From: a cyanobiont of Ornithocercus magnificus
Lineage (GTDB): Bacteria; Cyanobacteriota; Cyanobacteriia; PCC-6307; Cyanobiaceae
Length of the DNA stretch: 64,000 bases
Reading direction: 5' to 3'
Assembly: GCA_007996965.1 (NCBI GenBank)
Contig: BIMP01000001.1
Coordinates: 124,001 to 188,000 of the forward strand
Part shown: one piece after another, positions 1-64,000 of the stretch
Layout: each line of letters begins with the position of its first letter
Position numbering within the stretch: the stretch's first letter is position 1
Translations under genes and position numbers: made by a program
The notes under the pieces: model-generated
The model's database searches: none
What the model was told of the DNA's origin: nothing
Seen by the model: the letters and a program-made list of their open reading frames with translations, nothing else

Positions 1-1916
1 CAAAGTCCCAGCGCCGGACTACTCCGAAACCTGTAGCCGCGATGCGTAAGCGGAAGAAGGAAACTACACGCCAGCGTCAGCGTCGTCGAGCTATGGAACT
101 TCGTGCTGCCCGCGAGGCGAAGCAAGTACGCCCTGAAATGTTGATTGTTCCTGAGGACAACCTCACGGTACAAGAACTAGCAGACATGCTGAGCATAGAA
201 AGCTCAGAGATCATCAAGTCCCTTTTCTTTAAGGGAATTATCGCTACTGTCACTCAGAGCCTTGATCTACCGACTATCGAGACAGTTGCTGAGGAATTTG
301 GAGTACCTGTACTTCAAGATGATGTTGAGGAAGCGGCTAAGAAAACTGTTGAGATGATCGGCGAAGAAGACATTGGTCACCTAATTCGCAGACCGCCCGT
401 CGTCACTGTGATGGGTCACGTAGATCACGGCAAAACTAGTTTGCTAGACGCCATTCGTAAAGCTAGAGTCGCTGCTGGTGAGGCTGGCGGGATTACACAG
501 CACATAGGCGCTTATCAAGTGCACATTGAGCATGGTGGAGAGCCCCGACGCATTACCTTCCTTGACACACCAGGTCATGCAGCTTTCACGGCCATGCGTG
601 CTCGAGGTACCAAGGTGACTGATATAGCAGTCCTCGTTGTTGCAGCTGATGATGGTGTACGTCCGCAGACCCTAGAAGCCATCAGTCATGCTAGAGCTGC
701 TGAAGTGCCAATTGTGGTAGCAATTAATAAAGTCGATAAGGAGGGAGCATCCCCAGATCGGGTTAAGCAAGAATTATCGGAGCAAAATCTGCTTGCTGAG
801 GAATGGGGAGGCGATGTTGTAATGGTGCCAGTAAGTGCTATCAAGAGCGAGAACATTGACAAGTTGCTCGAGATGATCTTGTTGGTAACTGAGGTTGAAG
901 ACCTACAGGCAAATCCAGATCGTCTTGCCAAGGGTACTGTAATCGAAGCACATCTAGATAAGGCAAAAGGGCCGGTAGCTACGCTACTTGTCCAAAATGG
1001 CACTCTTCGTACTAGCGATGTGGTTGCTGCAGGACCAGTGCTTGGAAAAGTGCGAGCTATGGTCGATGATGGGGGGCATAGAGTTAAAGAAGCAGGTCCA
1101 TCCTGTGCAGTTGAGGCACTCGGCTTTAGCGAGGTTCCAACTGCAGGTGATGAGTTCGAGGTCTACCCAGATGAAAAATCGGCACGTGCAGTAGTAGGAG
1201 ACCGTGCCTCTGATGCGCGCGCAATCCGCCTTGCGCAACAGATGGCATCACGCCGCGTTTCGCTTGCCGCTATCTCAGGTCAAGCAAGCGAGGGTGAGCT
1301 TAAAGAGCTGAATCTAATTCTGAAAGCTGATGTGCAAGGTAGCGTAGAGGCGATCCTCGGCTCTCTTGAGCAACTTCCAAAGGATGAAGTTCAAGTGCGG
1401 GTATTGTTATCAGCTCCAGGGGAAATAACTGAAACAGATGTTGATCTGGCTGCTGCATCAGGTGCCGTGATTATTGGCTTTAATACCTCTATGGCCTCTG
1501 GAGCTAAGCGCGCTGCTGACGCAACTGGAGTAGATGTAAGGGAATATGAGGTCATCTATAAGCTGCTAGAAGATATACAGATGGCTATGGAGGGCTTGCT
1601 AGAGCCTGAACTAGTTCAAGAGCTACTCGGCGAAGCCGAGGTGCGAGCTGTTTTCACTATTGGAAAAAGTGCAGTAGCAGGATGCTATGTTACAGCTGGT
1701 AAGTTGCAGCGTAATTGCAAGGTTCGGGTAAATCGAGGGAGAGAGGTGGTATTCACAGGTGATCTTGACTCACTGCGCCGCAACAAAGATGATGTCAAGG
1801 AGATTGCAACTGGCTTTGAATGTGGAGTTGGCTGTGATCGCTTTGCTAACTGGGAAGAGGGTGACAAGATCGAGGCTTATAAGATGGTTACTCAGCGTCG
1901 CAAGCTCAGCACGTGA
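1..1916 (+). CDS. infB: Translation initiation factor IF-2 (5' end cut by window)
   Basis: IF-2 is the GTPase that brings formyl-Met-tRNA to the 30S subunit and promotes 50S joining. The reading frame is open from base 3, so the ATG at 42 is internal; family members carry a long variable N-terminal region that lies upstream of the window. Counting from codon 42, an Arg/Lys-rich stretch (residues 1-30) is followed by the IF2_N region (about 35-85) and the G domain: G1 GHVDHGKT at 125-132, G3 DTPGH at 175-179, G4 NKVD at 229-232. Domains II-IV follow and the protein ends in TQRRKLST. The downstream membrane protein starts inside the stop codon (GTGA overlap), so the two are probably translationally coupled. 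Identification is firm; only the true start is unseen. Confidence 0.97.
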
Positions 1917-2734
1917 TCACGCGTGCTGAGCCACTCTTATGGATTCAGCTCCTCTCGCTTGGGGTGATACCTCTGGAGATGCAGTTAATCCGCTTATTCC
2001 TTGGGGCTTCTGATCCTGGTCCTGTACCAGCACTCGAGCGTATCTTTGCTTGGGCAATAGCAGTGCTTGCCCCTACCCTCTTTTTCTGGCGTCGACCGCC
2101 AGACTGGGGTTCTCTTCTTATTCTATCTCGGCCACTTTCACAGCGCACACCAGAGCAGCGCCAGCTGAGTGCTATACAAGAATCTCCAGTTCTGAAAGTA
2201 GCCCTAATTATCGGTGCTCTTGTGTTGCTAATAGCACTTTGGAAGCTTGATCGCTCTGCTATTCTGCTACGCGACTGGTCACCGTTAGTGGGAGCATCCC
2301 GTGTCAAGTCCTTGCTAGCAGCCTTGCCAGTCCTCAGCTTGTTATTGTGGCAATGGCAACAGATTATACAGAGTGTATGGCTATTAACACGAAGTGACCA
2401 ATTTGTACTGTCGCAGCCAAAGCTAAAAGATAAGGAGCTGCGCGAGCGCTTCCTCTCTATTGGCTTACCTGTTCTGCAGCTTGCGAGACTTGACTGGAGC
2501 AATGCAACAGCTCTATCGCCTCGTTCAGGGCAACCGTCAGATATCCCCCCGATCTCGCTCAAGCCAGAGGAAGGTTCCACAAATCAACAGGGCAAGTACC
2601 TGGACTCCAATATCCCCAGCACTGACGGGTTGATTGGTAGAACTACGAAAGATCATGATGAGGAGACCAACGCTGCTGGAAGCAAAGAAGGTTGCCCAGA
2701 GGAGTCGTCTAGGCCCACGCCAGGGAGTACGTGA
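1913..2734 (+). CDS. Low-complexity tail membrane protein (picocyanobacterial family)
   Basis: This is a 273-residue protein starting with GTG inside the infB stop codon. Hydrophobic segments lie near residues 5-30, 44-58, 92-110 and 130-152, followed by a soluble segment and a polar Ser/Pro/Gly/Glu-rich tail from about residue 195. It matches my recollection of the cyanobacterial family called low-complexity tail membrane protein, which sits behind infB in marine Synechococcus; no function is known. The last 200 bases overlap the convergent DUF3493 gene on the other strand. Either the tail really is coded across that gene, or an original stop was lost and the protein reads through. The membrane part is secure; the exact C-terminus is less certain. 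Confidence 0.8.
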
Positions 2735-2803
2735 TTCACTCAGAAGCTTCTTGCGTAGCTCGGGATCTAGGCCTTGGTTTGACGTTTTTGGCCGCAATCG
2801 CAC
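2537..2803 (-). CDS. DUF3493 family membrane protein
   Basis: This small cyanobacterial/plastid-type protein has the family signature near its start (LDPELRKKLL followed by [10 protein letters not shown]) and then two hydrophobic stretches (about residues 34-52 and 64-80 of the short form) with a charged end. I chose the GTG at 2803; the same frame extends to another GTG at 2839, adding twelve hydrophobic, non-family-like residues just in front of tRNA-Thr. Neither has a clear Shine-Dalgarno sequence. It is convergent with the infB-linked membrane protein and overlaps its 3' part by about 200 bases. The family is described only as a thylakoid or envelope-type membrane protein; no function can be read from the sequence. 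Confidence 0.75.
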   Translation of the reverse strand: MRLRPKTSNQGLDPELRKKLLSESRTPWRGPRRLLWATFFASSSVGLLIMIFRSSTNQPVSAGDIGVQVLALLICGTFLWLERDRGDI

Positions 2804-2849
2804 CCCGTAAATATAATAAGTAATAGCATAGCAGTGCACTTGATTCTAT

Positions 2850-2921
<72 letters not shown>

Positions 2922-3128
2922 CTTAGCAAGTGCTAAGTGTTAAAATGGTGTAGAGGCATATGCGATGAAACTGGGCCATCCTAAACAGTTTTCGAGGATC
3001 TCTTCCCAGCTCAAGACCTAGCAACGACTGGGTGCTCGAAGATTTCGAAAATCTGCTGTAGTAATATAAGGTACAGTCCCCGTGCTTCAATAGGACGAGT
3101 TAGGGTTACAGCCAACAGCAGTTTGCTC

Positions 3129-3272
3129 GTGAAAGAGATCAGTTTATTTGAGGCAATCTTCAAATTTATTGCTCGGGTAGCGGCTGGTGCTGGAATTGCG
3201 GCACTTTTGCTTTGGATTCTTGTTGTAGCACTGGACTTGAAACATATGAACTCAGGTTTCACGCTTCCCTGA
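3129..3272 (+). CDS. Possible small single-span membrane protein
   Basis: A GTG-initiated 47-codon frame ends in TGA at 3270-3272. The predicted peptide has a basic/amphipathic start (KEISLFEAIFKFIARV), a hydrophobic span near residues 18-36 (GAGIAALLLWILVVAL) and a short polar tail. Such peptides are common and often unannotated in picocyanobacteria. There is no clear Shine-Dalgarno sequence, the frame stays open further upstream without a better start, and I recognise no family, so this remains a candidate. Confidence 0.3.
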   Translation: MKEISLFEAIFKFIARVAAGAGIAALLLWILVVALDLKHMNSGFTLP

Positions 3273-3387
3273 GTCAAATAACATATTGACGTATTTGTAT
3301 GGTAGCCATCGTGCAGACAGCTCTTTAGGCATGCATACTTAGTTGTTCAGTAACCTTAGGGTTGAAATCTCCAATAATTCTTAAGTA

Positions 3388-3410
3388 AACCCCCTCTTGA
3401 TGAGGGGGTT
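3388..3410 (-). terminator. psbA rho-independent terminator
   Basis: A perfect 9-bp stem (AACCCCCTC / GAGGGGGTT) with a 5-base loop lies about 80 bases past the psbA stop. On the minus strand it is followed by TTTACTTAAG, a short T run. Position and strength fit an intrinsic terminator for a very highly expressed transcript. Confidence 0.85.
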
Positions 3411-3489
3411 GTTTGGCAGCTTGGTTGGTTCAGCTCAGCCAAGTGTGCTGAAACCGAACCTTGCTGTTTGGTTTTGTTTTGAGAGGAAC

Positions 3490-4566
3490 TCAGCCGATGG
3501 CAGGAGCTTGCAGAGCCACGGGTGTGGATTCAGCTGCGGCCAGGTCGAGAGGGAAGTTGTGAGCGTTGCGCTCGTGCATTACTTCCATGCCCAGGTTGGC
3601 GCGGTTCAGAACGTCAGCCCAGGTGTTCAGGACGCGGCCCTGACCATCGAGGATGGACTGGTTGAAGTTGAAACCGTTCAGGTTGAAAGCCATGGTGCTC
3701 ACGCCGAGAGCGGTGAACCAGATGCCTACAACCGGCCAGGCAGCTAGGAAGAAGTGCAGGCTGCGGCTGTTGTTGAAAGAGGCGTACTGGAAGATCAGAC
3801 GACCGAAGTAACCGTGGGCGGCCACGATGTTGTAGGTCTCTTCTTCCTGGCCGAACTTATAGCCATAGTTCTGAGACTCGGTCTCAGTGGTCTCACGCAC
3901 CAGCGAGGAGGTCACCAGAGAACCGTGCATGGCAGAGAACAGGCTGCCGCCAAATACACCGGCTACACCCATCATGTGGAAGGGGTGCATGAGGATGCTG
4001 TGCTCAGCCTGGAATACCAGCATGAAGTTGAAGGTGCCGGAGATGCCGAGAGGCATGCCATCTGAGAAGGAACCCTGACCGAAGGGATACACCAGGAAAA
4101 CGGCGGAGGCAGCAGCCACAGGGGCGCTGTAAGCAACGCAGATCCAGGGGCGCATGCCGAGGCGGTAGGAGAGCTCCCACTCGCGTCCCATGTAGCAGAA
4201 GATGCCGATCAGGAAGTGGAAGACGACGAGCTGGTAGGGACCGCCGTTGTACAGCCACTCATCGAGGGAGGCAGCTTCCCAGATGGGGTAGAAGTGCAGG
4301 CCGATGGCGTTGGATGAAGGCACAACAGCACCGGAGATGATGTTGTTGCCGTAGATCAAAGAGCCGGCGACAGGCTCGCGGATACCGTCGATATCGACCG
4401 GTGGAGCGGCGATGAAGGCGACGATGAAGCAGGTGGTGGCAGCCAGGAGGGTGGGGATCATCAGCACACCGAACCAGCCTACGTAGAGGCGGTTGTTGGT
4501 GGAGGTGACCCACTCGCAGAATTGCTGCCAACTGCTCAGATGACCGCTGCGAATGGCGGTAGACAT
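3490..4566 (-). CDS. psbA: Photosystem II D1 protein
   Basis: D1 is the photosystem II reaction-centre subunit that binds P680 chlorophylls, pheophytin, QB and the Mn4CaO5 cluster in the thylakoid. At 358 residues it is full length with five transmembrane helices. The segment [13 protein letters not shown], the QB-pocket sequence [10 protein letters not shown] and the C-terminal Mn ligands ([14 protein letters not shown]) are all present. Processing is expected after Ala343, removing a 15-residue extension. Residue 129, equivalent to position 130 in standard numbering, is Glu (GREWE), the D1:2 or high-light type rather than the Gln of D1:1. The gene is monocistronic, with a long leader and a strong terminator. 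Identification is certain. Confidence 0.99.
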
Positions 4567-4680
4567 AGCGGTGAAAGCCTTAAAGATGGAATTGCTGAAC
4601 CTCCTTTGTCACCCTAGTCTTTAAGAGGAGGGAGAGTACAGGGAAGCTATGTAGCACTTAAAATATACTCAAGTGATTCC
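4567..4680 (-). promoter_or_regulatory. psbA promoter/leader region with distant Shine-Dalgarno
   Basis: A perfect AAAGGAGG (minus strand, 4607 to 4600) lies 33 bases upstream of the ATG, too far for direct use. Only a weaker AAGG sits about 12 bases from the start. A tentative promoter reads TTGAGT (4672-4667), 17 bases, TAGCTT (4649-4644), which would give a leader of roughly 70 bases. A structured or regulated leader is an inference. Confidence 0.35.
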
Positions 4681-4723
4681 GGAACCCTAAAAATTTATTA
4701 TTAATCAATGCAGAATTTAGGCC

Positions 4724-4739
4724 TAACTTCATGAAGTTA
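4724..4739. promoter_or_regulatory. 16-bp perfect palindrome upstream of psbA
   Basis: TAACTTCATGAAGTTA is its own reverse complement. It lies between the tentative psbA promoter and the stop of the downstream DUF697 gene. It is AT-rich and lacks a loop, so it looks more like a dimeric-protein binding site than a terminator. Function is unknown. Confidence 0.3.
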
Positions 4740-4757
4740 TGAAAAGCTACTTTATTC

Positions 4758-6107
4758 TCATCCTTGCCATGAAATCTGCTGGAGACTTAACCACTGTCTA
4801 GCCTGATCTAAAAAGCTTCTCCAGTCTAAACGTTCTTCTTCTGCTGCCTTAGCTACTAATAATGGGGCCTGTCTTCGTAACTCTTCAAGATCAGGTGTGG
4901 TAACTCCAGCATTTATTGCCATCCAATCTGCCATAGAGCGACCTACTACCCGAGTAAGGTAAGCTGCGCTGACTGCTTGTAGAGTTCCGGCAGTAAGCCA
5001 GCTCCCGACATCAAGCTTGAGGGAACCTAAAAGCATCTGCCCACTCCATTCTGCAAGTCCTTGTCCTAGAGCAGCGCCTGCAAGATGGTGTACACTAGCC
5101 CGCAGCAGCTCAGGTCTCCACGAGCAACTCCAGATAGCTGCCATTTCCCGCAGCATCAAACCATTACTAATCACTATGATTAAAAGATCAGTAGATGGTA
5201 GTGGAGATACTAGAACGGCTCCAGCAGTAATCCATTGACTACGCTGCTGTAACTGACGGAAACGGCTGCGGCGCAACTCTTCCATGCTGTTCTGCCAGTC
5301 GCAGTGCAAATCACGAAGAAGACGCTGCTGTGTTAGTGCTAAGATATGTGATGGTTGTTCTAGCCGTCTTCGTAGACACTTTAGTGCCGGGCGCAAGGTT
5401 TTGACTTTGCCATCCCAAGGGATTAGGTGATCTCGCCAACGTTGTGGTAACTGAGCAGTTACGCTCTCTTGAAGTTCTAAGGTCCAGCTACCTGCCGGAC
5501 AATGCAATAGTAGCCAGGCTGGTTGGTCTTGAGAAATGCGCGCAAGCCAAAGTAGATCAGCTGCCAGCAACGGTACTGGCAGAGAATAGATCAGTACATC
5601 CTGCTGCCGTAGAACATCTGGCCATGTCCAATTTTCATCAGAACGGGGTAGTGATCTTGCTCGGCAGAGCATAACCGGCGCGTAACTAGCTAGAGCAGAG
5701 CTAATTGCACTGGTATCAGGCAGCAACTCTGGATGGGCTCCAACAAGAGCAACTGTGACGGGTCCGGAACGATCAATCACCTCTGCAAAAACTTGTCGCC
5801 GTGAGATATCTGCCGAGTTGAGGCCTGCCTTTTCCTCGAGAGCACTGTATTGATTCAGTACCTCATTACAATGTTGTATCCACCCATGTGTGGATGTGGG
5901 AATTCTGGGCTTTACCAAAGTCGTGGGTCTTAGAAGCCACCATGCACCCAGGCCGGTAAGCGTAAACCCAAGACTACCACCAGGCCAGTGAAGAATGTCA
6001 CTAATGAACCATGGAGCAATCACCACAGCTCCTACTGCTAAAACAGTCCTGCTTAGAAGAGAGGAGATCGGTGTAAGAAGACCACTGGGGATAGCCGAAA
6101 ACGACAC
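4758..6107 (-). CDS. YcjF-like DUF697 membrane protein
   Basis: This is a 449-residue cyanobacterial protein. Two hydrophobic segments sit near residues 15-40 and 46-60, then a Rossmann-like region (about 115-235) resembling a GTPase fold without a P-loop: the strand VALVGAHPELLPD has no GK[ST]. A DUF697-like C-terminal half (about 285-420) carries alternating hydrophobic helices, including PLPSTDLLIIVISNGLMLREM, typical of the YcjF family. It is conserved in marine picocyanobacteria as far as I recall; no function is established. The gene stands alone downstream of psbA on the same strand with its own spacing, so cotranscription is unlikely. Confidence 0.75.
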   Translation of the reverse strand: MSFSAIPSGLLTPISSLLSRTVLAVGAVVIAPWFISDILHWPGGSLGFTLTGLGAWWLLRPTTLVKPRIPTSTHGWIQHCNEVLNQYSALEEKAGLNSADISRRQVFAEVIDRSGPVTVALVGAHPELLPDTSAISSALASYAPVMLCRARSLPRSDENWTWPDVLRQQDVLIYSLPVPLLAADLLWLARISQDQPAWLLLHCPAGSWTLELQESVTAQLPQRWRDHLIPWDGKVKTLRPALKCLRRRLEQPSHILALTQQRLLRDLHCDWQNSMEELRRSRFRQLQQRSQWITAGAVLVSPLPSTDLLIIVISNGLMLREMAAIWSCSWRPELLRASVHHLAGAALGQGLAEWSGQMLLGSLKLDVGSWLTAGTLQAVSAAYLTRVVGRSMADWMAINAGVTTPDLEELRRQAPLLVAKAAEEERLDWRSFLDQARQWLSLQQISWQG

Positions 6108-6472
6108 AAGTAACCCGCAGAACGGCCAAGTCTTAGCTCACTCTGATCTCAGTGAGTCTCTTAATACTTGGGACAGTTCTCAAACCCAAAATTGATCCAA
6201 CCACAACTCTACGTGATGTTCCCGATCTAACAGCAACCTCATCCACTGTCTGTACAACTATCAGGGTCCTGAGCCGAAAGCAAGCGCCTCAAAGTCTGTC
6301 GTGCAGCCACAGTAAGTGCTGCTTAAGCTCTTGTCATTCTGCAACCCCTTAGGAGAAGGCTACGGAATGTGCCCATATAGCAGTGAGCCTGAGGTAGTAC
6401 CAGATAGTAGTTGAGTCTCTACCACAATCATCGGCAATGCGGCACACTTGCGCCTGATTCCGGCCACGGGCC
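6108..6472. other. Intergenic region, divergent DUF697 / trpS-linked gene
   Basis: This stretch of about 365 bases separates two divergent genes. A minus-strand frame running up to a stop just in front of the DUF697 start (roughly 6134-6290) is open, but I recognise no family in it and it has no clear start. No tRNA or strong hairpin was seen. It probably holds both promoters and possibly a gene remnant. Confidence 0.4.
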
Positions 6473-6967
6473 ATGAGCGATTCCTACGGTGATTCCCAGC
6501 AGCAAGAGGGACAAGGTGACATTATCCGAGACAGCGGGCGCAGCGGGTTCCGCGGAGGCCGGAGCGGTAATCGTGACGGCGGCGGGTTCCGGATTCGCCT
6601 AAGTGACAACGAGATCCGTGCTGCGAGGGCCTTACAAGAAGCTTTCCATCTAAGGTCGACAGTTGCTGTACTGGGATTTGCAGTACGCACACTAGGTCAA
6701 ATGCTGGAGGATGGTCAGCTAGATGAGCTGGTTGCCCAACAACGAGCACAAGCAAGCCGCGACAACCGTCGTGGCAATGGTGCCCGCGGTGGTCGTCGCC
6801 GCGATAGCGGACGTTCTGAAGCTTCAGCTGAGCCCCGCCCAGATCCCTTTGCCCGTCCCTCTAAGCCCAAGCCTTCGCTATCTGAGATCGATCAGGAAGA
6901 TCTAGGTACAAAACCAGACCAGGTTAATGTTTCCATTGATGATGACTCGACAGTAGATCACGCATAA
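6473..6967 (+). CDS. Conserved cyanobacterial hypothetical protein, trpS-linked
   Basis: This 164-residue protein has a Gly/Arg/Asp-rich disordered N-terminus (residues 1-38), a compact helical core (about 40-90: FRIRLSDNEIRAARALQEAF and a following helix ending LDELVAQQRAQ) and a second Arg/Gly-rich and acidic disordered tail. The flanking RGG-like segments suggest nucleic-acid or protein contacts, but that is inference. It ends 2 bases before trpS, so the two are probably cotranscribed and coupled. Similar proteins precede trpS in marine Synechococcus from memory. No function is known. Confidence 0.8.
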   Translation: MSDSYGDSQQQEGQGDIIRDSGRSGFRGGRSGNRDGGGFRIRLSDNEIRAARALQEAFHLRSTVAVLGFAVRTLGQMLEDGQLDELVAQQRAQASRDNRRGNGARGGRRRDSGRSEASAEPRPDPFARPSKPKPSLSEIDQEDLGTKPDQVNVSIDDDSTVDHA

Positions 6968-6969
6968 GC

Positions 6970-7989
6970 ATGGGGCGTCCGCGCATTCTCTCAGGTGTGC
7001 AGCCGACTGGAGCCCTCCATCTGGGTAACTGGCTCGGCGCTGTCCGCAACTGGGTGGCTTTGCAAGAGAGCTATGAGACTTTTGTTTGTGTAGTGGACTT
7101 GCATGCCATCACAGCTTCACACGATCCTGCAAAGCTAACAGCAGATACGCTAGCAACAACTGCTCTCTACTTAGCCTGTGGAATTGATCCTGACCAGTCG
7201 ACTGTATTTGTACAGAGCCACGTGCACCAGCACAGTGAGTTTTGCTGGCTTCTTAATTGCATTACCCCTTTAAACTGGTTGGAGAGGATGATCCAATTTA
7301 AAGAGAAGTCTGCAAAGCAGAATGATAATGTCTCTGTCGGTCTATTAAACTACCCAATCTTAATGGCTGCTGATATTCTTCTGTATGGCGCTGAGTGCGT
7401 GCCAGTTGGAGAAGACCAAAAACAACATATTGAACTAGCCCGTAACATTGCACAACAACGCGTCAACGCACGCTTTGGTAGTAAGCAGTATCCGATACTG
7501 ACTGTTCCAAAACCATTGATCCTGTCAGAAGGAGCACGAGTTATGAGTCTCACAGACGGTCACAGCAAGATGAGTAAAAGCGATCCCAATGAGGGAAGTC
7601 GCATCACCTTGCTTGACACACCTGAACAAATTAGTCGCAAGATCAAGCGCGCGAAGACCGACTCGCAAACAGGTTTAGCATTCGGAGATCCCGAACGGCC
7701 TGAGGCTAACAACTTACTTGGACTATATGCCTTGCTAAGCGGCAAGGGACGAAAAGCGGCAGCAGTAGAGTGCGCAGAAATGAAATGGGGAAGCTTTAAG
7801 CCACTTCTGACGGAAGCAACTGTTAGTGCATTGGCGCCCATTCAGGAGCGTTACCAAGACCTCATGCAAGACAAGAGTGAATTAGAAAGAGTGCTAAATC
7901 GAGGTTATGGCCAAGCTAGTGTTGTGGCTGAGGAAACTATGCATCGCTTGCGCAGTGTCCTAGGTCTTTTGCCCAGGCTATCTAATTAA
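6970..7989 (+). CDS. trpS: Tryptophanyl-tRNA synthetase
   Basis: This class I aminoacyl-tRNA synthetase charges tRNA-Trp with tryptophan in the cytosol. The 339 residues match the bacterial TrpRS length. The HIGH-type motif GALHLGN is at 14-20, the Rossmann fold follows, and KMSKS is at 200-204 in the context HSKMSKSDPNEGS. The C-terminal helical anticodon-binding part is intact. The start is the only sensible ATG, two bases after the preceding hypothetical gene. Nothing odd was seen. Confidence 0.97.
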   Translation: MGRPRILSGVQPTGALHLGNWLGAVRNWVALQESYETFVCVVDLHAITASHDPAKLTADTLATTALYLACGIDPDQSTVFVQSHVHQHSEFCWLLNCITPLNWLERMIQFKEKSAKQNDNVSVGLLNYPILMAADILLYGAECVPVGEDQKQHIELARNIAQQRVNARFGSKQYPILTVPKPLILSEGARVMSLTDGHSKMSKSDPNEGSRITLLDTPEQISRKIKRAKTDSQTGLAFGDPERPEANNLLGLYALLSGKGRKAAAVECAEMKWGSFKPLLTEATVSALAPIQERYQDLMQDKSELERVLNRGYGQASVVAEETMHRLRSVLGLLPRLSN

Positions 7990-8470
7990 TCCTAAGTAAT
8001 GTATTTAGCGGCCTTCGAGCCAAATGAGTATCTTGCTAAGCATAAGTAACAGTCAGTAGAATGAGGTTACTGTGTGAGAAACCCGGTTGTGTATTTACTC
8101 TTCTTCGGGTCCAGAAGGCTCACAGGACACAGCTTAGCGATGCTTCAAGTCTCCTTGACATTCGATACTATAGGAGATCACAGTTCCCGTATTGAGGCTG
8201 TGATCTCCTAGTTTGCTCTTTTACAGAGATACCAGTGACCTAAACACTTTATTGACCGTCCACTATCACATATTTATGATGAGGCTAGTTAGCTTAAGTC
8301 CTGCGCGTAGCGAATTAAGAGAGACTTTAGGAAGACAGCAGCCTCAGAATTCCAAATTTTTCATAGGCGTGGGGGAGGGAATTCATGGCACTGCGGCACC
8401 AACTATAGGATAGTACCTCCGTCATCCCATTCACTTCGACGGCTGCTTACACAGGATTCTCTCTTTATCC
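7990..8470. other. Long intergenic region between trpS and thrS
   Basis: About 480 bases lie between two plus-strand genes with no convincing gene. A short frame at 8213-8413 has no recognisable motif. The only strong structure is the 13-bp inverted repeat at 8171-8210. No T-box-like or tRNA-like element was recognised upstream of thrS. Confidence 0.5.
8171..8210 (+). terminator. 13-bp inverted repeat, possible trpS terminator
   Basis: TAGGAGATCACAG (8171-8183) pairs perfectly with CTGTGATCTCCTA (8198-8210) around a 14-base loop. Downstream comes GTTTGCTCTTTTAC, only a loose T-rich stretch. It is about 180 bases past trpS. A terminator or processed RNA end is the simplest reading; the GC content is moderate. 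Confidence 0.45.
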
Positions 8471-10396
8471 ATGCTCATAGTTACTCTACCCGATGGTGTA
8501 CACAAAAAGTTCAATGGCCCTATTAGCATCAGTGATATTGCTGCAAGCATTGGACCTGGCTTGGCTCGAGCAGCCATTGCTGGGAAGGTTGACGGACAAC
8601 CGCTTGACCTTGCTATGCGGATTGATAGTGATGCTGAACTACGGATTATTACGGCCAATGATCCAGAAGGTTTAGAGATAGTTCGCCACTCTTTTGCTCA
8701 CCTTATAGGGCATGCAGTGAAACAGCTTTACCCCAAAGCGCAAATGGCTATTGGCCCAGTGATACAGGATGGCTTTTACTATGATATCGCTTACGATAAG
8801 CCTTTTACGCCTGAGGATCTTGCAGCAATTGAGAAGCGTATGCACGAACTCATTGCTTCCAATTATGACATCCGGATAGAAACTATAGATCGTGATGGAG
8901 CGAGGCGAGTATTTGCCAGCCGAGATGAACCTTACAAACTGCAGATTGTTGAAGAAATCTCTGACGATAAAATAATCAAGCTCTATCATCATCAGGAATA
9001 TACTGATATGTGTAGGGGTCCACATGTACCAAACACTCGCCACTTAAGACACTTCAAGCTAATGAAAGTGTCCGGCGCATATTGGCGCGGCGACCCTAGG
9101 AATGAGATGCTGCAACGCATTTATGGCACCGCCTGGGCGACAGCAGCAGATCTGAAAGCTCACCTTTCACGTCTCGAGGAGGCTGAGAAACGAGACCACC
9201 GTCGTCTGGCTCGTCAGCTTTCTCTCTTTCACATACAGGACAATGCTCCTGGAATGATCTTCTGGCATCCAAATGGGTGGACAATCTATCGACTATTGCA
9301 GAGTTTTATCCGGGAACAACTGGATAATCATGGATACACAGAAATTTGCACACCCCAGATTGTAGATCGCTCTCTTTGGGAACAGTCCGGACACTGGCAG
9401 AAATTCAAAAAAGATATGTTTACTACGTGCTCAGAAAGCAGAGACTATGCTGTCAAGCCGATGAATTGTCCCTGCCACGTACAAGTCTTTAACCAGGGGC
9501 TGCGAAGCTACCGCGATCTACCTATACGACTGGCAGAGTTTGGATCTTGCCACCGCAACGAGCCCTCTGGCACACTTCATGGCTTGATGCGCGTTCGTAA
9601 CTTTGTACAAGATGATGCCCATATCTTCTGTGCTGAGGAACAGATTCAGTCAGAAGTATCTAACTTTATCGATCTAGTCTTCAATGTATATAAGAGCTTC
9701 GGGTTCGATACAGTCTTGATCAAGCTTTCTACCCGCCCTGAGGAACATGTGGGCAGTGATGCGATTTGGCATAAGTCAGAAGAGTCTTTACAGAAAGCCC
9801 TTGAGAAAAAAGGGCTAGAGTGGGAACTTCTTCCTGGAGAGGGTGCTTTCTACGGTCCTAAGATTGAATTTTCTTTAAAGGATTGTCTTGGGAGAGTGTG
9901 GCAGTGTGGTACAGTTCAAGTTGACTTTTCCATGCCAGAACGTCTTGGTGCAAGCTATATTGCAAGGAACGGTCAGCGACATGTACCTGTAATGTTACAC
10001 CGAGCCATCTTGGGGAGCTTTGAAAGATTTATCGGTATCTTAATTGAGCACTACGCTGGAAACTTCCCGTTCTGGTTAGCGCCTGAACAGATCCGGCTGC
10101 TTCCAGTCACTGACAAAGTACGGCCCTTTGCTGAGATGGTGCTAATGCAGCTTAATAATGCTGGAATCCGTGCTTCTGTTGATCGGAGTGGTGAACGGCT
10201 CGCCAAACAGATTCGTGCTGGTGAGCAGATGCGGATTCCTGCATTCGCAGTTATTGGAAATAATGAGGTAGAGGAAGGAACTGTCAACTTGCGCAGCCGC
10301 CAACACGGCAACCTGGGCAGTATATTGGTTTCAGACTTGATCACAGTAGCTCGGCAAGCAGATAGCGAAAAGCGAGAGCTAGCCACTATGCAATAA
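8471..10396 (+). CDS. thrS: Threonyl-tRNA synthetase
   Basis: This class II synthetase charges tRNA-Thr and edits mischarged Ser. The 641 residues are the full bacterial form: TGS domain (about 1-60), editing domain with [13 protein letters not shown] near residue 77 and a later Cys of the editing site (DMCRGPH), then the catalytic core. Zinc ligands are visible: Cys333 in MNCPCH, a His in [12 protein letters not shown], and a His in MLHRAILGS. The C-terminal anticodon-binding domain is intact. The start ATG at 8471 gives the usual MxIVTLPDG beginning. It heads a tight plus-strand run thrS-glk-thrB-ndhD1 with gaps of 13-19 bases. Confidence 0.97.
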
Positions 10397-10415
10397 CGAA
10401 GCTGTTACCATAGAT

Positions 10416-11447
10416 ATGACCTCTCTGTTGGCTGGTGATCTAGGTGGAACTAAAACCCTGCTCGCTATCTATTCTGACAAAGATGCCTCTCTAGACTGCT
10501 TACATTCTCAACGCTTTACTTCAAAGGAATGGCCTTCTTTAAGGGTAATGCTACGTTACTTCTTGACAAATCTTCCAGACAAAATAAGTTATCCCGATTA
10601 TGGCTGTATTGCAGTAGCTGGAAAAGTCCAAAATAATGAAGCTCTTATCACCAACTTGCCTTGGAAATTAAAGGGTGAAGATTTAGCTGCCGAGATAGGA
10701 ATTACACATATTGAGCTAGTCAATGACTTTGCTGTACTTGTTTATGGTCTTCGTCACTTTAGTGCAGACCAGCAAGTGGTTTTACAGGATGGTGAGCATT
10801 TGCTAGGTCCGTCAGCGATCCTTGGCGCAGGAACAGGTTTAGGCATGGCTCGAGGTATCCCTTTTGCCAACGAGCTTATTGCCCTGCCAAGTGAAGGAGG
10901 ACATTGCGAGTTTTCACCCCGCACCGAAGAGGAATGGCAGCTTGCTGTCTGGCTACGTGATGATCTCAACCTTGAACGACTCTCAATAGAAAGAGTAGTA
11001 AGTGGAACTGGTTTAGGACACATAGCCAGTTGGCTTCTGCAGAAGCCTGAAGCCAGTAGTCATCCTTTACAGCTAACGGCACTTAGCTGGCGTCAGAGTC
11101 ACAACATCGTTGATTTGCCAGCACATGTGAGCAAAGCTGCCGCTAAGGGAGATCAACTAATGGGACATGCCCTGCAACTGTGGCTTGGAGCTTACGGTGC
11201 TGCTGCCGGAGACCTCATCCTCCAAGAGCTCTGTAGCGGAGGGCTTTGGATTGGTGGCGGCACCGCGGCCAGGCAGCTCTCTGGTCTGCGTTCGCCAACC
11301 TTCCTAAACCCAATGCGTGCCAAGGGAAGGTTCGAGCCATTCGTCTCTTCCGTCCCGGTACATGCGTTAATCGATCCTGGTGTCGGCCTATTTAGCGCCG
11401 CTTGCCGGGCACGCATGCTTGTGGAACTGGGTGGGACACTGGCCTGA
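10416..11447 (+). CDS. glk: Glucokinase
   Basis: Glucokinase phosphorylates free glucose with ATP. The 343 residues fit the cyanobacterial Glk family. The N-terminal phosphate loop LLAGDLGGTKTLLA is intact, the sugar-binding region ELVNDFAVL follows, and the GAGTGLGMA and GGHCEFSP motifs are present. It lies 19 bases after thrS and 14 bases before thrB. It keeps every catalytic motif, in contrast to the degenerate ROK-family kinase at 18614-19492, so it is likely the working glucokinase. Confidence 0.94.
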   Translation: MTSLLAGDLGGTKTLLAIYSDKDASLDCLHSQRFTSKEWPSLRVMLRYFLTNLPDKISYPDYGCIAVAGKVQNNEALITNLPWKLKGEDLAAEIGITHIELVNDFAVLVYGLRHFSADQQVVLQDGEHLLGPSAILGAGTGLGMARGIPFANELIALPSEGGHCEFSPRTEEEWQLAVWLRDDLNLERLSIERVVSGTGLGHIASWLLQKPEASSHPLQLTALSWRQSHNIVDLPAHVSKAAAKGDQLMGHALQLWLGAYGAAAGDLILQELCSGGLWIGGGTAARQLSGLRSPTFLNPMRAKGRFEPFVSSVPVHALIDPGVGLFSAACRARMLVELGGTLA

Positions 11448-11461
11448 ACCGGACAGATGGG

Positions 11462-12409
11462 ATGGGCCTGCCGCACATCGGCCAGAGAGTCATCATCAAC
11501 GTTCCTGCTACCACTGCTAACCTTGGTCCAGGATTTGACTGTCTTGGTGCTGCTCTTGATCTAAACAATCGCTTCACCATGGGCCGCATTGAGGGTGATA
11601 GTGAATGCTTCGAGCTGATCATTGAGGGCAGCGAGGGCAGTCATCTCCGCGGTGGTCCGGAGAATCTCGTCTATCGTGCAGCTCAACGGGTTTGGCATGC
11701 AGCAAATGTTAAACCTGTAGCGCTGGAGGCTCGAGTACGTCTTGCAGTACCCCCGGCGCGAGGACTCGGCAGCAGCGCTACAGCAATTGTTGCTGGTTTA
11801 GTAGGAGCAAATGCTCTAGTTGGCGAACCTTTGAGCCGGGAGAAATTACTGGAGCTGGCAATCGACATTGAAGGTCACCCCGACAACGTTGTGCCTAGCT
11901 TGCTCGGAGGTCTTTGCATGACAGCCAAGGCTGCTTCCCAACGCTGGCGAGTGGTGCGCTGTGAGTGGAATAGTGAGGTGAAAGCTGTGGTGGCAATTCC
12001 ATCAATTCGCCTCAGCACTAATGTAGCTCGCAGGGCAATGCCGAAAGCTGTTCCAATTGGAGATACAGTGATTAATTTAGGCGCCCTCACTTTATTACTT
12101 CAGGGTCTTCGCACTGGCAACGGTGACCTAATTGCTGACGGAATGCACGATCGCCTGCACGAGCCTTATCGCTGGCGACTGATTAGGGGAGGTGCTGATG
12201 TACGTCAGGCTGCACTTGAGGCAGGAGCCTGGGGTTGTGCCATCAGCGGTGCTGGACCCAGCATCATTGCTCTCTGTACCAAAACAAACGGTGCTGCTGT
12301 CAGTCGAGCTATGGTGAGAGCCTGGGAGAGTGCAGGCGTAGCCAGTCGTGCCCCGCTACTTAACCTCCAGAAAGCAGGCAGTGACTGGAGTTTGACTAAT
12401 CCTGAGTAG
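11462..12409 (+). CDS. thrB: Homoserine kinase
   Basis: This GHMP-family kinase makes O-phosphohomoserine in the threonine pathway. I chose the ATG at 11462 because it gives [20 protein letters not shown], directly preceding the family start, and a 14-base gap after glk; the longer frame from 11402 overlaps glk with unrelated residues. GHMP motif 1 ([15 protein letters not shown]), motif 2 ([12 protein letters not shown], about residues 97-108) and motif 3 ([12 protein letters not shown]) are all intact, and the length of 315 residues is normal. Confidence 0.96.
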
Positions 12410-12467
12410 TTCTACCCAATATTTGATGCAAATAGCTGCTAAGTTCGTCAAGATTCGTTGCAAAGCT

Positions 12468-14039
12468 ATGGGCGATACACTGCCTTTGGCATCGATGAGT
12501 CAAGCGGACTTCCCCTGGCTCTCCCTGATCATACTGCTACCGACTGCGGGGGCATTGCTGATGCCACTTTTGCCCTGGAATGAGACACGCCCGTCCAGAG
12601 GCCCACGCATCCTCGCCTTAGCCGTACTGGCAGTTGACTTCCTACTGATGCTGGTTGCTTTTGGCCGCCATTTTGACAATGGACAGGCAGCTCTCCAGTT
12701 AGTGGAGCGTCAACCATGGCTGCCATCACTAGGTCTTGAGTGGTCTGTTGGAGTAGATGGTCTCTCGGCGCCGTTGGCCATACTTAGTGGTATCATAACG
12801 TTACTTTCCGTAGCTGCGAGTTGGTCTGTAGAACGTAAAGAGCGTTTGTACTTCGCTCTACTGTTAGTTCAGGCTTCAGCTCAAGCTCTAGTTTTCCTCT
12901 CGCAGGATTTCCTTCTCTTCTTTTTAGCTTGGGAACTTGAGTTGGTACCTGTTTATCTCCTTATCGCCATCTGGGGAGGTAGTAACCGCCAGTACGCTGC
13001 TACAAAATTTATTCTTTATACCGCACTCGCTTCACTGCTGATTCTAATAAGTGGCCTAGCATTAGCGCTATCTGGCGATAACTTTACCCTCAATCTCTCC
13101 GAGATAACTAGCCGATCGGTCAATGGCACCTTCGGGATTCTCTGTTACCTGGGCTTCCTAATCGGTTTTGGTGTCAAGCTACCAATGTTTCCCTTACATA
13201 CATGGTTACCTGATGCTCATGGGGAGGCAAATGCTCCGGTTTCCATGCTTCTAGCTGGTGTTCTTCTAAAAATGGGTGGCTACGCCCTGTTAAGGTTTAA
13301 CGTACAGATGTTACCTGAAGCTCATCTACAGCTAGCTCCAGCACTGATCATCTTAGGAATTGTCAATATCATCTACGGAGCCCTTAATGCTTTCGCTCAA
13401 GATAATGTAAAACGGCGGATTGCTTGTAGTTCCGTTAGTCATATGGGTTTCGTACTACTAGGAATCGGTGCAGTTGATGCCCTAAGCTTCAGCGGGGCGA
13501 TGCTGCAGATGATTAGCCATGGCCTAATTGCAGCTGCGATGTTTTTTGTCACAGGCTGCTTCTATGAACGTACGAAGACTCTCTCGATCCCTAACATGGG
13601 TGGCTTAGCTAAAGCACTACCAATCACTTTCGCATTCTTCTTAGCTAGTTCTCTTGCCTCCCTTGCCTTGCCAGGTATGAGTGGGTTTATCAGCGAGATT
13701 ACTATCTTCTTGGGTATCACTAGCCAAGAGGGCTTTACACTAGTTTTCCGCACGATAACTATTCTCCTAGCTGCTATAGGCCTTGTGCTGACACCGATCT
13801 ATCTTCTATCAATGTGCCGTCGTGTCTTTTTTGGTCCGCGAATCCCTGCACTAGCAACAATTCAGGACCTTTCGCCTAGGGAGCTGACAATCAGCTTAAC
13901 CCTGCTAGTACCAACACTTGCCATCGGGATCTGGCCACGTGTGGCTATGGACTTGTATGAGGCTTCAACTAACCTGCTAGCTAATGCGTTTGTTAGCGAG
14001 TCATTATTAGCTACATCACACCTGCTTGATATGGCTTAA
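12468..14039 (+). CDS. ndhD1: NDH-1 subunit NdhD1
   Basis: This is a proton-pumping antiporter-like subunit (chain 4) of the thylakoid NDH-1 complex, used in respiration and cyclic electron flow. About fourteen hydrophobic helices are present. Key motifs include the Glu-bearing [19 protein letters not shown], Lys-bearing helices and [24 protein letters not shown]. The sequence looks like the D1/D2 type rather than the CO2-uptake D4 type at 58909. The frame reaches 12423; ATGs at 12468 and 12495 are also possible and none has a clear Shine-Dalgarno, so the start is a choice. It lies close behind thrB. Confidence 0.9.
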
Positions 14040-14046
14040 TTAGCTA

Positions 14047-16182
14047 ATGACAATCCTCTGCAATGATACTACCATCAGCCCATTGCTGAAAGGCCGGGGA
14101 ATACCCAATTACTCAGCGATCACAGCACAGAGTGTTCAAGAGGACATCCCTAAACTGCTGCGAGAGTTAAATGATAATTTTGATAGGTTCGAGGCTAACC
14201 TCAAAAATTACTTCACTGTTGGCAAACGGCTAAGCTGGGAACTAGTCATAGATCCACTGCATTTGCTTGAAGAGCGACTCCGCTGGAGTTGGGGTACTGT
14301 GAGTCATCTGAATGCTGTGTGTAACACTCCGGAGCTACGTGCAGCTTACGCTAAGCAGCAGTCTGAGGTTGTCCGTTTCAGGAATCATATTGGGCAGAGC
14401 AAATTGCTGTACCTTGCTCTCCAGAGTCTAAGAGATCAACCAGCCAAGACTCTTGACAAGACACAGAAGCGCATTCTCGCTAAACAGCTTCTCTCTATGC
14501 GTCACCGTGGTGTTGCCCTTGACAGCAACAGCCTTGAAACTTTCAACATAGTCAGTGAACAGCTGGCTACACTTGCAACCCAGTTCAGTAATAATATCCT
14601 CGATGCAACACAGGAGTGGTCATTACTGCTGCATGAACGTGAGCTCCTTTCAGGTATTCCTTTAAGAATACTAGCGCAGCTAGCAATAGCTGCTGAGGCT
14701 GCTGGCAATAGGCGTAAAGATGGCAGTCCACCCACTACAGAGCAGGGCCCCTGGCTTCTCGGTCTTGACACGCCTAGCTATCTGCCTGTGATTACTTATG
14801 CCACTAACCGGAATCTGCGTGAGAAGCTCTATCGTGCCTACGTAAGTCGTGCAAGTCAGGGAAAATTCAATAATAGACCTCTGACTGAGGAGATTCTCAG
14901 GTTACGCATCCACCAAGCTGCTTTGCTAGGTTACAAGGATTGGGCAGAATTTAGCCTCACTAGCAAGATGGCCGGCAAGACTGACGCCGTAGAGTTACTG
15001 CTCGAAGAGCTACGCTTAGCCTCACTGCCAGTAGCAGAAGCTGAGTTACAACAGCTGTGCAACTTTGCTGCAGAATGTGGTGCACCTGAGAGTCACAATA
15101 TTCAACCTTGGGATGTGATGTATTGGGCCGAGCGGTTGCGGCGCGAACATCTGAACTTTGACCAGGAGTCGCTACGACCTTGGTTTTCTCTACCACAAGT
15201 GCTTAGTGGTTTATTCAAATTATGCAAGCGTTTATTTAACATCTACATTGAACCAGCTGATGGCAGTGCTCCAGTTTGGCATGAAGATGTGCGATTCTTC
15301 CGTGTGCTAGATCCTGATGGATTACCCCTAGCCTACTTCTACCTTGATCCCTATAGTCGCCCAGCTAGCAAGCGCGGTGGTGCCTGGATGAGCGAATGCC
15401 TAGTACCCAGCCATGGTGCTGAAGGCCATGCGGTGTTGCCTATCGCCTATCTGGTCTGTAATCAGACGCCACCTATAGGGAATATGCCCAGCTTAATGAG
15501 TTTCGAAGAGGTTGAGACTCTTTTTCATGAGTTTGGTCACGGCTTGCACCACATGCTTACTGATGTCAACTACCCCCATGCTGCTGGCATCAATTGTGTT
15601 GAGTGGGATGCAGTTGAACTACCCAGCCAGTTTATGGAGAATTGGTGCTATGAGCGAAAGACCTTGTTCAGCATGGCTCATCATTGGCAAACCGGGGAGC
15701 CGCTATCAGAACAAGACTATGAGCTTTTGTTGCAAAACCGGACATTTATGGCTGGATCTGCCACCTTGCGACAGATACATTTAGCACTCACTGACTTACG
15801 TCTACATAGCAGTTGGAAACCAGAAGATAACCACTCGCCCGAGGATCTGCGCCGCAAGATTGCTGCTGTGACTACTGTACTTGCACCAATTGATGAGGAT
15901 CAGCTTCTATGTCAATTTGCGCATATCTTTGCATCTAGTAGTTATGCTGCGGGCTACTATTCATACAAATGGGCTGAGGTACTTAGTGCAGATATCTTTG
16001 CTGCGTTTAAGGAAGCTGGTCTTGACGATGAAAAGCAGATAAGACGAGTTGGCTCCAACTTCCTGGCTAATATTCTTAGTAAGGGTGGCAGTCGAGCACC
16101 ACTAGAGCTATTTGAGGCTTTTCGTGGCCGATTACCGACAAGTGAGGCTCTGATCCATCAGTCTGGCTTAGCTTGCACTTAG
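14047..16182 (+). CDS. prlC: M3-family oligopeptidase (oligopeptidase A type)
   Basis: This zinc metallopeptidase degrades oligopeptides in the cytosol. The 711 residues match the M3 thimet/oligopeptidase A length. The zinc site HEFGH is at residues 494-498 (ETLFHEFGHGLHHML), with the downstream Glu ligand in GINCVEWDAVELPSQFMENW. The C-terminal SSSYAAGYYSYKWAEVLSAD segment is typical. It starts 7 bases after ndhD1, so cotranscription is possible though the functions are unrelated. The symbol is by family resemblance. Confidence 0.93.
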   Translation: MTILCNDTTISPLLKGRGIPNYSAITAQSVQEDIPKLLRELNDNFDRFEANLKNYFTVGKRLSWELVIDPLHLLEERLRWSWGTVSHLNAVCNTPELRAAYAKQQSEVVRFRNHIGQSKLLYLALQSLRDQPAKTLDKTQKRILAKQLLSMRHRGVALDSNSLETFNIVSEQLATLATQFSNNILDATQEWSLLLHERELLSGIPLRILAQLAIAAEAAGNRRKDGSPPTTEQGPWLLGLDTPSYLPVITYATNRNLREKLYRAYVSRASQGKFNNRPLTEEILRLRIHQAALLGYKDWAEFSLTSKMAGKTDAVELLLEELRLASLPVAEAELQQLCNFAAECGAPESHNIQPWDVMYWAERLRREHLNFDQESLRPWFSLPQVLSGLFKLCKRLFNIYIEPADGSAPVWHEDVRFFRVLDPDGLPLAYFYLDPYSRPASKRGGAWMSECLVPSHGAEGHAVLPIAYLVCNQTPPIGNMPSLMSFEEVETLFHEFGHGLHHMLTDVNYPHAAGINCVEWDAVELPSQFMENWCYERKTLFSMAHHWQTGEPLSEQDYELLLQNRTFMAGSATLRQIHLALTDLRLHSSWKPEDNHSPEDLRRKIAAVTTVLAPIDEDQLLCQFAHIFASSSYAAGYYSYKWAEVLSADIFAAFKEAGLDDEKQIRRVGSNFLANILSKGGSRAPLELFEAFRGRLPTSEALIHQSGLACT

Positions 16183-16206
16183 TAACCAGTATAGCCACAT
16201 TGTAAG

Positions 16207-16821
16207 TTAAGCCTGTCTTAGTAACCTGCCTAGTAACTTAAGTGCTACAGGATGACGTAAGAGCTGTTGGTGTGTCAGCACAGGTATTGCATATTGTTCT
16301 CCGCAGGGCAGCGTGGCATTCCAACCTGGGAACACAATCAAGTCCCAGTAGCAGAAAAAACTAACACACTTCAATGTACCAAGTATACTTGTATCAGCAT
16401 TAAGACTGCGAAGTAGGGAACTACCTATCTTCATGTCAGCAATCCCAGCAAACATCCAAGAGGGAACCCACTGGGCAGTAAGTGTTCCCCTTTGTGGGCT
16501 GCCAACGCTAAAAAAACGGCGTGTGCGAACTGCACCGTCAAGATTCTGTAGCCAGATTCTGCCAATTACTCCGCCCATTGAGAATCCGAGAAGGTCGATA
16601 ATCTGGTAATTGCCAAAGTGCTTGCAGATCAGAGAGTCAAGATGTTCAGCTAGGTAAGTTAGTGGTACTGCACCTAGGCGGTGTGGCAGATACGGTGCTA
16701 GCAGTTGAATCTCATACTCACCAAGCTCATGTCTGAGAGGGTTGAACAGCCTAGGACTATCCCAAAGCCCATGGACTAGGACTAGAGGAGGACTAGAGTT
16801 TTGCTTAAGGTAATCTACCAT
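16207..16821 (-). CDS. Alpha/beta hydrolase, lipase-like
   Basis: This 204-residue alpha/beta-hydrolase-fold protein has the oxyanion-hole motif HGLWD at 17-21 and the nucleophile elbow GFSMGG with Ser81. A late His in VLTHQQLLRHP may complete the triad. It resembles the triacylglycerol-lipase-like esterases of cyanobacteria; the substrate is unknown. It is the last gene of a minus-strand group with folB and proA (21-base gap to folB). Confidence 0.82.
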   Translation of the reverse strand: MVDYLKQNSSPPLVLVHGLWDSPRLFNPLRHELGEYEIQLLAPYLPHRLGAVPLTYLAEHLDSLICKHFGNYQIIDLLGFSMGGVIGRIWLQNLDGAVRTRRFFSVGSPQRGTLTAQWVPSWMFAGIADMKIGSSLLRSLNADTSILGTLKCVSFFCYWDLIVFPGWNATLPCGEQYAIPVLTHQQLLRHPVALKLLGRLLRQA

Positions 16822-16842
16822 AGTTGTGGATCTAGTCTAAGG

Positions 16843-17241
16843 TCAGCAATTACCAGGCCAGCTACGACGACGTTCTACAGCTACTACACCATCAAATCCT
16901 GGCACCGGTGCTGCACACTTGCACAGCAAGACGCGCATCGGGACTGGTCCATATAAAGATTCCAGTCGATCTAGTACTTGCTCGCTGAAGTGCTCAAGAG
17001 TAAAACAATGAAGCTCGGATGCTAACTGTTGCAGTTGCTGGATAGCTAGGCTGTAGTCAGCTGTTGCACATAGATTATCATTTTGAGCTGCTGCATTAAG
17101 ATTGAGACAAATGCTAAAATCAAGACTAAGCCATTGACCAGCAACCCTCTCGATCTCTAAAACACCTGCATGAGCCCAAAGACGCAGACCAGAGACATGT
17201 ACAGCATCGCAACCAGGTGCAAGGTGAAAGGGAATAGACAT
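16843..17241 (-). CDS. folB: Dihydroneopterin aldolase
   Basis: FolB splits 7,8-dihydroneopterin into 6-hydroxymethyl-dihydropterin in folate synthesis. The family start is visible as VHVSGLRLWAHAGVLEIER, followed by the Asp-Tyr-Ser loop (TADYSLAIQQL), the catalytic-region Lys in VLLCKCAAPVPGF and the VAVERRR end. I chose the ATG at 17241, which overlaps the proA stop as TGATG; a GTG one codon earlier is possible. The overlap implies coupling to proA. Length is normal at about 130 residues. Confidence 0.92.
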   Translation of the reverse strand: MSIPFHLAPGCDAVHVSGLRLWAHAGVLEIERVAGQWLSLDFSICLNLNAAAQNDNLCATADYSLAIQQLQQLASELHCFTLEHFSEQVLDRLESLYGPVPMRVLLCKCAAPVPGFDGVVAVERRRSWPGNC

Positions 17242-18587
17242 CACAAAGGTAAATCACAGTGATGGAACTGGCGGCGGCCTTCAGCATAGTCAGCTACAGT
17301 GTGGCCGTCACCATGCAACAGGTAACGGTAAGTGATTAGCCCTTCTAGGCCAACAGGCCCTCGAGGAGGAAGTGTCTGGGTACTGATACCAACCTCTGCG
17401 CCAAATCCATAACGGAACCCATCAGCAAAGCGCGTCGAGCAATTGACAAAGACACCAGCACTATCAACTGCACGTAAGAATTTGCGTGCTGCTGCCTTAT
17501 CATTAGTAACAATTGCCTCAGTATGCCGGGACCCATATCGTCGAATGTGATCGATAGCAGAATCAATATCGGACACGGTGCATATTGCTAATGTAAGGTC
17601 AAGATATTCACGATGCCAGTCGTCTTCAGTTGCCACCTCAGTGACACCAAGGTAGCAGCTATCCTCATCACCCAGTAGTCGTACACCAGCCTTATGGAAT
17701 AGTGGTAGTGCTTGCTTTAGGAAAGATGCAGCAATATCCCGATGGATTAGGAGAGTCTCAATAGCATTGCAGGCTGCTGGGTATTGTGTCTTAGCATCAA
17801 GAGCAATTCGAAGAGCATGATTTATGTCTGCAGCAGCATCAACATAGAGATGACATACTCCATCAGCATGACCTAGCACCGGGATACGGGTATTGTCTTG
17901 TATAAAACGGACTAGATCATTACTACCACGCGGGATAATTATATCTACTAACCCATCAAGCCTTAGCAGAGCTAGGCTTTCGGAGCGCGTAGTCAGCAAG
18001 GCAAGAGCGTTGATATCAAAGCCAGCCTGATTAAGCCCTTGCTGTAAAGCAGCTATAATGGCTATATTGGTTGACTTAGCTTCATTGCCACCCTTGAGAA
18101 TAGCTGCATTGCCAGAACGAATTGCTAGGGCAGATATTTGAATTGCAGCATCAGGTCGGGCTTCGAAAATCACTCCAAGAACTCCAAGTGGGACAGTTAC
18201 ACGCTCTAGAACAAGACCATGATCAAGTTTGCGGTGTAGCTGGCGACAGCCAAGTAGATCGGGGAGAGTAGCAAGCTGTCTCACTCCGGTAATAGCACTT
18301 ACCAACTTTTTCTCGTCTAGCTGTAACCGGTCAATTAGTGCTGGCGCTAGACCGTTAACCTGAGCTTGCTTAAGGTCTTTTTGGTTAGCAGCTGTGATTT
18401 CATCCGCGCAGGCCTCCAAAGAACTTGCCATAGAAACCAGAGCCTGGCGACGCCTCTCTTCGTCGCACTGACCTAGGCTTACTGCTGCTTGCCGTACGGT
18501 AGCGGCACGAGCGAGAAGCTCGGGAGATGGATCAGGTACTGCATTGGTCGGTAGGGTCACAACAGTAGATAAGGCAGATAACCCCAA
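17241..18587 (-). CDS. proA: Gamma-glutamyl phosphate reductase
   Basis: ProA reduces gamma-glutamyl phosphate to the semialdehyde in proline synthesis. The 448 residues cover the aldehyde-dehydrogenase fold. The catalytic Cys is Cys273 in [12 protein letters not shown], and the NADPH-binding and substrate segments [27 protein letters not shown] and the C-terminal [10 protein letters not shown] are present. The start [10 protein letters not shown] is the first ATG. It overlaps folB at its 3' end. Nothing is degenerate. Confidence 0.96.
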
Positions 18588-18613
18588 ACATCATCCTGGT
18601 TCCACTACATGGT

Positions 18614-19492
18614 TTACATTCCCGCTAGGCGCTTTAGAGCTAGATGTGCAGCACCTAGTCGGCTTGCATCATTGCCCAATGTACAGGAGCGGATCAATAA
18701 ACCTTCATAACTCACAAGCTGTTGTACACACTGTGTTAATTCTTGGTAGATCCTTGGTAGAAGAAAATGATAGGTATTACCGACAAGAAGACCACTAAGC
18801 AGAACAAGCTGGGGGGTAAATGTGTAGACAAGACTACTAATACCAAGCCCCAATGTTGTAATATAGCTGGTCCAAGCGGTAAGTGCTCTCTGGTTGCCTG
18901 CATCAGCTTCTTGAGCTAATTTTGCTAGATCGCTACTGCAGTGGTATCTAATGATTCTGGTACCCATAGGCTGTTCACGTATACTGTTATCATAATGTGA
19001 TTGCGAGCCAATCAGGCTAGGTTCAGCAAAGTTTCCATTGTAACCAATGAGAGACTTCCTTTTAAGCATCGCACTCCCGCACACCCTAGAACCAAATGTT
19101 AATAAAACCACGTTGATAAAGCCCACAGCTGATCCCTTCCAAGCTTCCCCCGCAAGAGTGCAGCTAGTGTTGTTTTCCAGAGTTACCTGGCGACCGAGGC
19201 GTGCCTCGAGCCATTCGGCAAGTGGCACATTTTCCCAGCCAGGGAAGTTAGTGCAGGCACAAACAACGCGAGCAGTTACATCTGTCAGCCCAGGGAGGCT
19301 TATGCCGATTAGACTGGCACGGTGATCAGGATCGAGACCAGTAACAGCTTCGCACAGTGCTATAGTTAGGGTACCTGGAGTTGTGAGTTTTGGTGTTGGT
19401 ATGACCTTGCCTGATAGCAGACTACCGTCTTTATCAAATAATCCCAGCTTCATAGACGTGATACTAATGTCAACCCCAATCACATGCAGCAT
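18614..19492 (-). CDS. ROK-family sugar kinase, catalytically degenerate
   Basis: The overall frame, spacing and many residues (SLIGISLPGL, FPGWENVPLAEWLEARLGRQ) show descent from the cyanobacterial ROK glucokinase family. Key motifs are lost: the phosphate loop DxGGT reads D8-I-S-I-T12; the catalytic NDA-type site reads ENNTS at 106-110 with no Asp; the second glycine-rich loop reads LTFGSRVCGSAM at 131-142 instead of LTxGTGVGGG; and the His of GHNG is Tyr151. The zinc-cluster Cys residues are not evident either. The frame is still intact at 292 residues, so it may be an early pseudogene or a non-enzymatic remnant. Glk at 10416 keeps its motifs. The gene starts 3 bases after the TamB gene ends. 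Confidence 0.8.
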   Translation of the reverse strand: MLHVIGVDISITSMKLGLFDKDGSLLSGKVIPTPKLTTPGTLTIALCEAVTGLDPDHRASLIGISLPGLTDVTARVVCACTNFPGWENVPLAEWLEARLGRQVTLENNTSCTLAGEAWKGSAVGFINVVLLTFGSRVCGSAMLKRKSLIGYNGNFAEPSLIGSQSHYDNSIREQPMGTRIIRYHCSSDLAKLAQEADAGNQRALTAWTSYITTLGLGISSLVYTFTPQLVLLSGLLVGNTYHFLLPRIYQELTQCVQQLVSYEGLLIRSCTLGNDASRLGAAHLALKRLAGM

Positions 19493-19495
19493 ATG

Positions 19496-22400
19496 CTAGA
19501 AGCGAAGAAATAATTGTAACTGAGTTTGCCAACTGCCTTCATTATTGACTGAGCCAAATATGCTCATATTCTCGCTAAGTCGATAAGATAGCATAGCCTG
19601 TGGTGCTATATCACTACGATTGGGAATACTTAAGGTAGAGAACTCAAGACCATCAGTAATTGAAAAGCCAGCGTCGGCAACCATAGCAAGGCGGGGAGGT
19701 ATTTGGCCGGAGATACGCTCCCGGTGAGCCTGAATTTTGGGTGTAATATAGGTAGGGTAGATTGCGAATTGTAGTCTTTGACTAAGGAACTCACCAAATG
19801 TTCCAAGGACTGGCGAAAGCACAGATTGTCCAAGCATAGTAGCAAGTGCTGTTCCTGCACCAGCGCTAGAAAGGCCAGCGAGGGAATTACCACCGATCAG
19901 GCTTAGTAGTTGTGACCGGGGCATAGGCGGCGAGCTGCGCAGTCTAATATTTTCTGCTAGAAGATTTGCTGGCCCAGATCCTGTAACCGCTACTTGTACT
20001 AGCTGTAGTCTTCTACTAATACCTGTATCACCACTACCATTGTTGTCGAAAATCTGGGTAGGAATAGCATCATTGCCTACATCATTTATGCTTTCCGAAA
20101 CTCTAGTACCCATTGCTAAGTCAACATAGGGAATTAAACCTAGAGAAGGAGTAAACACAGCAACGTTGGGCATGCTCTGGTCGAGCATGAAAACTGTGGT
20201 GAATAGACTCACGCGACCGCCAAGTAGGCGGACAACTCCTTGCAGCTCGAGGTTTGCATCAAGTGGTCCGTTAAGTGTGAGAAATCCGGCAGCGCGAAAA
20301 TCAGCGACTGGCGCAACTCGGACTCGAAGATTTGGGCCAAGCTGCAGACGCAGGCCATCGAAGTGGATAGCTGTTATATCTGGCGCTCTAATCTCCGGAG
20401 TGTAACTACCTGGAGATGCTGCATCCGCTCCGAGCAATACCAGAATCTTTTGGAAATCCCAGTTTTCCTCAAGTAAGTCATCGATATCAACCGTCGTAAT
20501 TCCAGACGTTCCTTCTCCAGGTAACATGCTTGCTTTGCTAGCAAGAATAGGCACTGTCCCTTGGTCACGCTTTACGAATACGGAGCGGGTGGGAGTAAGC
20601 AGACCATTGCTCATAATTAGCTGGCCACCAATTTGCGGACGAATGACTGCTCCTGTAATTTGCAAGTCTCCGTCGAGGTTGACTGTCGCGATTGGGAGTG
20701 ACAACTGCAGTTGCTTAGCACGGATCATGAGGGAACTTTGTCCGAAGGTAGGCTGCAGGAGTGAGAGAGTACCCTGACTTACAAGTGTCCCCTGAGAGCC
20801 AATTCGTGCTGAAAGCTCTTCAACATAAACTTTATCTAAATTAAAGATTATCGATGCTTGTGCTTCACTAACTAGCTGTTCACCTATCCTGAAAATACCA
20901 TCTTTCAAAATAAGAAGGCCATTAACTTTAGGATTGCTAAGCTTGCCTCCAAGTGAGATCTTCAAGCTTGTGCTACCCGATCTCCACTCCACAACGTCTT
21001 CGGCAAAGCCTGTCAAGAATCGCAGGGCATCCCCATAGCATTCCAGGCGAACATCAAGTGGTTTCTGACGGCTGAGGGGTACCTGTCCGATCAAGACTAC
21101 AGACTGACGACTACTAGAACCACGCAAGGCCAGATTCAGAACAGCAGCATTATCAACAAGACTGATCTGACCACGCTCGAGTGTGAGACCAAAGGAACCG
21201 ACTTTTGCTTTTTCTAGCTTCAGCTCTGCCCTTAGCTCTGGTGAGCCCAATCCGAGTCGATACCGACCACGCATGCTGAGAGATCCCTGCAAGTTTCCGG
21301 GCATCGGTGCGATAATAGTTATTAGCGAGATAGGAAACTGTAGCAAGAAAAACTCACCTTTGCCCTCCTGTAGTGAACCTCTGATTGTGATAAGGAATGG
21401 ACGATTTTGTAGGGCTCGGTCTTGATTCTGTTCCTCAGTCCAAAGGTGTCCACGAGCCTGAAGATCAATACCTAAGTTTTTGTGATGACTCTCCCGCCAG
21501 ATACTGATCTCAGCGTTTATCTGGCCTCGTAGCTCTTCAGGGTAACCTAACTTACTATAAGTTCTTCTACCCTGATAGGAAGCAGTCAGAGTTTTGCGCT
21601 CTTTTTGAACATCTTTTGGGAAATCTTCTAAAAGCTTTCTAAAACTATTTGTCAATGTAGATCTCAGATTTGTCACCAGGCTATTATTTGTAGAAGCGCT
21701 ATTTTTAAACTTTGGTATCTGCATCAGAACTGATGCAAGCCAACGAGTATCAAGACTACTAGCTTTAAGCGTTGTTGTTAGGCTACCACCTCGCTGGCCA
21801 CTACTGTTGAAATTTACATAACCTGTACCGGGTGGTGACAGCTCACCACTAAAGTGGAAATGATTACTATTGTATTGGCCACTAAGGAAGATTCTTTGAA
21901 ACTCAACTCCTATAGCACTAAGTCTATGTAGACTAGCTTTACCCTGCACCAACAGAGGTTGCAAGCTGATGTCACCACTACCATTAAGTTGGCCATCAAC
22001 TCTACTGAATTGCTGTTTCAACGGTAGCATTAGCTCGATCCCTTTAAGCGGCAGGTTCTTGGCACGCCAGCGGTAAAGTGTAGGAGAACCAGCTACAGAT
22101 AAAGTACCTCCCTGACGATTTAGCTGAACCTGCTGCAGTAGCCAATTGCTCCCTAGGTGGGCTTTGAGCGATCCCTGAGTTGCAGCACTGTGAGACATCT
22201 GCAGTATACCGCCGATGCCAAGAGAACCATTAAAGCGGCCCGCCCAGCGTTCGAGTAAGCGTAAGTTGCCCACGCGAGGATTAATGAGCTCTAGATTAAG
22301 GTCAGGTTTTATGGAATTGAGAGGGCCATGAATGTTGCCAGCCAAGCTGAGAGTGCCGTCCGTAGTTATGTCTAGTAGCGGACTAAGCCTCCTAAGTGGG

Positions 22401-23923
22401 AAGGAATTAACATCTAAAGTGGCAAATAAATTGCCAGGCTTAACATCCTCATTAATAAGAAGTGGTAGCTCTGCCGAGATAAATAGATGAGGACTACGGA
22501 AGTACTCCAGCCGAGCCAAGCTATCGGAAGCAGACCAACTTGAACGCAAAGACCAGTTTGCTAGCAGCGCACTTTTTGCTTGAGAAGCAGTTAAGCTAGC
22601 AGTGGGTCTATTTGTAGGACCACTGAGTGCTAGCTTGCCATGAATTGATGCAAGGTCACCGAGAAATTTAGATACTAATGGTAAGTCCCTCCAAGCTGAT
22701 TCTTCGACTAGTAAATGATTGGTTGTAACACCAAGCTCGGGATAAATACTGCCACTTGCATGGATATTTACCCCAGCAGCTTGCAGACCCAATCTCTTTA
22801 AGTTTACAGTAGGTCTTTGAATATCACGCCAGTCGCCATCTAACTCAAGTCGTAAGCTTGGCTTGTCATTAAGTGGGTATTGCCTAAGAACCCAATCTCC
22901 ATTCAGGCGGAAACGGGGTTGTTGCCAGGGGCCATCAAGGCGACCTTGAAAGCTATGTCCGTCGCCAGGTTTCTCGAGCGAAAAGTCAATCCCATAAGAG
23001 CGATTTAGGCGCAATCCACCAGCAAGCATCACTCTCCATGACCCATAGGCCCAGCGACTCTTAGAAATTGACAGACGATCATCGCGACAAGTTAGACGAG
23101 TTTCCGGTGTCTTCAATACCTCCTTTAACGTTTTTCCTTGTAGTCGTAAACTAGTCAGGGAAATTCCACCACGGCAGCCAAAGCGATTATTCTGAGCGCG
23201 TAATTGTAGTGCCCCGCTTATTTGACCAAAAGCCCGGAGCGGATCGGTGATAGGCAGCTGCTGCTGAAAAGGCTGTAGTTGGAGGCGTTCAATTTTGCTA
23301 TTCAAATCGAAGTCAAGCTGATTCCACCTTCCGCGCCCACTAAGCCACACCTGTCCATTACTTGGCAGTGAGAGTTGGATCTCTCCACCAGCCCAGTTTT
23401 CAGCTAACTGCACAACTAGCCTTGCTGTTGCTGTTAGCCTCAATCCAGTTGTCTGTATATAGATGTGTGCGGGACTATCAAAACGTATATATAGATCTAG
23501 ATTTGGCATTGAGTCTTTTTTAGGCGAACCAAAGACTTGAGAGATGCTTTGCAGACCTTGCTTTAAATCAACGCGTGCATCATGAACGCTCATCCTGGCA
23601 ACTGGGCGCCAGCGTCGCAGGCTCTCCAACGGTAACAAGGAAAGTTCGAGGCGATTGAGCAACACTTCGGGGCTGCTTTTAGACTTTGGTAACATCCGGA
23701 CCGGGCCGATGGTAAAGCCCCAAGGATGCAATCCAAGGAAAGAACCTAATTCGACAGGATGGCCCAGTGGTACAGCGATCCAATCTTCCAGGATTGGGCA
23801 TATATGTTTATAGAGCAGACTTATTGAGCGATTAATCCCTAAAGACAGGATTACACCAGCAGAGACGATAGCAGCAGTGGTCTGCCACCTACGCAATGCG
23901 CGGATACTGTGTTCCCGGCCCAT
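19496..23923 (-). CDS. TamB-domain (DUF490) envelope protein
   Basis: This 1475-residue protein has a short cytosolic start, one membrane anchor near residues 15-33 and a very long beta-rich periplasmic region, ending with the TamB/DUF490 domain (roughly 1050-1475; segments such as GFLTLNGPLDANLELQG and RVSLFTTVFMLDQSMPN). TamB-type proteins bridge the inner and outer membrane and are implicated in lipid transport and outer-membrane assembly; the cyanobacterial/plastid relative is Tic236. It is upstream of the ROK gene by 3 bases and divergent from the Ycf51-type gene, with their 5' ends about 65 bases apart. Full length is typical for cyanobacteria. Confidence 0.92.
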   Translation of the reverse strand: MGREHSIRALRRWQTTAAIVSAGVILSLGINRSISLLYKHICPILEDWIAVPLGHPVELGSFLGLHPWGFTIGPVRMLPKSKSSPEVLLNRLELSLLPLESLRRWRPVARMSVHDARVDLKQGLQSISQVFGSPKKDSMPNLDLYIRFDSPAHIYIQTTGLRLTATARLVVQLAENWAGGEIQLSLPSNGQVWLSGRGRWNQLDFDLNSKIERLQLQPFQQQLPITDPLRAFGQISGALQLRAQNNRFGCRGGISLTSLRLQGKTLKEVLKTPETRLTCRDDRLSISKSRWAYGSWRVMLAGGLRLNRSYGIDFSLEKPGDGHSFQGRLDGPWQQPRFRLNGDWVLRQYPLNDKPSLRLELDGDWRDIQRPTVNLKRLGLQAAGVNIHASGSIYPELGVTTNHLLVEESAWRDLPLVSKFLGDLASIHGKLALSGPTNRPTASLTASQAKSALLANWSLRSSWSASDSLARLEYFRSPHLFISAELPLLINEDVKPGNLFATLDVNSFPLRRLSPLLDITTDGTLSLAGNIHGPLNSIKPDLNLELINPRVGNLRLLERWAGRFNGSLGIGGILQMSHSAATQGSLKAHLGSNWLLQQVQLNRQGGTLSVAGSPTLYRWRAKNLPLKGIELMLPLKQQFSRVDGQLNGSGDISLQPLLVQGKASLHRLSAIGVEFQRIFLSGQYNSNHFHFSGELSPPGTGYVNFNSSGQRGGSLTTTLKASSLDTRWLASVLMQIPKFKNSASTNNSLVTNLRSTLTNSFRKLLEDFPKDVQKERKTLTASYQGRRTYSKLGYPEELRGQINAEISIWRESHHKNLGIDLQARGHLWTEEQNQDRALQNRPFLITIRGSLQEGKGEFFLLQFPISLITIIAPMPGNLQGSLSMRGRYRLGLGSPELRAELKLEKAKVGSFGLTLERGQISLVDNAAVLNLALRGSSSRQSVVLIGQVPLSRQKPLDVRLECYGDALRFLTGFAEDVVEWRSGSTSLKISLGGKLSNPKVNGLLILKDGIFRIGEQLVSEAQASIIFNLDKVYVEELSARIGSQGTLVSQGTLSLLQPTFGQSSLMIRAKQLQLSLPIATVNLDGDLQITGAVIRPQIGGQLIMSNGLLTPTRSVFVKRDQGTVPILASKASMLPGEGTSGITTVDIDDLLEENWDFQKILVLLGADAASPGSYTPEIRAPDITAIHFDGLRLQLGPNLRVRVAPVADFRAAGFLTLNGPLDANLELQGVVRLLGGRVSLFTTVFMLDQSMPNVAVFTPSLGLIPYVDLAMGTRVSESINDVGNDAIPTQIFDNNGSGDTGISRRLQLVQVAVTGSGPANLLAENIRLRSSPPMPRSQLLSLIGGNSLAGLSSAGAGTALATMLGQSVLSPVLGTFGEFLSQRLQFAIYPTYITPKIQAHRERISGQIPPRLAMVADAGFSITDGLEFSTLSIPNRSDIAPQAMLSYRLSENMSIFGSVNNEGSWQTQLQLFLRF

Positions 23924-23988
23924 TGCTCCAATCCACCGGCCCTAAGAGTGGAAGCAAAATGCGAGCATACTCACACCCTTGCCAGCTC

Positions 23989-24426
23989 ATGTCTTTCCCA
24001 GAGTTGATCAAGACATCCACTCCCTGGTTAGTCTATTCTAGTCTGATCTTTGTCGCCCTTACTTTTATTGCTTTTCTAGCGCGGTGGGGATTCCGCTTCC
24101 GGCTAGTTGGAATCTCAAGCTTTATCTTGTTACTAGCGTTCAGTAGTTGGGCTTTTGACGTCAGCTATACTCGTACTGTAGTTGTTAAAGGAGCCATAAG
24201 AGTTCCTATAGTCTTTGACAACGGCAAGGATCTAGTTGTTGCTCAAGCTCCACAGGATATTTCATCGAGCGCAATCCAGCCAACCCTTGAGCAGGTAGCT
24301 GCAAACATCCGCAGCAGCGGTCGGGGTGGTCTCTCAGTTCAAGTACGCCTGCGCCAACTTCGACATCTTGAGGAGGACGTCAGTGAACCCATAATCATTG
24401 GTGAGATGGAGCGTGTATTTCGCTGA
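23989..24426 (+). CDS. ycf51: Ycf51/DUF2518 family membrane protein
   Basis: The family is conserved in cyanobacteria and some plastids; its function is unknown. I chose the ATG at 23989 (MSFPELIKTSTPWLVYSSLI) because the longer frame to 23896 would overlap the divergent TamB gene start. Two hydrophobic helices (about residues 12-32 and 38-58) are followed by a soluble domain with TRTVVVKGAIRVPIVFD and LSVQVRLRQLR. The next gene begins before its stop, suggesting an operon with the DUF4332 protein. Confidence 0.8.
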   Translation: MSFPELIKTSTPWLVYSSLIFVALTFIAFLARWGFRFRLVGISSFILLLAFSSWAFDVSYTRTVVVKGAIRVPIVFDNGKDLVVAQAPQDISSSAIQPTLEQVAANIRSSGRGGLSVQVRLRQLRHLEEDVSEPIIIGEMERVFR

Positions 24427-24832
24427 TCTAGCTATCGATCCGCTGCCCCAAAGCTTCCGCCATGAGCAAGCTGCACTTGAACAGGCTGGCATCCAGCGAT
24501 GGGGTCAACTCCGTCAGCTTGACGAATCAGCAGTCACTCGACTGTGTTCCAGTTGGCCTTATGCAAGCCAGCGTAATCTTCGCCGACTGCGAGGGATGGC
24601 TGGATTGGTTTGCGATGTAGCACTGGCACCAGCAGACGCAGCATTGCTAATGTATTCCGGGATTGCAACAGTAAGAGCGTTAGCTACAGCAACACCAGAA
24701 CAACTTGTGCGCAACACGGGTAAGTTGAAGCGGCAGTTAGGAGTAAGAGTATATCAAGGTTCACACATTGTGAGCTTAGCTCAGGCTAGGCGCTGGATTC
24801 AGAAGGCACAAGAAGAACAGAGCCTATGCTAA
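24413..24832 (+). CDS. DUF4332 domain protein
   Basis: This roughly 140-residue soluble protein has two helix-hairpin-helix-like repeats: LEQAGIQRWGQLRQLDESAV and then MYSGIATVRALATATPEQL. Such repeats resemble DNA-binding or protein-binding HhH modules; DUF4332 is defined by this pattern. The GTG at 24413 overlaps ycf51 by 14 bases; a TTG at 24398 is an alternative. A hairpin terminator follows. No specific role can be assigned. Confidence 0.78.
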   Translation: MYFADLAIDPLPQSFRHEQAALEQAGIQRWGQLRQLDESAVTRLCSSWPYASQRNLRRLRGMAGLVCDVALAPADAALLMYSGIATVRALATATPEQLVRNTGKLKRQLGVRVYQGSHIVSLAQARRWIQKAQEEQSLC

Positions 24833-24839
24833 AAGGATT

Positions 24840-24861
24840 ACCCTCAGCTTGGCTTGAGGGT
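24840..24861 (+). terminator. Hairpin after the DUF4332 gene
   Basis: ACCCTCA (24840-24846) pairs with TGAGGGT (24855-24861), and a GC/GC pair extends it inward with a one-base bulge. It starts 8 bases past the stop codon. The following bases are only A-rich, not a T run, so termination efficiency is uncertain. Confidence 0.55.
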
Positions 24862-24898
24862 GCTAAACAACCCTATTAAGCATTGTTGACAAGGGTTA

Positions 24899-25162
24899 GT
24901 GCACTGTCTTTCTTGCTTGATGCTGGCTGTGACCTTACCAGCCGTAACACTGGCCCAATCCGGTCTTTTTGATAGTATTAAACAAAGTCCTGAGGAGGCC
25001 AGTCGTCTCTGCAACTACTTTAGCTCTCTGAACCAGAAGAGTATATCTGCTTACTCAGCTCAGGCTATAAACCAAATCGCCTTAGCTCGCAACATCAGCG
25101 TTACAGAGGCTGAGGTCCTGGTGACTTATGTAGTTGGCCTGTCCTGCCCTGGCGTACGCTGA
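24899..25162 (+). CDS. Small secreted conserved hypothetical protein
   Basis: The 87-residue product starts with GTG preceded by AAGGG. Residues 1-19 form a signal peptide ending in VTLAQS with cleavage expected after the Ala-Gln region. The mature part (GLFDSIKQSPEEASRLCNYF and a later VTEAEVLVTYVVGLSCPG) is helical and holds two Cys residues that could form a disulfide. I recall similar proteins in marine Synechococcus; no function is known. It ends 3 bases before the CocE-like gene. Confidence 0.7.
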   Translation: MHCLSCLMLAVTLPAVTLAQSGLFDSIKQSPEEASRLCNYFSSLNQKSISAYSAQAINQIALARNISVTEAEVLVTYVVGLSCPGVR

Positions 25163-25165
25163 GGT

Positions 25166-26764
25166 TTGAAGAGATCAAACATAAACGGGGTGCCAGAAAA
25201 CCAGCGGTGGCGCGATGTCGAATTGACAACCCATGATGGCATTAGCCTGATCTCCCGCATTTGGTTACCAGAGGGCGATGGACCTTGGCCCACATTATTG
25301 ATGCGGCAGCCCTACGGTCGTGCTATTGCCTCAACTGTGACAATTGCTCCGCCATGCTGGTGGACGCAGCATGGCTTTCTAGTAGTAATCCAGGATGTAC
25401 GCGGGCAGGGTGATTCAGGCGGAGAGTTCCACGGATTTCGACAAGAGGCTGCTGACACGGCAGTGACTCATCGCTGGCTACGAACCTTACCGGAGTGCAA
25501 TGGGAAGATCGGCACCTATGGTTTCTCGTACCAAGGTCTTACCCAACTTCTTAGCCAGGAAGATGTTCCGCCACCTAGCTGTCTGGCCCCGGCCATGACC
25601 GGTCTTGACGAAGACTCTCACTGGAGCCGAGAGGGTGGAGCTGAGTGGTGGCATCTTGGCTTAGGATGGGGTTTGCAGCTGGCCGCTTTGCGAGCACGTC
25701 GATACAGTGATAATGAAGCTTGGACAACAATTCACCACGCTCTTGCCGACGGTAGTTATCTGTACAATGGTTTACAGCTGCTACGAACGCTTGACCCTAA
25801 TGGGATGGTAGTCAGGTGGTTTGATGGAGGCAAAACTTTGCTTCACCAGCCACCTATTAACTGGTTGAGACAACCTATGCTGTTATTAGGGGGCTGGTGG
25901 GATCCCCATCTGTGTGGTTTAATTGACCTGTATGAGCGCTCTCAGGCTGCTGGCGGCAGACCCGAACTATACATTGGCCCAGCAACTCATCTCTCTTGGT
26001 GGCCTGGCGTTCAGAATCTAATGTTGGATTTTTTCCAGCGCCACTTGCAGAATAGAGATTCTGAGGCTGATGGTGAAAACAACATCAGGCTTTGGGATAT
26101 TGGACGGCAACGATGGCAATTTGCCTCTGGCTCTTCAGGAGGTACATGGTCTCTATACAGTAGTGGGCTAGCGTGCCACGAATTGCTAGAAGGTCAGCTT
26201 ATTCCTGACGGAACCGGTGCTGGCTGTGTTCAACTTGTGCATGATCCCTGGCGTCCTGCCCCAGCTATTGGCGGTCACCTCAGTCCGACTCCAGGATTAG
26301 TCAACCGTGTGTCAATAGACTGCCGCAGCGATGTAGCCACATTTACCAGTGCACCGCTAACAGAACCTCTATGTTTGGAGGGACGCCCACGACTTAGCCT
26401 GACAGTCCAGGCTGATCAGCCTGGATTCGATCTTTGCATAGCACTCTCGAGAGTCCTTGATTCAACCAACTGTGCTTATCAACTCACTACAGGCGTGCGG
26501 CGCTTCCGAGGCAGTACGGCCCTAGCTCCCCAACAGTGCAAGGTCCTGATGCAACCACTATTAACAGAGCTAGCACCGGGAGAGAGGCTGCGGCTCTCTC
26601 TAGCTGCTGCTACATGGCCGGCTATAGGTGTTAACCCCGGCCATTCAGAGGGATTGTGTGGACCTCCCTCAATCGACTGTCAAGTGATTACGCTACTGCT
26701 ATATTTGGAAGAGTCACGTTTGGATTTACTGCCACTTGTCTTAGAACAGGCTACCAAATTTTGA
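25166..26764 (+). CDS. CocE/NonD family hydrolase
   Basis: This 532-residue serine hydrolase of the X-Pro dipeptidyl-peptidase / cocaine-esterase superfamily has an N-terminal alpha/beta-hydrolase domain with QDVRGQGDSGG and the nucleophile elbow GTYGFSYQG (Ser121). A C-terminal jelly-roll domain (about 330-532) is marked by RPRLSLTVQADQPGFDLCIAL and by RLRLSLAAATWPAIGVNPG. The start is TTG (25166), close behind the small secreted protein. The substrate is unknown; relatives hydrolyse esters or acyl-amides. Confidence 0.9.
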   Translation: MKRSNINGVPENQRWRDVELTTHDGISLISRIWLPEGDGPWPTLLMRQPYGRAIASTVTIAPPCWWTQHGFLVVIQDVRGQGDSGGEFHGFRQEAADTAVTHRWLRTLPECNGKIGTYGFSYQGLTQLLSQEDVPPPSCLAPAMTGLDEDSHWSREGGAEWWHLGLGWGLQLAALRARRYSDNEAWTTIHHALADGSYLYNGLQLLRTLDPNGMVVRWFDGGKTLLHQPPINWLRQPMLLLGGWWDPHLCGLIDLYERSQAAGGRPELYIGPATHLSWWPGVQNLMLDFFQRHLQNRDSEADGENNIRLWDIGRQRWQFASGSSGGTWSLYSSGLACHELLEGQLIPDGTGAGCVQLVHDPWRPAPAIGGHLSPTPGLVNRVSIDCRSDVATFTSAPLTEPLCLEGRPRLSLTVQADQPGFDLCIALSRVLDSTNCAYQLTTGVRRFRGSTALAPQQCKVLMQPLLTELAPGERLRLSLAAATWPAIGVNPGHSEGLCGPPSIDCQVITLLLYLEESRLDLLPLVLEQATKF

Positions 26765-26987
26765 CATTATAACCTAGTGAAGCTTTAACGCTCATATTTA
26801 ATTTAGTTGGCATCTCGTAAAACTGCGCTAGATATTAGCCATGATCTCGCTAGCCCCTAAAATTACTGGCTTCGGCATTATAAATGGAGTCCTAGGGAGC
26901 TACCTCAGTCCAGAAGGCCAAACCTGAGCTTGTCTTTCAGGTAGGAGAGAAATCAGCCTAAGCTCCCGACCAGTTAACATACGAGCG

Positions 26988-29276
26988 ATGGCCTCTGGCG
27001 CAGTTCTCGACTGGATGGTTGAGAGCGGTCAACGGCTAGCGGAATGCCGTCACGATCAGCCCCTAGCTGTGCTCGGACCGCACCAAATAGGCAAAGATTG
27101 GGTGACTCGAGTCTGGATGCCGGAGGCCCAACAGGTAGACTTAATATCGAACGGTAATGTTCTAGCGACAGAAACTCCTCATCACCCTTGGATCTTTGAG
27201 GCATCTGTCCCATATAATCCTGGCAGCCATTACCGCGTTCGAGTCCGGCGGGCTTGCATTACCCATGAGCAGTATGACCCGTGGGCATTCCGCGACGCAT
27301 GGATGGGTGAGGTAGATCTTCATCTTTTCGCTGAGGGCAATCATCACTACATCTGGCGATTGATGGGAGCCCATCCTGTTGAGCGTGATGGTATTGCCGG
27401 AGTCATGTTCTGTCTTTGGGCACCTCATGCTCGTAGCGTAGCAGTGCTCAGTAATCTCAACTCTTGGGATGGTCGGCACCATCCAATGCAACGACGCCTT
27501 GGTGGCATCTGGGAGCTCTTCATTCCAGGGCTACTAGCAGGAGTGCTATATAAGTATGAAATACGTACACAGAACGGACACTGTTATCAGAAGGCCGACC
27601 CCTATGGCTTTCAGCATGAGATCCGGCCTGCTACCGGTTCAGTAGTTACTTGCCTCGATAATCATAATTGGAAAGATAGTGACTGGGTACAGCAGCGTGG
27701 CAGCGTCGACCCGCTTGATCAGCCAATCTCTGTTTATGAAATGCATCTCGGTAGCTGGATCCATGCCCGCATAGATGAGCCCTATTGTGAGGTTAGCGGA
27801 GCCACCCGTTCACCCATCCCTGCAGCTGATTTAAAGCCAGGAGCCCGCTTGTTGACCTATACGGAGCTTGCCGATCGCGTGATTCCTTACGTTAAAAACC
27901 AAGGGTTTACCCATATAGAGTTATTGCCCATTACAGAACATCCATTCGATGGTTCTTGGGGTTATCAAGTTACAGGTTGGTACGCGCCTACCAGTCGTTA
28001 TGGTAGTCCGGATGAGTTTCGAGCCTTTGTCGATTGCTGCCATGCTGAAGGAATTGGTGTAATTATTGATTGGGTTCCCGGACACTTTCCCAAGGATAGT
28101 CATGGTCTTGCTTTCTTCGATGGTACCCATCTGTACGAGCACGCTGACCCGCGCATTGGGGAACATAAAGAATGGGGAACTCTCATCTTTAACTATAGCC
28201 GCAACGAGGTCCGCAACTTTCTTGTCGCCAATTTGATATTTTGGTTTGATCAGTTCCATATAGACGGGATCCGCGTTGATGCTGTTGCTTCCATGCTCTA
28301 CCGCGACTACCTACGGCCAAATGGTGAGTGGATTCCAAATGAACAGGGTGGCAGGGAGAACACTGAAGCAGTAAACTTTCTAAAGCAAGCTAATCATGTT
28401 TTATTTCAGTACTTTCCCGGTGTGCTATCAATTGCTGAAGAGTCTACTACCTGGCCAATGGTAACACGACCCACTAGTATGGGTGGACTTGGGTTTAACC
28501 TTAAGTGGAATATGGGATGGATGCATGATACGATTGAGTATTTTGAGCTAAGTCCATATTTACGTCAGTTCCACCATAACAGCATCACGTTTTCAATCTG
28601 TTATAATTATACCGAGAACTTCATGCTGTCTCTTAGTCATGATGAAGTAGTTCATGGCAAGAGCAGCTTGCTACATAAAATGCCTGGAGACGACTGGCAA
28701 AAGTACGCTAATGTTCGTGCACTTTTGTCATACATGTGGACACATCCAGGCAAGAAAACTATATTTATGGGCATGGAGTTTGGTCAGCGTTCTGAATGGA
28801 ATGTCTGGGGAGATTTGCAGTGGAACCTCCTTCAGTACAAACCACACCAGGGTCTGCAGCAGCTTGTTGGTGACCTTAATTTATTATACCGCTCAGAACC
28901 GGCTCTTTGGAGAGGTGATTTTGACCAGGATAGCTTTTGGTGGATTGATTGTAATGACAACTGCAACTCCATTATTAGCTTTGTACGCAAAGATAGCAAA
29001 AGTGAAAGACAGGTTATTGTAATAGCTAACTTCACTCCGAAAATCTGTCCCCAATATTATATTGGTGTGCCAGTTGCTGGTTTCTATGATGAGGTTTTCA
29101 ATAGTGATAGTAGCCGCTATGGTGGCAGCAACCTTGGCAATATGGGCGGTAAGTTAGCCCAGGAACGCTCCGCCCACAACTATTCACACTCTATCGAGTC
29201 CTGCCTACCACCACTAAGCGTGGTTATTTTCCGTCATAACCCAAGAATTGCTCCCCTTGCTTCTAGTTTAGACTAG
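26988..29276 (+). CDS. glgB: 1,4-alpha-glucan branching enzyme
   Basis: GlgB introduces alpha-1,6 branches into glycogen. The 762 residues comprise an N-terminal extension, CBM48 (about 130-215), the GH13 barrel and a C-terminal beta domain. The catalytic nucleophile is Asp431 ([11 protein letters not shown]), the acid/base Glu484 (IAEESTTWP) and the third carboxylate Asp552 (LSHDEVVHG). Length and motifs are normal. About 220 bases without other genes precede it, so it likely has its own promoter; hemE follows after 120 bases. Confidence 0.97.
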
Positions 29277-29396
29277 CCATAGCATCTAGCCTTGGTCATT
29301 ATGGCTTAGTTCTACCGATAAGCATTTGCCTTCCTAGAGGCCAATTCTATTCCGTGAGGGCTCGGTAAGGTGTCTAAATTACCCAAATAGTTCTGG

Positions 29397-30455
29397 ATGA
29401 GCAAGTTTTTCCCTCTATTGCTCCGTGCTGCTCGCGGCGAGATAGTCGAACGGCCACCTGTCTGGATAATGCGGCAAGCTGGGCGCCACATGAAAGCTTA
29501 CCGAGATCTTAGTGAACGCTATCCGAGCTTCCGGGAACGATCTGAGAACCCAGATCTCTCCTACGAGATTTCTATGCAACCATTCAGGGCATTTAGGCCA
29601 GACGGGGTGATACTTTTCTCAGACATTCTTACTCCTTTGCCAGGCATGGGGATTAATTTCGACATTGTCGAAAGCAAGGGACCACTAATTCAAGAGCCAA
29701 TCCGCAGCTTTGGCCAAATTGAGTCGTTGCGTGCGCTTGAGCCTGCCGAAAGCTTGCCTTTCGTCGGCGAGGTTCTAGGGCGATTGAATAAAAGTGTGGG
29801 TAATCAAGCTGCCATTCTTGGCTTTGCTGGAGCTCCTTGGACCTTAGCTGCTTACGCAGTAGAGGGCAAAAGTAGCAAGAACTACGCGTTGATCAAAGCA
29901 ATGGCCTTCCGTGAACCTAATCTGTTGCACCAGTTGCTGAATCACTTTGCTGAGTCAGTTGCTAGCTACCTGCGTTACCAGATTGATTCCGGTGCCCAGG
30001 TAGTACAGATATTTGACTCTTGGGCCGGTCAGCTTAGTCCGATTGATTATGACATCTTTGCCGCACCTTACCAACGTAAGGTAGTAGAATTAGTCAAAAA
30101 GGCTCACCCAAATACACCAATTATTCTCTATATCTCTGGCAGTGCTGGGGTAATTGAGAGGATGTGTAGAACAGGTGTAGACATTATCTCGCTTGACTGG
30201 ACTGTTGATATGGCCGACGGCTGTGCCCGAATACCGCAGCACCTCGGTATACAAGGCAATGTTGATCCTGGACTCCTTTTCAGTACACCAAAAGCCATCA
30301 GCGACCGGATTGATGACACAGTGCGTAAGGCCCAAGGTCGTTATCACATTCTTAACCTTGGTCATGGTATCTTGCCAGGGACGCCCGAGGAAAACAGCCG
30401 AGCTTTTTTTGAAGCTGGTAAGACCGTAGCGGATAGGGTTGGGACCATAGCTTGA
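29397..30455 (+). CDS. hemE: Uroporphyrinogen decarboxylase
   Basis: HemE removes four carboxyl groups from uroporphyrinogen III to give coproporphyrinogen III, feeding both haem and chlorophyll. The 352 residues are the usual length. Conserved motifs include [17 protein letters not shown], the catalytic Asp in [11 protein letters not shown], and [13 protein letters not shown]. The C-terminal [14 protein letters not shown] is intact. The next gene starts within its stop codon (TTGA), implying an operon. Confidence 0.97.
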
Positions 30456-31444
30456 GCTTTGTGCCTACAAAAATTCTCATCACTGGCGCTAGTGGTTGTG
30501 TTGGTCAGTACATCTGTCGCTGGTTTATAGATCACTCCGATGTTGAGCTTTTGCTCTGGCTACGAGACCCTAAAAAGCTTTCTGCAGTCTCAGCTAACCA
30601 TCCGCGTATCCAGTTACTTATAGGGGATCTAAGAGACTCGGAGCGCTTCAAAGACATATTGTGGCAGGTAGATCGTGTTATACATACAGCTACTGCTTGG
30701 GGAGATCCTGAAAGAGCTGAGCAAGTTAACGTGGTAGCTGTTGAAAAACTGTTTGCCCAGCTGGACAAGAATCGCATCGAGCAGATTATCTATTTTTCCA
30801 CTGCTAGCATTTTAGACAAAGATCTGCGTTTACTTCCTAAAGCACTGACTTATGGGACTGAGTATATCAAGACTAAAGCATACTGTCTTCAGCAGCTCGA
30901 GAGTCATTCACTAGCACCTTCTATAGTAGCAGTCTTTCCAACCTTAGTCTTTGGTGGCCGTGTCGATGGGCGTGGCAATTTCCCTAGTAGCTATCTTACA
31001 GCTGGTCTAGAGAAAGCAAGTCGCTGGTTGTGGCTAGCTCGCTTTCTTCGCGCTGACGCTAGCTTCCACTTTATCCATGCTGCTGACATTGCTGACATCT
31101 GTGGCCGACTTGCTACCTCTGCTCATAAGTTCAACTGTGAGCAAGGAAGAGGAACTCTACAACGTATTGTCATGGGACAAGCAGCTGTTAGTGTTGATGA
31201 GGCAGTAAACATACTTTGCCGCTGGCGTGGCGTACGTCGCCTGCCAGGGCTACCACTCAGAGGCTGGCTGATTGAGGTACTGATCCGTATTTTACCAATC
31301 CAGATTAATGACTGGGACCGCTTCACCATTCGCCAACGGCATTTCACCTATTATCCAGTTACTACACCCGAGTCTCTTGGTGGTCATAGCCATGCCGCTA
31401 CACTTGAATCTGCACTAGAGCATGCAGGACTTCTTAGTGGTTGA
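30452..31444 (+). CDS. NAD-dependent epimerase/dehydratase-like protein
   Basis: This 330-residue extended-SDR Rossmann protein has the N-terminal [14 protein letters not shown] (GxxGxxG dinucleotide loop). The catalytic Tyr-Lys pair is not obvious: the segment [19 protein letters not shown] has Tyr and Lys in nearly the right spacing (YIKTK). It may act on a sugar or a terpenoid-type substrate; this cannot be decided. The start is TTG at 30452 overlapping the hemE stop, or GTG at 30461. Cotranscription with hemE is likely. Confidence 0.85.
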
Positions 31445-31525
31445 CCAACTTGTCGGGACCACCTCGGATAAGTCAAAAATGACGGCTTGGCAGCGTTAGA
31501 ATTGTCCAAATATCGAGATTGCTCC

Positions 31526-31885
31526 ATGCGCAAAATTCTGCACTCTGTTCTGCCCGCCTGCTGTATCTTTGCTCTGGTTTTTGGCTTTAACCTTTCCTAT
31601 GCTAATGCCGCTACTGTAGAGGTCAAGCTAGGAACTGATGCGGGCATGCTTGCGTTTGAGCCGAGTACTATCACCATCAAGGCCGGTGACACAGTGAAAT
31701 TCGTTAACAATAAGCTTGCTCCCCATAACGCTGTCTTTGAGGGTCATGATGAGCTCAGTCACAGTGATTTAGCCTTTACTCCAGGCGAGTCTTGGGAGCA
31801 AACCTTCACTGCTGCTGGCACATATGACTACTACTGTGAGCCGCACCGAGGTGCTGGCATGGTAGGTAAAGTCATTGTCGAGTAG
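31526..31885 (+). CDS. petE: Plastocyanin
   Basis: Plastocyanin is the soluble copper carrier of electrons from cytochrome b6f to photosystem I in the thylakoid lumen. I chose the ATG at 31526 because it gives a proper signal peptide (about 28 residues, ending SYANAA); the longer frame from 31487 adds a non-family prefix. Copper ligands are present: His in [11 protein letters not shown], then Cys, His and Met in [13 protein letters not shown]. Length is normal at 119 residues including the signal. A GC hairpin follows. Confidence 0.98.
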
Positions 31886-31899
31886 AGCGAGTCTGGATC

Positions 31900-31928
31900 G
31901 CCCCTATCTCGTGAAGTGAGTTGGGGGC
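31900..31928 (+). terminator. petE terminator hairpin
   Basis: GCCCC (31900-31904) pairs with GGGGC near 31924-31928, and inner bases TATCTC and GAGTT pair loosely. It sits about 15 bases after petE and is followed by A-rich sequence with TTTAGG further on. It is likely the petE terminator. Confidence 0.55.
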
Positions 31929-32144
31929 ACCTAAAAAGTTTAGGATAAGATTATTAAGACATCAATAGTGAAACCCAGTTCAAGTTATCAGCATGTATTG
32001 ATCTTGACTGTTTAGCCAGAACTGCTGCGTACTCAACTCTGAACTGTATCCTAAGCTTTAGGCTAGGGCAAGCAGTTTACTAAAAGCTACGCAGCAGGAG
32101 ATCAAAGTTCCTACTGATTTAGACTTTAAAGGCCATAGGGCTAT

Positions 32145-32384
32145 CTAGTCACTAGTGATAATTTGCTGACGCGTTGCCTCGAGCGCAGATAGATACAGCC
32201 CCTCATCAATCTCGCGAATATCGTACTCGCTGGGCAGCATACCGTGACGCTGCTCATGAACAGCCATCCAGACACTACGTTCAATCTCAGCACCACTAGG
32301 ACCAGAGAGCTCGAGCGCACGACCTACTAGTTTCTCAAGATCTGCCGCATTCGGTCTAGCGGTGCCATTGTGCTCAACTGTCAT
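32145..32384 (-). CDS. Conserved cyanobacterial hypothetical protein (79 aa)
   Basis: This is a short acidic soluble protein with no membrane segment: LEKLVGRALELSGPSGAEIE, then WMAVHEQRHGMLPSEYDIRE, then LSALEATRQQI. The composition and order look like a real conserved protein seen between petE and clpB in picocyanobacteria, from memory. It is divergent from clpB. No function is known. Confidence 0.65.
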   Translation of the reverse strand: MTVEHNGTARPNAADLEKLVGRALELSGPSGAEIERSVWMAVHEQRHGMLPSEYDIREIDEGLYLSALEATRQQIITSD

Positions 32385-32530
32385 TCTTGCTTAGCTTATC
32401 GATAGAACTTTAAACATTCAAAAGTGGGTTTCCAAAACCTGAGAGCGAGTAGACGTACAACCGGCTCTTCTACCTAAGTTATCTGAGATAAGGCACATAG
32501 TTTTTTTGGAAGAGCAAGTTCAAGGACATC

Positions 32531-35119
32531 ATGCAACCGACGGCGGAACAATTTACCGAGAAGGCCTGGGCTGCAGTCGTTAATGCCCAAAAAATGGCCC
32601 AAAAACGGCATCACCAAAACCTAGAGGTAGAACATCTACTAGCAGCGCTGCTGGAACAAGAAGATTTGGCTAACCGCATACTAGAGAAGGCTGGAGCCAA
32701 TCTATTGCTATTGCGGCAAGCTGTTGAACAGCGCTTAGCTCTACAGCCTGTTCTTCGGGTCAGTACTAGATCAGTCTACCTGGGAAAGAGTTTTAGTAAG
32801 CTTCTGGATCAGGCGGATAGGGATAGACAGTCCCTTGATGACAGTTTTGTCGCAGTCGAGCACTTACTACTCGCGCTAAGCCAAGATAGCCAATACGGTC
32901 GAACTCTTCTGAATCAAGTGGGCACAGATTCTGTCAGGCTTGATAAAGCGGTTAAAATTGTGCGAGGTCATCAGAAGGTGACAGACCAGAATCCTGAGGG
33001 AACTTATGAGTCGCTGGAAAAGTATGGGCGGGATCTGACTATCGCTGCACGTGAAGGCAAACTTGACCCCGTGGTCGGTAGAGATGAGGAAATCCGGCGT
33101 ACCATTCAGATCCTTAGCAGACGCACAAAAAACAACCCGGTGTTGATAGGAGAACCTGGCGTTGGAAAGACCGCGATTGTCGAAGGCTTAGCACAGCGAA
33201 TTATCAATGGGGATGTGCCAGCAGCGCTACAGAGTCGGCAGCTTATTGCTTTAGATATGGGAGCACTGATTGCAGGAGCCAAGTACCGTGGTGAGTTTGA
33301 GGAGCGCCTCAAAGCTGTCCTCAAGGAGGTAACTGCCTCTGAGAGTGGAATCGTGTTGTTTATTGATGAGATCCATACAGTTGTTGGAGCAGGTGCTACA
33401 GGTGGAGCAATGGACGCAAGTAATTTGCTTAAGCCTATGCTGGCTCGTGGTGAGTTGCGTTGCATAGGAGCTACTACACTTAACGAACATCGTCAACATA
33501 TTGAGAAAGACCCTGCCCTCGAACGTCGCTTCCAGCAAGTATTAATTGACCAGCCTTCAGTAGAGGACACAGTCTCTATATTACGCGGTCTTAAGGAACG
33601 CTATGAGGTACATCATGGCGTCCGTATTGCTGATAGTGCACTCATAGCAGCAGCAGCACTTAGCAGCCGCTACATTTCCGATCGCTTCTTGCCAGATAAG
33701 GCAATCGATTTGGTTGATGAGTCAGCCGCAAGGCTGAAAATGGAGATCACTTCCAAACCTGAGGAGATTGATGAGATTGATCGCAAAATTTTGCAGCTAG
33801 AGATGGAGAAACTATCTTTAGCTCGGGAATCAGATAGTGCCAGCCGTGAGCGTCTTGAGCGTCTTGAATGTGAGCTTACAGAACTCACTGAACAACAAAA
33901 TATTCTTAATGTGCAGTGGCAGAACGAGAAAGGAACTATTGACGCCCTATCTTCTTTAAAGGAAGAGATCGAGCAAGTTCAACTACAGGTTGAGCAAGCA
34001 AAGCGAAGTTACGATCTCAATAGAGCTGCTGAACTTGAGTATGGAACCCTAGCAACTTTGCAGTGCCAGCTAAAGAAGAAAGAAAAGGAACTACTAGATC
34101 AGCAAGACGCAGAGAAGTCTTTTCTACGCGAGGAAGTTACTGAAAACGATATAGCCGAGGTAATTGCTCGCTGGACAGGTATCCCTATTGCTAGGCTTGT
34201 GCAGTCAGAGATAGACAAACTCCTCAGTCTCGAGAAGGAACTGCATCAACACATAATTGGTCAGGATCAAGCTGTTACTGCGGTAGCAGATGCAATACAG
34301 CGCTCACGAGCTGGGCTCAGTGATCCTGATCGTCCTATCGCCAGCTTCCTATTCCTTGGTCCAACTGGTGTTGGTAAGACAGAGTTATCAAAAGCGCTTG
34401 CTACTAAGTTGTTCGACAGCAAGGATGCGATGGTGCGGATTGACATGTCAGAATACATGGAGAAACATAGCGTTAGTCGTCTGATTGGAGCACCTCCAGG
34501 TTATGTTGGCTATGAGAGCGGTGGACAACTTACCGAAGCTGTAAGACGTCGCCCTTATACAGTTATCCTCTTTGATGAGGTTGAAAAAGCCCATGGCGAT
34601 ATATTTAACATTATGCTCCAAATTCTTGACGACGGCCGCATAACTGATGGGCAAGGAAGAACCGTAGATTTTCTAAACACTGTACTTATCCTTACAAGCA
34701 ACATAGGTAGTCAGTCGATCCTGGATCTTGCTGGGGATGACAACCAATATGAAGAGATGGAGAGGCGAGTTAATGAAGTTTTGCGTACTTATTTCCGGCC
34801 TGAGTTCCTCAATCGTCTTGATGAGACAATTATATTCCGCAGCTTGTGCCGCCAAGAACTGCGCCAAATTGTCGAGCTCCAGGTACAGCATCTAGCTGGA
34901 CGACTCCAGAAGCTTAAGGTTACTCTTACACTTAGTGCAGATGCCTTAGATTGGCTTGCCAAAACCGGCTACGATCCAGCTTATGGAGCACGTCCCTTGA
35001 AGCGGGCAATTAGGCGTGAACTGGAAACCCCAATTGCCAAAGCAATTTTGGCAGGTCGCTATGGTGAAGGTAGCATGGCCCAGGTAGATGTGTGCAATGA
35101 ACAACTCAGCTTCACCTGA
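32531..35119 (+). CDS. clpB: ATP-dependent chaperone ClpB
   Basis: ClpB is a hexameric AAA+ disaggregase working with DnaK on aggregated proteins. The 862 residues contain the N domain (1-145), the first AAA+ module with Walker A GEPGVGKT starting at residue 207, the coiled-coil M domain (about 410-525, rich in EK/EQ heptads) and the second module with Walker A GPTGVGKT starting at 610. The start [13 protein letters not shown] is the family start. The gene is full length and complete. Confidence 0.96.
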
Positions 35120-35274
35120 GAAGCACATAGAACAAGCAAATCTTGAGTAACATAGGACTATATAAACACCTTGCAAGTTACCTGTCCGATCCTGACGTGG
35201 AGAACATAAATAATGTTACAGGACAATATCTAAGAATCTAAGATGATTCTGCCATAGCTAAAGTTGATAGGTAT

Positions 35275-35889
35275 CTAAGACAGTACGGCAGCTCCAGCAA
35301 CTGAAAGACCGAAGCCAGTGATTATCCCTGCTAGCAGAGAAAGCTGGGGTTGAAAGCGCCGTACTAATAAAAAGCCTCCAATGATAATGACTAGCTCACT
35401 GAGCGCGAGTCCACAAAGGTAGCCTGCTAAAGGTATTATCTTAGCTCCTACCATTGTTCCAGCCAATATGTAGCCGTGGACTGTAATCAAGGGCAACACC
35501 CAGACTGGGGGAAAATTTCTTAGGGCTACCACAGCCAGAGCAATTAAGCTGAGACCAACCCAAGCTTCTTGCATTAATAGTGGCGGCGAAATCAATCCAG
35601 CAAGAGACCCTGCAATAGTACAACCAATTAGAGGCACTACCCATCTATGAATGCTGGCTAGTCCCGTCAAACCTATTGACATCAAGAAAATAAGGTGGTC
35701 GACTCCAAAGATTGGATGAGTTAAACCACTAATTATACCTTGCCAAATGTTATAGTCTTTAGGGCTGAGGTCTCCTATAGGGTGGTGAGCTTCTACAGGC
35801 AGTGCCAGCACAATAAAGCTAAGAGAGCTTATTAGAATTGCCAAAGCACTTAGCTGTAATCGAGGCAACCTGAAAGAGCTATCAGTCAT
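35275..35889 (-). CDS. HupE/UreJ family membrane protein
   Basis: This family is proposed to transport nickel or cobalt for urease or hydrogenase. The 204 residues have a signal-like first helix (residues 14-35) and about six further hydrophobic segments. The family metal-binding motif is visible as HPIFGVDHLIFL near residue 57, and a second His lies in VHGYILAGTMVG. No urease or hydrogenase gene is near. The stop at 35275 and the start at 35889 are the only sensible ends. Confidence 0.88.
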   Translation of the reverse strand: MTDSSFRLPRLQLSALAILISSLSFIVLALPVEAHHPIGDLSPKDYNIWQGIISGLTHPIFGVDHLIFLMSIGLTGLASIHRWVVPLIGCTIAGSLAGLISPPLLMQEAWVGLSLIALAVVALRNFPPVWVLPLITVHGYILAGTMVGAKIIPLAGYLCGLALSELVIIIGGFLLVRRFQPQLSLLAGIITGFGLSVAGAAVLS

Positions 35890-36036
35890 CTAGAGATATC
35901 CCTGTTGAGATATTGTAACAGTTGCCTTAACAGGTTCACTTCAGATACCCTACAAATATTCTTTCTTAAAAAAGATTTTGCAAAGTGCGAAGGCAGGTCT
36001 CCAAAGATTTTGAGGATCTGTGCTACATATCCGTGC

Positions 36037-36528
36037 CTAGCCGGCGAGGAACCAAGAGGGTACTTCTTGGAAATAAGCTGTGTTAACAGCATTTTCTCGT
36101 GCACTAACGCACCAACAGCAACTGCGCCCACCTTCACGCTCAAGCAATAGCTCATTGATCCATTCCCATACTAACCTAGCTGTGCTCTCCATACCAACAT
36201 TCACCATTACCCGCAGGTCGATGGCACCAAGCTTATGGAGATGGTGCCATTCTGGTAGCAATGGATCATCAGCATTTACAAGAAAAGTGTGATCGAATTG
36301 TTGCCTCAGCTGTTCCTCAAAGGGTCGCAAACTGGAGAAATCGACGATGAATCCGCAGTCGTCAAGCTCTAATGCAGCAAACCAGATAGTAAAGCTGCGG
36401 CTGTAGCCATGTACATAGCGACAGTGTCCAAGATGGCGCCACTGGCGGTGGCAGCAGGGATATCCATCAAATTGTTTGCTGCAGGTGTAGGGAGTTGGAG
36501 CTCCCTGAATGAGGTGTGAAGCCGTCAA
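36037..36528 (-). CDS. queD: 6-carboxytetrahydropterin synthase family (QueD-like)
   Basis: This family converts dihydroneopterin triphosphate to 6-carboxy- or 6-pyruvoyl-tetrahydropterin. Zinc ligands are visible in CCHRQWRHLGHCRYVHGYSR (His cluster, residues 26-45). The core continues with FIVDFSSLRPFEEQLRQQFDHTFL. The C-terminus ends in VPSWFLAG. At 163 residues it is somewhat longer than the minimal family. Which reaction it performs is not decided by the sequence; QueD for queuosine is the usual bacterial role. It is divergent from hisIE with short spacing. Confidence 0.85.
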   Translation of the reverse strand: MTASHLIQGAPTPYTCSKQFDGYPCCHRQWRHLGHCRYVHGYSRSFTIWFAALELDDCGFIVDFSSLRPFEEQLRQQFDHTFLVNADDPLLPEWHHLHKLGAIDLRVMVNVGMESTARLVWEWINELLLEREGGRSCCWCVSARENAVNTAYFQEVPSWFLAG

Positions 36529-36594
36529 AATCCGTGGGGCTTGGTTAACACTGCAAGAGAATTAGGTTACTCAGTGAGATGCCAGCAAAGACCA

Positions 36595-37269
36595 ATGCGA
36601 ACTTTCGACCTCGCTTTCATCGACACCCTCCATTTTAATGAAGTTGGGCTGATCCCAGCTATAGCCCAAGATTGGATAGACGGAGCTATACTAATGGTGG
36701 CCTGGATGAATCGCACTGCACTCAAGTGTACTTTGGATAGTGGTGAGGTGCATTATTGGAGCCGGTCTCGTAGTAGCCTATGGCGCAAGGGAGAGACGAG
36801 TGGTCACACTCAAATCTTGCACAGCATCCGCCATGATTGTGACGCTGATGTACTGTTGCTCAGCGTGGAACAAACTGGCGATATTGCCTGTCACACTGGA
36901 AGACGCAGCTGTTTCTTTCAGAAATGTGGGGATGACAATGAAAAAAAGTTTACTGCAGCTCTACTACCACCTGCTGACGCTTGCACTGAGCTGCACCGGC
37001 TGATAGAGAAGCGCAAGTGCCACCCTAAAAACGGAAGCTACACTAACAGGCTGTTTGACAACGGTGAAAACCACATACTCAAGAAGATCGGAGAAGAAAG
37101 TGCTGAGTTTGTAATGGCTTGCAAAGATAACGACATGTCGGCTATTGCTAACGAGGCTGCGGACCTGGTCTTTCACCTTCAGGTAGCTTTAGTCCATTAT
37201 GATGTCAGCTGGCGAGATGTACAGTCTGTTCTTGTCTCACGCCGGGGAAAGAGCACTAAGCCCTCTTGA
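36595..37269 (+). CDS. hisIE: Bifunctional phosphoribosyl-AMP cyclohydrolase / phosphoribosyl-ATP pyrophosphatase
   Basis: The fused enzyme does steps 2 and 3 of histidine synthesis. I chose the ATG at 36595 (MRTFDLAFIDTLHFNE); the frame reaches a TTG at 36541 with unlikely residues. The HisI half (about 1-120) keeps WSRSRSSLW, the metal-binding HDCDADVLLL and CHTGRRSCFF. The HisE half keeps GSYTNRLFD, ILKKIGEESAEF and EAADLVFHLQVAL. The 3' end overlaps the convergent protease gene by 73 bases. Confidence 0.95.
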   Translation: MRTFDLAFIDTLHFNEVGLIPAIAQDWIDGAILMVAWMNRTALKCTLDSGEVHYWSRSRSSLWRKGETSGHTQILHSIRHDCDADVLLLSVEQTGDIACHTGRRSCFFQKCGDDNEKKFTAALLPPADACTELHRLIEKRKCHPKNGSYTNRLFDNGENHILKKIGEESAEFVMACKDNDMSAIANEAADLVFHLQVALVHYDVSWRDVQSVLVSRRGKSTKPS

Positions 37270-37997
37270 TAATTATAACTGTGGAGCCAGGCCAATGGTT
37301 TACCAAAATTACCACAATGGTTTCGAAGCCATCTCAGCGTGCGGCGATCACGGTTACTGAGCCGCAGAAAGGAAGTAGTTCCCTGTCGAAAATGCATAAC
37401 GTCCTCCTCAATTTCGCTATGTCCCCATAGCCCAAAGGCATGACCCAGCTCATGCAGTGCTGTACCCTGCAACACTGTAGTTTGCAAGGCAGGGGAGACA
37501 AGAACTTCTACCTGTGGCTCAAGATAAGACTCACCACTGCGAGCAGCAATAGCAATCTGCAACAGGCTACGACCATTGCTGGCTCTCCATCCTTGCTTGA
37601 TCTCGCGCAGTAATGGCCGCTTGTGCCGGACTTGGATATGGGCTCGCTCTGGCTTGCTTACCTGAGTGAGGGGAATAGCCCTTGACCATGTCTCAAGAGC
37701 TGCCCTAACAGCACCAGCCCACTTATCGTTACCCACCTCATTTACTATGATAGGCTCAATCCAGACACACCACGTAGACAGCGAAGGGTAGCCATAGGTA
37801 CTATCAGCAAGATGGTTTGCGTAGTCAGTTGCTATAGCAGAAGATGACTCAGGAGTATTTAGATATTCCTCTAATACATGAATAGCGGAAGCAGGTGGGC
37901 AAAGCTCACTAAGCATGGATCTAAGCAGTAAGCGGAACAATGCTCCGCATGCCATTAATGCAGGAAGCAGTGGGATCTTAAGGGTTAAACCCACCAA
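37197..37997 (-). CDS. Metzincin-like zinc metalloprotease
   Basis: This 266-residue protein has a hydrophobic N-terminal anchor or signal (residues 5-30) and a protease domain. The zinc site reads HELGHAFGLWGH: His182, His186 and His193, with catalytic Glu183. The spacing to the third His is one residue longer than the canonical HExxHxxGxxH. A Met-turn candidate follows at Met201 (EDVMHF). Picocyanobacterial relatives have a similar site from memory. The last residues are coded antisense to the end of hisIE, possibly read-through past a lost stop. The target is unknown; a periplasmic location is inferred. Confidence 0.8.
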   Translation of the reverse strand: MVGLTLKIPLLPALMACGALFRLLLRSMLSELCPPASAIHVLEEYLNTPESSSAIATDYANHLADSTYGYPSLSTWCVWIEPIIVNEVGNDKWAGAVRAALETWSRAIPLTQVSKPERAHIQVRHKRPLLREIKQGWRASNGRSLLQIAIAARSGESYLEPQVEVLVSPALQTTVLQGTALHELGHAFGLWGHSEIEEDVMHFRQGTTSFLRLSNRDRRTLRWLRNHCGNFGKPLAWLHSYNYQEGLVLFPRRETRTDCTSRQLTS

Positions 37998-38239
37998 CCC
38001 CTTGTCTCATAGTCTAGTTAAGGTGAATGGTGAATTCCTCGTTTACTTGAAACAGCTAACCCATGTTATATGAGGAAAGATCCAGATAGATATTCAGGTA
38101 AACGGCTGGACTGTTGCCGATGCTGGCAAAGAATGAAGCAATCCTTGAAACATTGCAAGAAACGAAATTCCTAACTCTTCCTTACAAGCCAGACCTACAA
38201 ACGCATTCGCCCTAAGTTCAGCCCAGATGAATTTGATCG

Positions 38240-39166
38240 ATGGCGAGTTCACTGAGTGCCTTTCTCGGTGAGATCGGCCGACACCAGCTACTCACGCCTG
38301 AGCAGGAACTCACTATGGGTCGTAAGGTTCAAGCCATGATGGCCCTTACAGACCGCTGCATGACAGCAGGTGGCTCCGGACCAGCATGTGTCTACTCTGA
38401 CGAGGAGCGGCGTATCATCAAACGCGGTGAAAGGGCGAAAAATCAGATGATCACCGCTAACCTGAGATTGGTAGTTAACTTAGCGAAACGCTACCAGGGC
38501 AAAGGTCTTGAACTGCTGGACTTAATTCAGGAGGGCTCCCTTGGTCTAACTCGGGCAGTAGAAAAATATGATCCAACACGTGGACACCGTTTCTCCACAT
38601 ACGCCTACTGGTGGATTCGTCAGGGACTAAATCGTGCTCTATCAACACAAAGCAGGACAATCCGAATTCCCGTCAACGTAAATGAGAAGCTCACCAAGCT
38701 AAGAGCCGCTAAGGCGCGCTTGCTGCAACACTATGGTTTTAGCCCAACCACAGAACAACTAGCTAAAGCGATGGAAATTTCTGTCGCGGAAGTTGAGGAC
38801 CTCTTAGCCTGTGAACTGCGTAGTGTGACTGTCAGCCTTCAGGGTGCAGTCAAAGCTAAGTCCGACCCTTCGGAACTGGTAGATGTACTCCCTAGCAACG
38901 AGATACCGCCAATGGAGAGAGCTGAGATTGCCGAGCGAAATTCTTCTGTCTGGACTCTGTTGGATCGGGCTAATCTCACGACTAAGGAACGTATGGTTGT
39001 GACATTGCGTTTTGGTCTCGACGGGTCTAACGAGTGGCGCACCCTGGCCGAGGTAGCTCGATACATGACTTGTAGTCGTGAATACTGTCGCCAGGTTGTT
39101 CAACGCGCCCTGCGTAAACTGCGCAAAGCAGGAATCCAAAGTGGGTTAGTTGATGTCAGCTACTGA
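38240..39166 (+). CDS. Group 2 RpoD-type RNA polymerase sigma factor
   Basis: This 308-residue non-essential-type sigma-70 factor lacks the long region 1.1. Region 1.2 is LSAFLGEIGRHQLLTPEQE. Region 2 includes NLRLVVNLAKRYQGKGLELL, DLIQEGSLGLTRAVEKYDPT and the -10 recognition/melting part FSTYAYWWIRQGLNRAL. Region 3 follows, and region 4.2 is LAEVARYMTCSREYCRQVVQ. Cyanobacteria carry several such factors for light, stress or nutrient responses; which one this is cannot be told. About 240 bases of untranslated sequence precede it. Confidence 0.93.
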   Translation: MASSLSAFLGEIGRHQLLTPEQELTMGRKVQAMMALTDRCMTAGGSGPACVYSDEERRIIKRGERAKNQMITANLRLVVNLAKRYQGKGLELLDLIQEGSLGLTRAVEKYDPTRGHRFSTYAYWWIRQGLNRALSTQSRTIRIPVNVNEKLTKLRAAKARLLQHYGFSPTTEQLAKAMEISVAEVEDLLACELRSVTVSLQGAVKAKSDPSELVDVLPSNEIPPMERAEIAERNSSVWTLLDRANLTTKERMVVTLRFGLDGSNEWRTLAEVARYMTCSREYCRQVVQRALRKLRKAGIQSGLVDVSY

Positions 39167-39296
39167 CCAAATAATTTCTCCAAACTCTGGTGCAAACTGC
39201 ATTAAGATTTACCGTTCAAGTTACATAGGTGTCTGGACCACAGTTATTTAGGAAAAAACTGTTAAATTAGCCGGAGACTGGACCGTGGCACTAGAA

Positions 39297-39322
39297 GTGC
39301 AGTTAGGCAGTGCAGTTAGGCA
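39297..39322. repeat. Tandem 13-bp direct repeat GTGCAGTTAGGCA
   Basis: There are two exact adjacent copies, 39297-39309 and 39310-39322. Their core CAGTTAGGC recurs in the right arm of the nearby inverted repeat (39419-39427) and inverted in the left arm (39397-39405). Confidence 0.85.
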
Positions 39323-39374
39323 AGTCTGTGATTCAACCTGAATATGCCTTCAGCTTACATAACGCCATGAATCA

Positions 39375-39449
39375 GGATAACCCAGCAGCCAGCCAGGCCT
39401 AACTGTTTCCGTCTAAAGCAGTTAGGCCTGGCTGGCTGCTGGGTTATCC
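39375..39449. repeat. Perfect 31-bp inverted repeat (hairpin)
   Basis: The left arm 39375-39405 begins GGATAACCCAGCAGC and ends CCTAACTG; the right arm 39419-39449 is its exact reverse complement; the loop is 13 bases (39406-39418). There is no T run on the plus strand after it (CCCAAAGTTT), so it is not a classical intrinsic terminator although it lies behind the sigma-factor gene. A transcribed RNA would form an extremely stable hairpin. Confidence 0.9.
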
Positions 39450-39570
39450 CAAAGTTTGGTATAGAGTGGCAACTTATGGCGCCTAGACAAAGGTGGGCAA
39501 CCAAAAGTCAACATGCTCACACGGTACCATCTCAGATTCCTTCACCTTCTCACTCTAACTGACACCCGCC

Positions 39571-40128
39571 GTGAAACGACCACGCTTGAGACGCGCCGGC
39601 GGTTTTCTCGCCTTCGTCGACGATTCAGAGAGAGTAGTAGTACGCATGCTCACCGTGGTGACCGGGATCGTCATCATTACCTCCCTTATACAGCTCACAT
39701 TCAACGTCTTGGGAAAGCTGATATTGGCCCAAGAGACCAGTTGGCTTGGCGACGATCTGATTAAGGTACTTGGCGATTTGCTCACCGTTCTAATTGCTCT
39801 CGAGGTACTTGAGAATGTCACTAGCTACTTACGACACAATGTCATTCAAATGGAGCTTGTGCTAGCTACAGCACTAACAGCAGTCGCCCGCAAGGTTATT
39901 GTCTTACCCAGCGGCTCTGAGAACAAACCACAATTGCTGATTGGCCTCGGTGTAGCAACTGCGGCTCTTGCCGCCTCCTATTGGATGATTAGACGTGCTG
40001 GTAGTCATACTTCGGAAGAAGGGCAACATATGTCTGATCTGTCTAAAAGTCATCACGGATTCATTTCGCCTGATGACATCAATACCAGTAAACTACCAAG
40101 GTCAGCTGACAGTCATCACCAAGATTAA
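39571..40128 (+). CDS. Phosphate-starvation-inducible PsiE family protein
   Basis: This 185-residue membrane protein has four hydrophobic helices (about residues 26-48, 62-84, 92-112, 122-140) in the PsiE order, with a basic N-terminus and a polar Ser/His/Asp tail. The family name comes from E. coli PsiE, induced by phosphate starvation; function is unknown. I chose the GTG at 39571, which gives MKRPRLRRAGGFLAFVDD. No Pho-box could be confirmed upstream. Confidence 0.82.
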   Translation: MKRPRLRRAGGFLAFVDDSERVVVRMLTVVTGIVIITSLIQLTFNVLGKLILAQETSWLGDDLIKVLGDLLTVLIALEVLENVTSYLRHNVIQMELVLATALTAVARKVIVLPSGSENKPQLLIGLGVATAALAASYWMIRRAGSHTSEEGQHMSDLSKSHHGFISPDDINTSKLPRSADSHHQD

Positions 40129-40899
40129 TTACATCTGGGCAGTGGCTTCCCTAGCCTCTCTAAATTTAAAAACCCTACGCTGCCAGCTGATAGCAAAAGT
40201 CATCCTCGCAGATGGAAAAATGTATTAATAATACATAGGCTTTGCTTAGTCGATTATAATAGCACATGCGCTTGCAGAAACGCTATACCTGAATAATAAT
40301 ACACTGTCTGTACAGTTGATAACTACGGAGTTAATATCATCTTGATATCATAGCACGGTTTTCACTGCTAGTAGTATGAGAAAAGACGGATTTGGTAAAA
40401 GTTGTCTTAGCCTATCTGAGCAAGAATTACACCAATGCTATCAAGTGATAGTGGCGAGGGTATGACACAAGCTAAACTCACACTAATTGTGAGGATGAAA
40501 AGGAACAGCACCTGGACTTGTGCAGTACCCTCGACTGGTCTAGACCCATGGACTCTGAATCGCTTCATATGCATTTTGCACTAATAAAATTATGCCTTGT
40601 ACCAAAGCTCTTAACCTTCATATCTAGACACAGACTTAAGGTCTGCTGAATGTGTTTGCTGACACGGGCTAGTCCCTGGTTGGTGACTCTATCCTATGGT
40701 TTTCAAGTACGGAAGACGACTAAGGTGTTTCTTACGAAAAGGAGCTTGCTTTTCAAGTGTATCCTTGCAGTAAGTGTGCTATGGAGCGAATCGAGTCATA
40801 ACCTTAGAACAATCGGTTACTGGACAAGTATGATAAAAAAGTTGGCATACTAGGGGGAATAAACGCTATGTTGATATTGCCCGATCAACCATAAGGATC
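40129..40899. other. 770-base gene-poor region
   Basis: This is the longest gap in the window. A frame at 40650-40853 shows no family motif. Several small hairpins occur (for example around 40332-40347 and 40439-40450) and one extended structured element at 40455-40533. The region may contain a non-coding RNA or the remains of a lost gene; nothing was recognised. Confidence 0.45.
40455..40533 (+). ncRNA. Possible structured non-coding RNA
   Basis: CGAGGGTA (40455-40462) pairs with TACCCTCG (40526-40533). A symmetrical 3x3 internal loop follows, then CACAAG (40466-40471) pairs with CTTGTG (40517-40522). Inside lies a second hairpin CTCACA/TGTGAG (40477-40493) with a 5-base loop. The nested pairing is more than I would expect by chance, but strand, ends and family are unknown. 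It is not a tRNA and I could not match it to 6S, SRP or Yfr RNAs. Confidence 0.3.
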
Positions 40900-41271
40900 A
40901 TGCTCACAGGGAGCGACCTGCTCAACAAAGTCAAGGAACTGGGTGATGTCAGTAAGTCTGATCTTGTTCGGGCCTGCGGCTACGTCTCCTCGAAGAAAGA
41001 CGGTGGTGAGCGTTTGAACTTCACTGCCTTCTACGAAGCTCTGCTTGAAGCGAAGGGTGTTAGCCTCGGTGTCTCTGGTATTGGTGGAGTTGGCAAAGGC
41101 GGTCGCAAGCTCAGTTATGTTGCCACTGTTCAAGGTAATGGCAATCTCCTCATAGGCAAAGCGTATACCCAGCTCCTTGATCTCAAGCCTGGGGACGAAT
41201 TTGAGATCAAGCTTGGGCGCAAGCAGATCCGATTAGTGCCTGTTGGTGGTAGTGAGGAAGACGAGGAATGA
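40900..41271 (+). CDS. cyAbrB-type transcriptional regulator
   Basis: This 123-residue cyanobacterial AbrB-like DNA-binding protein belongs to a family that regulates nitrogen and carbon metabolism genes. The N-terminal part (LNKVKELGDVSKSDLVRACG) and the C-terminal domain (LLDLKPGDEFEIKLGRKQIR) are typical of the family. A good AAGGA sits 5 bases before the ATG. It is preceded by the long gene-poor region and is probably monocistronic. Confidence 0.92.
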   Translation: MLTGSDLLNKVKELGDVSKSDLVRACGYVSSKKDGGERLNFTAFYEALLEAKGVSLGVSGIGGVGKGGRKLSYVATVQGNGNLLIGKAYTQLLDLKPGDEFEIKLGRKQIRLVPVGGSEEDEE

Positions 41272-41313
41272 TCAGAATCGGAGGGAGTCCTCACAGCGGC
41301 TCCCCCATTGCAA

Positions 41314-42111
41314 TCAACTAGCTGCCTGTCGAAGTTCAGCGCAAAATTGCTTGGCCTCTTCAGCTGCACCAGTCTCTGAAGCAGTAATTCTTTTGACCAG
41401 CGCGCTGCCAATAATGACACCGTCAGCGCCCCATTCGCGTGCCTGTATTACTTGCTGCGGTCCAGAAATACCGAAGCCAACAACCACAGGTTGCGACGAG
41501 AGACACTTTAACTGGCTGATAAGAGAATGGACTCTATGCTCAAGCACAGCACGCTCTCCAGTAACACCAGTGACACTGACAAGGTAAGTGAATCCACGAC
41601 TTATGCGCATGATCCTTTCCATCCGTTTACTAGGTGTTGTTGGTGCTACAAGTAGTGCAAGGTCAAGACCCCATTCTAATGCTATCGGGGATAGCTGCTC
41701 TGCTTCTTCAAGGGGCAAGTCTGGTATAATCAACCCTGTAGCACCAGCTGATGCAGCATCGGCAAAAAACCTCTCTAACCCTCTACTGAAGAGCAGATTG
41801 ACATAGCTGAACAGAATCACAGGAATAAAAAGCCGACCCTTAAGCCGTCTCAGCATTGCGAACACAAGCGAGGGTGTAACACCAGATGCAAGTGCACGAG
41901 ATGCAGATGCTTGGATAATTTGGCCATCAGCAAGTGGATCGCTGTATGGGATGCCAAGTTCGACCATGTCTGCCCCAGCCTGCTGAAGAGCAAGCAGGAC
42001 GTCAGCAGTAGTCTCGAGGTTAGGGTCACCTGCCATCAAAAATGGCATTAAGGCAAAACGTCCCTCGGCCTGTAGCGATCGAAATCTTGCGGCAATTGCA
42101 CTACCTGGCAT
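41314..42111 (-). CDS. trpA: Tryptophan synthase alpha chain
   Basis: TrpA cleaves indole-3-glycerol phosphate to indole, passed to TrpB. The 265 residues form the usual TIM barrel. Catalytic Glu51 and Asp62 lie in [16 protein letters not shown], and the phosphate-binding segments [12 protein letters not shown] and [13 protein letters not shown] are intact. It is downstream of ndhL and the DUF3007 gene on the minus strand with about 90 bases between, an arrangement common in cyanobacteria. Confidence 0.97.
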
Positions 42112-42199
42112 GGGGCTGTAAAGGTTGAGATCTTTGAATTAATCTCATCACACCACTGGGGTGCGCTGCAGGCTGAGAAGCTAAAACCTGCTGTCGTGT

Positions 42200-42520
42200 T
42201 CAGATATCTGAACTGATCGACCTTAGAATTGCCTGCTGTTGTTCTGGAGTAAGCTTATCGAATTGTTCTTGCAGTTGTACTTTGCTGACCTCATCATAGA
42301 CTTTCCTGTATCTCTTTCGCTGTTCCATATAGGTCATACGACCAGTTATTACTCGCAGTAGATATGTGGACGTCCATGCTAAAACGAGAATCACTAGCAC
42401 AGCCTCGGCTGCGATGCCAGCACTTGCTTCCCCAAAGCCAAGCCCACGAAAGGCGCTGTATCCAAGACCACCTAGAAGCAGGACAAAAGCACCGATTAGA
42501 AAAACATGAGTACGCGTCAA
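42200..42520 (-). CDS. DUF3007 family membrane protein
   Basis: This 106-residue cyanobacterial/plastid protein has two hydrophobic helices (about 5-24 and 34-55). A charged helical tail follows (MTYMEQRKRYRKVYDEVSK, then LTPEQQQAILRSI). It lies 3 bases after ndhL, and this pairing is widely conserved. A link to NDH-1 is suspected from context only. Confidence 0.85.
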   Translation of the reverse strand: MTRTHVFLIGAFVLLLGGLGYSAFRGLGFGEASAGIAAEAVLVILVLAWTSTYLLRVITGRMTYMEQRKRYRKVYDEVSKVQLQEQFDKLTPEQQQAILRSISSDI

Positions 42521-42523
42521 GAT

Positions 42524-42775
42524 CTAGCCTTCTCCCTGCCCATAAGGACGAAAATTAAGGAATGGAGCAAACACAATCATCCCCGGGAAGAAGAGGAAGA
42601 CCATGCTGTAAACTACGAGGCGCTCAATCTTGCCCATGCGTGTCAGGCGCTGCTGTATCCACAGCATCAGACTTAATGGAATAATAATCAAGTACACGCT
42701 CGCAAGGGCGATGTATGTCATAAAGACCAATACCACTTCCATCTTAGCAATACTTAGGAAACTTTCAATGTTCAC
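42524..42775 (-). CDS. ndhL: NDH-1 subunit NdhL
   Basis: NdhL is a small cyanobacterial-specific membrane subunit of NDH-1, needed for complex stability and inorganic-carbon uptake in Synechocystis. The 83 residues have two to three hydrophobic helices (about 14-40, 52-70), with family segments LMLWIQQRLTRMGKIERL and FPGMIVFAPFLNFRPYGQG. It is in an operon with the DUF3007 gene. Confidence 0.9.
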   Translation of the reverse strand: MNIESFLSIAKMEVVLVFMTYIALASVYLIIIPLSLMLWIQQRLTRMGKIERLVVYSMVFLFFPGMIVFAPFLNFRPYGQGEG

Positions 42776-42837
42776 TGATCAGATCTCGAGAGTATGAAAT
42801 TTAGGATATGGGAGAGTGGCTCAGATTGAGCTGGTAC

Positions 42838-42923
42838 GGGGGCATGGCGAAACTGGTAGACGCACGCGACTTAAAATCGCTTGTCCTGAAAAGGATGTGG
42901 GGGTTCAAATCCCCCTGCCCCTA
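42838..42923 (+). tRNA. trnL: tRNA-Leu(UAA)
   Basis: The gene is 86 bases long. Acceptor GGGGGCA faces TGCCCCT, with a G-T pair at the end, and the discriminator is A. The D arm is GCG/CGC, the anticodon loop CTTAAAA gives TAA, the variable arm is TCCT/AGGA, and the T arm GGGGG/CCCCC is perfect. A C-T mismatch tops the anticodon stem. There is no group I intron, unlike many other cyanobacteria. Confidence 0.95.
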
Positions 42924-43050
42924 TCCCTTACAGTCACTGAATGCTGAATGAGTACTAGAGTGTTTTTGCCTGAGGGTGGAACCCTAGACTTACTAACCGG
43001 AAAATTACGGCAAGCCCCATCTCAATAAACAGGTATTGCTGGATAGATCT

Positions 43051-44115
43051 CTAGACGTTGTGTTCGTCTAGCAAGCGCCAGGGGAGTGTCTGACCAGCAT
43101 GAAATGGCACCAACTGGGTTTGACCAGGGCCAGAAACACTTTTTGGGACAACAAGCGGCTTCCGCTCAAGCGTGATGGTTGTCGCATTTAAGGGCAGGCC
43201 ATAAAACCTGGCACCATAAATACTTGCAAACCCCTCAAGACGATCGAGCGCTCCTTCCTCTTCGAAAACCATGGCATAACTCTCCAATGCATGCGGCGCG
43301 TTGTAAATACCGGCACAACCACAAGAGCTCTCTTTCCCTGAGCGTGGATGGGGAGCAGAATCAGTGCCGAGAAAGAATGAGGGTAGTCCACTGGTGGCTG
43401 CGTAACGCAGTGCTAAACGATGATGCTCACGTTTTGCTACAGGCAAGCAGTAGAAATCACTACGGAATCCCCCCTGAAACATTGCGTTACGGTTAATATG
43501 GAGATGATGAGGCGTGATAGTAGCGGCTAGATAGGGTCCAGCTGCCATGACAAAGCTCACAGCCTGCTCAGTAGTGATGTGCTCTAATACTATGGGCAGC
43601 TCTGGGAAGCGCTGTATCAGTGGCGCAAGGTAGCGTTCGATGAAAACCGCTTCCCGGTCGAAAATGTCGACCTCAGGATCATTAACTTCGCCATGCACCA
43701 GGAGTGGCATACCTAGATGCTGCATCATATTTAACAGCGGAGTAATCGCATGTAGATCTCGCACTCCAGCATCAGAGTTTGTAGTGACGCCTACCGGGTA
43801 GAGCTTGGCAGCAGTGAAAACACCTTCTCGGTAGCCATGCTCGAGCTCTTGTGGTAGCAGTGCTTCAGTAAGGTAAGCCGTCATTAACGGTCTGAAGCTG
43901 CAGCTAAAGGGAAGTGTGGCAATAATCCGCTCTCGGTAAGCAACTGCAGCAGACACAGTTGTAATTGGCGGCTGCAGATTAGGCATAACAATAGCACGCG
44001 CAAAGACTCTAGCGGTTGTCCAAGCAACTGCCGCGAGCATATCATGGTCACGGAGATGAACATGCCAATCGTCAGGTTGTCGCAGGCTGAGATAATTTTC
44101 TGTGCGTGAAACCAC
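43051..44115 (-). CDS. pyrC: Dihydroorotase
   Basis: PyrC cyclises N-carbamoyl-aspartate to dihydroorotate in pyrimidine synthesis. This is the 354-residue class II form. Zinc motif HVHLRD is at residues 18-23, the carboxylated Lys in TAAKLYPVGVTTNS, further His ligands in LLVHGE and LEHITTE, and the Asp in FLGTDSAPHP. The GTG start at 44115 shares one base with the bicA stop, indicating an operon. Confidence 0.96.
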   Translation of the reverse strand: MVSRTENYLSLRQPDDWHVHLRDHDMLAAVAWTTARVFARAIVMPNLQPPITTVSAAVAYRERIIATLPFSCSFRPLMTAYLTEALLPQELEHGYREGVFTAAKLYPVGVTTNSDAGVRDLHAITPLLNMMQHLGMPLLVHGEVNDPEVDIFDREAVFIERYLAPLIQRFPELPIVLEHITTEQAVSFVMAAGPYLAATITPHHLHINRNAMFQGGFRSDFYCLPVAKREHHRLALRYAATSGLPSFFLGTDSAPHPRSGKESSCGCAGIYNAPHALESYAMVFEEEGALDRLEGFASIYGARFYGLPLNATTITLERKPLVVPKSVSGPGQTQLVPFHAGQTLPWRLLDEHNV

Positions 44116-45773
44116 TATGGTGTTATAGGACTGAGATTGGCAATGGCCAGTCTTAATGCATCACATCGCTCGGACTTAACGTGACTCTGGGGTAACCTCT
44201 GCATAAGACCTAACCTGCCCAAGCGCCTTTCAGTGCTGCCAGCTTGCACTACAAGAAAAACCTGCCGGCCTACCTCAAGCGCCTCCTTGACTGCATTCTC
44301 TAGAGCTAATGAAGCTGTGACTCCTAGGTGAGATACCTCAGTTAGGTCAAAGATTACTACCTCGCATGAGCCGATCGCGTTATGCTCTCGCGAGATGGTT
44401 TTGGCTACTCCGAAAATCATTGGTCCAGCTAGTTGGAAGAGTAGCACACGACCGCCAGCCTCATCAAGAAGTTGCTGTTCCTCACCAGAAAGATCAACGT
44501 CGTCATCAGTTGTGCTAATAGTTTTAACTCGACGTGATTGCAGTGCGCTCATGCGATCGATCGTGAGTATATTAGCAACAAAGACACCGATACCGACTGC
44601 GGTGATTAAATCCACCAGAACAGTAAGTAAAATTACGCCATAGGTGATTAGCGTTGCTTTTAGTGATAAGTGATGAGCTCGCTGTAGAAAACTCCAGTCA
44701 ATAATGTCGACTCCAACCTTCAAGGCAATACCTGCCAAAACAGCTAGTGGTATCTGTGCTGCCAGAGGGGCAGCTAGCAGCACTACTAACATTAGGATCA
44801 GGGCCCTGATGATACCAGAGAGTGCCGAGCGACCTCCAGCCTGAATGTTAACAACAGTGCCCATTGTCGCTCCAGCTCCTGGCAAACCCCCAAATAATCC
44901 AGATATAACATTGCCTAAACCCTGACCAACTAATTCTTTATCTGATCTGTGTTCAGTGCGTGTGATACTGTCAGAGACAACAGATGTCAGCAAGGCATCT
45001 ATACAACCCAGCATGCCAAGCACAGCTGCATCTAGAACCATCACTTGAAGTTGGTTGAGAGAAAATATAGGCCAACGAAATTCGGGAAATCCAGAGGGAA
45101 TAGGGCCGATGCGGCGCAAATCTGCATCGCCTAGAAAAGTTAGAGAAAGTAATGTGCCCAGCACTAGCGCTAAGAGTTGTGGAGGGCAGTAACGTCTCCA
45201 TGATCCTGGCATAAGCCAGAGGATAGCCACAGTTGTTAAAGCAAGTAGAAGTTCAAAGGGCTGAACTCCTGTTAGTAAATTTGGTAAAGAGGTTAGGGTA
45301 CCTACAACACCCCCAGCTGGTACAGATTGGCCGAAAAAAGGTGCCAACTGCAGCAATACGAGAATGATGCCGATTCCGGACATAAAGCCCGAGATAACTG
45401 TGTACGGCATCATTGTCACGTAGCGGCCGAGTCGACAAACACCAAATAGGATTTGGAAGAGCCCGGCGAGAATCACAACACTGAAGGCTAATGCCAATGC
45501 TGTTTCCTGATCTCCAGCTGTGGCATTGAGGCTGACAATCACCGAAGTAAAAACCACTGTCATGGGACCAGTAGGTTCTGAAATCAGCGTTGGCGTACCT
45601 CCAAACAGGGCTGCCACCAGTCCGATAATTACTGCCCCCCATAGCCCGGCAGCTGCCCCAGCTCCGGATGCCACACCAAACGCAAGGGCCATAGGCAGTG
45701 CTACTACAGCGGCGGTCAGTCCTCCGAATAGGTCACCACGCCAGTGCCGGGCGCTGATCTGGTTGAGCAGCAT
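44115..45773 (-). CDS. bicA: SulP-family bicarbonate transporter BicA
   Basis: BicA is the sodium-dependent, low-affinity, high-flux bicarbonate importer of the plasma membrane, shown experimentally in Synechococcus PCC 7002. The 552 residues match BicA closely from memory: GGLTAAVVALPMALAFGVAS, the TM3 loop GGTPTLISEPTGPMTVVFT, DAAVLGMLGCIDALLTSVV, and AGATMGTVVNIQAGGRSA. A cytosolic STAS domain occupies about residues 425-545. It is divergent from a CaCA exchanger 80 bases away and coupled to pyrC. Confidence 0.93.
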   Translation of the reverse strand: MLLNQISARHWRGDLFGGLTAAVVALPMALAFGVASGAGAAAGLWGAVIIGLVAALFGGTPTLISEPTGPMTVVFTSVIVSLNATAGDQETALALAFSVVILAGLFQILFGVCRLGRYVTMMPYTVISGFMSGIGIILVLLQLAPFFGQSVPAGGVVGTLTSLPNLLTGVQPFELLLALTTVAILWLMPGSWRRYCPPQLLALVLGTLLSLTFLGDADLRRIGPIPSGFPEFRWPIFSLNQLQVMVLDAAVLGMLGCIDALLTSVVSDSITRTEHRSDKELVGQGLGNVISGLFGGLPGAGATMGTVVNIQAGGRSALSGIIRALILMLVVLLAAPLAAQIPLAVLAGIALKVGVDIIDWSFLQRAHHLSLKATLITYGVILLTVLVDLITAVGIGVFVANILTIDRMSALQSRRVKTISTTDDDVDLSGEEQQLLDEAGGRVLLFQLAGPMIFGVAKTISREHNAIGSCEVVIFDLTEVSHLGVTASLALENAVKEALEVGRQVFLVVQAGSTERRLGRLGLMQRLPQSHVKSERCDALRLAIANLSPITP

Positions 45774-45853
45774 GGCAGACGGATCAATGCGGCGTGAACA
45801 TTAAGCCGAACGAGGAGCACAATTGACCAATTGTCTCAGCGTCGGCGATTTTT

Positions 45854-46918
45854 GTGTTCTTGAACACCGCTCTGGAGATTCTATTAGGCGTTGGTCTCCT
45901 CTTCGGCGGCGGCGAGCTATTTATTCAGGGTGCTGTCAGCTTTGCACTTATTCTCAGCATCCCTCAGCTGGTGATTGGTCTAACTGTTGTCTCACTCGGC
46001 ACTAGCGCACCAGAGCTCTTTGTAAGCTTGATCTCGGTCTTCAATGGCTCCGATTCTTTAGCTGTCAACAATGTAGTCGGTTCAAATATCTTTAATGTCA
46101 TGGTGGTTCTTGGTAGTAGTGCTCTTGTCATGCCACTGCGAGTAGAGAGCCGCCTTGTGCGTCGTGATGTTCCTGTTCTGCTTGCAGTATCTACAGCTGT
46201 ATGGGGCATGTCTTCAGCAGGCCGCATTACTTGGCAAGCTGGGCTAGCACTCTTACTAGGCCTGGTAATTAACACGATTTGGGAGCTTCGCACAGCACGT
46301 GAGGAGCGCAAAAAGACAACAGATGTAGAGCCAGAAGTCGCGTCAAAAAATTGGCATTGGGCTATCCTGCAGATCTTAGGCGGTAGCTTTCTACTAACGA
46401 TCGGGTCTAGATTTCTAGTCCGAGGAGCTATGATAGCAGCATCACTATTGGGTGTTAGCGAGGCGGTAGTAGGACTGACTATTGTTTCAGCAGGAACCTC
46501 AATCCCAGAATTAGCAGCTTCACTTATAGCAGCACTACGTGGTCGGACGGACTTAGCTATCGGCAATGTAGTAGGAAGCAATTTGCTAAACCAACTGTTA
46601 GTGCTTGGCAGTACAGCAGTGACCTCAGGTAAACTAGGGGTAGGTGTGGAATTGGTATTGATTAACCGAGACTTGCCAATAATGATAATTACTACCTTGG
46701 CTTGCATGCCAATTTTCTGGACCCGAGGTAGTATATCTAGACTAGAAGGTAGTTTTCTCGTAGGTCTTTATATCTTCTACTTAGTGGATCAGGTACTTCC
46801 ATACACATTGCCAACTTGGCAAGATAGATTTCGGGTTATGTTGCTGTCTTTTGTGATTCCAGCTATAATAGTCGCGATCATAGCCCAGTCTGTTAGTTAC
46901 TGGCGCCAATTGCGTTAG
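45854..46918 (+). CDS. CaCA-family sodium/calcium-type exchanger
   Basis: This 354-residue member of the YrbG/CaxA type is expected to exchange Ca2+ for Na+ or H+. Two alpha repeats are clear: GLTVVSLGTSAPELFVSLIS with NNVVGSNIFN, and GLTIVSAGTSIPELAASLIA with GNVVGSNLLN. About ten membrane helices are present. The start is GTG at 45854. It shares a divergent intergenic region with bicA, which suits a role in restoring the sodium gradient; that is inference. Confidence 0.9.
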   Translation: MFLNTALEILLGVGLLFGGGELFIQGAVSFALILSIPQLVIGLTVVSLGTSAPELFVSLISVFNGSDSLAVNNVVGSNIFNVMVVLGSSALVMPLRVESRLVRRDVPVLLAVSTAVWGMSSAGRITWQAGLALLLGLVINTIWELRTAREERKKTTDVEPEVASKNWHWAILQILGGSFLLTIGSRFLVRGAMIAASLLGVSEAVVGLTIVSAGTSIPELAASLIAALRGRTDLAIGNVVGSNLLNQLLVLGSTAVTSGKLGVGVELVLINRDLPIMIITTLACMPIFWTRGSISRLEGSFLVGLYIFYLVDQVLPYTLPTWQDRFRVMLLSFVIPAIIVAIIAQSVSYWRQLR

Positions 46919-47070
46919 CAATATCAATATGGCGCCGAGAGACACGTACCAGCAGCTAAGTCATTCGTGTATAACAGTGCCACATGTAGCTAAGTAATCT
47001 TGAGCCCTATGTAGATTTCTCTGGTGAGTAAGTCATTTAAGTCATTGAGGACATATAAGAGTTATCTAAC

Positions 47071-48447
47071 CTAAGTCATTGTCACAAATTCTTCTGATAC
47101 GGTAGGATGCAGAGCCATTGTACGGTCAAAATCGGCTTTGGTAGCTTTCATTCCGATAGCAATAGCTGCCATCTGGATGATTTCTGAAGCATGCTCACCA
47201 ACCATATGACAGCCAAGAACCTGGTCATTGGAGCGAGCAGCTACCAACTTTAGCAGGCAGCGAGGACCCCGTTTTGGCAAAGCCTGAGCCAAGGACCGGA
47301 AACGAGCACGATGCACAATTATCGCGTCGCGACCAAGCTGGTTCACAGCTTGCTCTTCAGTAAGTCCTATAGTTGCTAGCTCGGGCTGGCTGAACACAGC
47401 ACTAGCAACCAAATTGTGGTTGACTGTGCGTGGACTGTTACCATAGACAGTGTCTGCAAAAGCCCGACCTTCATCAATAGCTACCGGAGTTAGATTACGC
47501 CGATCTGTCACATCACCTACCGCAAAAATATGGGGTACATTAGTTGTCTGGTACTCATCTACTGGAACTCGACAGCCATCACAGTAGACTCCAGCCATCC
47601 CTAAATTAAGGTTTTGTAGGAATGGGTGACGGCCTGTAGCAAGGAGAACACCATTGCTCTCTACTTGCTCTCCGTTACTGAGTTTTGTAGTCAAAAACCC
47701 TGGCTTTCCCTCAATTGCCTTGATATTACAGCCAAATCTTATTTCTACACCCCTTTCCTCGATTCCCTCCCGTACTACCTCGGAGAGTTCTCTATCAAAG
47801 CCACGAAGCAAATAATTGCCACGTACAAGTTGTACAACATCACAACCAAGTCCCCTAAGGATGTGTACAAACTCGCATGCGATAAAACCAGCTCCAACAA
47901 TCACTACACGCTTTGGGAAGTGTTCTAGCCTGAACATATCATCGCTTACCCAAGCTAGTTCAGATCCAGTAAAAGACAGCCGAGTCGGATAACTACCAAC
48001 AGCAATAAGGATACGCTTACCCTGTAACTCCTGAATAACTTTCCCACTAGGTCCTTGGCTATGCCTTACGCTAATCCTATGCGGATCGCTAAAATATCCC
48101 CAGCCACGGACTAGCTTGACACCTGCTTTCTCAAGCAAGTCAATGTGGAGTGTGCTAAGGCGTTCAACCTCGGCACGGATGTTGCGAAGCAAGGCCGTGG
48201 TTTCTACCCTAACTTGTTTAATACTGATGCCATACGCTTCGGCGTCGTGAAGAGCTGTACAAGCTTGAGAGCCATAGACAAGTAGCTTCTTGGGAATACA
48301 ACCACGAATGACACAAGTCCCCCCTACCTGGTCACCCTCTACAACTACAACACGCGCGCCGTGTTTTGCCGCTCGCTTAGCGGCTGCAAGACCACCTGAT
48401 CCAGCTCCAAGAACGATCAGGTCGTACAGATCCATCATGCAGTACAA
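47071..48447 (-). CDS. gor: Glutathione reductase (NADPH)
   Basis: Gor reduces oxidised glutathione in the cytosol. The frame has 458 residues; the family start MDLYDLIVLGAGSGG begins at 48435 and is likely the true start. The redox-active Cys45 and Cys50 lie in GGTCVIRGCIPKK (the usual cyanobacterial version), the NADPH loop is VVIVGAGFIACEF, and the C-terminal dimer motif MALHPTVSEEF carries the catalytic His. No damage was seen. Confidence 0.95.
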   Translation of the reverse strand: MYCMMDLYDLIVLGAGSGGLAAAKRAAKHGARVVVVEGDQVGGTCVIRGCIPKKLLVYGSQACTALHDAEAYGISIKQVRVETTALLRNIRAEVERLSTLHIDLLEKAGVKLVRGWGYFSDPHRISVRHSQGPSGKVIQELQGKRILIAVGSYPTRLSFTGSELAWVSDDMFRLEHFPKRVVIVGAGFIACEFVHILRGLGCDVVQLVRGNYLLRGFDRELSEVVREGIEERGVEIRFGCNIKAIEGKPGFLTTKLSNGEQVESNGVLLATGRHPFLQNLNLGMAGVYCDGCRVPVDEYQTTNVPHIFAVGDVTDRRNLTPVAIDEGRAFADTVYGNSPRTVNHNLVASAVFSQPELATIGLTEEQAVNQLGRDAIIVHRARFRSLAQALPKRGPRCLLKLVAARSNDQVLGCHMVGEHASEIIQMAAIAIGMKATKADFDRTMALHPTVSEEFVTMT

Positions 48448-48652
48448 TATTCTGATAAACTACTCTTGAGGTTATATAAGCTGAAGTGGAACAACAACTT
48501 AAACGTATCTTATGTTAAGATGGGATTAAGACCTATATTACTACCTTTGAGCTCACTACGCTAAGCCCAAAAAACCAAGTCTAGGGATTGGGTCACTCAC
48601 AGATATTTCGTCTTTAAATGAAAATCGGCTTATCTCTAGGTCTTTCACGGCC

Positions 48653-49816
48653 ATGTACAGTAACTCTACTTTCAAACGAATGCGCACTGGCCGCTACTGG
48701 CGCGGTTGGAATTGGTTAAGCTCGATAGTAATCAGCACTGGACTTAGTGGTTGCACTTGGGGACTGCACCCCAAAGGTGAAAGAATGCCCTCCCAGACAC
48801 AACCTATAAGTGATAGCCTAAGCTTAGCTCCCTTGCAAACAGGTACCAACCTGATTGCCGACGCTGTAGAGAAAGTAGGGTCATCTGTGGTGCGTATTGA
48901 CACAGTCAGACGTGTTGCTAATCCCCTTAGCAGCTTGTTCGGTATCGGTCCCTCTATACAGCAGCAAGCTGGTCAAGGTTCTGGCTTCATTACTCGTTCC
49001 GACGGACTGATCCTCACTAATGCCCATGTTGTTGAGGAAGCCGATCAAGTCGCAATCACACTACCCGACGGTCGCAGCTTCAATGGCAGGGTCTTGGGAA
49101 GTGACTCCATCACAGATGTTGCAGTTGTTAAGGTGACGTCTGCAGATAAATTGCCAGTTGCGGCTTTAGGTAACTCCTCGACATTACGCCCAGGTGAGTG
49201 GGCAATCGCTATCGGTAATCCATTGGGTCTCAACAACACTGTTACGGCTGGGATTATTAGTGCTGTAGACCGTACAGATGCTATTAGCGGAGGCAAACGC
49301 ATTCCTTTCATCCAAACTGATGCTGCTGTGAACCCCGGTAATAGCGGCGGTCCACTAATTAATACATCTGGGCAAGTCATAGGTATCAACACTGCAATCC
49401 GACAAGCTCCAGGGGCAGGTCTAAGCTTCGCGGTGCCTATCAACTTGGCTAAGAAGATTGCTAGACAGATTGTGAGGAATGGTAAGGCTTCTCATCCTTA
49501 CATTGGCGTGAGACTCCAAAGCCTCACGCCTCAGCTTGCACGCGAGATTAACGCTATTGGCAGTAGCTGCCAGGTACCAGAGATCAGTGCTGTGTTAGTT
49601 GTAGAAGTCATACCAGCGGGCCCAGCGTCTCGTGCTGGTATCCAACAATGTGACCTCATTTACCAGGTAGACGGTATAAACGTGAAAAATCCCACTGGTG
49701 TCCAGCTTGCTATCGATCAGGGCAGGGTTGGAGAGCTGATGCCACTAGTTCTGGCACGTGCCGGTGAACAGTTCAAGATTATGGTCCGTCCAGAGGAATT
49801 GCCGAAAAGGAACTGA
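48653..49816 (+). CDS. HtrA/Deg-type periplasmic serine protease
   Basis: This is a 387-residue trypsin-like protease of the HhoA/HhoB/HtrA group, for periplasmic or thylakoid-lumen quality control. An N-terminal signal or lipobox-like segment includes VISTGLSGCTWG. The catalytic triad is His125 (TNAHVV), Asp155 (TDVAVVKV) and Ser231 (PGNSGGPL). A single PDZ domain covers about 275-380. Several ATGs are possible at the start. Confidence 0.94.
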   Translation: MYSNSTFKRMRTGRYWRGWNWLSSIVISTGLSGCTWGLHPKGERMPSQTQPISDSLSLAPLQTGTNLIADAVEKVGSSVVRIDTVRRVANPLSSLFGIGPSIQQQAGQGSGFITRSDGLILTNAHVVEEADQVAITLPDGRSFNGRVLGSDSITDVAVVKVTSADKLPVAALGNSSTLRPGEWAIAIGNPLGLNNTVTAGIISAVDRTDAISGGKRIPFIQTDAAVNPGNSGGPLINTSGQVIGINTAIRQAPGAGLSFAVPINLAKKIARQIVRNGKASHPYIGVRLQSLTPQLAREINAIGSSCQVPEISAVLVVEVIPAGPASRAGIQQCDLIYQVDGINVKNPTGVQLAIDQGRVGELMPLVLARAGEQFKIMVRPEELPKRN

Positions 49817-49824
49817 GGTTAGTT

Positions 49825-50457
49825 ATGTGCTACACCGCGATCATAATCATGGTGCGCTGGCCAGCCCCAGGGCGGTGTAAATTAAGACTAGTAAGGGACC
49901 TCGGGCCTATAACTGCTGCCAAAATTCAAAGGAAACTTATATCTCACACGCTAAGCGTGGCTATCAAGGCGCGGCAACACGCCAATCTTGTGATACACCT
50001 TGCAGTTAGCGGACTCGGGCCAGTGGCAGCAGCGCGTTGGGGTGCTAGTTCCGGAGCAGATCATACCTGGTTACAGGGACACGGCAACCTTGGTATGTGT
50101 ATGCGTCGTATGCTTCTCAGAGTGTGCCGTGAGACAAGAAGAAGCCATAAAGTCATCCTAATTGGCTCTGATTTACCTAGTTTGACAGTGGCAGACCTTG
50201 AAGAAGCAATCAAGACGTTAGACCATAGAAGAATAGTGCTGGGATCTGCTGTAGATGGTGGTTACTGGCTTCTAGGTTTGGGGAAAGAATTGTTGAGACC
50301 AGTTGCCGTTTGGCCATTTACGGATATTTCCTGGGGTACAGATACAGTGCTCAATACAACAGCGAGGCGAGCGTATCAATTGGGATTTGATCCAGTGTTG
50401 TTATCGCGCCGTCAAGACATTGATCAGGTTGTAGATCTCACCTTATGGCAGAGATAA
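49825..50457 (+). CDS. TIGR04282-type (DUF2064) glycosyltransferase
   Basis: This 210-residue nucleotide-sugar-type transferase was named arsenosugar biosynthesis glycosyltransferase in public models. Motifs: IIIMVRWPAPGRCKLRL, VILIGSDLPSLTVADLEEA and AVDGGYWLLGLG. It overlaps the next gene by 13 bases, and TIGR04282/TIGR04283 pairs commonly co-occur. The arsenosugar role is a database inference; no arsenic gene is visible here. It starts 8 bases after the protease gene. Confidence 0.85.
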   Translation: MCYTAIIIMVRWPAPGRCKLRLVRDLGPITAAKIQRKLISHTLSVAIKARQHANLVIHLAVSGLGPVAAARWGASSGADHTWLQGHGNLGMCMRRMLLRVCRETRRSHKVILIGSDLPSLTVADLEEAIKTLDHRRIVLGSAVDGGYWLLGLGKELLRPVAVWPFTDISWGTDTVLNTTARRAYQLGFDPVLLSRRQDIDQVVDLTLWQR

Positions 50458-51164
50458 GTGAATTGCTGCCAACTCTAGGAGTTGTCATACCATGTCGAGA
50501 TGAATCACCTAGGCTTCCTCTGCTACTAGCTGATCTGCAACGATGGCCTGCCCAGCTCGAGATCTGGGTAAGTGATGGCTGTAGTAATGATGCCAGCTGT
50601 ACCGTTGCCCGTCTTGGTGGCGCACAGGTACTGCAAATATCATTGCCAAGTCGTGGCCTCCAGCTACAGCAAGGATGTCTCCGAACTATGGCATCTTGGT
50701 TGTTACTGCTCCATGCTGACAGTCGACTGCCAGCTAGTTGGCCGGCTGCAGTCTGCCAGGCAATGCTGAGCGAAGAAAATCCGGATACGTCAGCTTGGTT
50801 CTTTGACTTCCGCGTGAATGCCCCTGGTCTTATGCTACGAATGCTAGAGTGGGTAGTAGCTATAAGAAGCTGCTGGCTTCAGGAACCTTACGGTGATCAA
50901 GGATTACTCGTACAGCGCAAATGCCTAGAAAGTGTTGGTGGTATTCGACCCCTACCAATAATGGAAGATATTGATTTAGTGCAAAGATTGAGACGCCAGG
51001 GTAGTCTACGACGATTGCAACTACCTTTATTTACTGATGGGCGTCGCTGGCTGTATAGAGGTGTGCTGCGGCAATCCTGGCGAAATGCCCAGTTACGCCG
51101 GCGTTGGCGGCAAGGTGAGGACCCCTGGCTTCTTGCAGAAATGTATAATAGTGATACTAACTAA
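50445..51164 (+). CDS. TIGR04283-type GT2 family glycosyltransferase
   Basis: This 239-residue GT2 glycosyltransferase has an N-terminal TLGVVIPCRDESPRLP (nucleotide-sugar loop), EIWVSDGCSNDAS, and the DxD-like LLLLHADSRLP. PYGDQGLLVQRKCLESVGGI and PIMEDIDLVQRLRR follow. It is probably the partner of the overlapping TIGR04282 gene; the product sugar is unknown. Confidence 0.88.
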   Translation: MAEISELLPTLGVVIPCRDESPRLPLLLADLQRWPAQLEIWVSDGCSNDASCTVARLGGAQVLQISLPSRGLQLQQGCLRTMASWLLLLHADSRLPASWPAAVCQAMLSEENPDTSAWFFDFRVNAPGLMLRMLEWVVAIRSCWLQEPYGDQGLLVQRKCLESVGGIRPLPIMEDIDLVQRLRRQGSLRRLQLPLFTDGRRWLYRGVLRQSWRNAQLRRRWRQGEDPWLLAEMYNSDTN

Positions 51165-51166
51165 CT

Positions 51167-51802
51167 TTAATTAGCATACCAAAAAGCGCAGCGGTTACCC
51201 CCAGGCTCAAGGATCCAGCCCTGGCGAGTGTAGAAACTCACAACACCAGGATCAGCAAATAGGGTAACGTGCTCTGTACCAAGACTGCACAGTGTGTCGA
51301 GCACGTAGGTCATTAGATGTTGTCCTAGACCCGACCTCTGGTAAAGTGGGTGGATAGCTACATCCCAGACTGTAGCCTCTAGAATGCCATCGCCTGTACA
51401 ACGGGCAAATCCTACTAGACGCGGCACACGCGGGTCATGACGCCAAAGCCCAACTGTTAGCAGGCTGTGTTGCAGAGCGCGGCGAACACGACGTGTGGGA
51501 CGGCGACTCCAGCCCACAGCCTCAAGCAGTTGCTCGAGCTCTACAAGATCGAATGCGCGCCTGCGACTAAAGACTAGAGTTAGCTGGTCATTCGGACAGG
51601 GACACTCGCGAGCATCACTGCCGTAGGCATCCTGAAGACCGTTGTCTGGCTCCAGGGATGAAGAACCACTGGTGGTCACCCTATTAAGGCCATCTTCAAT
51701 GATCCTGACGCAGTAGGAAGCCCACCGGCGGGCAACCTGGAATTGTGCCCTCTTTCTCCAAACTGAATAATGACCGCCCAGCCCATGGTGATTGCATTGC
51801 AC
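51167..51802 (-). CDS. GNAT-family N-acetyltransferase
   Basis: The acetyl-CoA-binding region is clear: ATVWDVAIHPLYQRSGLGQHLMTYVL (R-S-G-L-G-Q, the pyrophosphate loop), followed by HVTLFADPGVVSFYTRQGWI. The frame has 211 residues, but its 5' part overlaps the divergent hydrolase gene that starts at 51770; the true start is probably downstream of that (no good ATG, perhaps a GTG or TTG). It is convergent with the glycosyltransferase pair, ending 3 bases away. The substrate is unknown. Confidence 0.82.
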   Translation of the reverse strand: MQCNHHGLGGHYSVWRKRAQFQVARRWASYCVRIIEDGLNRVTTSGSSSLEPDNGLQDAYGSDARECPCPNDQLTLVFSRRRAFDLVELEQLLEAVGWSRRPTRRVRRALQHSLLTVGLWRHDPRVPRLVGFARCTGDGILEATVWDVAIHPLYQRSGLGQHLMTYVLDTLCSLGTEHVTLFADPGVVSFYTRQGWILEPGGNRCAFWYAN

Positions 51803-52546
51803 GGCTGGCTACTAAGCAGCCGTGTCTGGGAGCCCTTTGCTCAAATCTGGCGGGAAAGTTTTCCTGATGCACCTCTGTGGTGCCCAGATTTACCTGGTTT
51901 TGGAGCTTGTCCACGTCCAGCGGCACTGCGACCAAACCTGACTAGCTATGGAAATTGGCTGGCAGCTGAAGTACAGGTAAGAGCTGCAGGTCGACCACTG
52001 GTGCTTATGGGTCACTCTCTTGGAGCTAGTATTGCCTTACACGCCATTGCTAGTCTACAGCGAGCGAAGTCTACAGCGATACTTTATGGATTTGTTATGA
52101 TCTGTGCTGGTGGAGGTATCTATCGGCCTCGTCCCTTTCGCCGGCTAAGACATTTTGGGACCTTAGCACTACGCCTCCGACCAACTAGACTATCAAGTCT
52201 GAGATTTGGTGGTCTCAATCAACTAGGATTCCTATTGGCAGAGGAAGATGCAGCACGGGGATTGCTAACAAATAGTACAGGAATTGGAGCCGTGCGGCAA
52301 CTACCATTGCTGGTTTCACAATTGGGTATTCCTAGCCTTTGGATTAGCACAGAGAAAGATAAAGTTATGGAACCTGTGTACGTGCGTCATTTGGCGGCAT
52401 ATAGCCACGATCACGATTTAGTGCAGTTACCGGGCTGTGGCCATCTGCCAATGTGCGAGGTACCAGAGCTCCTAAGTCAGTGTGTGAGTTGCTGGTTATC
52501 GAAACAGTTGATGGACTTAGATTGCTGCCAAACCTCGCTCCTGTAG
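51770..52546 (+). CDS. Alpha/beta-fold hydrolase
   Basis: This 258-residue protein has an oxyanion motif ALHGWLLSSRVW and the nucleophile elbow LMGHSLGASIAL. A late Asp (WISTEKDKVM) and the catalytic His in LPGCGHLPMCEVPE complete the triad. The last 30 bases overlap the convergent ABC transporter gene. The substrate is unknown; BioH-like esterases look similar but no biotin gene is near. Confidence 0.85.
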   Translation: MTAQPMVIALHGWLLSSRVWEPFAQIWRESFPDAPLWCPDLPGFGACPRPAALRPNLTSYGNWLAAEVQVRAAGRPLVLMGHSLGASIALHAIASLQRAKSTAILYGFVMICAGGGIYRPRPFRRLRHFGTLALRLRPTRLSSLRFGGLNQLGFLLAEEDAARGLLTNSTGIGAVRQLPLLVSQLGIPSLWISTEKDKVMEPVYVRHLAAYSHDHDLVQLPGCGHLPMCEVPELLSQCVSCWLSKQLMDLDCCQTSLL

Positions 52547-54310
52547 ATCTGCAAGCTGTGCATAGAGCCCCCCACGATCCCGCAGTTGTAGGTGGCTGCC
52601 CTCCTCAACCAAACAACCCCGCCGCAATACAAGGATCCTATCGGTAGCTCTTACAGTAGCAAGGCGGTGTGCAATGACAATTGCAGTCCGGTGTTCTAGA
52701 AGTCTGTCAAGGTCGCGCTGGAGAGTTGCTTCTGTTGAGGGATCCATAAAGGCAGTAGCTTCATCCATAACCAGTATGCTTGGTTCGCGAATAGCAACTC
52801 GGGCAATGGCTAGTAGTTGGCGCTCTCCAGATGAGAGATTGCCGCCTCGTTCACGCAGCTCTGTATCAAGGCCATAGGGTAGACGATTAAGTAGAGAGTT
52901 GAGTCCAAGTTCGCAACAGATTTCTTTGAGGCGCTGGTCACTGATCGAGGCATCTAGGCGCAGATTATCAGCGATATTACCACTAAACAAGAAAGTGTCT
53001 TGCAAAACCACACCTAAATGACGTCGCAGTTCTTGCATAGGCAGATCGCGAATATTGCAGCCGTCTAGAAAAATCTTTCCAGTCTGTGGCTCATACAATC
53101 GACAGAGAAGGCGGATCACAGTCGACTTGCCTGACCCAGTAGGACCTACCAAGGCAACATGCTCTCCTGGAGTAATCTGAAAGCTCAAGTCCTGTAGTAT
53201 AGGTTCACCTGGGCGATAAGCAAATGATACATTCTCGAAAATTACTTCTCCATCTTTAGGTATGTGCCGGGCGCCTGTCCTTAGTATTATTGGCTGATCG
53301 ACAATCTCTAGAGGCTCCTCAAGAAGTTCACTGATGCGTTCAACAGCTGTGAGCCCACCTTGAATTTGAGTGAAGCGCTCTGCCATCTGCCGTAGTGGGT
53401 CAAATAGACGCTGCGAGAACAGGATAAATGTGGTGAGAGTGCCAAGATCTATAATTAGATTACTCACCATCCAGCCACCAACTGCAAGAACTAGGGCAAC
53501 AGCTACTAGAGAAACCCATTCCAGCAATGCAGAGATACTACTGTCAAAGAAAATCGTACTGTCAACAGCATGACGATAAGCTTCCCCAGTGGTACGAAAA
53601 CGTGCGCCATTAATAGACTCACGCCGGAACATTTGTACTACCTCAAGACCTTGCAGGTTCTCTTGGAAATCAGCATTAAGCTGGGAGAGCTCCTCACGCA
53701 CACGATAATTAGCACTGCGGTAGCGACGCTGCAAATTCAGGATCGCGAATGTAACAGGGACCTCAGCAAGTAGTAGTGGTAGACCCAGTCGCCACTCTGT
53801 CAGCAGCATAGTAGTGGCAACAACAAACAAGGACACGATGTCGGCAAGAATCCCGACAGCACCACTGCCAAAAACCTCTGCAAGTGCATCAACATCGCTG
53901 GTAAGACGGGTCAGTAGCTTTCCGACAGGCATATGGTCGTGAAAGCGCAACGACAAAGACAGGCTGTGCTTGAATAAATCGTCTCGAATACGGGCAGTCA
54001 GGCGCTGTCCGATCAGCTGAATATTGAAGGACTGAAAACCCTGTAGAGCAAGGCGTACTAGAATCGATCCAAGTAATGCCACTACTATCCAGCGTAGTGC
54101 ATCTTCCGTAGGAAGTCCGGCTAAGCCAGTTAAACCAGACTCACCCCTAAGTGCGCTGACAGCTTGACCTATGAGTAATGGCTGGACTGCTCCAGCACAT
54201 GTTGCAGGCACAAGGAGCATCAATGTCAACCCGAGACGTTTCCGGTCACGGCTGAGGTAACGACTAAGTCGGCGAACTCGCTGCAGATCAGTGCTACGTC
54301 TCTGCATCAT
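52517..54310 (-). CDS. ABC transporter, fused permease and ATPase
   Basis: This is a 597-residue exporter half-transporter with six membrane helices (about 30-310) and a nucleotide-binding domain. Walker A is GPTGSGKST, the signature LSSGERQLLAIARV, Walker B ILVMDEATAF, and the switch His is in VIAHRLATV. It resembles the MsbA/LmrA type. It starts immediately after hisG (TGAATG junction), so the two are one transcript. The substrate is unknown. Confidence 0.92.
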   Translation of the reverse strand: MMQRRSTDLQRVRRLSRYLSRDRKRLGLTLMLLVPATCAGAVQPLLIGQAVSALRGESGLTGLAGLPTEDALRWIVVALLGSILVRLALQGFQSFNIQLIGQRLTARIRDDLFKHSLSLSLRFHDHMPVGKLLTRLTSDVDALAEVFGSGAVGILADIVSLFVVATTMLLTEWRLGLPLLLAEVPVTFAILNLQRRYRSANYRVREELSQLNADFQENLQGLEVVQMFRRESINGARFRTTGEAYRHAVDSTIFFDSSISALLEWVSLVAVALVLAVGGWMVSNLIIDLGTLTTFILFSQRLFDPLRQMAERFTQIQGGLTAVERISELLEEPLEIVDQPIILRTGARHIPKDGEVIFENVSFAYRPGEPILQDLSFQITPGEHVALVGPTGSGKSTVIRLLCRLYEPQTGKIFLDGCNIRDLPMQELRRHLGVVLQDTFLFSGNIADNLRLDASISDQRLKEICCELGLNSLLNRLPYGLDTELRERGGNLSSGERQLLAIARVAIREPSILVMDEATAFMDPSTEATLQRDLDRLLEHRTAIVIAHRLATVRATDRILVLRRGCLVEEGSHLQLRDRGGLYAQLADLQERGLAAI

Positions 54311-54964
54311 TCAGTAGGCACTAGCCTGGCCAGTGGTAGCGTGCTTCATGGTATCGACAATATTCCCAATATCACCACGGTCTAGTCGTAGCGATAGGGG
54401 ATGGCCAACAAGGCGAGCGGTTGACTGAAACAGCTCTTCAATAGCTACCAAACCATTTTCCCGAAGGGTACGGCCTGTAGCGACGAGATCGACAATTGCC
54501 TCTGTAACCCCTGTGAGAGGCCCAAGCTCCACAGATCCAGTAAGCCTTACGATTTCTACTGGCAGATCAAGGGTGTCGAAGTAAGCACGTGCGCACCGAA
54601 TGAATTTACTTGCTACTCGGCAGTGGGGCGGAAGATCGGAGGCCTTCTGATAACCACTGCTAGCTTTGACAGCCACAGCCATATAGCAGCCTCCAAAACC
54701 AAGATTAAGTAGTTGCGCTACAGGCATCTGATGCTCACACAAGATATCGTAGCCCACTACTCCCAACTGGGCCTGACCATAAGTTACGTAAACCGGGACA
54801 TCCCCATTGCGGACTAGGAGAGCACTAGCCCGCCCACAACGAGATGTAACCATTAGCTGACGATTATTGGGATCGAGGACACTTGAGAAGTCTAAACCTG
54901 CAGTCTGAAAGCAGGCTACTGAGTCCTTCAGAAGAGCTCCTTTTGCCAAGGCGACAGTAATCAT
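54311..54964 (-). CDS. hisG: ATP phosphoribosyltransferase (short form)
   Basis: HisG makes phosphoribosyl-ATP, the first step of histidine synthesis. At 217 residues it is the short form, which needs the HisZ regulatory subunit, as usual in cyanobacteria. Motifs include [40 protein letters not shown] and the PRPP loop [18 protein letters not shown]. hisIE lies 18 kb away. Confidence 0.95.
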
Positions 54965-54992
54965 GGGAGCAGAATTTGGTGAGAGTGTAATG

Positions 54993-55775
54993 ATGACTCC
55001 GACGGGTCTGTCGACAATTCATGCCTTGCCCGTACTGCATGACAATATTATCTGGATATGGACACGTAATGGCCGAGCTGTAGTGGTCGATCCAGCCGTC
55101 GCTGACCCGGTACAAAACTGGCTCGAGCAGCACAGATTTAGATTAGAGGCAGTGCTACAAACGCACCACCACACTGATCACATCGGTGGTACTCCCGCTC
55201 TTTTAAGGTACTGGCCAGATGCCGCAGTTGTTGCTGCCGCCGCTGACCGGGAACGTATCCCTTTTCAAACTGTATCGGTGCGAGATGGTGACGGAGTGGA
55301 CGTCCTAGGCTGCACACTGCAGGTGCTGGATGTAGCAGCGCATACTGCAAATCACTTGGCATTTTTTATTCCCTTCAATGAGGATTCACAAATCGGACCA
55401 GTACTGTTTAGCGGTGACACACTTTTTAGCGGAGGCTGTGGCCGTCTGTTTGAAGGCAGCCCCACAGATATGTACCGGGCCTTGCAGCGACTGGCAACCT
55501 TGCCAGCTAATACTCAAGTCTACTGCGCTCATGATTATACTGAGAGCAACTTGCGCTGGGCAATGCATCTTCAACCTGAAGATAAGTTTATAGCTAGACG
55601 ACTAGCCGATGTTCAGGCGCTTAAACAGTGCGGCAGGCTCAGCTTGCCAAGCACTATTGCAGAAGAGAGTCGCTCCAATCTGTTCCTACGAGCAGCTAAC
55701 AGCAAGGAGCTAGCAAATCTGCGTTACCACAAAGATACCTGGCAAGATCAACTCTACCAAAGTGAAAGAGATTAG
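54993..55775 (+). CDS. gloB: Hydroxyacylglutathione hydrolase (glyoxalase II)
   Basis: GloB hydrolyses S-lactoylglutathione in methylglyoxal detoxification. I chose the ATG at 54993 ([18 protein letters not shown]); the frame reaches 54963 and would overlap hisG. Metal ligands: [10 protein letters not shown], an AHTANH segment where most relatives have GHTx[18 protein letters not shown], and the His in [10 protein letters not shown]. The C-terminal domain is present. It overlaps the convergent ABC gene by 4 bases. Confidence 0.92.
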
Positions 55776-56869
55776 GAAAGTGATACTAGAACACACTGTT
55801 GTGGATAGAGTGTTACGTAGCTACCTGGCTTCAATCGTAACCTACAGCGTTGACCACAAGGGTAGTCTGCAGCCAGAGGTAGACGTAGCCGCAACCTCTG
55901 GCTGCTGCAAAGAACGCGGTAAAGCCAGGCATTGCCAAGAAATTCACGACTAATAATTAAGTCGTTGCCGTCGGGATCTTGCTCGAGATGGATTATATTT
56001 GGATCAATGAGCACAGAAGCATCATTAGTGATGTCCTCAGTCTTTAGGCTATCCGGAAGCTTTAATTCTCCCAAGGGACAGTACAAATTGTCACTGTCTA
56101 GATCAGTCCACGCTGGGAGAATATTACCCCCTAGTACAAAGCTCCCTACAAAGGGGGTAGCTGGTGTAGCCACTAACTGATGAGGTGTGGCGTATTGGTG
56201 TATTTCACCATCTCGGAGAACAGCTACCCGATTACATATGGCCAATGCCTCCTCAGGATCATGCGTAACTATAATTCCGGCAGTGCCATAGTGCCGCAAT
56301 ATCGTTGGCAGCTCGCTACGCAGATGAAGCCTCACTTCGACATCAAGGCTTGAGAACGGTTCGTCAAGAAGGAGCAAGCGTGGGGCCGGAGCTAAAGCGC
56401 GCGCCAAGGCCAATTTCTGGCGTTGCCCGCCAGATAGTTGGTGTGGATAGCGCGTCTGTAATTTTTCTAACCCAAGCAACTCTAAAAGCCAGGCAGCCCG
56501 GCCGGTATCTTGGCTAGGCCGCAGACCAAAGCATGTATTTTGCCAAGTATTGAGGTGGGGGAAAAGAGCATAATCTTGGAAGACCATGCCAACACCACGC
56601 CGTTCTGGTGGCAGCCAGCAGCTGCCACCAGCTACTTTCTGCCCATAAAGACTTACTGACCCTCTGGTTGGGCTGTCGAAGCCTGCGATCAGACGCAGCA
56701 AGGTGGTCTTACCGCAGCCAGAGGGTCCAAGCAAGCCTATGAGTTCTCCACCTTCAAGAGAGATATTTATCGCTCGAAGCGACCAGACCTGTTGTCTGTG
56801 GTTGTGGCGGTGCCAAACATCCGAGAGTTCGACAGCAAGACAGGTGGAAGCAGTGACTAGGCGGTGCAA
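55772..56869 (-). CDS. FbpC/FutC-like ABC transporter ATP-binding protein
   Basis: This is the ATPase of an importer, most similar in layout to iron(III) transporters: an NBD (about 1-240) plus a C-terminal TOBE-like regulatory domain (about 290-365). Walker A is GPSGCGKTT, the signature [14 protein letters not shown], and Walker [12 protein letters not shown]. The frame extends to 57136 antisense to ridA with no family resemblance; I chose the TTG at 56869, giving 365 residues. No permease or binding-protein gene lies next to it. Iron specificity is inference. Confidence 0.85.
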
Positions 56870-56908
56870 GATGAGATCAGATTGTACGTGTTGTGATCTA
56901 GTTAAGGG

Positions 56909-57325
56909 ATGAATGCATCTTCTGCCTGTGCAATTACTACTAAACGGGCTCCTGTTCCTGTAGGAGCTTACAGCCAAGCAGTTTTGGCGGGTGAATGGCT
57001 CTATTGTTCTGGTCAGATCCCTCTTGATCCTGTTAGTGGCACTATAGTAGGTGACGGAGACATCTCTGCAGAAACACGGCAGGTTCTCGCTAATCTGTTG
57101 GCTGTTCTCGAAGCTGCTGGAGCAGGGGCGAGCCAAATTGTGCGTACCACTGTCTTCTTGACTAATCTTACTGATCTTGCATTAGTGAATGAAATCTACG
57201 CTGAGGTTTTTAAGGGCTGTGTAGCCCCTGCCCGCGCTTGTGTGCAAGTAGCAGGACTACCAAAAGGTGCAAAGGTAGAAATTGACTGCGTGGCGTGGCT
57301 CGGTGCAAATTCAATAACGGTCTGA
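56909..57325 (+). CDS. ridA: RidA family deaminase
   Basis: RidA hydrolyses reactive 2-aminoacrylate-type imines and enamines. The 138 residues match the trimeric family: PVPVGAYSQAVLAGEWLYCS and SGQIPLDP near the start. The catalytic Arg lies in APARACVQVAGLPKGAKVEI. A few residues longer than typical at the N-terminus. It is divergent from the ABC ATPase with a 40-base gap under the starts chosen here. Confidence 0.94.
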   Translation: MNASSACAITTKRAPVPVGAYSQAVLAGEWLYCSGQIPLDPVSGTIVGDGDISAETRQVLANLLAVLEAAGAGASQIVRTTVFLTNLTDLALVNEIYAEVFKGCVAPARACVQVAGLPKGAKVEIDCVAWLGANSITV

Positions 57326-57344
57326 TGAGGTATACAGGCCTGAA

Positions 57345-57373
57345 CCACACGCATGCTTTCGGGACAGGTGTGG
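57345..57373 (+). terminator. Weak hairpin after ridA
   Basis: CCACAC (57345-57350) pairs with GTGTGG (57368-57373) about 20 bases past the ridA stop. The 17-base loop is large and no T run follows, so this is only a possible terminator. Confidence 0.3.
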
Positions 57374-57460
57374 AGTAGGTCTGGCCACACCCAACCAGTG
57401 GTCAAATCTCTCTGCTGGACTTCAGAGCTAGCTTAATCTGGAGATTGACTTTGCGATTCC

Positions 57461-57685
57461 ATGGCCCAGACCAAGCTGACCATCGGTGAGCTTGAGGCGG
57501 GATATCCCCTCTACTGCAAGGCTCTTCGCAGGTTAGTTAAAGAAGGCCGGAGCGTGATTGACATCCAAAAAACAGTTTGCTGGGGCCATCTTGAAACACT
57601 TAACCGCTGCTTACCAAGGCGCTATAAGCCACCAGAATATCTAATGACCATGATACGACGTGATCTCGACCAACCAACAAACTGA
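57461..57685 (+). CDS. DUF3136 family small protein
   Basis: This 74-residue basic protein has the family core LTIGELEAGYPLYCKALRRL, then a WGHLETLNRCLPRRYKPPEY segment. The family is known to me only from marine picocyanobacteria; no function is established. It is convergent with chpX across 90 bases. Confidence 0.82.
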   Translation: MAQTKLTIGELEAGYPLYCKALRRLVKEGRSVIDIQKTVCWGHLETLNRCLPRRYKPPEYLMTMIRRDLDQPTN

Positions 57686-57775
57686 GCAGTGCAACTCAAC
57701 CGATACCAATACTATCTTGGTGAATTCTGAACATTTATTCACTGTATTTATATCTATTTTAACTAGCTAATTTAC

Positions 57776-58906
57776 TTAATTCAGAGCATCAAGACGAGTT
57801 CCAAGCAACCTCTTTGCCCAAGAGTTAGCATAATCTACATTGGCCTGCTGCGCTTCTAGGTTGGTGCTGCTGAGAGGGTAAGGAAACGTACCTAGGATTA
57901 CACCATTGGTAACACAAAACATTGATTTCTGGAAGCTTGTACAAATTTGTACGTGAATATCTGAAGGTCCACGCGCATTCTTGCTATACCAATCAGATAA
58001 ATCTGATGGTAAGTTACGAAACATGTCTTGCATACAAAGACTAGGAGGAATACCCGCGCCCATGCTAGGAAGTGGGTCAGCATAGAGAGCCCCATAACAG
58101 AATTGACTGATGTCTGGCGGTATTTGCCGGGCTTGAGCGTTGTAAGAGACCGTACCAAGGAAGGGTGTGCCTCGGAGAAACACGGCTTCCACGTAAGGTG
58201 CGGCTACATCTGGTAGGAAAGTGAGGCCAGCCTCTAACGGAAGGAGGTCAACTGACTCACCAAATATGCATACTCTATAAGTGATCGGCTTGGCTGCAGC
58301 AGAGATAAGACCATCTCGAACATGATGGACAATATCCCGGACTGTAACAACCTCACCATTTCTGTAGCGGCACGCAAGGTCGATGAATAAATCGCTCATA
58401 ACACGCCAAAATAGTCCAAGGGCATAGATAGTGGTGAGTGAGCGAATTGACTCGATAGCAAAACCTGGACATAGATAGTTAAGTGTAGCCAGTAGTGGAT
58501 CACGCCGGCAGCGCAGGCGAATTGCACGGTGGCAAGCGGCCAAGAATTCCTCAGTATCGAAATAAGCATCCATACCGCCAGTACCATGCCAAAACATTGC
58601 TTTTTGGCAGTACTCAGCGTATTCAAAGTTAATGCGGTCGCCGAGAAGATGTTCCCATAACCTCACAGGATTTAAACCTTCGTGAAAAAAACGAAGTACT
58701 GGGAAAGGATTAAATAGCTGGCGCTTGCCTTGGTCGATAAGGTTACGACTATATGCATCTAACACAATGCCATAGCTCTCGAGAACACCTACAACTTGGA
58801 ACACATGGTCCTGAGTTTCTGAAAGTAGAGCAACATCATTAAGCAGTCGCTCTACTAACTGCTGCTGGCTAAGAGTTGTGCCAGCATCTGTAACAGCTTC
58901 TGTCAT
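57776..58906 (-). CDS. chpX: CO2 hydration protein ChpX (CupB type)
   Basis: ChpX is the soluble partner of NdhD4/NdhF4 in the NDH-1 complex that hydrates CO2 to bicarbonate at the thylakoid. The 376 residues are full length; conserved segments include FNPFPVLRFFHEGLNPVRLW, QKAMFWHGTGGMDAYFDT and YVEAVFLRGTPFLGTVSY. His and Cys residues in the second half could include the proposed zinc site. It starts 2 bases after ndhD4. The low-affinity (CupB) assignment follows from the lineage and partner genes. Confidence 0.93.
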   Translation of the reverse strand: MTEAVTDAGTTLSQQQLVERLLNDVALLSETQDHVFQVVGVLESYGIVLDAYSRNLIDQGKRQLFNPFPVLRFFHEGLNPVRLWEHLLGDRINFEYAEYCQKAMFWHGTGGMDAYFDTEEFLAACHRAIRLRCRRDPLLATLNYLCPGFAIESIRSLTTIYALGLFWRVMSDLFIDLACRYRNGEVVTVRDIVHHVRDGLISAAAKPITYRVCIFGESVDLLPLEAGLTFLPDVAAPYVEAVFLRGTPFLGTVSYNAQARQIPPDISQFCYGALYADPLPSMGAGIPPSLCMQDMFRNLPSDLSDWYSKNARGPSDIHVQICTSFQKSMFCVTNGVILGTFPYPLSSTNLEAQQANVDYANSWAKRLLGTRLDALN

Positions 58907-58908
58907 AC

Positions 58909-60393
58909 TTAGCTCACTATTAATTGGCTCATAGAAGTGGTTGTTGCCTCACTGAGATTGGAAAGCAAGCTAGGAATCAAGCCTAAAGCAAAAATGCCAA
59001 GTGTTAGACCAATAGTTGGCCACTGCTCAACTACTGGTACTGGTGGCATGATCCTGGGATTACTAGCAGCACCTGGAGCGATAGTCAGGCGTCCAAAGAA
59101 TGCCCGGTTCACTAAGAGCAGAAAGTAGACTGCGGTTAGTCCAGATCCAACCATGCAAAGAAGCGTAGGTAGCGGAAATAATCGAATGCTGCCCCGAAAA
59201 ACTAGGAACTCTGCCAAGAAACCAGACATGCCAGGGATGCCAGCACTAGCCATGACCCCGATGATCATTAATGAGCCAGTTAGTGGTAAACCACGCTCTG
59301 GGTTAAGTAGTCCTCGTAGTACATTGAGGTCACGAGTTCCAGTACGAGAGTAAACTATGCCAACCAAAAGGAATAGAACTGGTGAGATCAAGCCATGGCT
59401 GATCATCTGGAACAGAGCTCCCATCAGTCCTAGAGGAGATGCGGCAGCGGCGGCAAGCAGTACATAGCCCATATGGCCTACGGAGCTATACGCCACCATG
59501 CGCTTCATGTCTGTTTGAGCAATGGCAGCCAATGAACCATACAGCACTGAAAAAGCCGCCCAGAAAGCTAGGTAAGGGCTAGCTACTTGCCAGGCCTCAG
59601 GAAACAGTCCAAGTGCAAACCGAAGTATTCCGTAAGTACCCAATTTCAAGAGAACACCCGCTAGAAGAACTGAAATTGGTGTTGAGGCTTCAGTGTGGGC
59701 GTCTGGAAGCCAAGTATGAAAAGGAACTAGTGGTATCTTGATGCCAAAGCCTATCAGTATGCAAGTCATCAAGATTATCTGGGTACTGAGTCTTAGCTGG
59801 CTAGAAGTAATTGGGCGCAAACTAAAATTGACATCATTAGTAGCAAGAGCAAGTCCGAGGAAAGCACCGAGAATGAGCACCCCAGAAATAGCTGTTACGA
59901 TCAGGAACTTAGTAGCAGCATAGGCTCGATTCTTGCCTCCCCAAACAGCTATAAGGAGCCAGAGAGGAATCAATTCAAGCTCATAAAAAAATAGGAAAAG
60001 TAGCAGGTTTTGGGATAAAAAGGCTCCGTTAACCGCTCCACTAATAATCAGAATTAAGCAAAAGTAGATGCGCGGGCGGTTATTGATGTCGCGCGAGGTA
60101 AGAGCAGCAATAGAGCAGAGAATCCCATTGATCAGGACCAATGGCAGGGATAAGCCGTCAATACCAAGCGTGTAGTCTAAACCAATGCGACTTACCCATA
60201 CCGTAGACTCTTGCAGCTGCAACCCACTGATGCTCGGCTGGAAGGGAATCAGTAGCGCTAGAGAGCTTAAAGTCTGTAGAACTAATAAGGAGACAGCAGC
60301 AAGACGTAGATGGAGGCTAGATAACGTGCCAGGCCAGAGAATCAGCGCTAGAGCACCGAGGAAAGGAATTAGTAGAAGCAGTGTAAGCATCAT
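58909..60393 (-). CDS. ndhD4: NDH-1 subunit NdhD4 (CO2-uptake type)
   Basis: This 494-residue chain-4 antiporter-like subunit has about fourteen hydrophobic helices. Motifs: FFYELELIPLWLLIAVWGG and [20 protein letters not shown]. It differs clearly from NdhD1 at 12468 and lies between ndhF4 and chpX, which identifies it as the CO2-uptake paralogue. Gaps are 2 and 22 bases, so one operon. Confidence 0.94.
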   Translation of the reverse strand: MMLTLLLLIPFLGALALILWPGTLSSLHLRLAAVSLLVLQTLSSLALLIPFQPSISGLQLQESTVWVSRIGLDYTLGIDGLSLPLVLINGILCSIAALTSRDINNRPRIYFCLILIISGAVNGAFLSQNLLLFLFFYELELIPLWLLIAVWGGKNRAYAATKFLIVTAISGVLILGAFLGLALATNDVNFSLRPITSSQLRLSTQIILMTCILIGFGIKIPLVPFHTWLPDAHTEASTPISVLLAGVLLKLGTYGILRFALGLFPEAWQVASPYLAFWAAFSVLYGSLAAIAQTDMKRMVAYSSVGHMGYVLLAAAAASPLGLMGALFQMISHGLISPVLFLLVGIVYSRTGTRDLNVLRGLLNPERGLPLTGSLMIIGVMASAGIPGMSGFLAEFLVFRGSIRLFPLPTLLCMVGSGLTAVYFLLLVNRAFFGRLTIAPGAASNPRIMPPVPVVEQWPTIGLTLGIFALGLIPSLLSNLSEATTTSMSQLIVS

Positions 60394-60415
60394 TCGTCAA
60401 GTTAGTTGTGTTGTG

Positions 60416-62260
60416 TCAAGTCAGCCATAGGCTCAGAGAAGAGAGGAAAAGCAGAATTGCTGTTATAACAGTTAGTACATAAGCCTGAGATTGGCCACTA
60501 ATGCTGAGCTTGAGATTCTCGGCACTTTGTAAAGAAAGACGCGCCACTGCGTGAACTAGGCCATCTACGACATGCCGATCGAGCCAACTCACTAGTTTTG
60601 AAAGTTTGACTACCAGGTTCACTATTGTAAACCTGTAGAAATTCTCGGTATAGAAATCGTAGGCAAGTAAGTCCTGGAACCAGCGTACTAGCGGGTTGAG
60701 TGATCGTGACCACGCCTTGTTAAGTGGAACAATAACCCCTACAAATACGCCAGCAAGACCACTTAATGTTACTAGGCCCATGTCAACCCAGCGTGTAGAT
60801 AATGGACTTCCAGATAGTTCAAGTCGAGCTAATAATGCCGGAGTGATAAGAACAATCACTGCCAGTGTGACCATTGGCAGTGCCATCTGCCAATTGACCT
60901 CTGCAGCTCGCCTGGTCTTCATTAGAGGATCGCCTAAAAAGACATGACGGTAGACACGCACAAGGTTGAGGGCATTCAATGCATTAGTTAATAAGAATAT
61001 AGCTAGAAAAAATGGAGCCTGTGCTCCAATCAATTCTACGGCCTTAGTCTGACTGAAAAAGCTGCCTAATGGTAGTAAGCCAATAAGGCCTGCACTACCA
61101 ATCAAAAAAGAACCTGTTGTAGCAGGCATACGATTTCCAAGACCGCCAAGCTCAGTAATATCCTGACAATTAGTTGCAGCTATCACTCCACCAACGCTCA
61201 TCGAGAGTAATGCTTTACTAACAGCATGGGTGAACAGTATTAGAAGAGCTAAAGACGGGATCTGGAGTGCAATCGCTATAAAAACGAGACCCATGTAGGC
61301 AGTGGTAGAGTAGGAAAGTGTGCGCTTGATGTCCACTTGTGCAACCGACACTAATGAGCCGCCAAGGGCACTAATACTTCCAACTACAAGCAGCACATTG
61401 AGGGCTGTCGGGATATGTTGTAGCAGGGGCATGATCTTTAGCAGCACAATAGCTCCACAGGTGACTACCACAGAGTTGCGCAGGATGGAGGCAGGACTAG
61501 GGCCTTCCATGGCTTCGTCCAGCCACAAATGCATAGGGAACTGGGCACATTTGCCGCTTGGGCCAGCGATAAGACCAAGACCAACTAGGGTAGCGATTAG
61601 AGGACTAAGGTCATATACGTCAACCCAAGCATAGAGTTCCTCAAAGCGCATACCTCCAGCAAGTGCACCGAGCGAGACTACACCCATCAGCAGCAAGATA
61701 TCTCCTACACGCTTAGTTAGGAAAGCATCACGCGCTGCAGTTACCACTAGAGGCTGCGCATACCAAAAACCTACTAGCAAGTAGGTGGAGAGTGTAAGCA
61801 TCTCTAGTAGAAAATAGCTTTGAAATAAGGAATCACTGAGGACAACCCCTGACATTGCTCCTTCGAAAAAACCTAGCAATGCAAAAAAGCGTGCTAGAGC
61901 CCATTCTTTATCAAGATAGCCAAGAGCATAAAATTGAGCTAGGAAGCTGAGTCCTGTAACTAATTCAAGGGCAGCTAAGTTAGTGAGTGATAAGCTGAAG
62001 CTAATATCAAGTTCTAAATCAGCCAGTTGCAACCAGGAGAATTCTAATATTACCGGACCTGACTGTAGGATAGAATTAAGAGCAATACTACCATGTACAA
62101 AGGCAATGGTACTCAGCAGCAGGTTTAGATAAGCAGCGGGGCGATGCGCTTGACGGCGGAACAAGCCTAATGCCCATGGTAGGGATACGAGCATTCCGGC
62201 AAATCCGTAAAGCGGTATTAGCCAAGATGTTGCAATGGGCAGCGTTAGGGCCGAGGTCAA
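60416..62260 (-). CDS. ndhF4: NDH-1 subunit NdhF4 (CO2-uptake type)
   Basis: This 614-residue chain-5 antiporter-like subunit has many helices and the conserved segments GLIAGPSGKCAQFPMHLWLD and EGPSPASILRNSVVV; the PSGKxAQFP motif is typical of the D3/F3, D4/F4 class. The long lateral-helix C-terminus is present. The start is TTG (62260), the only option after an in-frame stop. It leads the operon with ndhD4 and chpX. Confidence 0.94.
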   Translation of the reverse strand: MTSALTLPIATSWLIPLYGFAGMLVSLPWALGLFRRQAHRPAAYLNLLLSTIAFVHGSIALNSILQSGPVILEFSWLQLADLELDISFSLSLTNLAALELVTGLSFLAQFYALGYLDKEWALARFFALLGFFEGAMSGVVLSDSLFQSYFLLEMLTLSTYLLVGFWYAQPLVVTAARDAFLTKRVGDILLLMGVVSLGALAGGMRFEELYAWVDVYDLSPLIATLVGLGLIAGPSGKCAQFPMHLWLDEAMEGPSPASILRNSVVVTCGAIVLLKIMPLLQHIPTALNVLLVVGSISALGGSLVSVAQVDIKRTLSYSTTAYMGLVFIAIALQIPSLALLILFTHAVSKALLSMSVGGVIAATNCQDITELGGLGNRMPATTGSFLIGSAGLIGLLPLGSFFSQTKAVELIGAQAPFFLAIFLLTNALNALNLVRVYRHVFLGDPLMKTRRAAEVNWQMALPMVTLAVIVLITPALLARLELSGSPLSTRWVDMGLVTLSGLAGVFVGVIVPLNKAWSRSLNPLVRWFQDLLAYDFYTENFYRFTIVNLVVKLSKLVSWLDRHVVDGLVHAVARLSLQSAENLKLSISGQSQAYVLTVITAILLFLSSLSLWLT

Positions 62261-62637
62261 GACTTTAAGAGGGTTTGGAGTCTATTTAAGGGGTTTGGGT
62301 AGTGAGGTCCAGGTGTACTATCTAAAGGGCTCTGGATTTCCGTGCATCTAGCAAGGTAGACTACCCAAGCTTCATTAATTCTATAGGAAAGCTTCTTCAC
62401 TGAAGTGGTACTAGAGCGTGACATATGGTTTACTCGCTTTGTTAGTTTGGTGGATAGTGGCGGCAAAGGGATAAATGAATGAAGATAGATTGATCACTAC
62501 AACAAATTTGACAGCAGGATCACTAGCAGAAGTCAAGATCATTCATTGTGTAGACGTAGTTGTGGTGGGAGAAGGAAAAGCTAGCCATGACTGCAAAGCA
62601 AATAGATAGAACTGACTAGGTAGAGCTTGTCACCTAT
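62261..62637. other. Gap between carboxysome and NDH-1 CO2-uptake genes
   Basis: This stretch of about 380 bases holds no recognisable gene. A minus-strand frame (62257-62466) runs into the ndhF4 start but matches nothing I know, and a 21-codon frame lies near 62590. From memory, a gene for a pterin-dehydratase-like Rubisco assembly factor (acRAF) often follows csoS4B; I see no trace of it here. The ndhF4 promoter probably lies here. Confidence 0.45.
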
Positions 62638-62892
62638 TCATTCTTCATCAGTTGCCCAGTAGTCAATAATGCCGCCGATAGTCAAGTCGGTTTGTACTTT
62701 GGGATCTGGACATGCAAAACGGGCAGCAGATCCACTAGCTGTGAAAACCCAGTTACCCTCACGCGCACCCACTGGGTCAACTGCTACAAGCTTCTTACCT
62801 TTGCTATCACACAGGATGCGTAAGCGTATGTGGTCAAGGCCGCTTGCCCGGCAGGTGCAAACGAGCGTTCCTAAAACCTTCATAATTTCCAT
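62638..62892 (-). CDS. csoS4B: Carboxysome vertex protein CsoS4B
   Basis: CsoS4B forms pentamers that close the corners of the alpha-carboxysome shell. The 84 residues match the EutN/CcmL-type (BMV) fold: MKVLGTLVCTCRASGLDH at the start, VAVDPVGAREGNWVFTASGS, then TDLTIGGIIDYW at the end. The ATG at 62892 overlaps the csoS4A stop as TAATG, suggesting coupled synthesis of the two vertex proteins. Confidence 0.96.
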   Translation of the reverse strand: MEIMKVLGTLVCTCRASGLDHIRLRILCDSKGKKLVAVDPVGAREGNWVFTASGSAARFACPDPKVQTDLTIGGIIDYWATDEE

Positions 62893-63215
62893 TAACTGCT
62901 GCCGCCTTCAGAGGGAGATGCTATTTTCACAGCTGGTGCATTTACTACAGTGCTTGAACTTGACTTCTGTGGGTCTGGTTCCCAGTGATCGATAATACCA
63001 ACGATAGTAAGATCACTAGGATATGACTTGCTACCAGCTGCTTCACGGGCGGCAGAGCTACCGACACAAATCACCCAGTCACCAGGTTTGGCACCGACTG
63101 CATCAACAGCGACTTTCTTGGAGCTCCCATCCTGAACTACCTGAAGATGCTTGTGCTCAAAGTCAGGAATTCTGTTTGTAGATACGAGAGGCTTTACTAC
63201 TTTAACAATAATCAT
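62892..63215 (-). CDS. csoS4A: Carboxysome vertex protein CsoS4A
   Basis: CsoS4A is the other alpha-carboxysome pentamer. I chose the ATG at 63215 (MIIVKVVKPLVSTNRIPDFE), the family start; the longer frame to 63248 overlaps csoSCA. Family segments AVDAVGAKPGDWVICVGSSA and SDLTIVGIIDHWEPD are intact. A Ser/Pro/Val-rich tail of about 25 residues follows (QKSSSSTVVNAPAVKIASPS), longer than I recall for most CsoS4A. It is 4 bases after csoSCA. Confidence 0.95.
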   Translation of the reverse strand: MIIVKVVKPLVSTNRIPDFEHKHLQVVQDGSSKKVAVDAVGAKPGDWVICVGSSAAREAAGSKSYPSDLTIVGIIDHWEPDPQKSSSSTVVNAPAVKIASPSEGGSS

Positions 63216-63219
63216 CTTT

Positions 63220-64000
63220 TTAGTGTGCCTCCTGAACAATGGGATCAAGCGTAGAACCTACTATCTCAGATGAAGAGGCACAATCGCGGTCTCGAATTGT
63301 CAGAAGAGTATAAAGTAAACCTTCAGCATGCAAGGAGGCATAGCGATTGTTAATTGATTGATTGATGCGGTGGCAATCTGCGATGGCTCGCTCGCGCGCT
63401 CCAGGAACTCTACCAGAGTAGTCAAAGCGAATTACAATAGGAATTGGTAGGTCACGGCTGATATTAAGGCCATGGAAAATCTTTATCCCTACATCTAAAT
63501 CTGAGGCTCCTTCCTCAACTGTGCTGAGATGAGCAAAATAAGTAAGATTGCGTAGATGGATTTCCTTGAACCCAATACCTACCCCAATAAAACGCTCAGC
63601 ATGTCCTCCATCAGGGTAGGCACCGCGATGCTTAGTGCGCACATAGTCGATCTGCGAAATGTTGTTGATGAGAAGGTGCTGAATAAAGGTTGCCATACCA
63701 TTATCTGGTGCAGTCACAGCCGAGCTGTTGACTCGGTTTCGGATGTGAATTATTGCCTCATCACTACTAAGTCCAGCTGTCTCATCATAAAGATCGTTTG
63801 CGGAAAGCCACTGCTCTGAATCCATATATCCATCTGCAGAAGGCACGTGAACCCGGATCCCATCAGTATCTGTATCAATGCCTATTAGCAAAAGACTAAC
63901 AGAAGCACCACAGCAGAAGCTGTTCTGAATCACCTCACGAAAGTTAAGTAGGCGGCTATGACCAGCGGATGCAGCAAGCGCTTCATTGCTGTCATGAGCT
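63220..64000 (-). CDS. csoSCA: Carboxysomal carbonic anhydrase CsoSCA (5' part outside window)
   Basis: CsoSCA dehydrates bicarbonate to CO2 inside the alpha-carboxysome. Only the C-terminal part (about 260 codons) is in the window and the frame stays open to the edge at 64000; the first ATG in the window (63933) is internal. Recognisable segments are HRGAYPDGGHAERFIGVGIG and FDYSGRVPGARERAIADCHR. Parts of the active site and the N-terminal domain lie outside. It continues the operon with csoS4A and csoS4B; csoS2 and rbcLS would be expected beyond the edge. Confidence 0.93.
   Translation of the reverse strand, partial: AHDSNEALAASAGHSRLLNFREVIQNSFCCGASVSLLLIGIDTDTDGIRVHVPSADGYMDSEQWLSANDLYDETAGLSSDEAIIHIRNRVNSSAVTAPDNGMATFIQHLLINNISQIDYVRTKHRGAYPDGGHAERFIGVGIGFKEIHLRNLTYFAHLSTVEEGASDLDVGIKIFHGLNISRDLPIPIVIRFDYSGRVPGARERAIADCHRINQSINNRYASLHAEGLLYTLLTIRDRDCASSSEIVGSTLDPIVQEAH

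What the first reader, a model, noticed from the sequence alone, without database searches (positions are those of the whole stretch)
39375..39449. Perfect 31-bp inverted repeat sharing its core with nearby tandem repeats
Both 31-base arms are exact reverse complements around a 13-base loop, yet no T run follows, so it is not an ordinary terminator. The core CAGTTAGGC occurs twice more as tandem 13-mers 75-120 bases upstream. Perfect arms this long suggest recent formation (template-switch repair, a MITE-like element) or selection for an RNA hairpin or protein site between a sigma-factor gene and psiE.
Basis: partly seen in the sequence, partly recalled or inferred. Interest (0 to 1): 0.6.

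Follow-up and report, generated by a model that had tools for sequence, protein, structure and literature searches.

The report
Template-switch-type perfect DNA hairpin
A 31-base perfect mirror-image repeat between two genes of a small-genome marine cyanobacterium is real and is one of about twenty unrelated long perfect hairpins in this genome; it looks like a copying-error scar left when a replicating strand folded back on itself, not a mobile element or a standard transcription stop signal.

Summary
The inverted repeat is real: 31 perfect base pairs (34 with one G·T), loop 13 (7), -70 kcal/mol, z = -15. No T-run follows. It is single-copy in its genome and absent from 60 relatives, so it is not a mobile repeat. 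The genome is a 1.88-Mb Cyanobiaceae draft, probably a reduced dinoflagellate symbiont (inferred). Its main contig has an excess of long perfect hairpins with unrelated sequences: 18 with arms of at least 18 bp, against 0 in 0.8 Mb of two relatives (p = 6e-4). In conserved genes the history can be read: in pyrF (33-bp arms) and argS (19-bp) one arm encodes conserved residues and the other, its exact reverse complement, has overwritten ancestral sequence without an indel. That is the signature of template switching. The focal hairpin lies in a 404-bp gap where relatives carry two or three small genes and no inverted repeat, so it is lineage-specific and probably arose the same way in relaxed sequence. 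A non-canonical terminator or RNase III role is possible but untested. Exonuclease VII genes were not found, but that locus ends at a chimeric contig end, so their loss is unproven.

The parts
39375..39405 (+). left arm of the perfect 31-bp inverted repeat
39406..39418 (.). 13-nt loop (7 nt if the stem is extended to 34 positions with one G.T)
39419..39449 (+). right arm, exact reverse complement of the left arm; probably the older arm (weak inference)
39296..39322 (+). 13-bp tandem repeat AGTGCAGTTAGGC x 2.1, sharing GCAGTTAGGC with the right arm
39167..39570 (.). 404-bp gap between sigma factor and psiE in which two or three small genes kept by relatives are missing

Best explanation
The feature is a lineage-specific DNA hairpin made, or made perfect, by short-range template switching during replication. 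A nascent 3' end folded back on a short complementary seed, copied its own strand so that one arm became the exact reverse complement of the other, and then returned to its template. It was tolerated because the sequence between sigma and psiE had lost its ancestral genes. The right arm is more likely the older one, because its GCAGTTAGGC matches the tandem copies in orientation (weak inference). Shown: a unique perfect hairpin; an excess of unrelated perfect hairpins in this genome; two coding cases (a third against one relative) with a readable direction of copying; absence of the ancestral genes at this site. Inferred: that this hairpin arose by the same route and that it has no dedicated function. 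A transcript through it would carry a 34-bp duplex and would probably be cut by RNase III or act as a weak block or 3'-end stabiliser.
For: C1 census: 36 perfect hairpins with arms >=14 bp and 18 with >=18 bp (up to 33 bp) with unrelated sequences. 0.8 Mb of relatives G033 and G004 has 4 and 0, and a Markov null has at most 14 bp (binomial p 6e-4 for >=18). pyrF: the left arm encodes AAGASQLVIG, highly conserved in 29 orthologues; the right arm replaces the usual RPIT-K/Q/A/R-A-E/D-D/N-P by RPITSCEAP at the same length, and relatives such as G004, G009 and G022 already hold the short core GTGATCGG/CCGATCAC as a seed. argS: the right arm encodes conserved SRLALC; the left arm (AADRVRAS) replaces AEPEALPS-type residues without an indel. 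obgE looks the same against one relative. The arm is single-copy and without relatives. No inverted repeat in nine syntenic relatives. The mechanism is known in microbes and can create a perfect stem in one event (PMC8794818; PMC6357072).
Against: The ancestral sequence of this gap cannot be aligned, so the direction of copying at the focal site is not demonstrated. Long intergenic hairpins lie more often between convergent genes and rarely between divergent ones (arms >=14 bp and loops <=15: 7 convergent, 7 tandem, 1 divergent), which also fits a selected 3'-end role. The control is only 0.8 Mb from two genomes. The assembly holds at least one inverted chimera at a contig end.
Confidence: 0.62

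Rival explanations
1. A functional 3'-end element: a long hairpin without a U-tract that terminates or protects the sigma-factor transcript, or is cut by RNase III to separate sigma and psiE mRNAs.
For: It lies between two co-oriented genes and is very stable. Long hairpins in this genome favour convergent and tandem gaps over divergent ones (counts; roughly p 0.03 by my own chi-square). Cyanobacteria lack Rho (own knowledge).
Against: No U-tract here nor at most other long hairpins (2 of 10 intergenic with arms >=18 have >=5 T or A in the adjacent 8 nt; background 8%). Relatives with the same neighbours have no hairpin here. Many long hairpins overlap ORFs. Perfect pairing over 31 bp exceeds what termination needs.
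Confidence: 0.2
2. A whole-genome-amplification or assembly artefact: one arm is a chimeric inverted copy.
For: C1 ends in an exact 77-bp inverted copy of sequence 545 bp inside, typical of an amplification chimera in a k=77 assembly.
Against: Both flanks of the focal hairpin continue in the gene order conserved in relatives, which needs two switches. Coding hairpins keep length, frame and key residues. 18 hairpins with arms >=18 bp would all have to be consensus errors.
Confidence: 0.08
3. A binding site or iteron-like array for a protein: GCAGTTAGGC in tandem and as an inverted pair.
For: Four CAGTTAGGC copies within 130 bp, none elsewhere in the window.
Against: Six other GCAGTTAGGC sites on the assembly are single and scattered, near chance number; the conserved part should not extend to 31 perfect bp; not in relatives.
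Confidence: 0.07
4. A MITE-like or other mobile element.
For: Long inverted repeats in an intergenic gap.
Against: Single copy, no relatives in 60 genomes, phages or viral contigs; other hairpins of this genome share no sequence.
Confidence: 0.03

Closest known systems
Quasipalindrome-associated template-switch mutations (studied in E. coli with the lacZ QP5/QP6 reporters, PMC6357072)
   Same: One arm templates the other and makes the palindrome perfect, in place; readable in pyrF and argS of this genome.
   Different: Arms of 28-33 bp are longer than the 18-bp reporter quasipalindrome, and many are fixed in one natural genome; the focal site has no alignable ancestor.
Hairpins created by template switching in RNA genes and microRNA loci (PMC8794818)
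   Same: A perfect stem made in one event, with a reverse-complement copy next to its source.
   Different: Shown there by ancestral reconstruction in RNA genes; here an intergenic hairpin with no known RNA gene.
Intrinsic (U-tract) terminators
   Same: Stable hairpin downstream of a gene.
   Different: No T-run; far longer perfect stem; no counterpart in relatives.

Membership tests
Template-switch (quasipalindrome) hairpin | Arms are exact reverse complements beyond chance | tested here: met
   31 bp perfect; Markov null at most 14 bp
Template-switch (quasipalindrome) hairpin | One arm derived from the other relative to an ancestral sequence, at the focal site | tested here: inconclusive
   The gap is not alignable to relatives; met for pyrF and argS hairpins of the same genome
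Template-switch (quasipalindrome) hairpin | Absent from relatives at the same place (recent) | tested here: met
   Nine syntenic relatives without inverted repeat; no congener is held, so the age is not bounded closely
Intrinsic terminator | G+C-rich hairpin followed by a T-run | tested here: not met
   No hit at the site
Intrinsic terminator | Transcript 3' ends map to it | not testable with these tools
   No RNA-seq held
MITE or other mobile repeat | Several copies in the genome or in relatives | tested here: not met
   Single copy; none in 60 relatives
MITE or other mobile repeat | Target-site duplication | tested here: not met
   Flanks ...CATGAATCA | CAAAGTTTGG... show no direct repeat
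Curated RNA family (Rfam) | Match above the gathering score | tested here: not met
   Only two tRNAs in the window

The most novel reading that the evidence does not exclude
This lineage has a raised rate of template switching, perhaps because it lost exonuclease VII (xseA and xseB not found) on top of the SbcD absence seen in many Cyanobiaceae, so perfect hairpins are being written across a reducing symbiont genome, including inside essential genes such as pyrF and argS.
Probability: 0.2. Interest if true: 0.6.

Novelty: new member of a known kind. Interest (0 to 1): 0.38.

Why it matters
The single hairpin is ordinary as a mutational scar. The genome-wide excess matters more: it offers a natural case where the signature of template switching is dense enough to be linked to repair-gene content, and the pyrF example shows several residues next to a conserved motif changed in what looks like one step.

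Tried and rejected
Mobile element: one copy only, nothing in relatives, phages or viral contigs. Rfam family: none. Sigma-70 promoter or U-tract terminator: none at the site. Remnants of the lost genes in the 404-bp gap: chance-level matches only. Loss of SbcCD as the sole cause: SbcD is also missing in G004 and many relatives, and G004 lacks the hairpin excess. Loss of ExoVII as a proven cause: xseA and xseB are absent here and in G008 but present in most relatives, yet the gene that follows xseB in relatives lies at the very end of contig C1, next to a 77-bp inverted chimera, so the absence may be an assembly gap. RecJ is present. A fold-back of the left arm onto the tandem copies as the seed: the bases beyond the shared core do not fit. 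The organism could not be named.

Full report
Observation. The window reads GGATAACCCAGCAGCCAGCCAGGCCTAACTG-TTTCCGTCTAAAG-CAGTTAGGCCTGGCTGGCTGCTGGGTTATCC at 39375-39449. The arms are perfect over 31 bp, and over 34 positions with one G.T. The RNA fold is a single hairpin of -70.3 kcal/mol, z -15.5. It is the only strong inverted repeat of the window. CAGTTAGGC occurs four times in the window, all here. Two copies form a perfect 13-bp tandem at 39296-39322, one of only 17 tandem arrays found in the 1.58-Mb contig.

Setting. The window is bases 124001-188000 of contig C1 of a 1.88-Mb, 16-contig Cyanobiaceae genome; no congener is among the sampled relatives. C1 has 48.7% G+C. Size and position suggest OmCyn, the reduced symbiont of the dinoflagellate Ornithocercus. 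This is an inference: the genome carries no name here, and PMC11150560 gives only general facts on OmCyn. Neighbours are a sigma-70-family factor and psiE. The order hisIE - matrixin-like protease - sigma - psiE - abrB - trpA is kept in many Synechococcus and Prochlorococcus relatives. In those relatives the sigma-psiE gap is 646-1125 bp with two or three small genes; here it is 404 bp with none. The 104-aa gene is missing from the whole assembly, and the other small proteins had no match on C1. The nine relatives examined have no inverted repeat in that gap.

What it is not. The arm is single-copy in its genome, absent from 60 relatives, from phage records and, as a 22-mer, from viral contigs. 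There is no target duplication and no Rfam family. No U-tract follows.

Genome-wide pattern. C1 was read from stretches and scanned for perfect hairpins. It has 36 with arms >=14 bp, 18 with >=18 bp and six with >=28 bp, with unrelated sequences. In 0.8 Mb from two relatives (G033, G004) there are 4 with >=14 bp and none with >=18 bp; a Markov sequence gave at most 14 bp. The excess has p 6e-4 for arms >=18. Intergenic examples favour convergent and tandem gaps over divergent ones; the gene calls there are a crude longest-ORF set. U-tracts are uncommon after them (2 of 10 for arms >=18).

Direction of copying. Hairpins in conserved genes were compared with orthologues. In pyrF (C1:15708-15777, 33-bp arms, 4-nt loop) the left arm encodes AAGASQLVIG, highly conserved in 29 orthologues, while the right arm encodes RPITSCEAPAAT where others have RPIT-(K/Q/A/R)-A-(E/D)-(D/N)-P. 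Relatives already hold a short palindromic core GTGATCGG/CCGATCAC, a natural seed. In argS (C1:858122-858163) the right arm encodes conserved SRLALC and the left arm carries the novel residues. At C1:1307490 the arms enclose a variable linker and the direction is ambiguous. obgE, compared with one relative, has the same look as argS. Lengths are unchanged in pyrF, argS and obgE. This is the mark of template switching between inverted repeats, known from microbes (PMC6357072) and able to make a perfect stem in one event (PMC8794818). Endosymbionts have been reported among bacteria with many inverted repeats (PMC10434271), though I did not check that its repeat definition is comparable.

Mechanism proposed. 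At the focal site a nascent strand folded back and copied one arm from the other in sequence that had lost its genes. The GCAGTTAGGC shared by the tandem and the right arm suggests slippage and switching at one trouble spot and that the right arm is older. By my estimate the chance of such a shared 10-mer is about 1e-3, computed after the fact. This step is inference, because the gap cannot be aligned.

A possible cause. SbcD is absent here and in many Cyanobiaceae, including G004, so it does not explain the excess. Exonuclease VII, which with exonuclease I suppresses such mutations in E. coli (own knowledge; a paper on exonuclease I is in the reference list of PMC6357072), was not found: neither xseA nor xseB, while 13 of 15 sampled family members have xseA and six of seven tested have xseB. 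The gene next to xseB in relatives lies at the end of C1, and the contig ends in a 77-bp inverted copy of sequence 545 bp away. The roughly 98 bp between that copy and the gene do not encode xseB, which leans towards loss, but an assembly gap cannot be ruled out. RecJ is present.

Artefact check. The chimera at the contig end suggests that amplified DNA was sequenced. A hairpin with both flanks in conserved order needs two switches, and the coding hairpins keep frame and key residues, so an in-vitro origin of the whole set is unlikely.

Verdict. Real, lineage-specific, most likely a template-switch scar without a dedicated role; low to moderate interest as a single feature, more as a sign of a genome-wide mutational process.

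Noticed in passing
L196 (G000:C1:15708-15777 and 16148-16183): Two perfect hairpins (33- and 16-bp arms) inside pyrF; the larger one changes the residues after the conserved RPIT motif compared with the sampled orthologues.
   Followed up: yes
G000:C1:1578051-1578127 and 1578672-1578748 (in L150): The contig ends with a 77-bp perfect inverted copy of sequence 545 bp inside (resembles mutM), exactly a common assembler k-mer size: likely an amplification chimera.
   Followed up: partly
whole genome G000: xseA and xseB (exonuclease VII) not found; also absent in G008; present in most other Cyanobiaceae sampled.
   Followed up: partly
39167-39570: Two or three small genes kept between sigma and psiE in Synechococcus and Prochlorococcus (DUF1232-like, a 104-aa protein, an 82-aa secreted protein) are gone here.
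   Followed up: yes
G000:C1:8110-8176, 334685-334752, 923838-923897: Other intergenic perfect hairpins with 28-30 bp arms, no shared sequence, each in the gap 3' of a gene.
   Followed up: partly
G030:C1 (1,937,096 bp, one contig): Its size matches the 1.94-Mb chromosome reported for CregCyn, a second dinoflagellate symbiont; it would be the natural control for the hairpin census.
   Followed up: no
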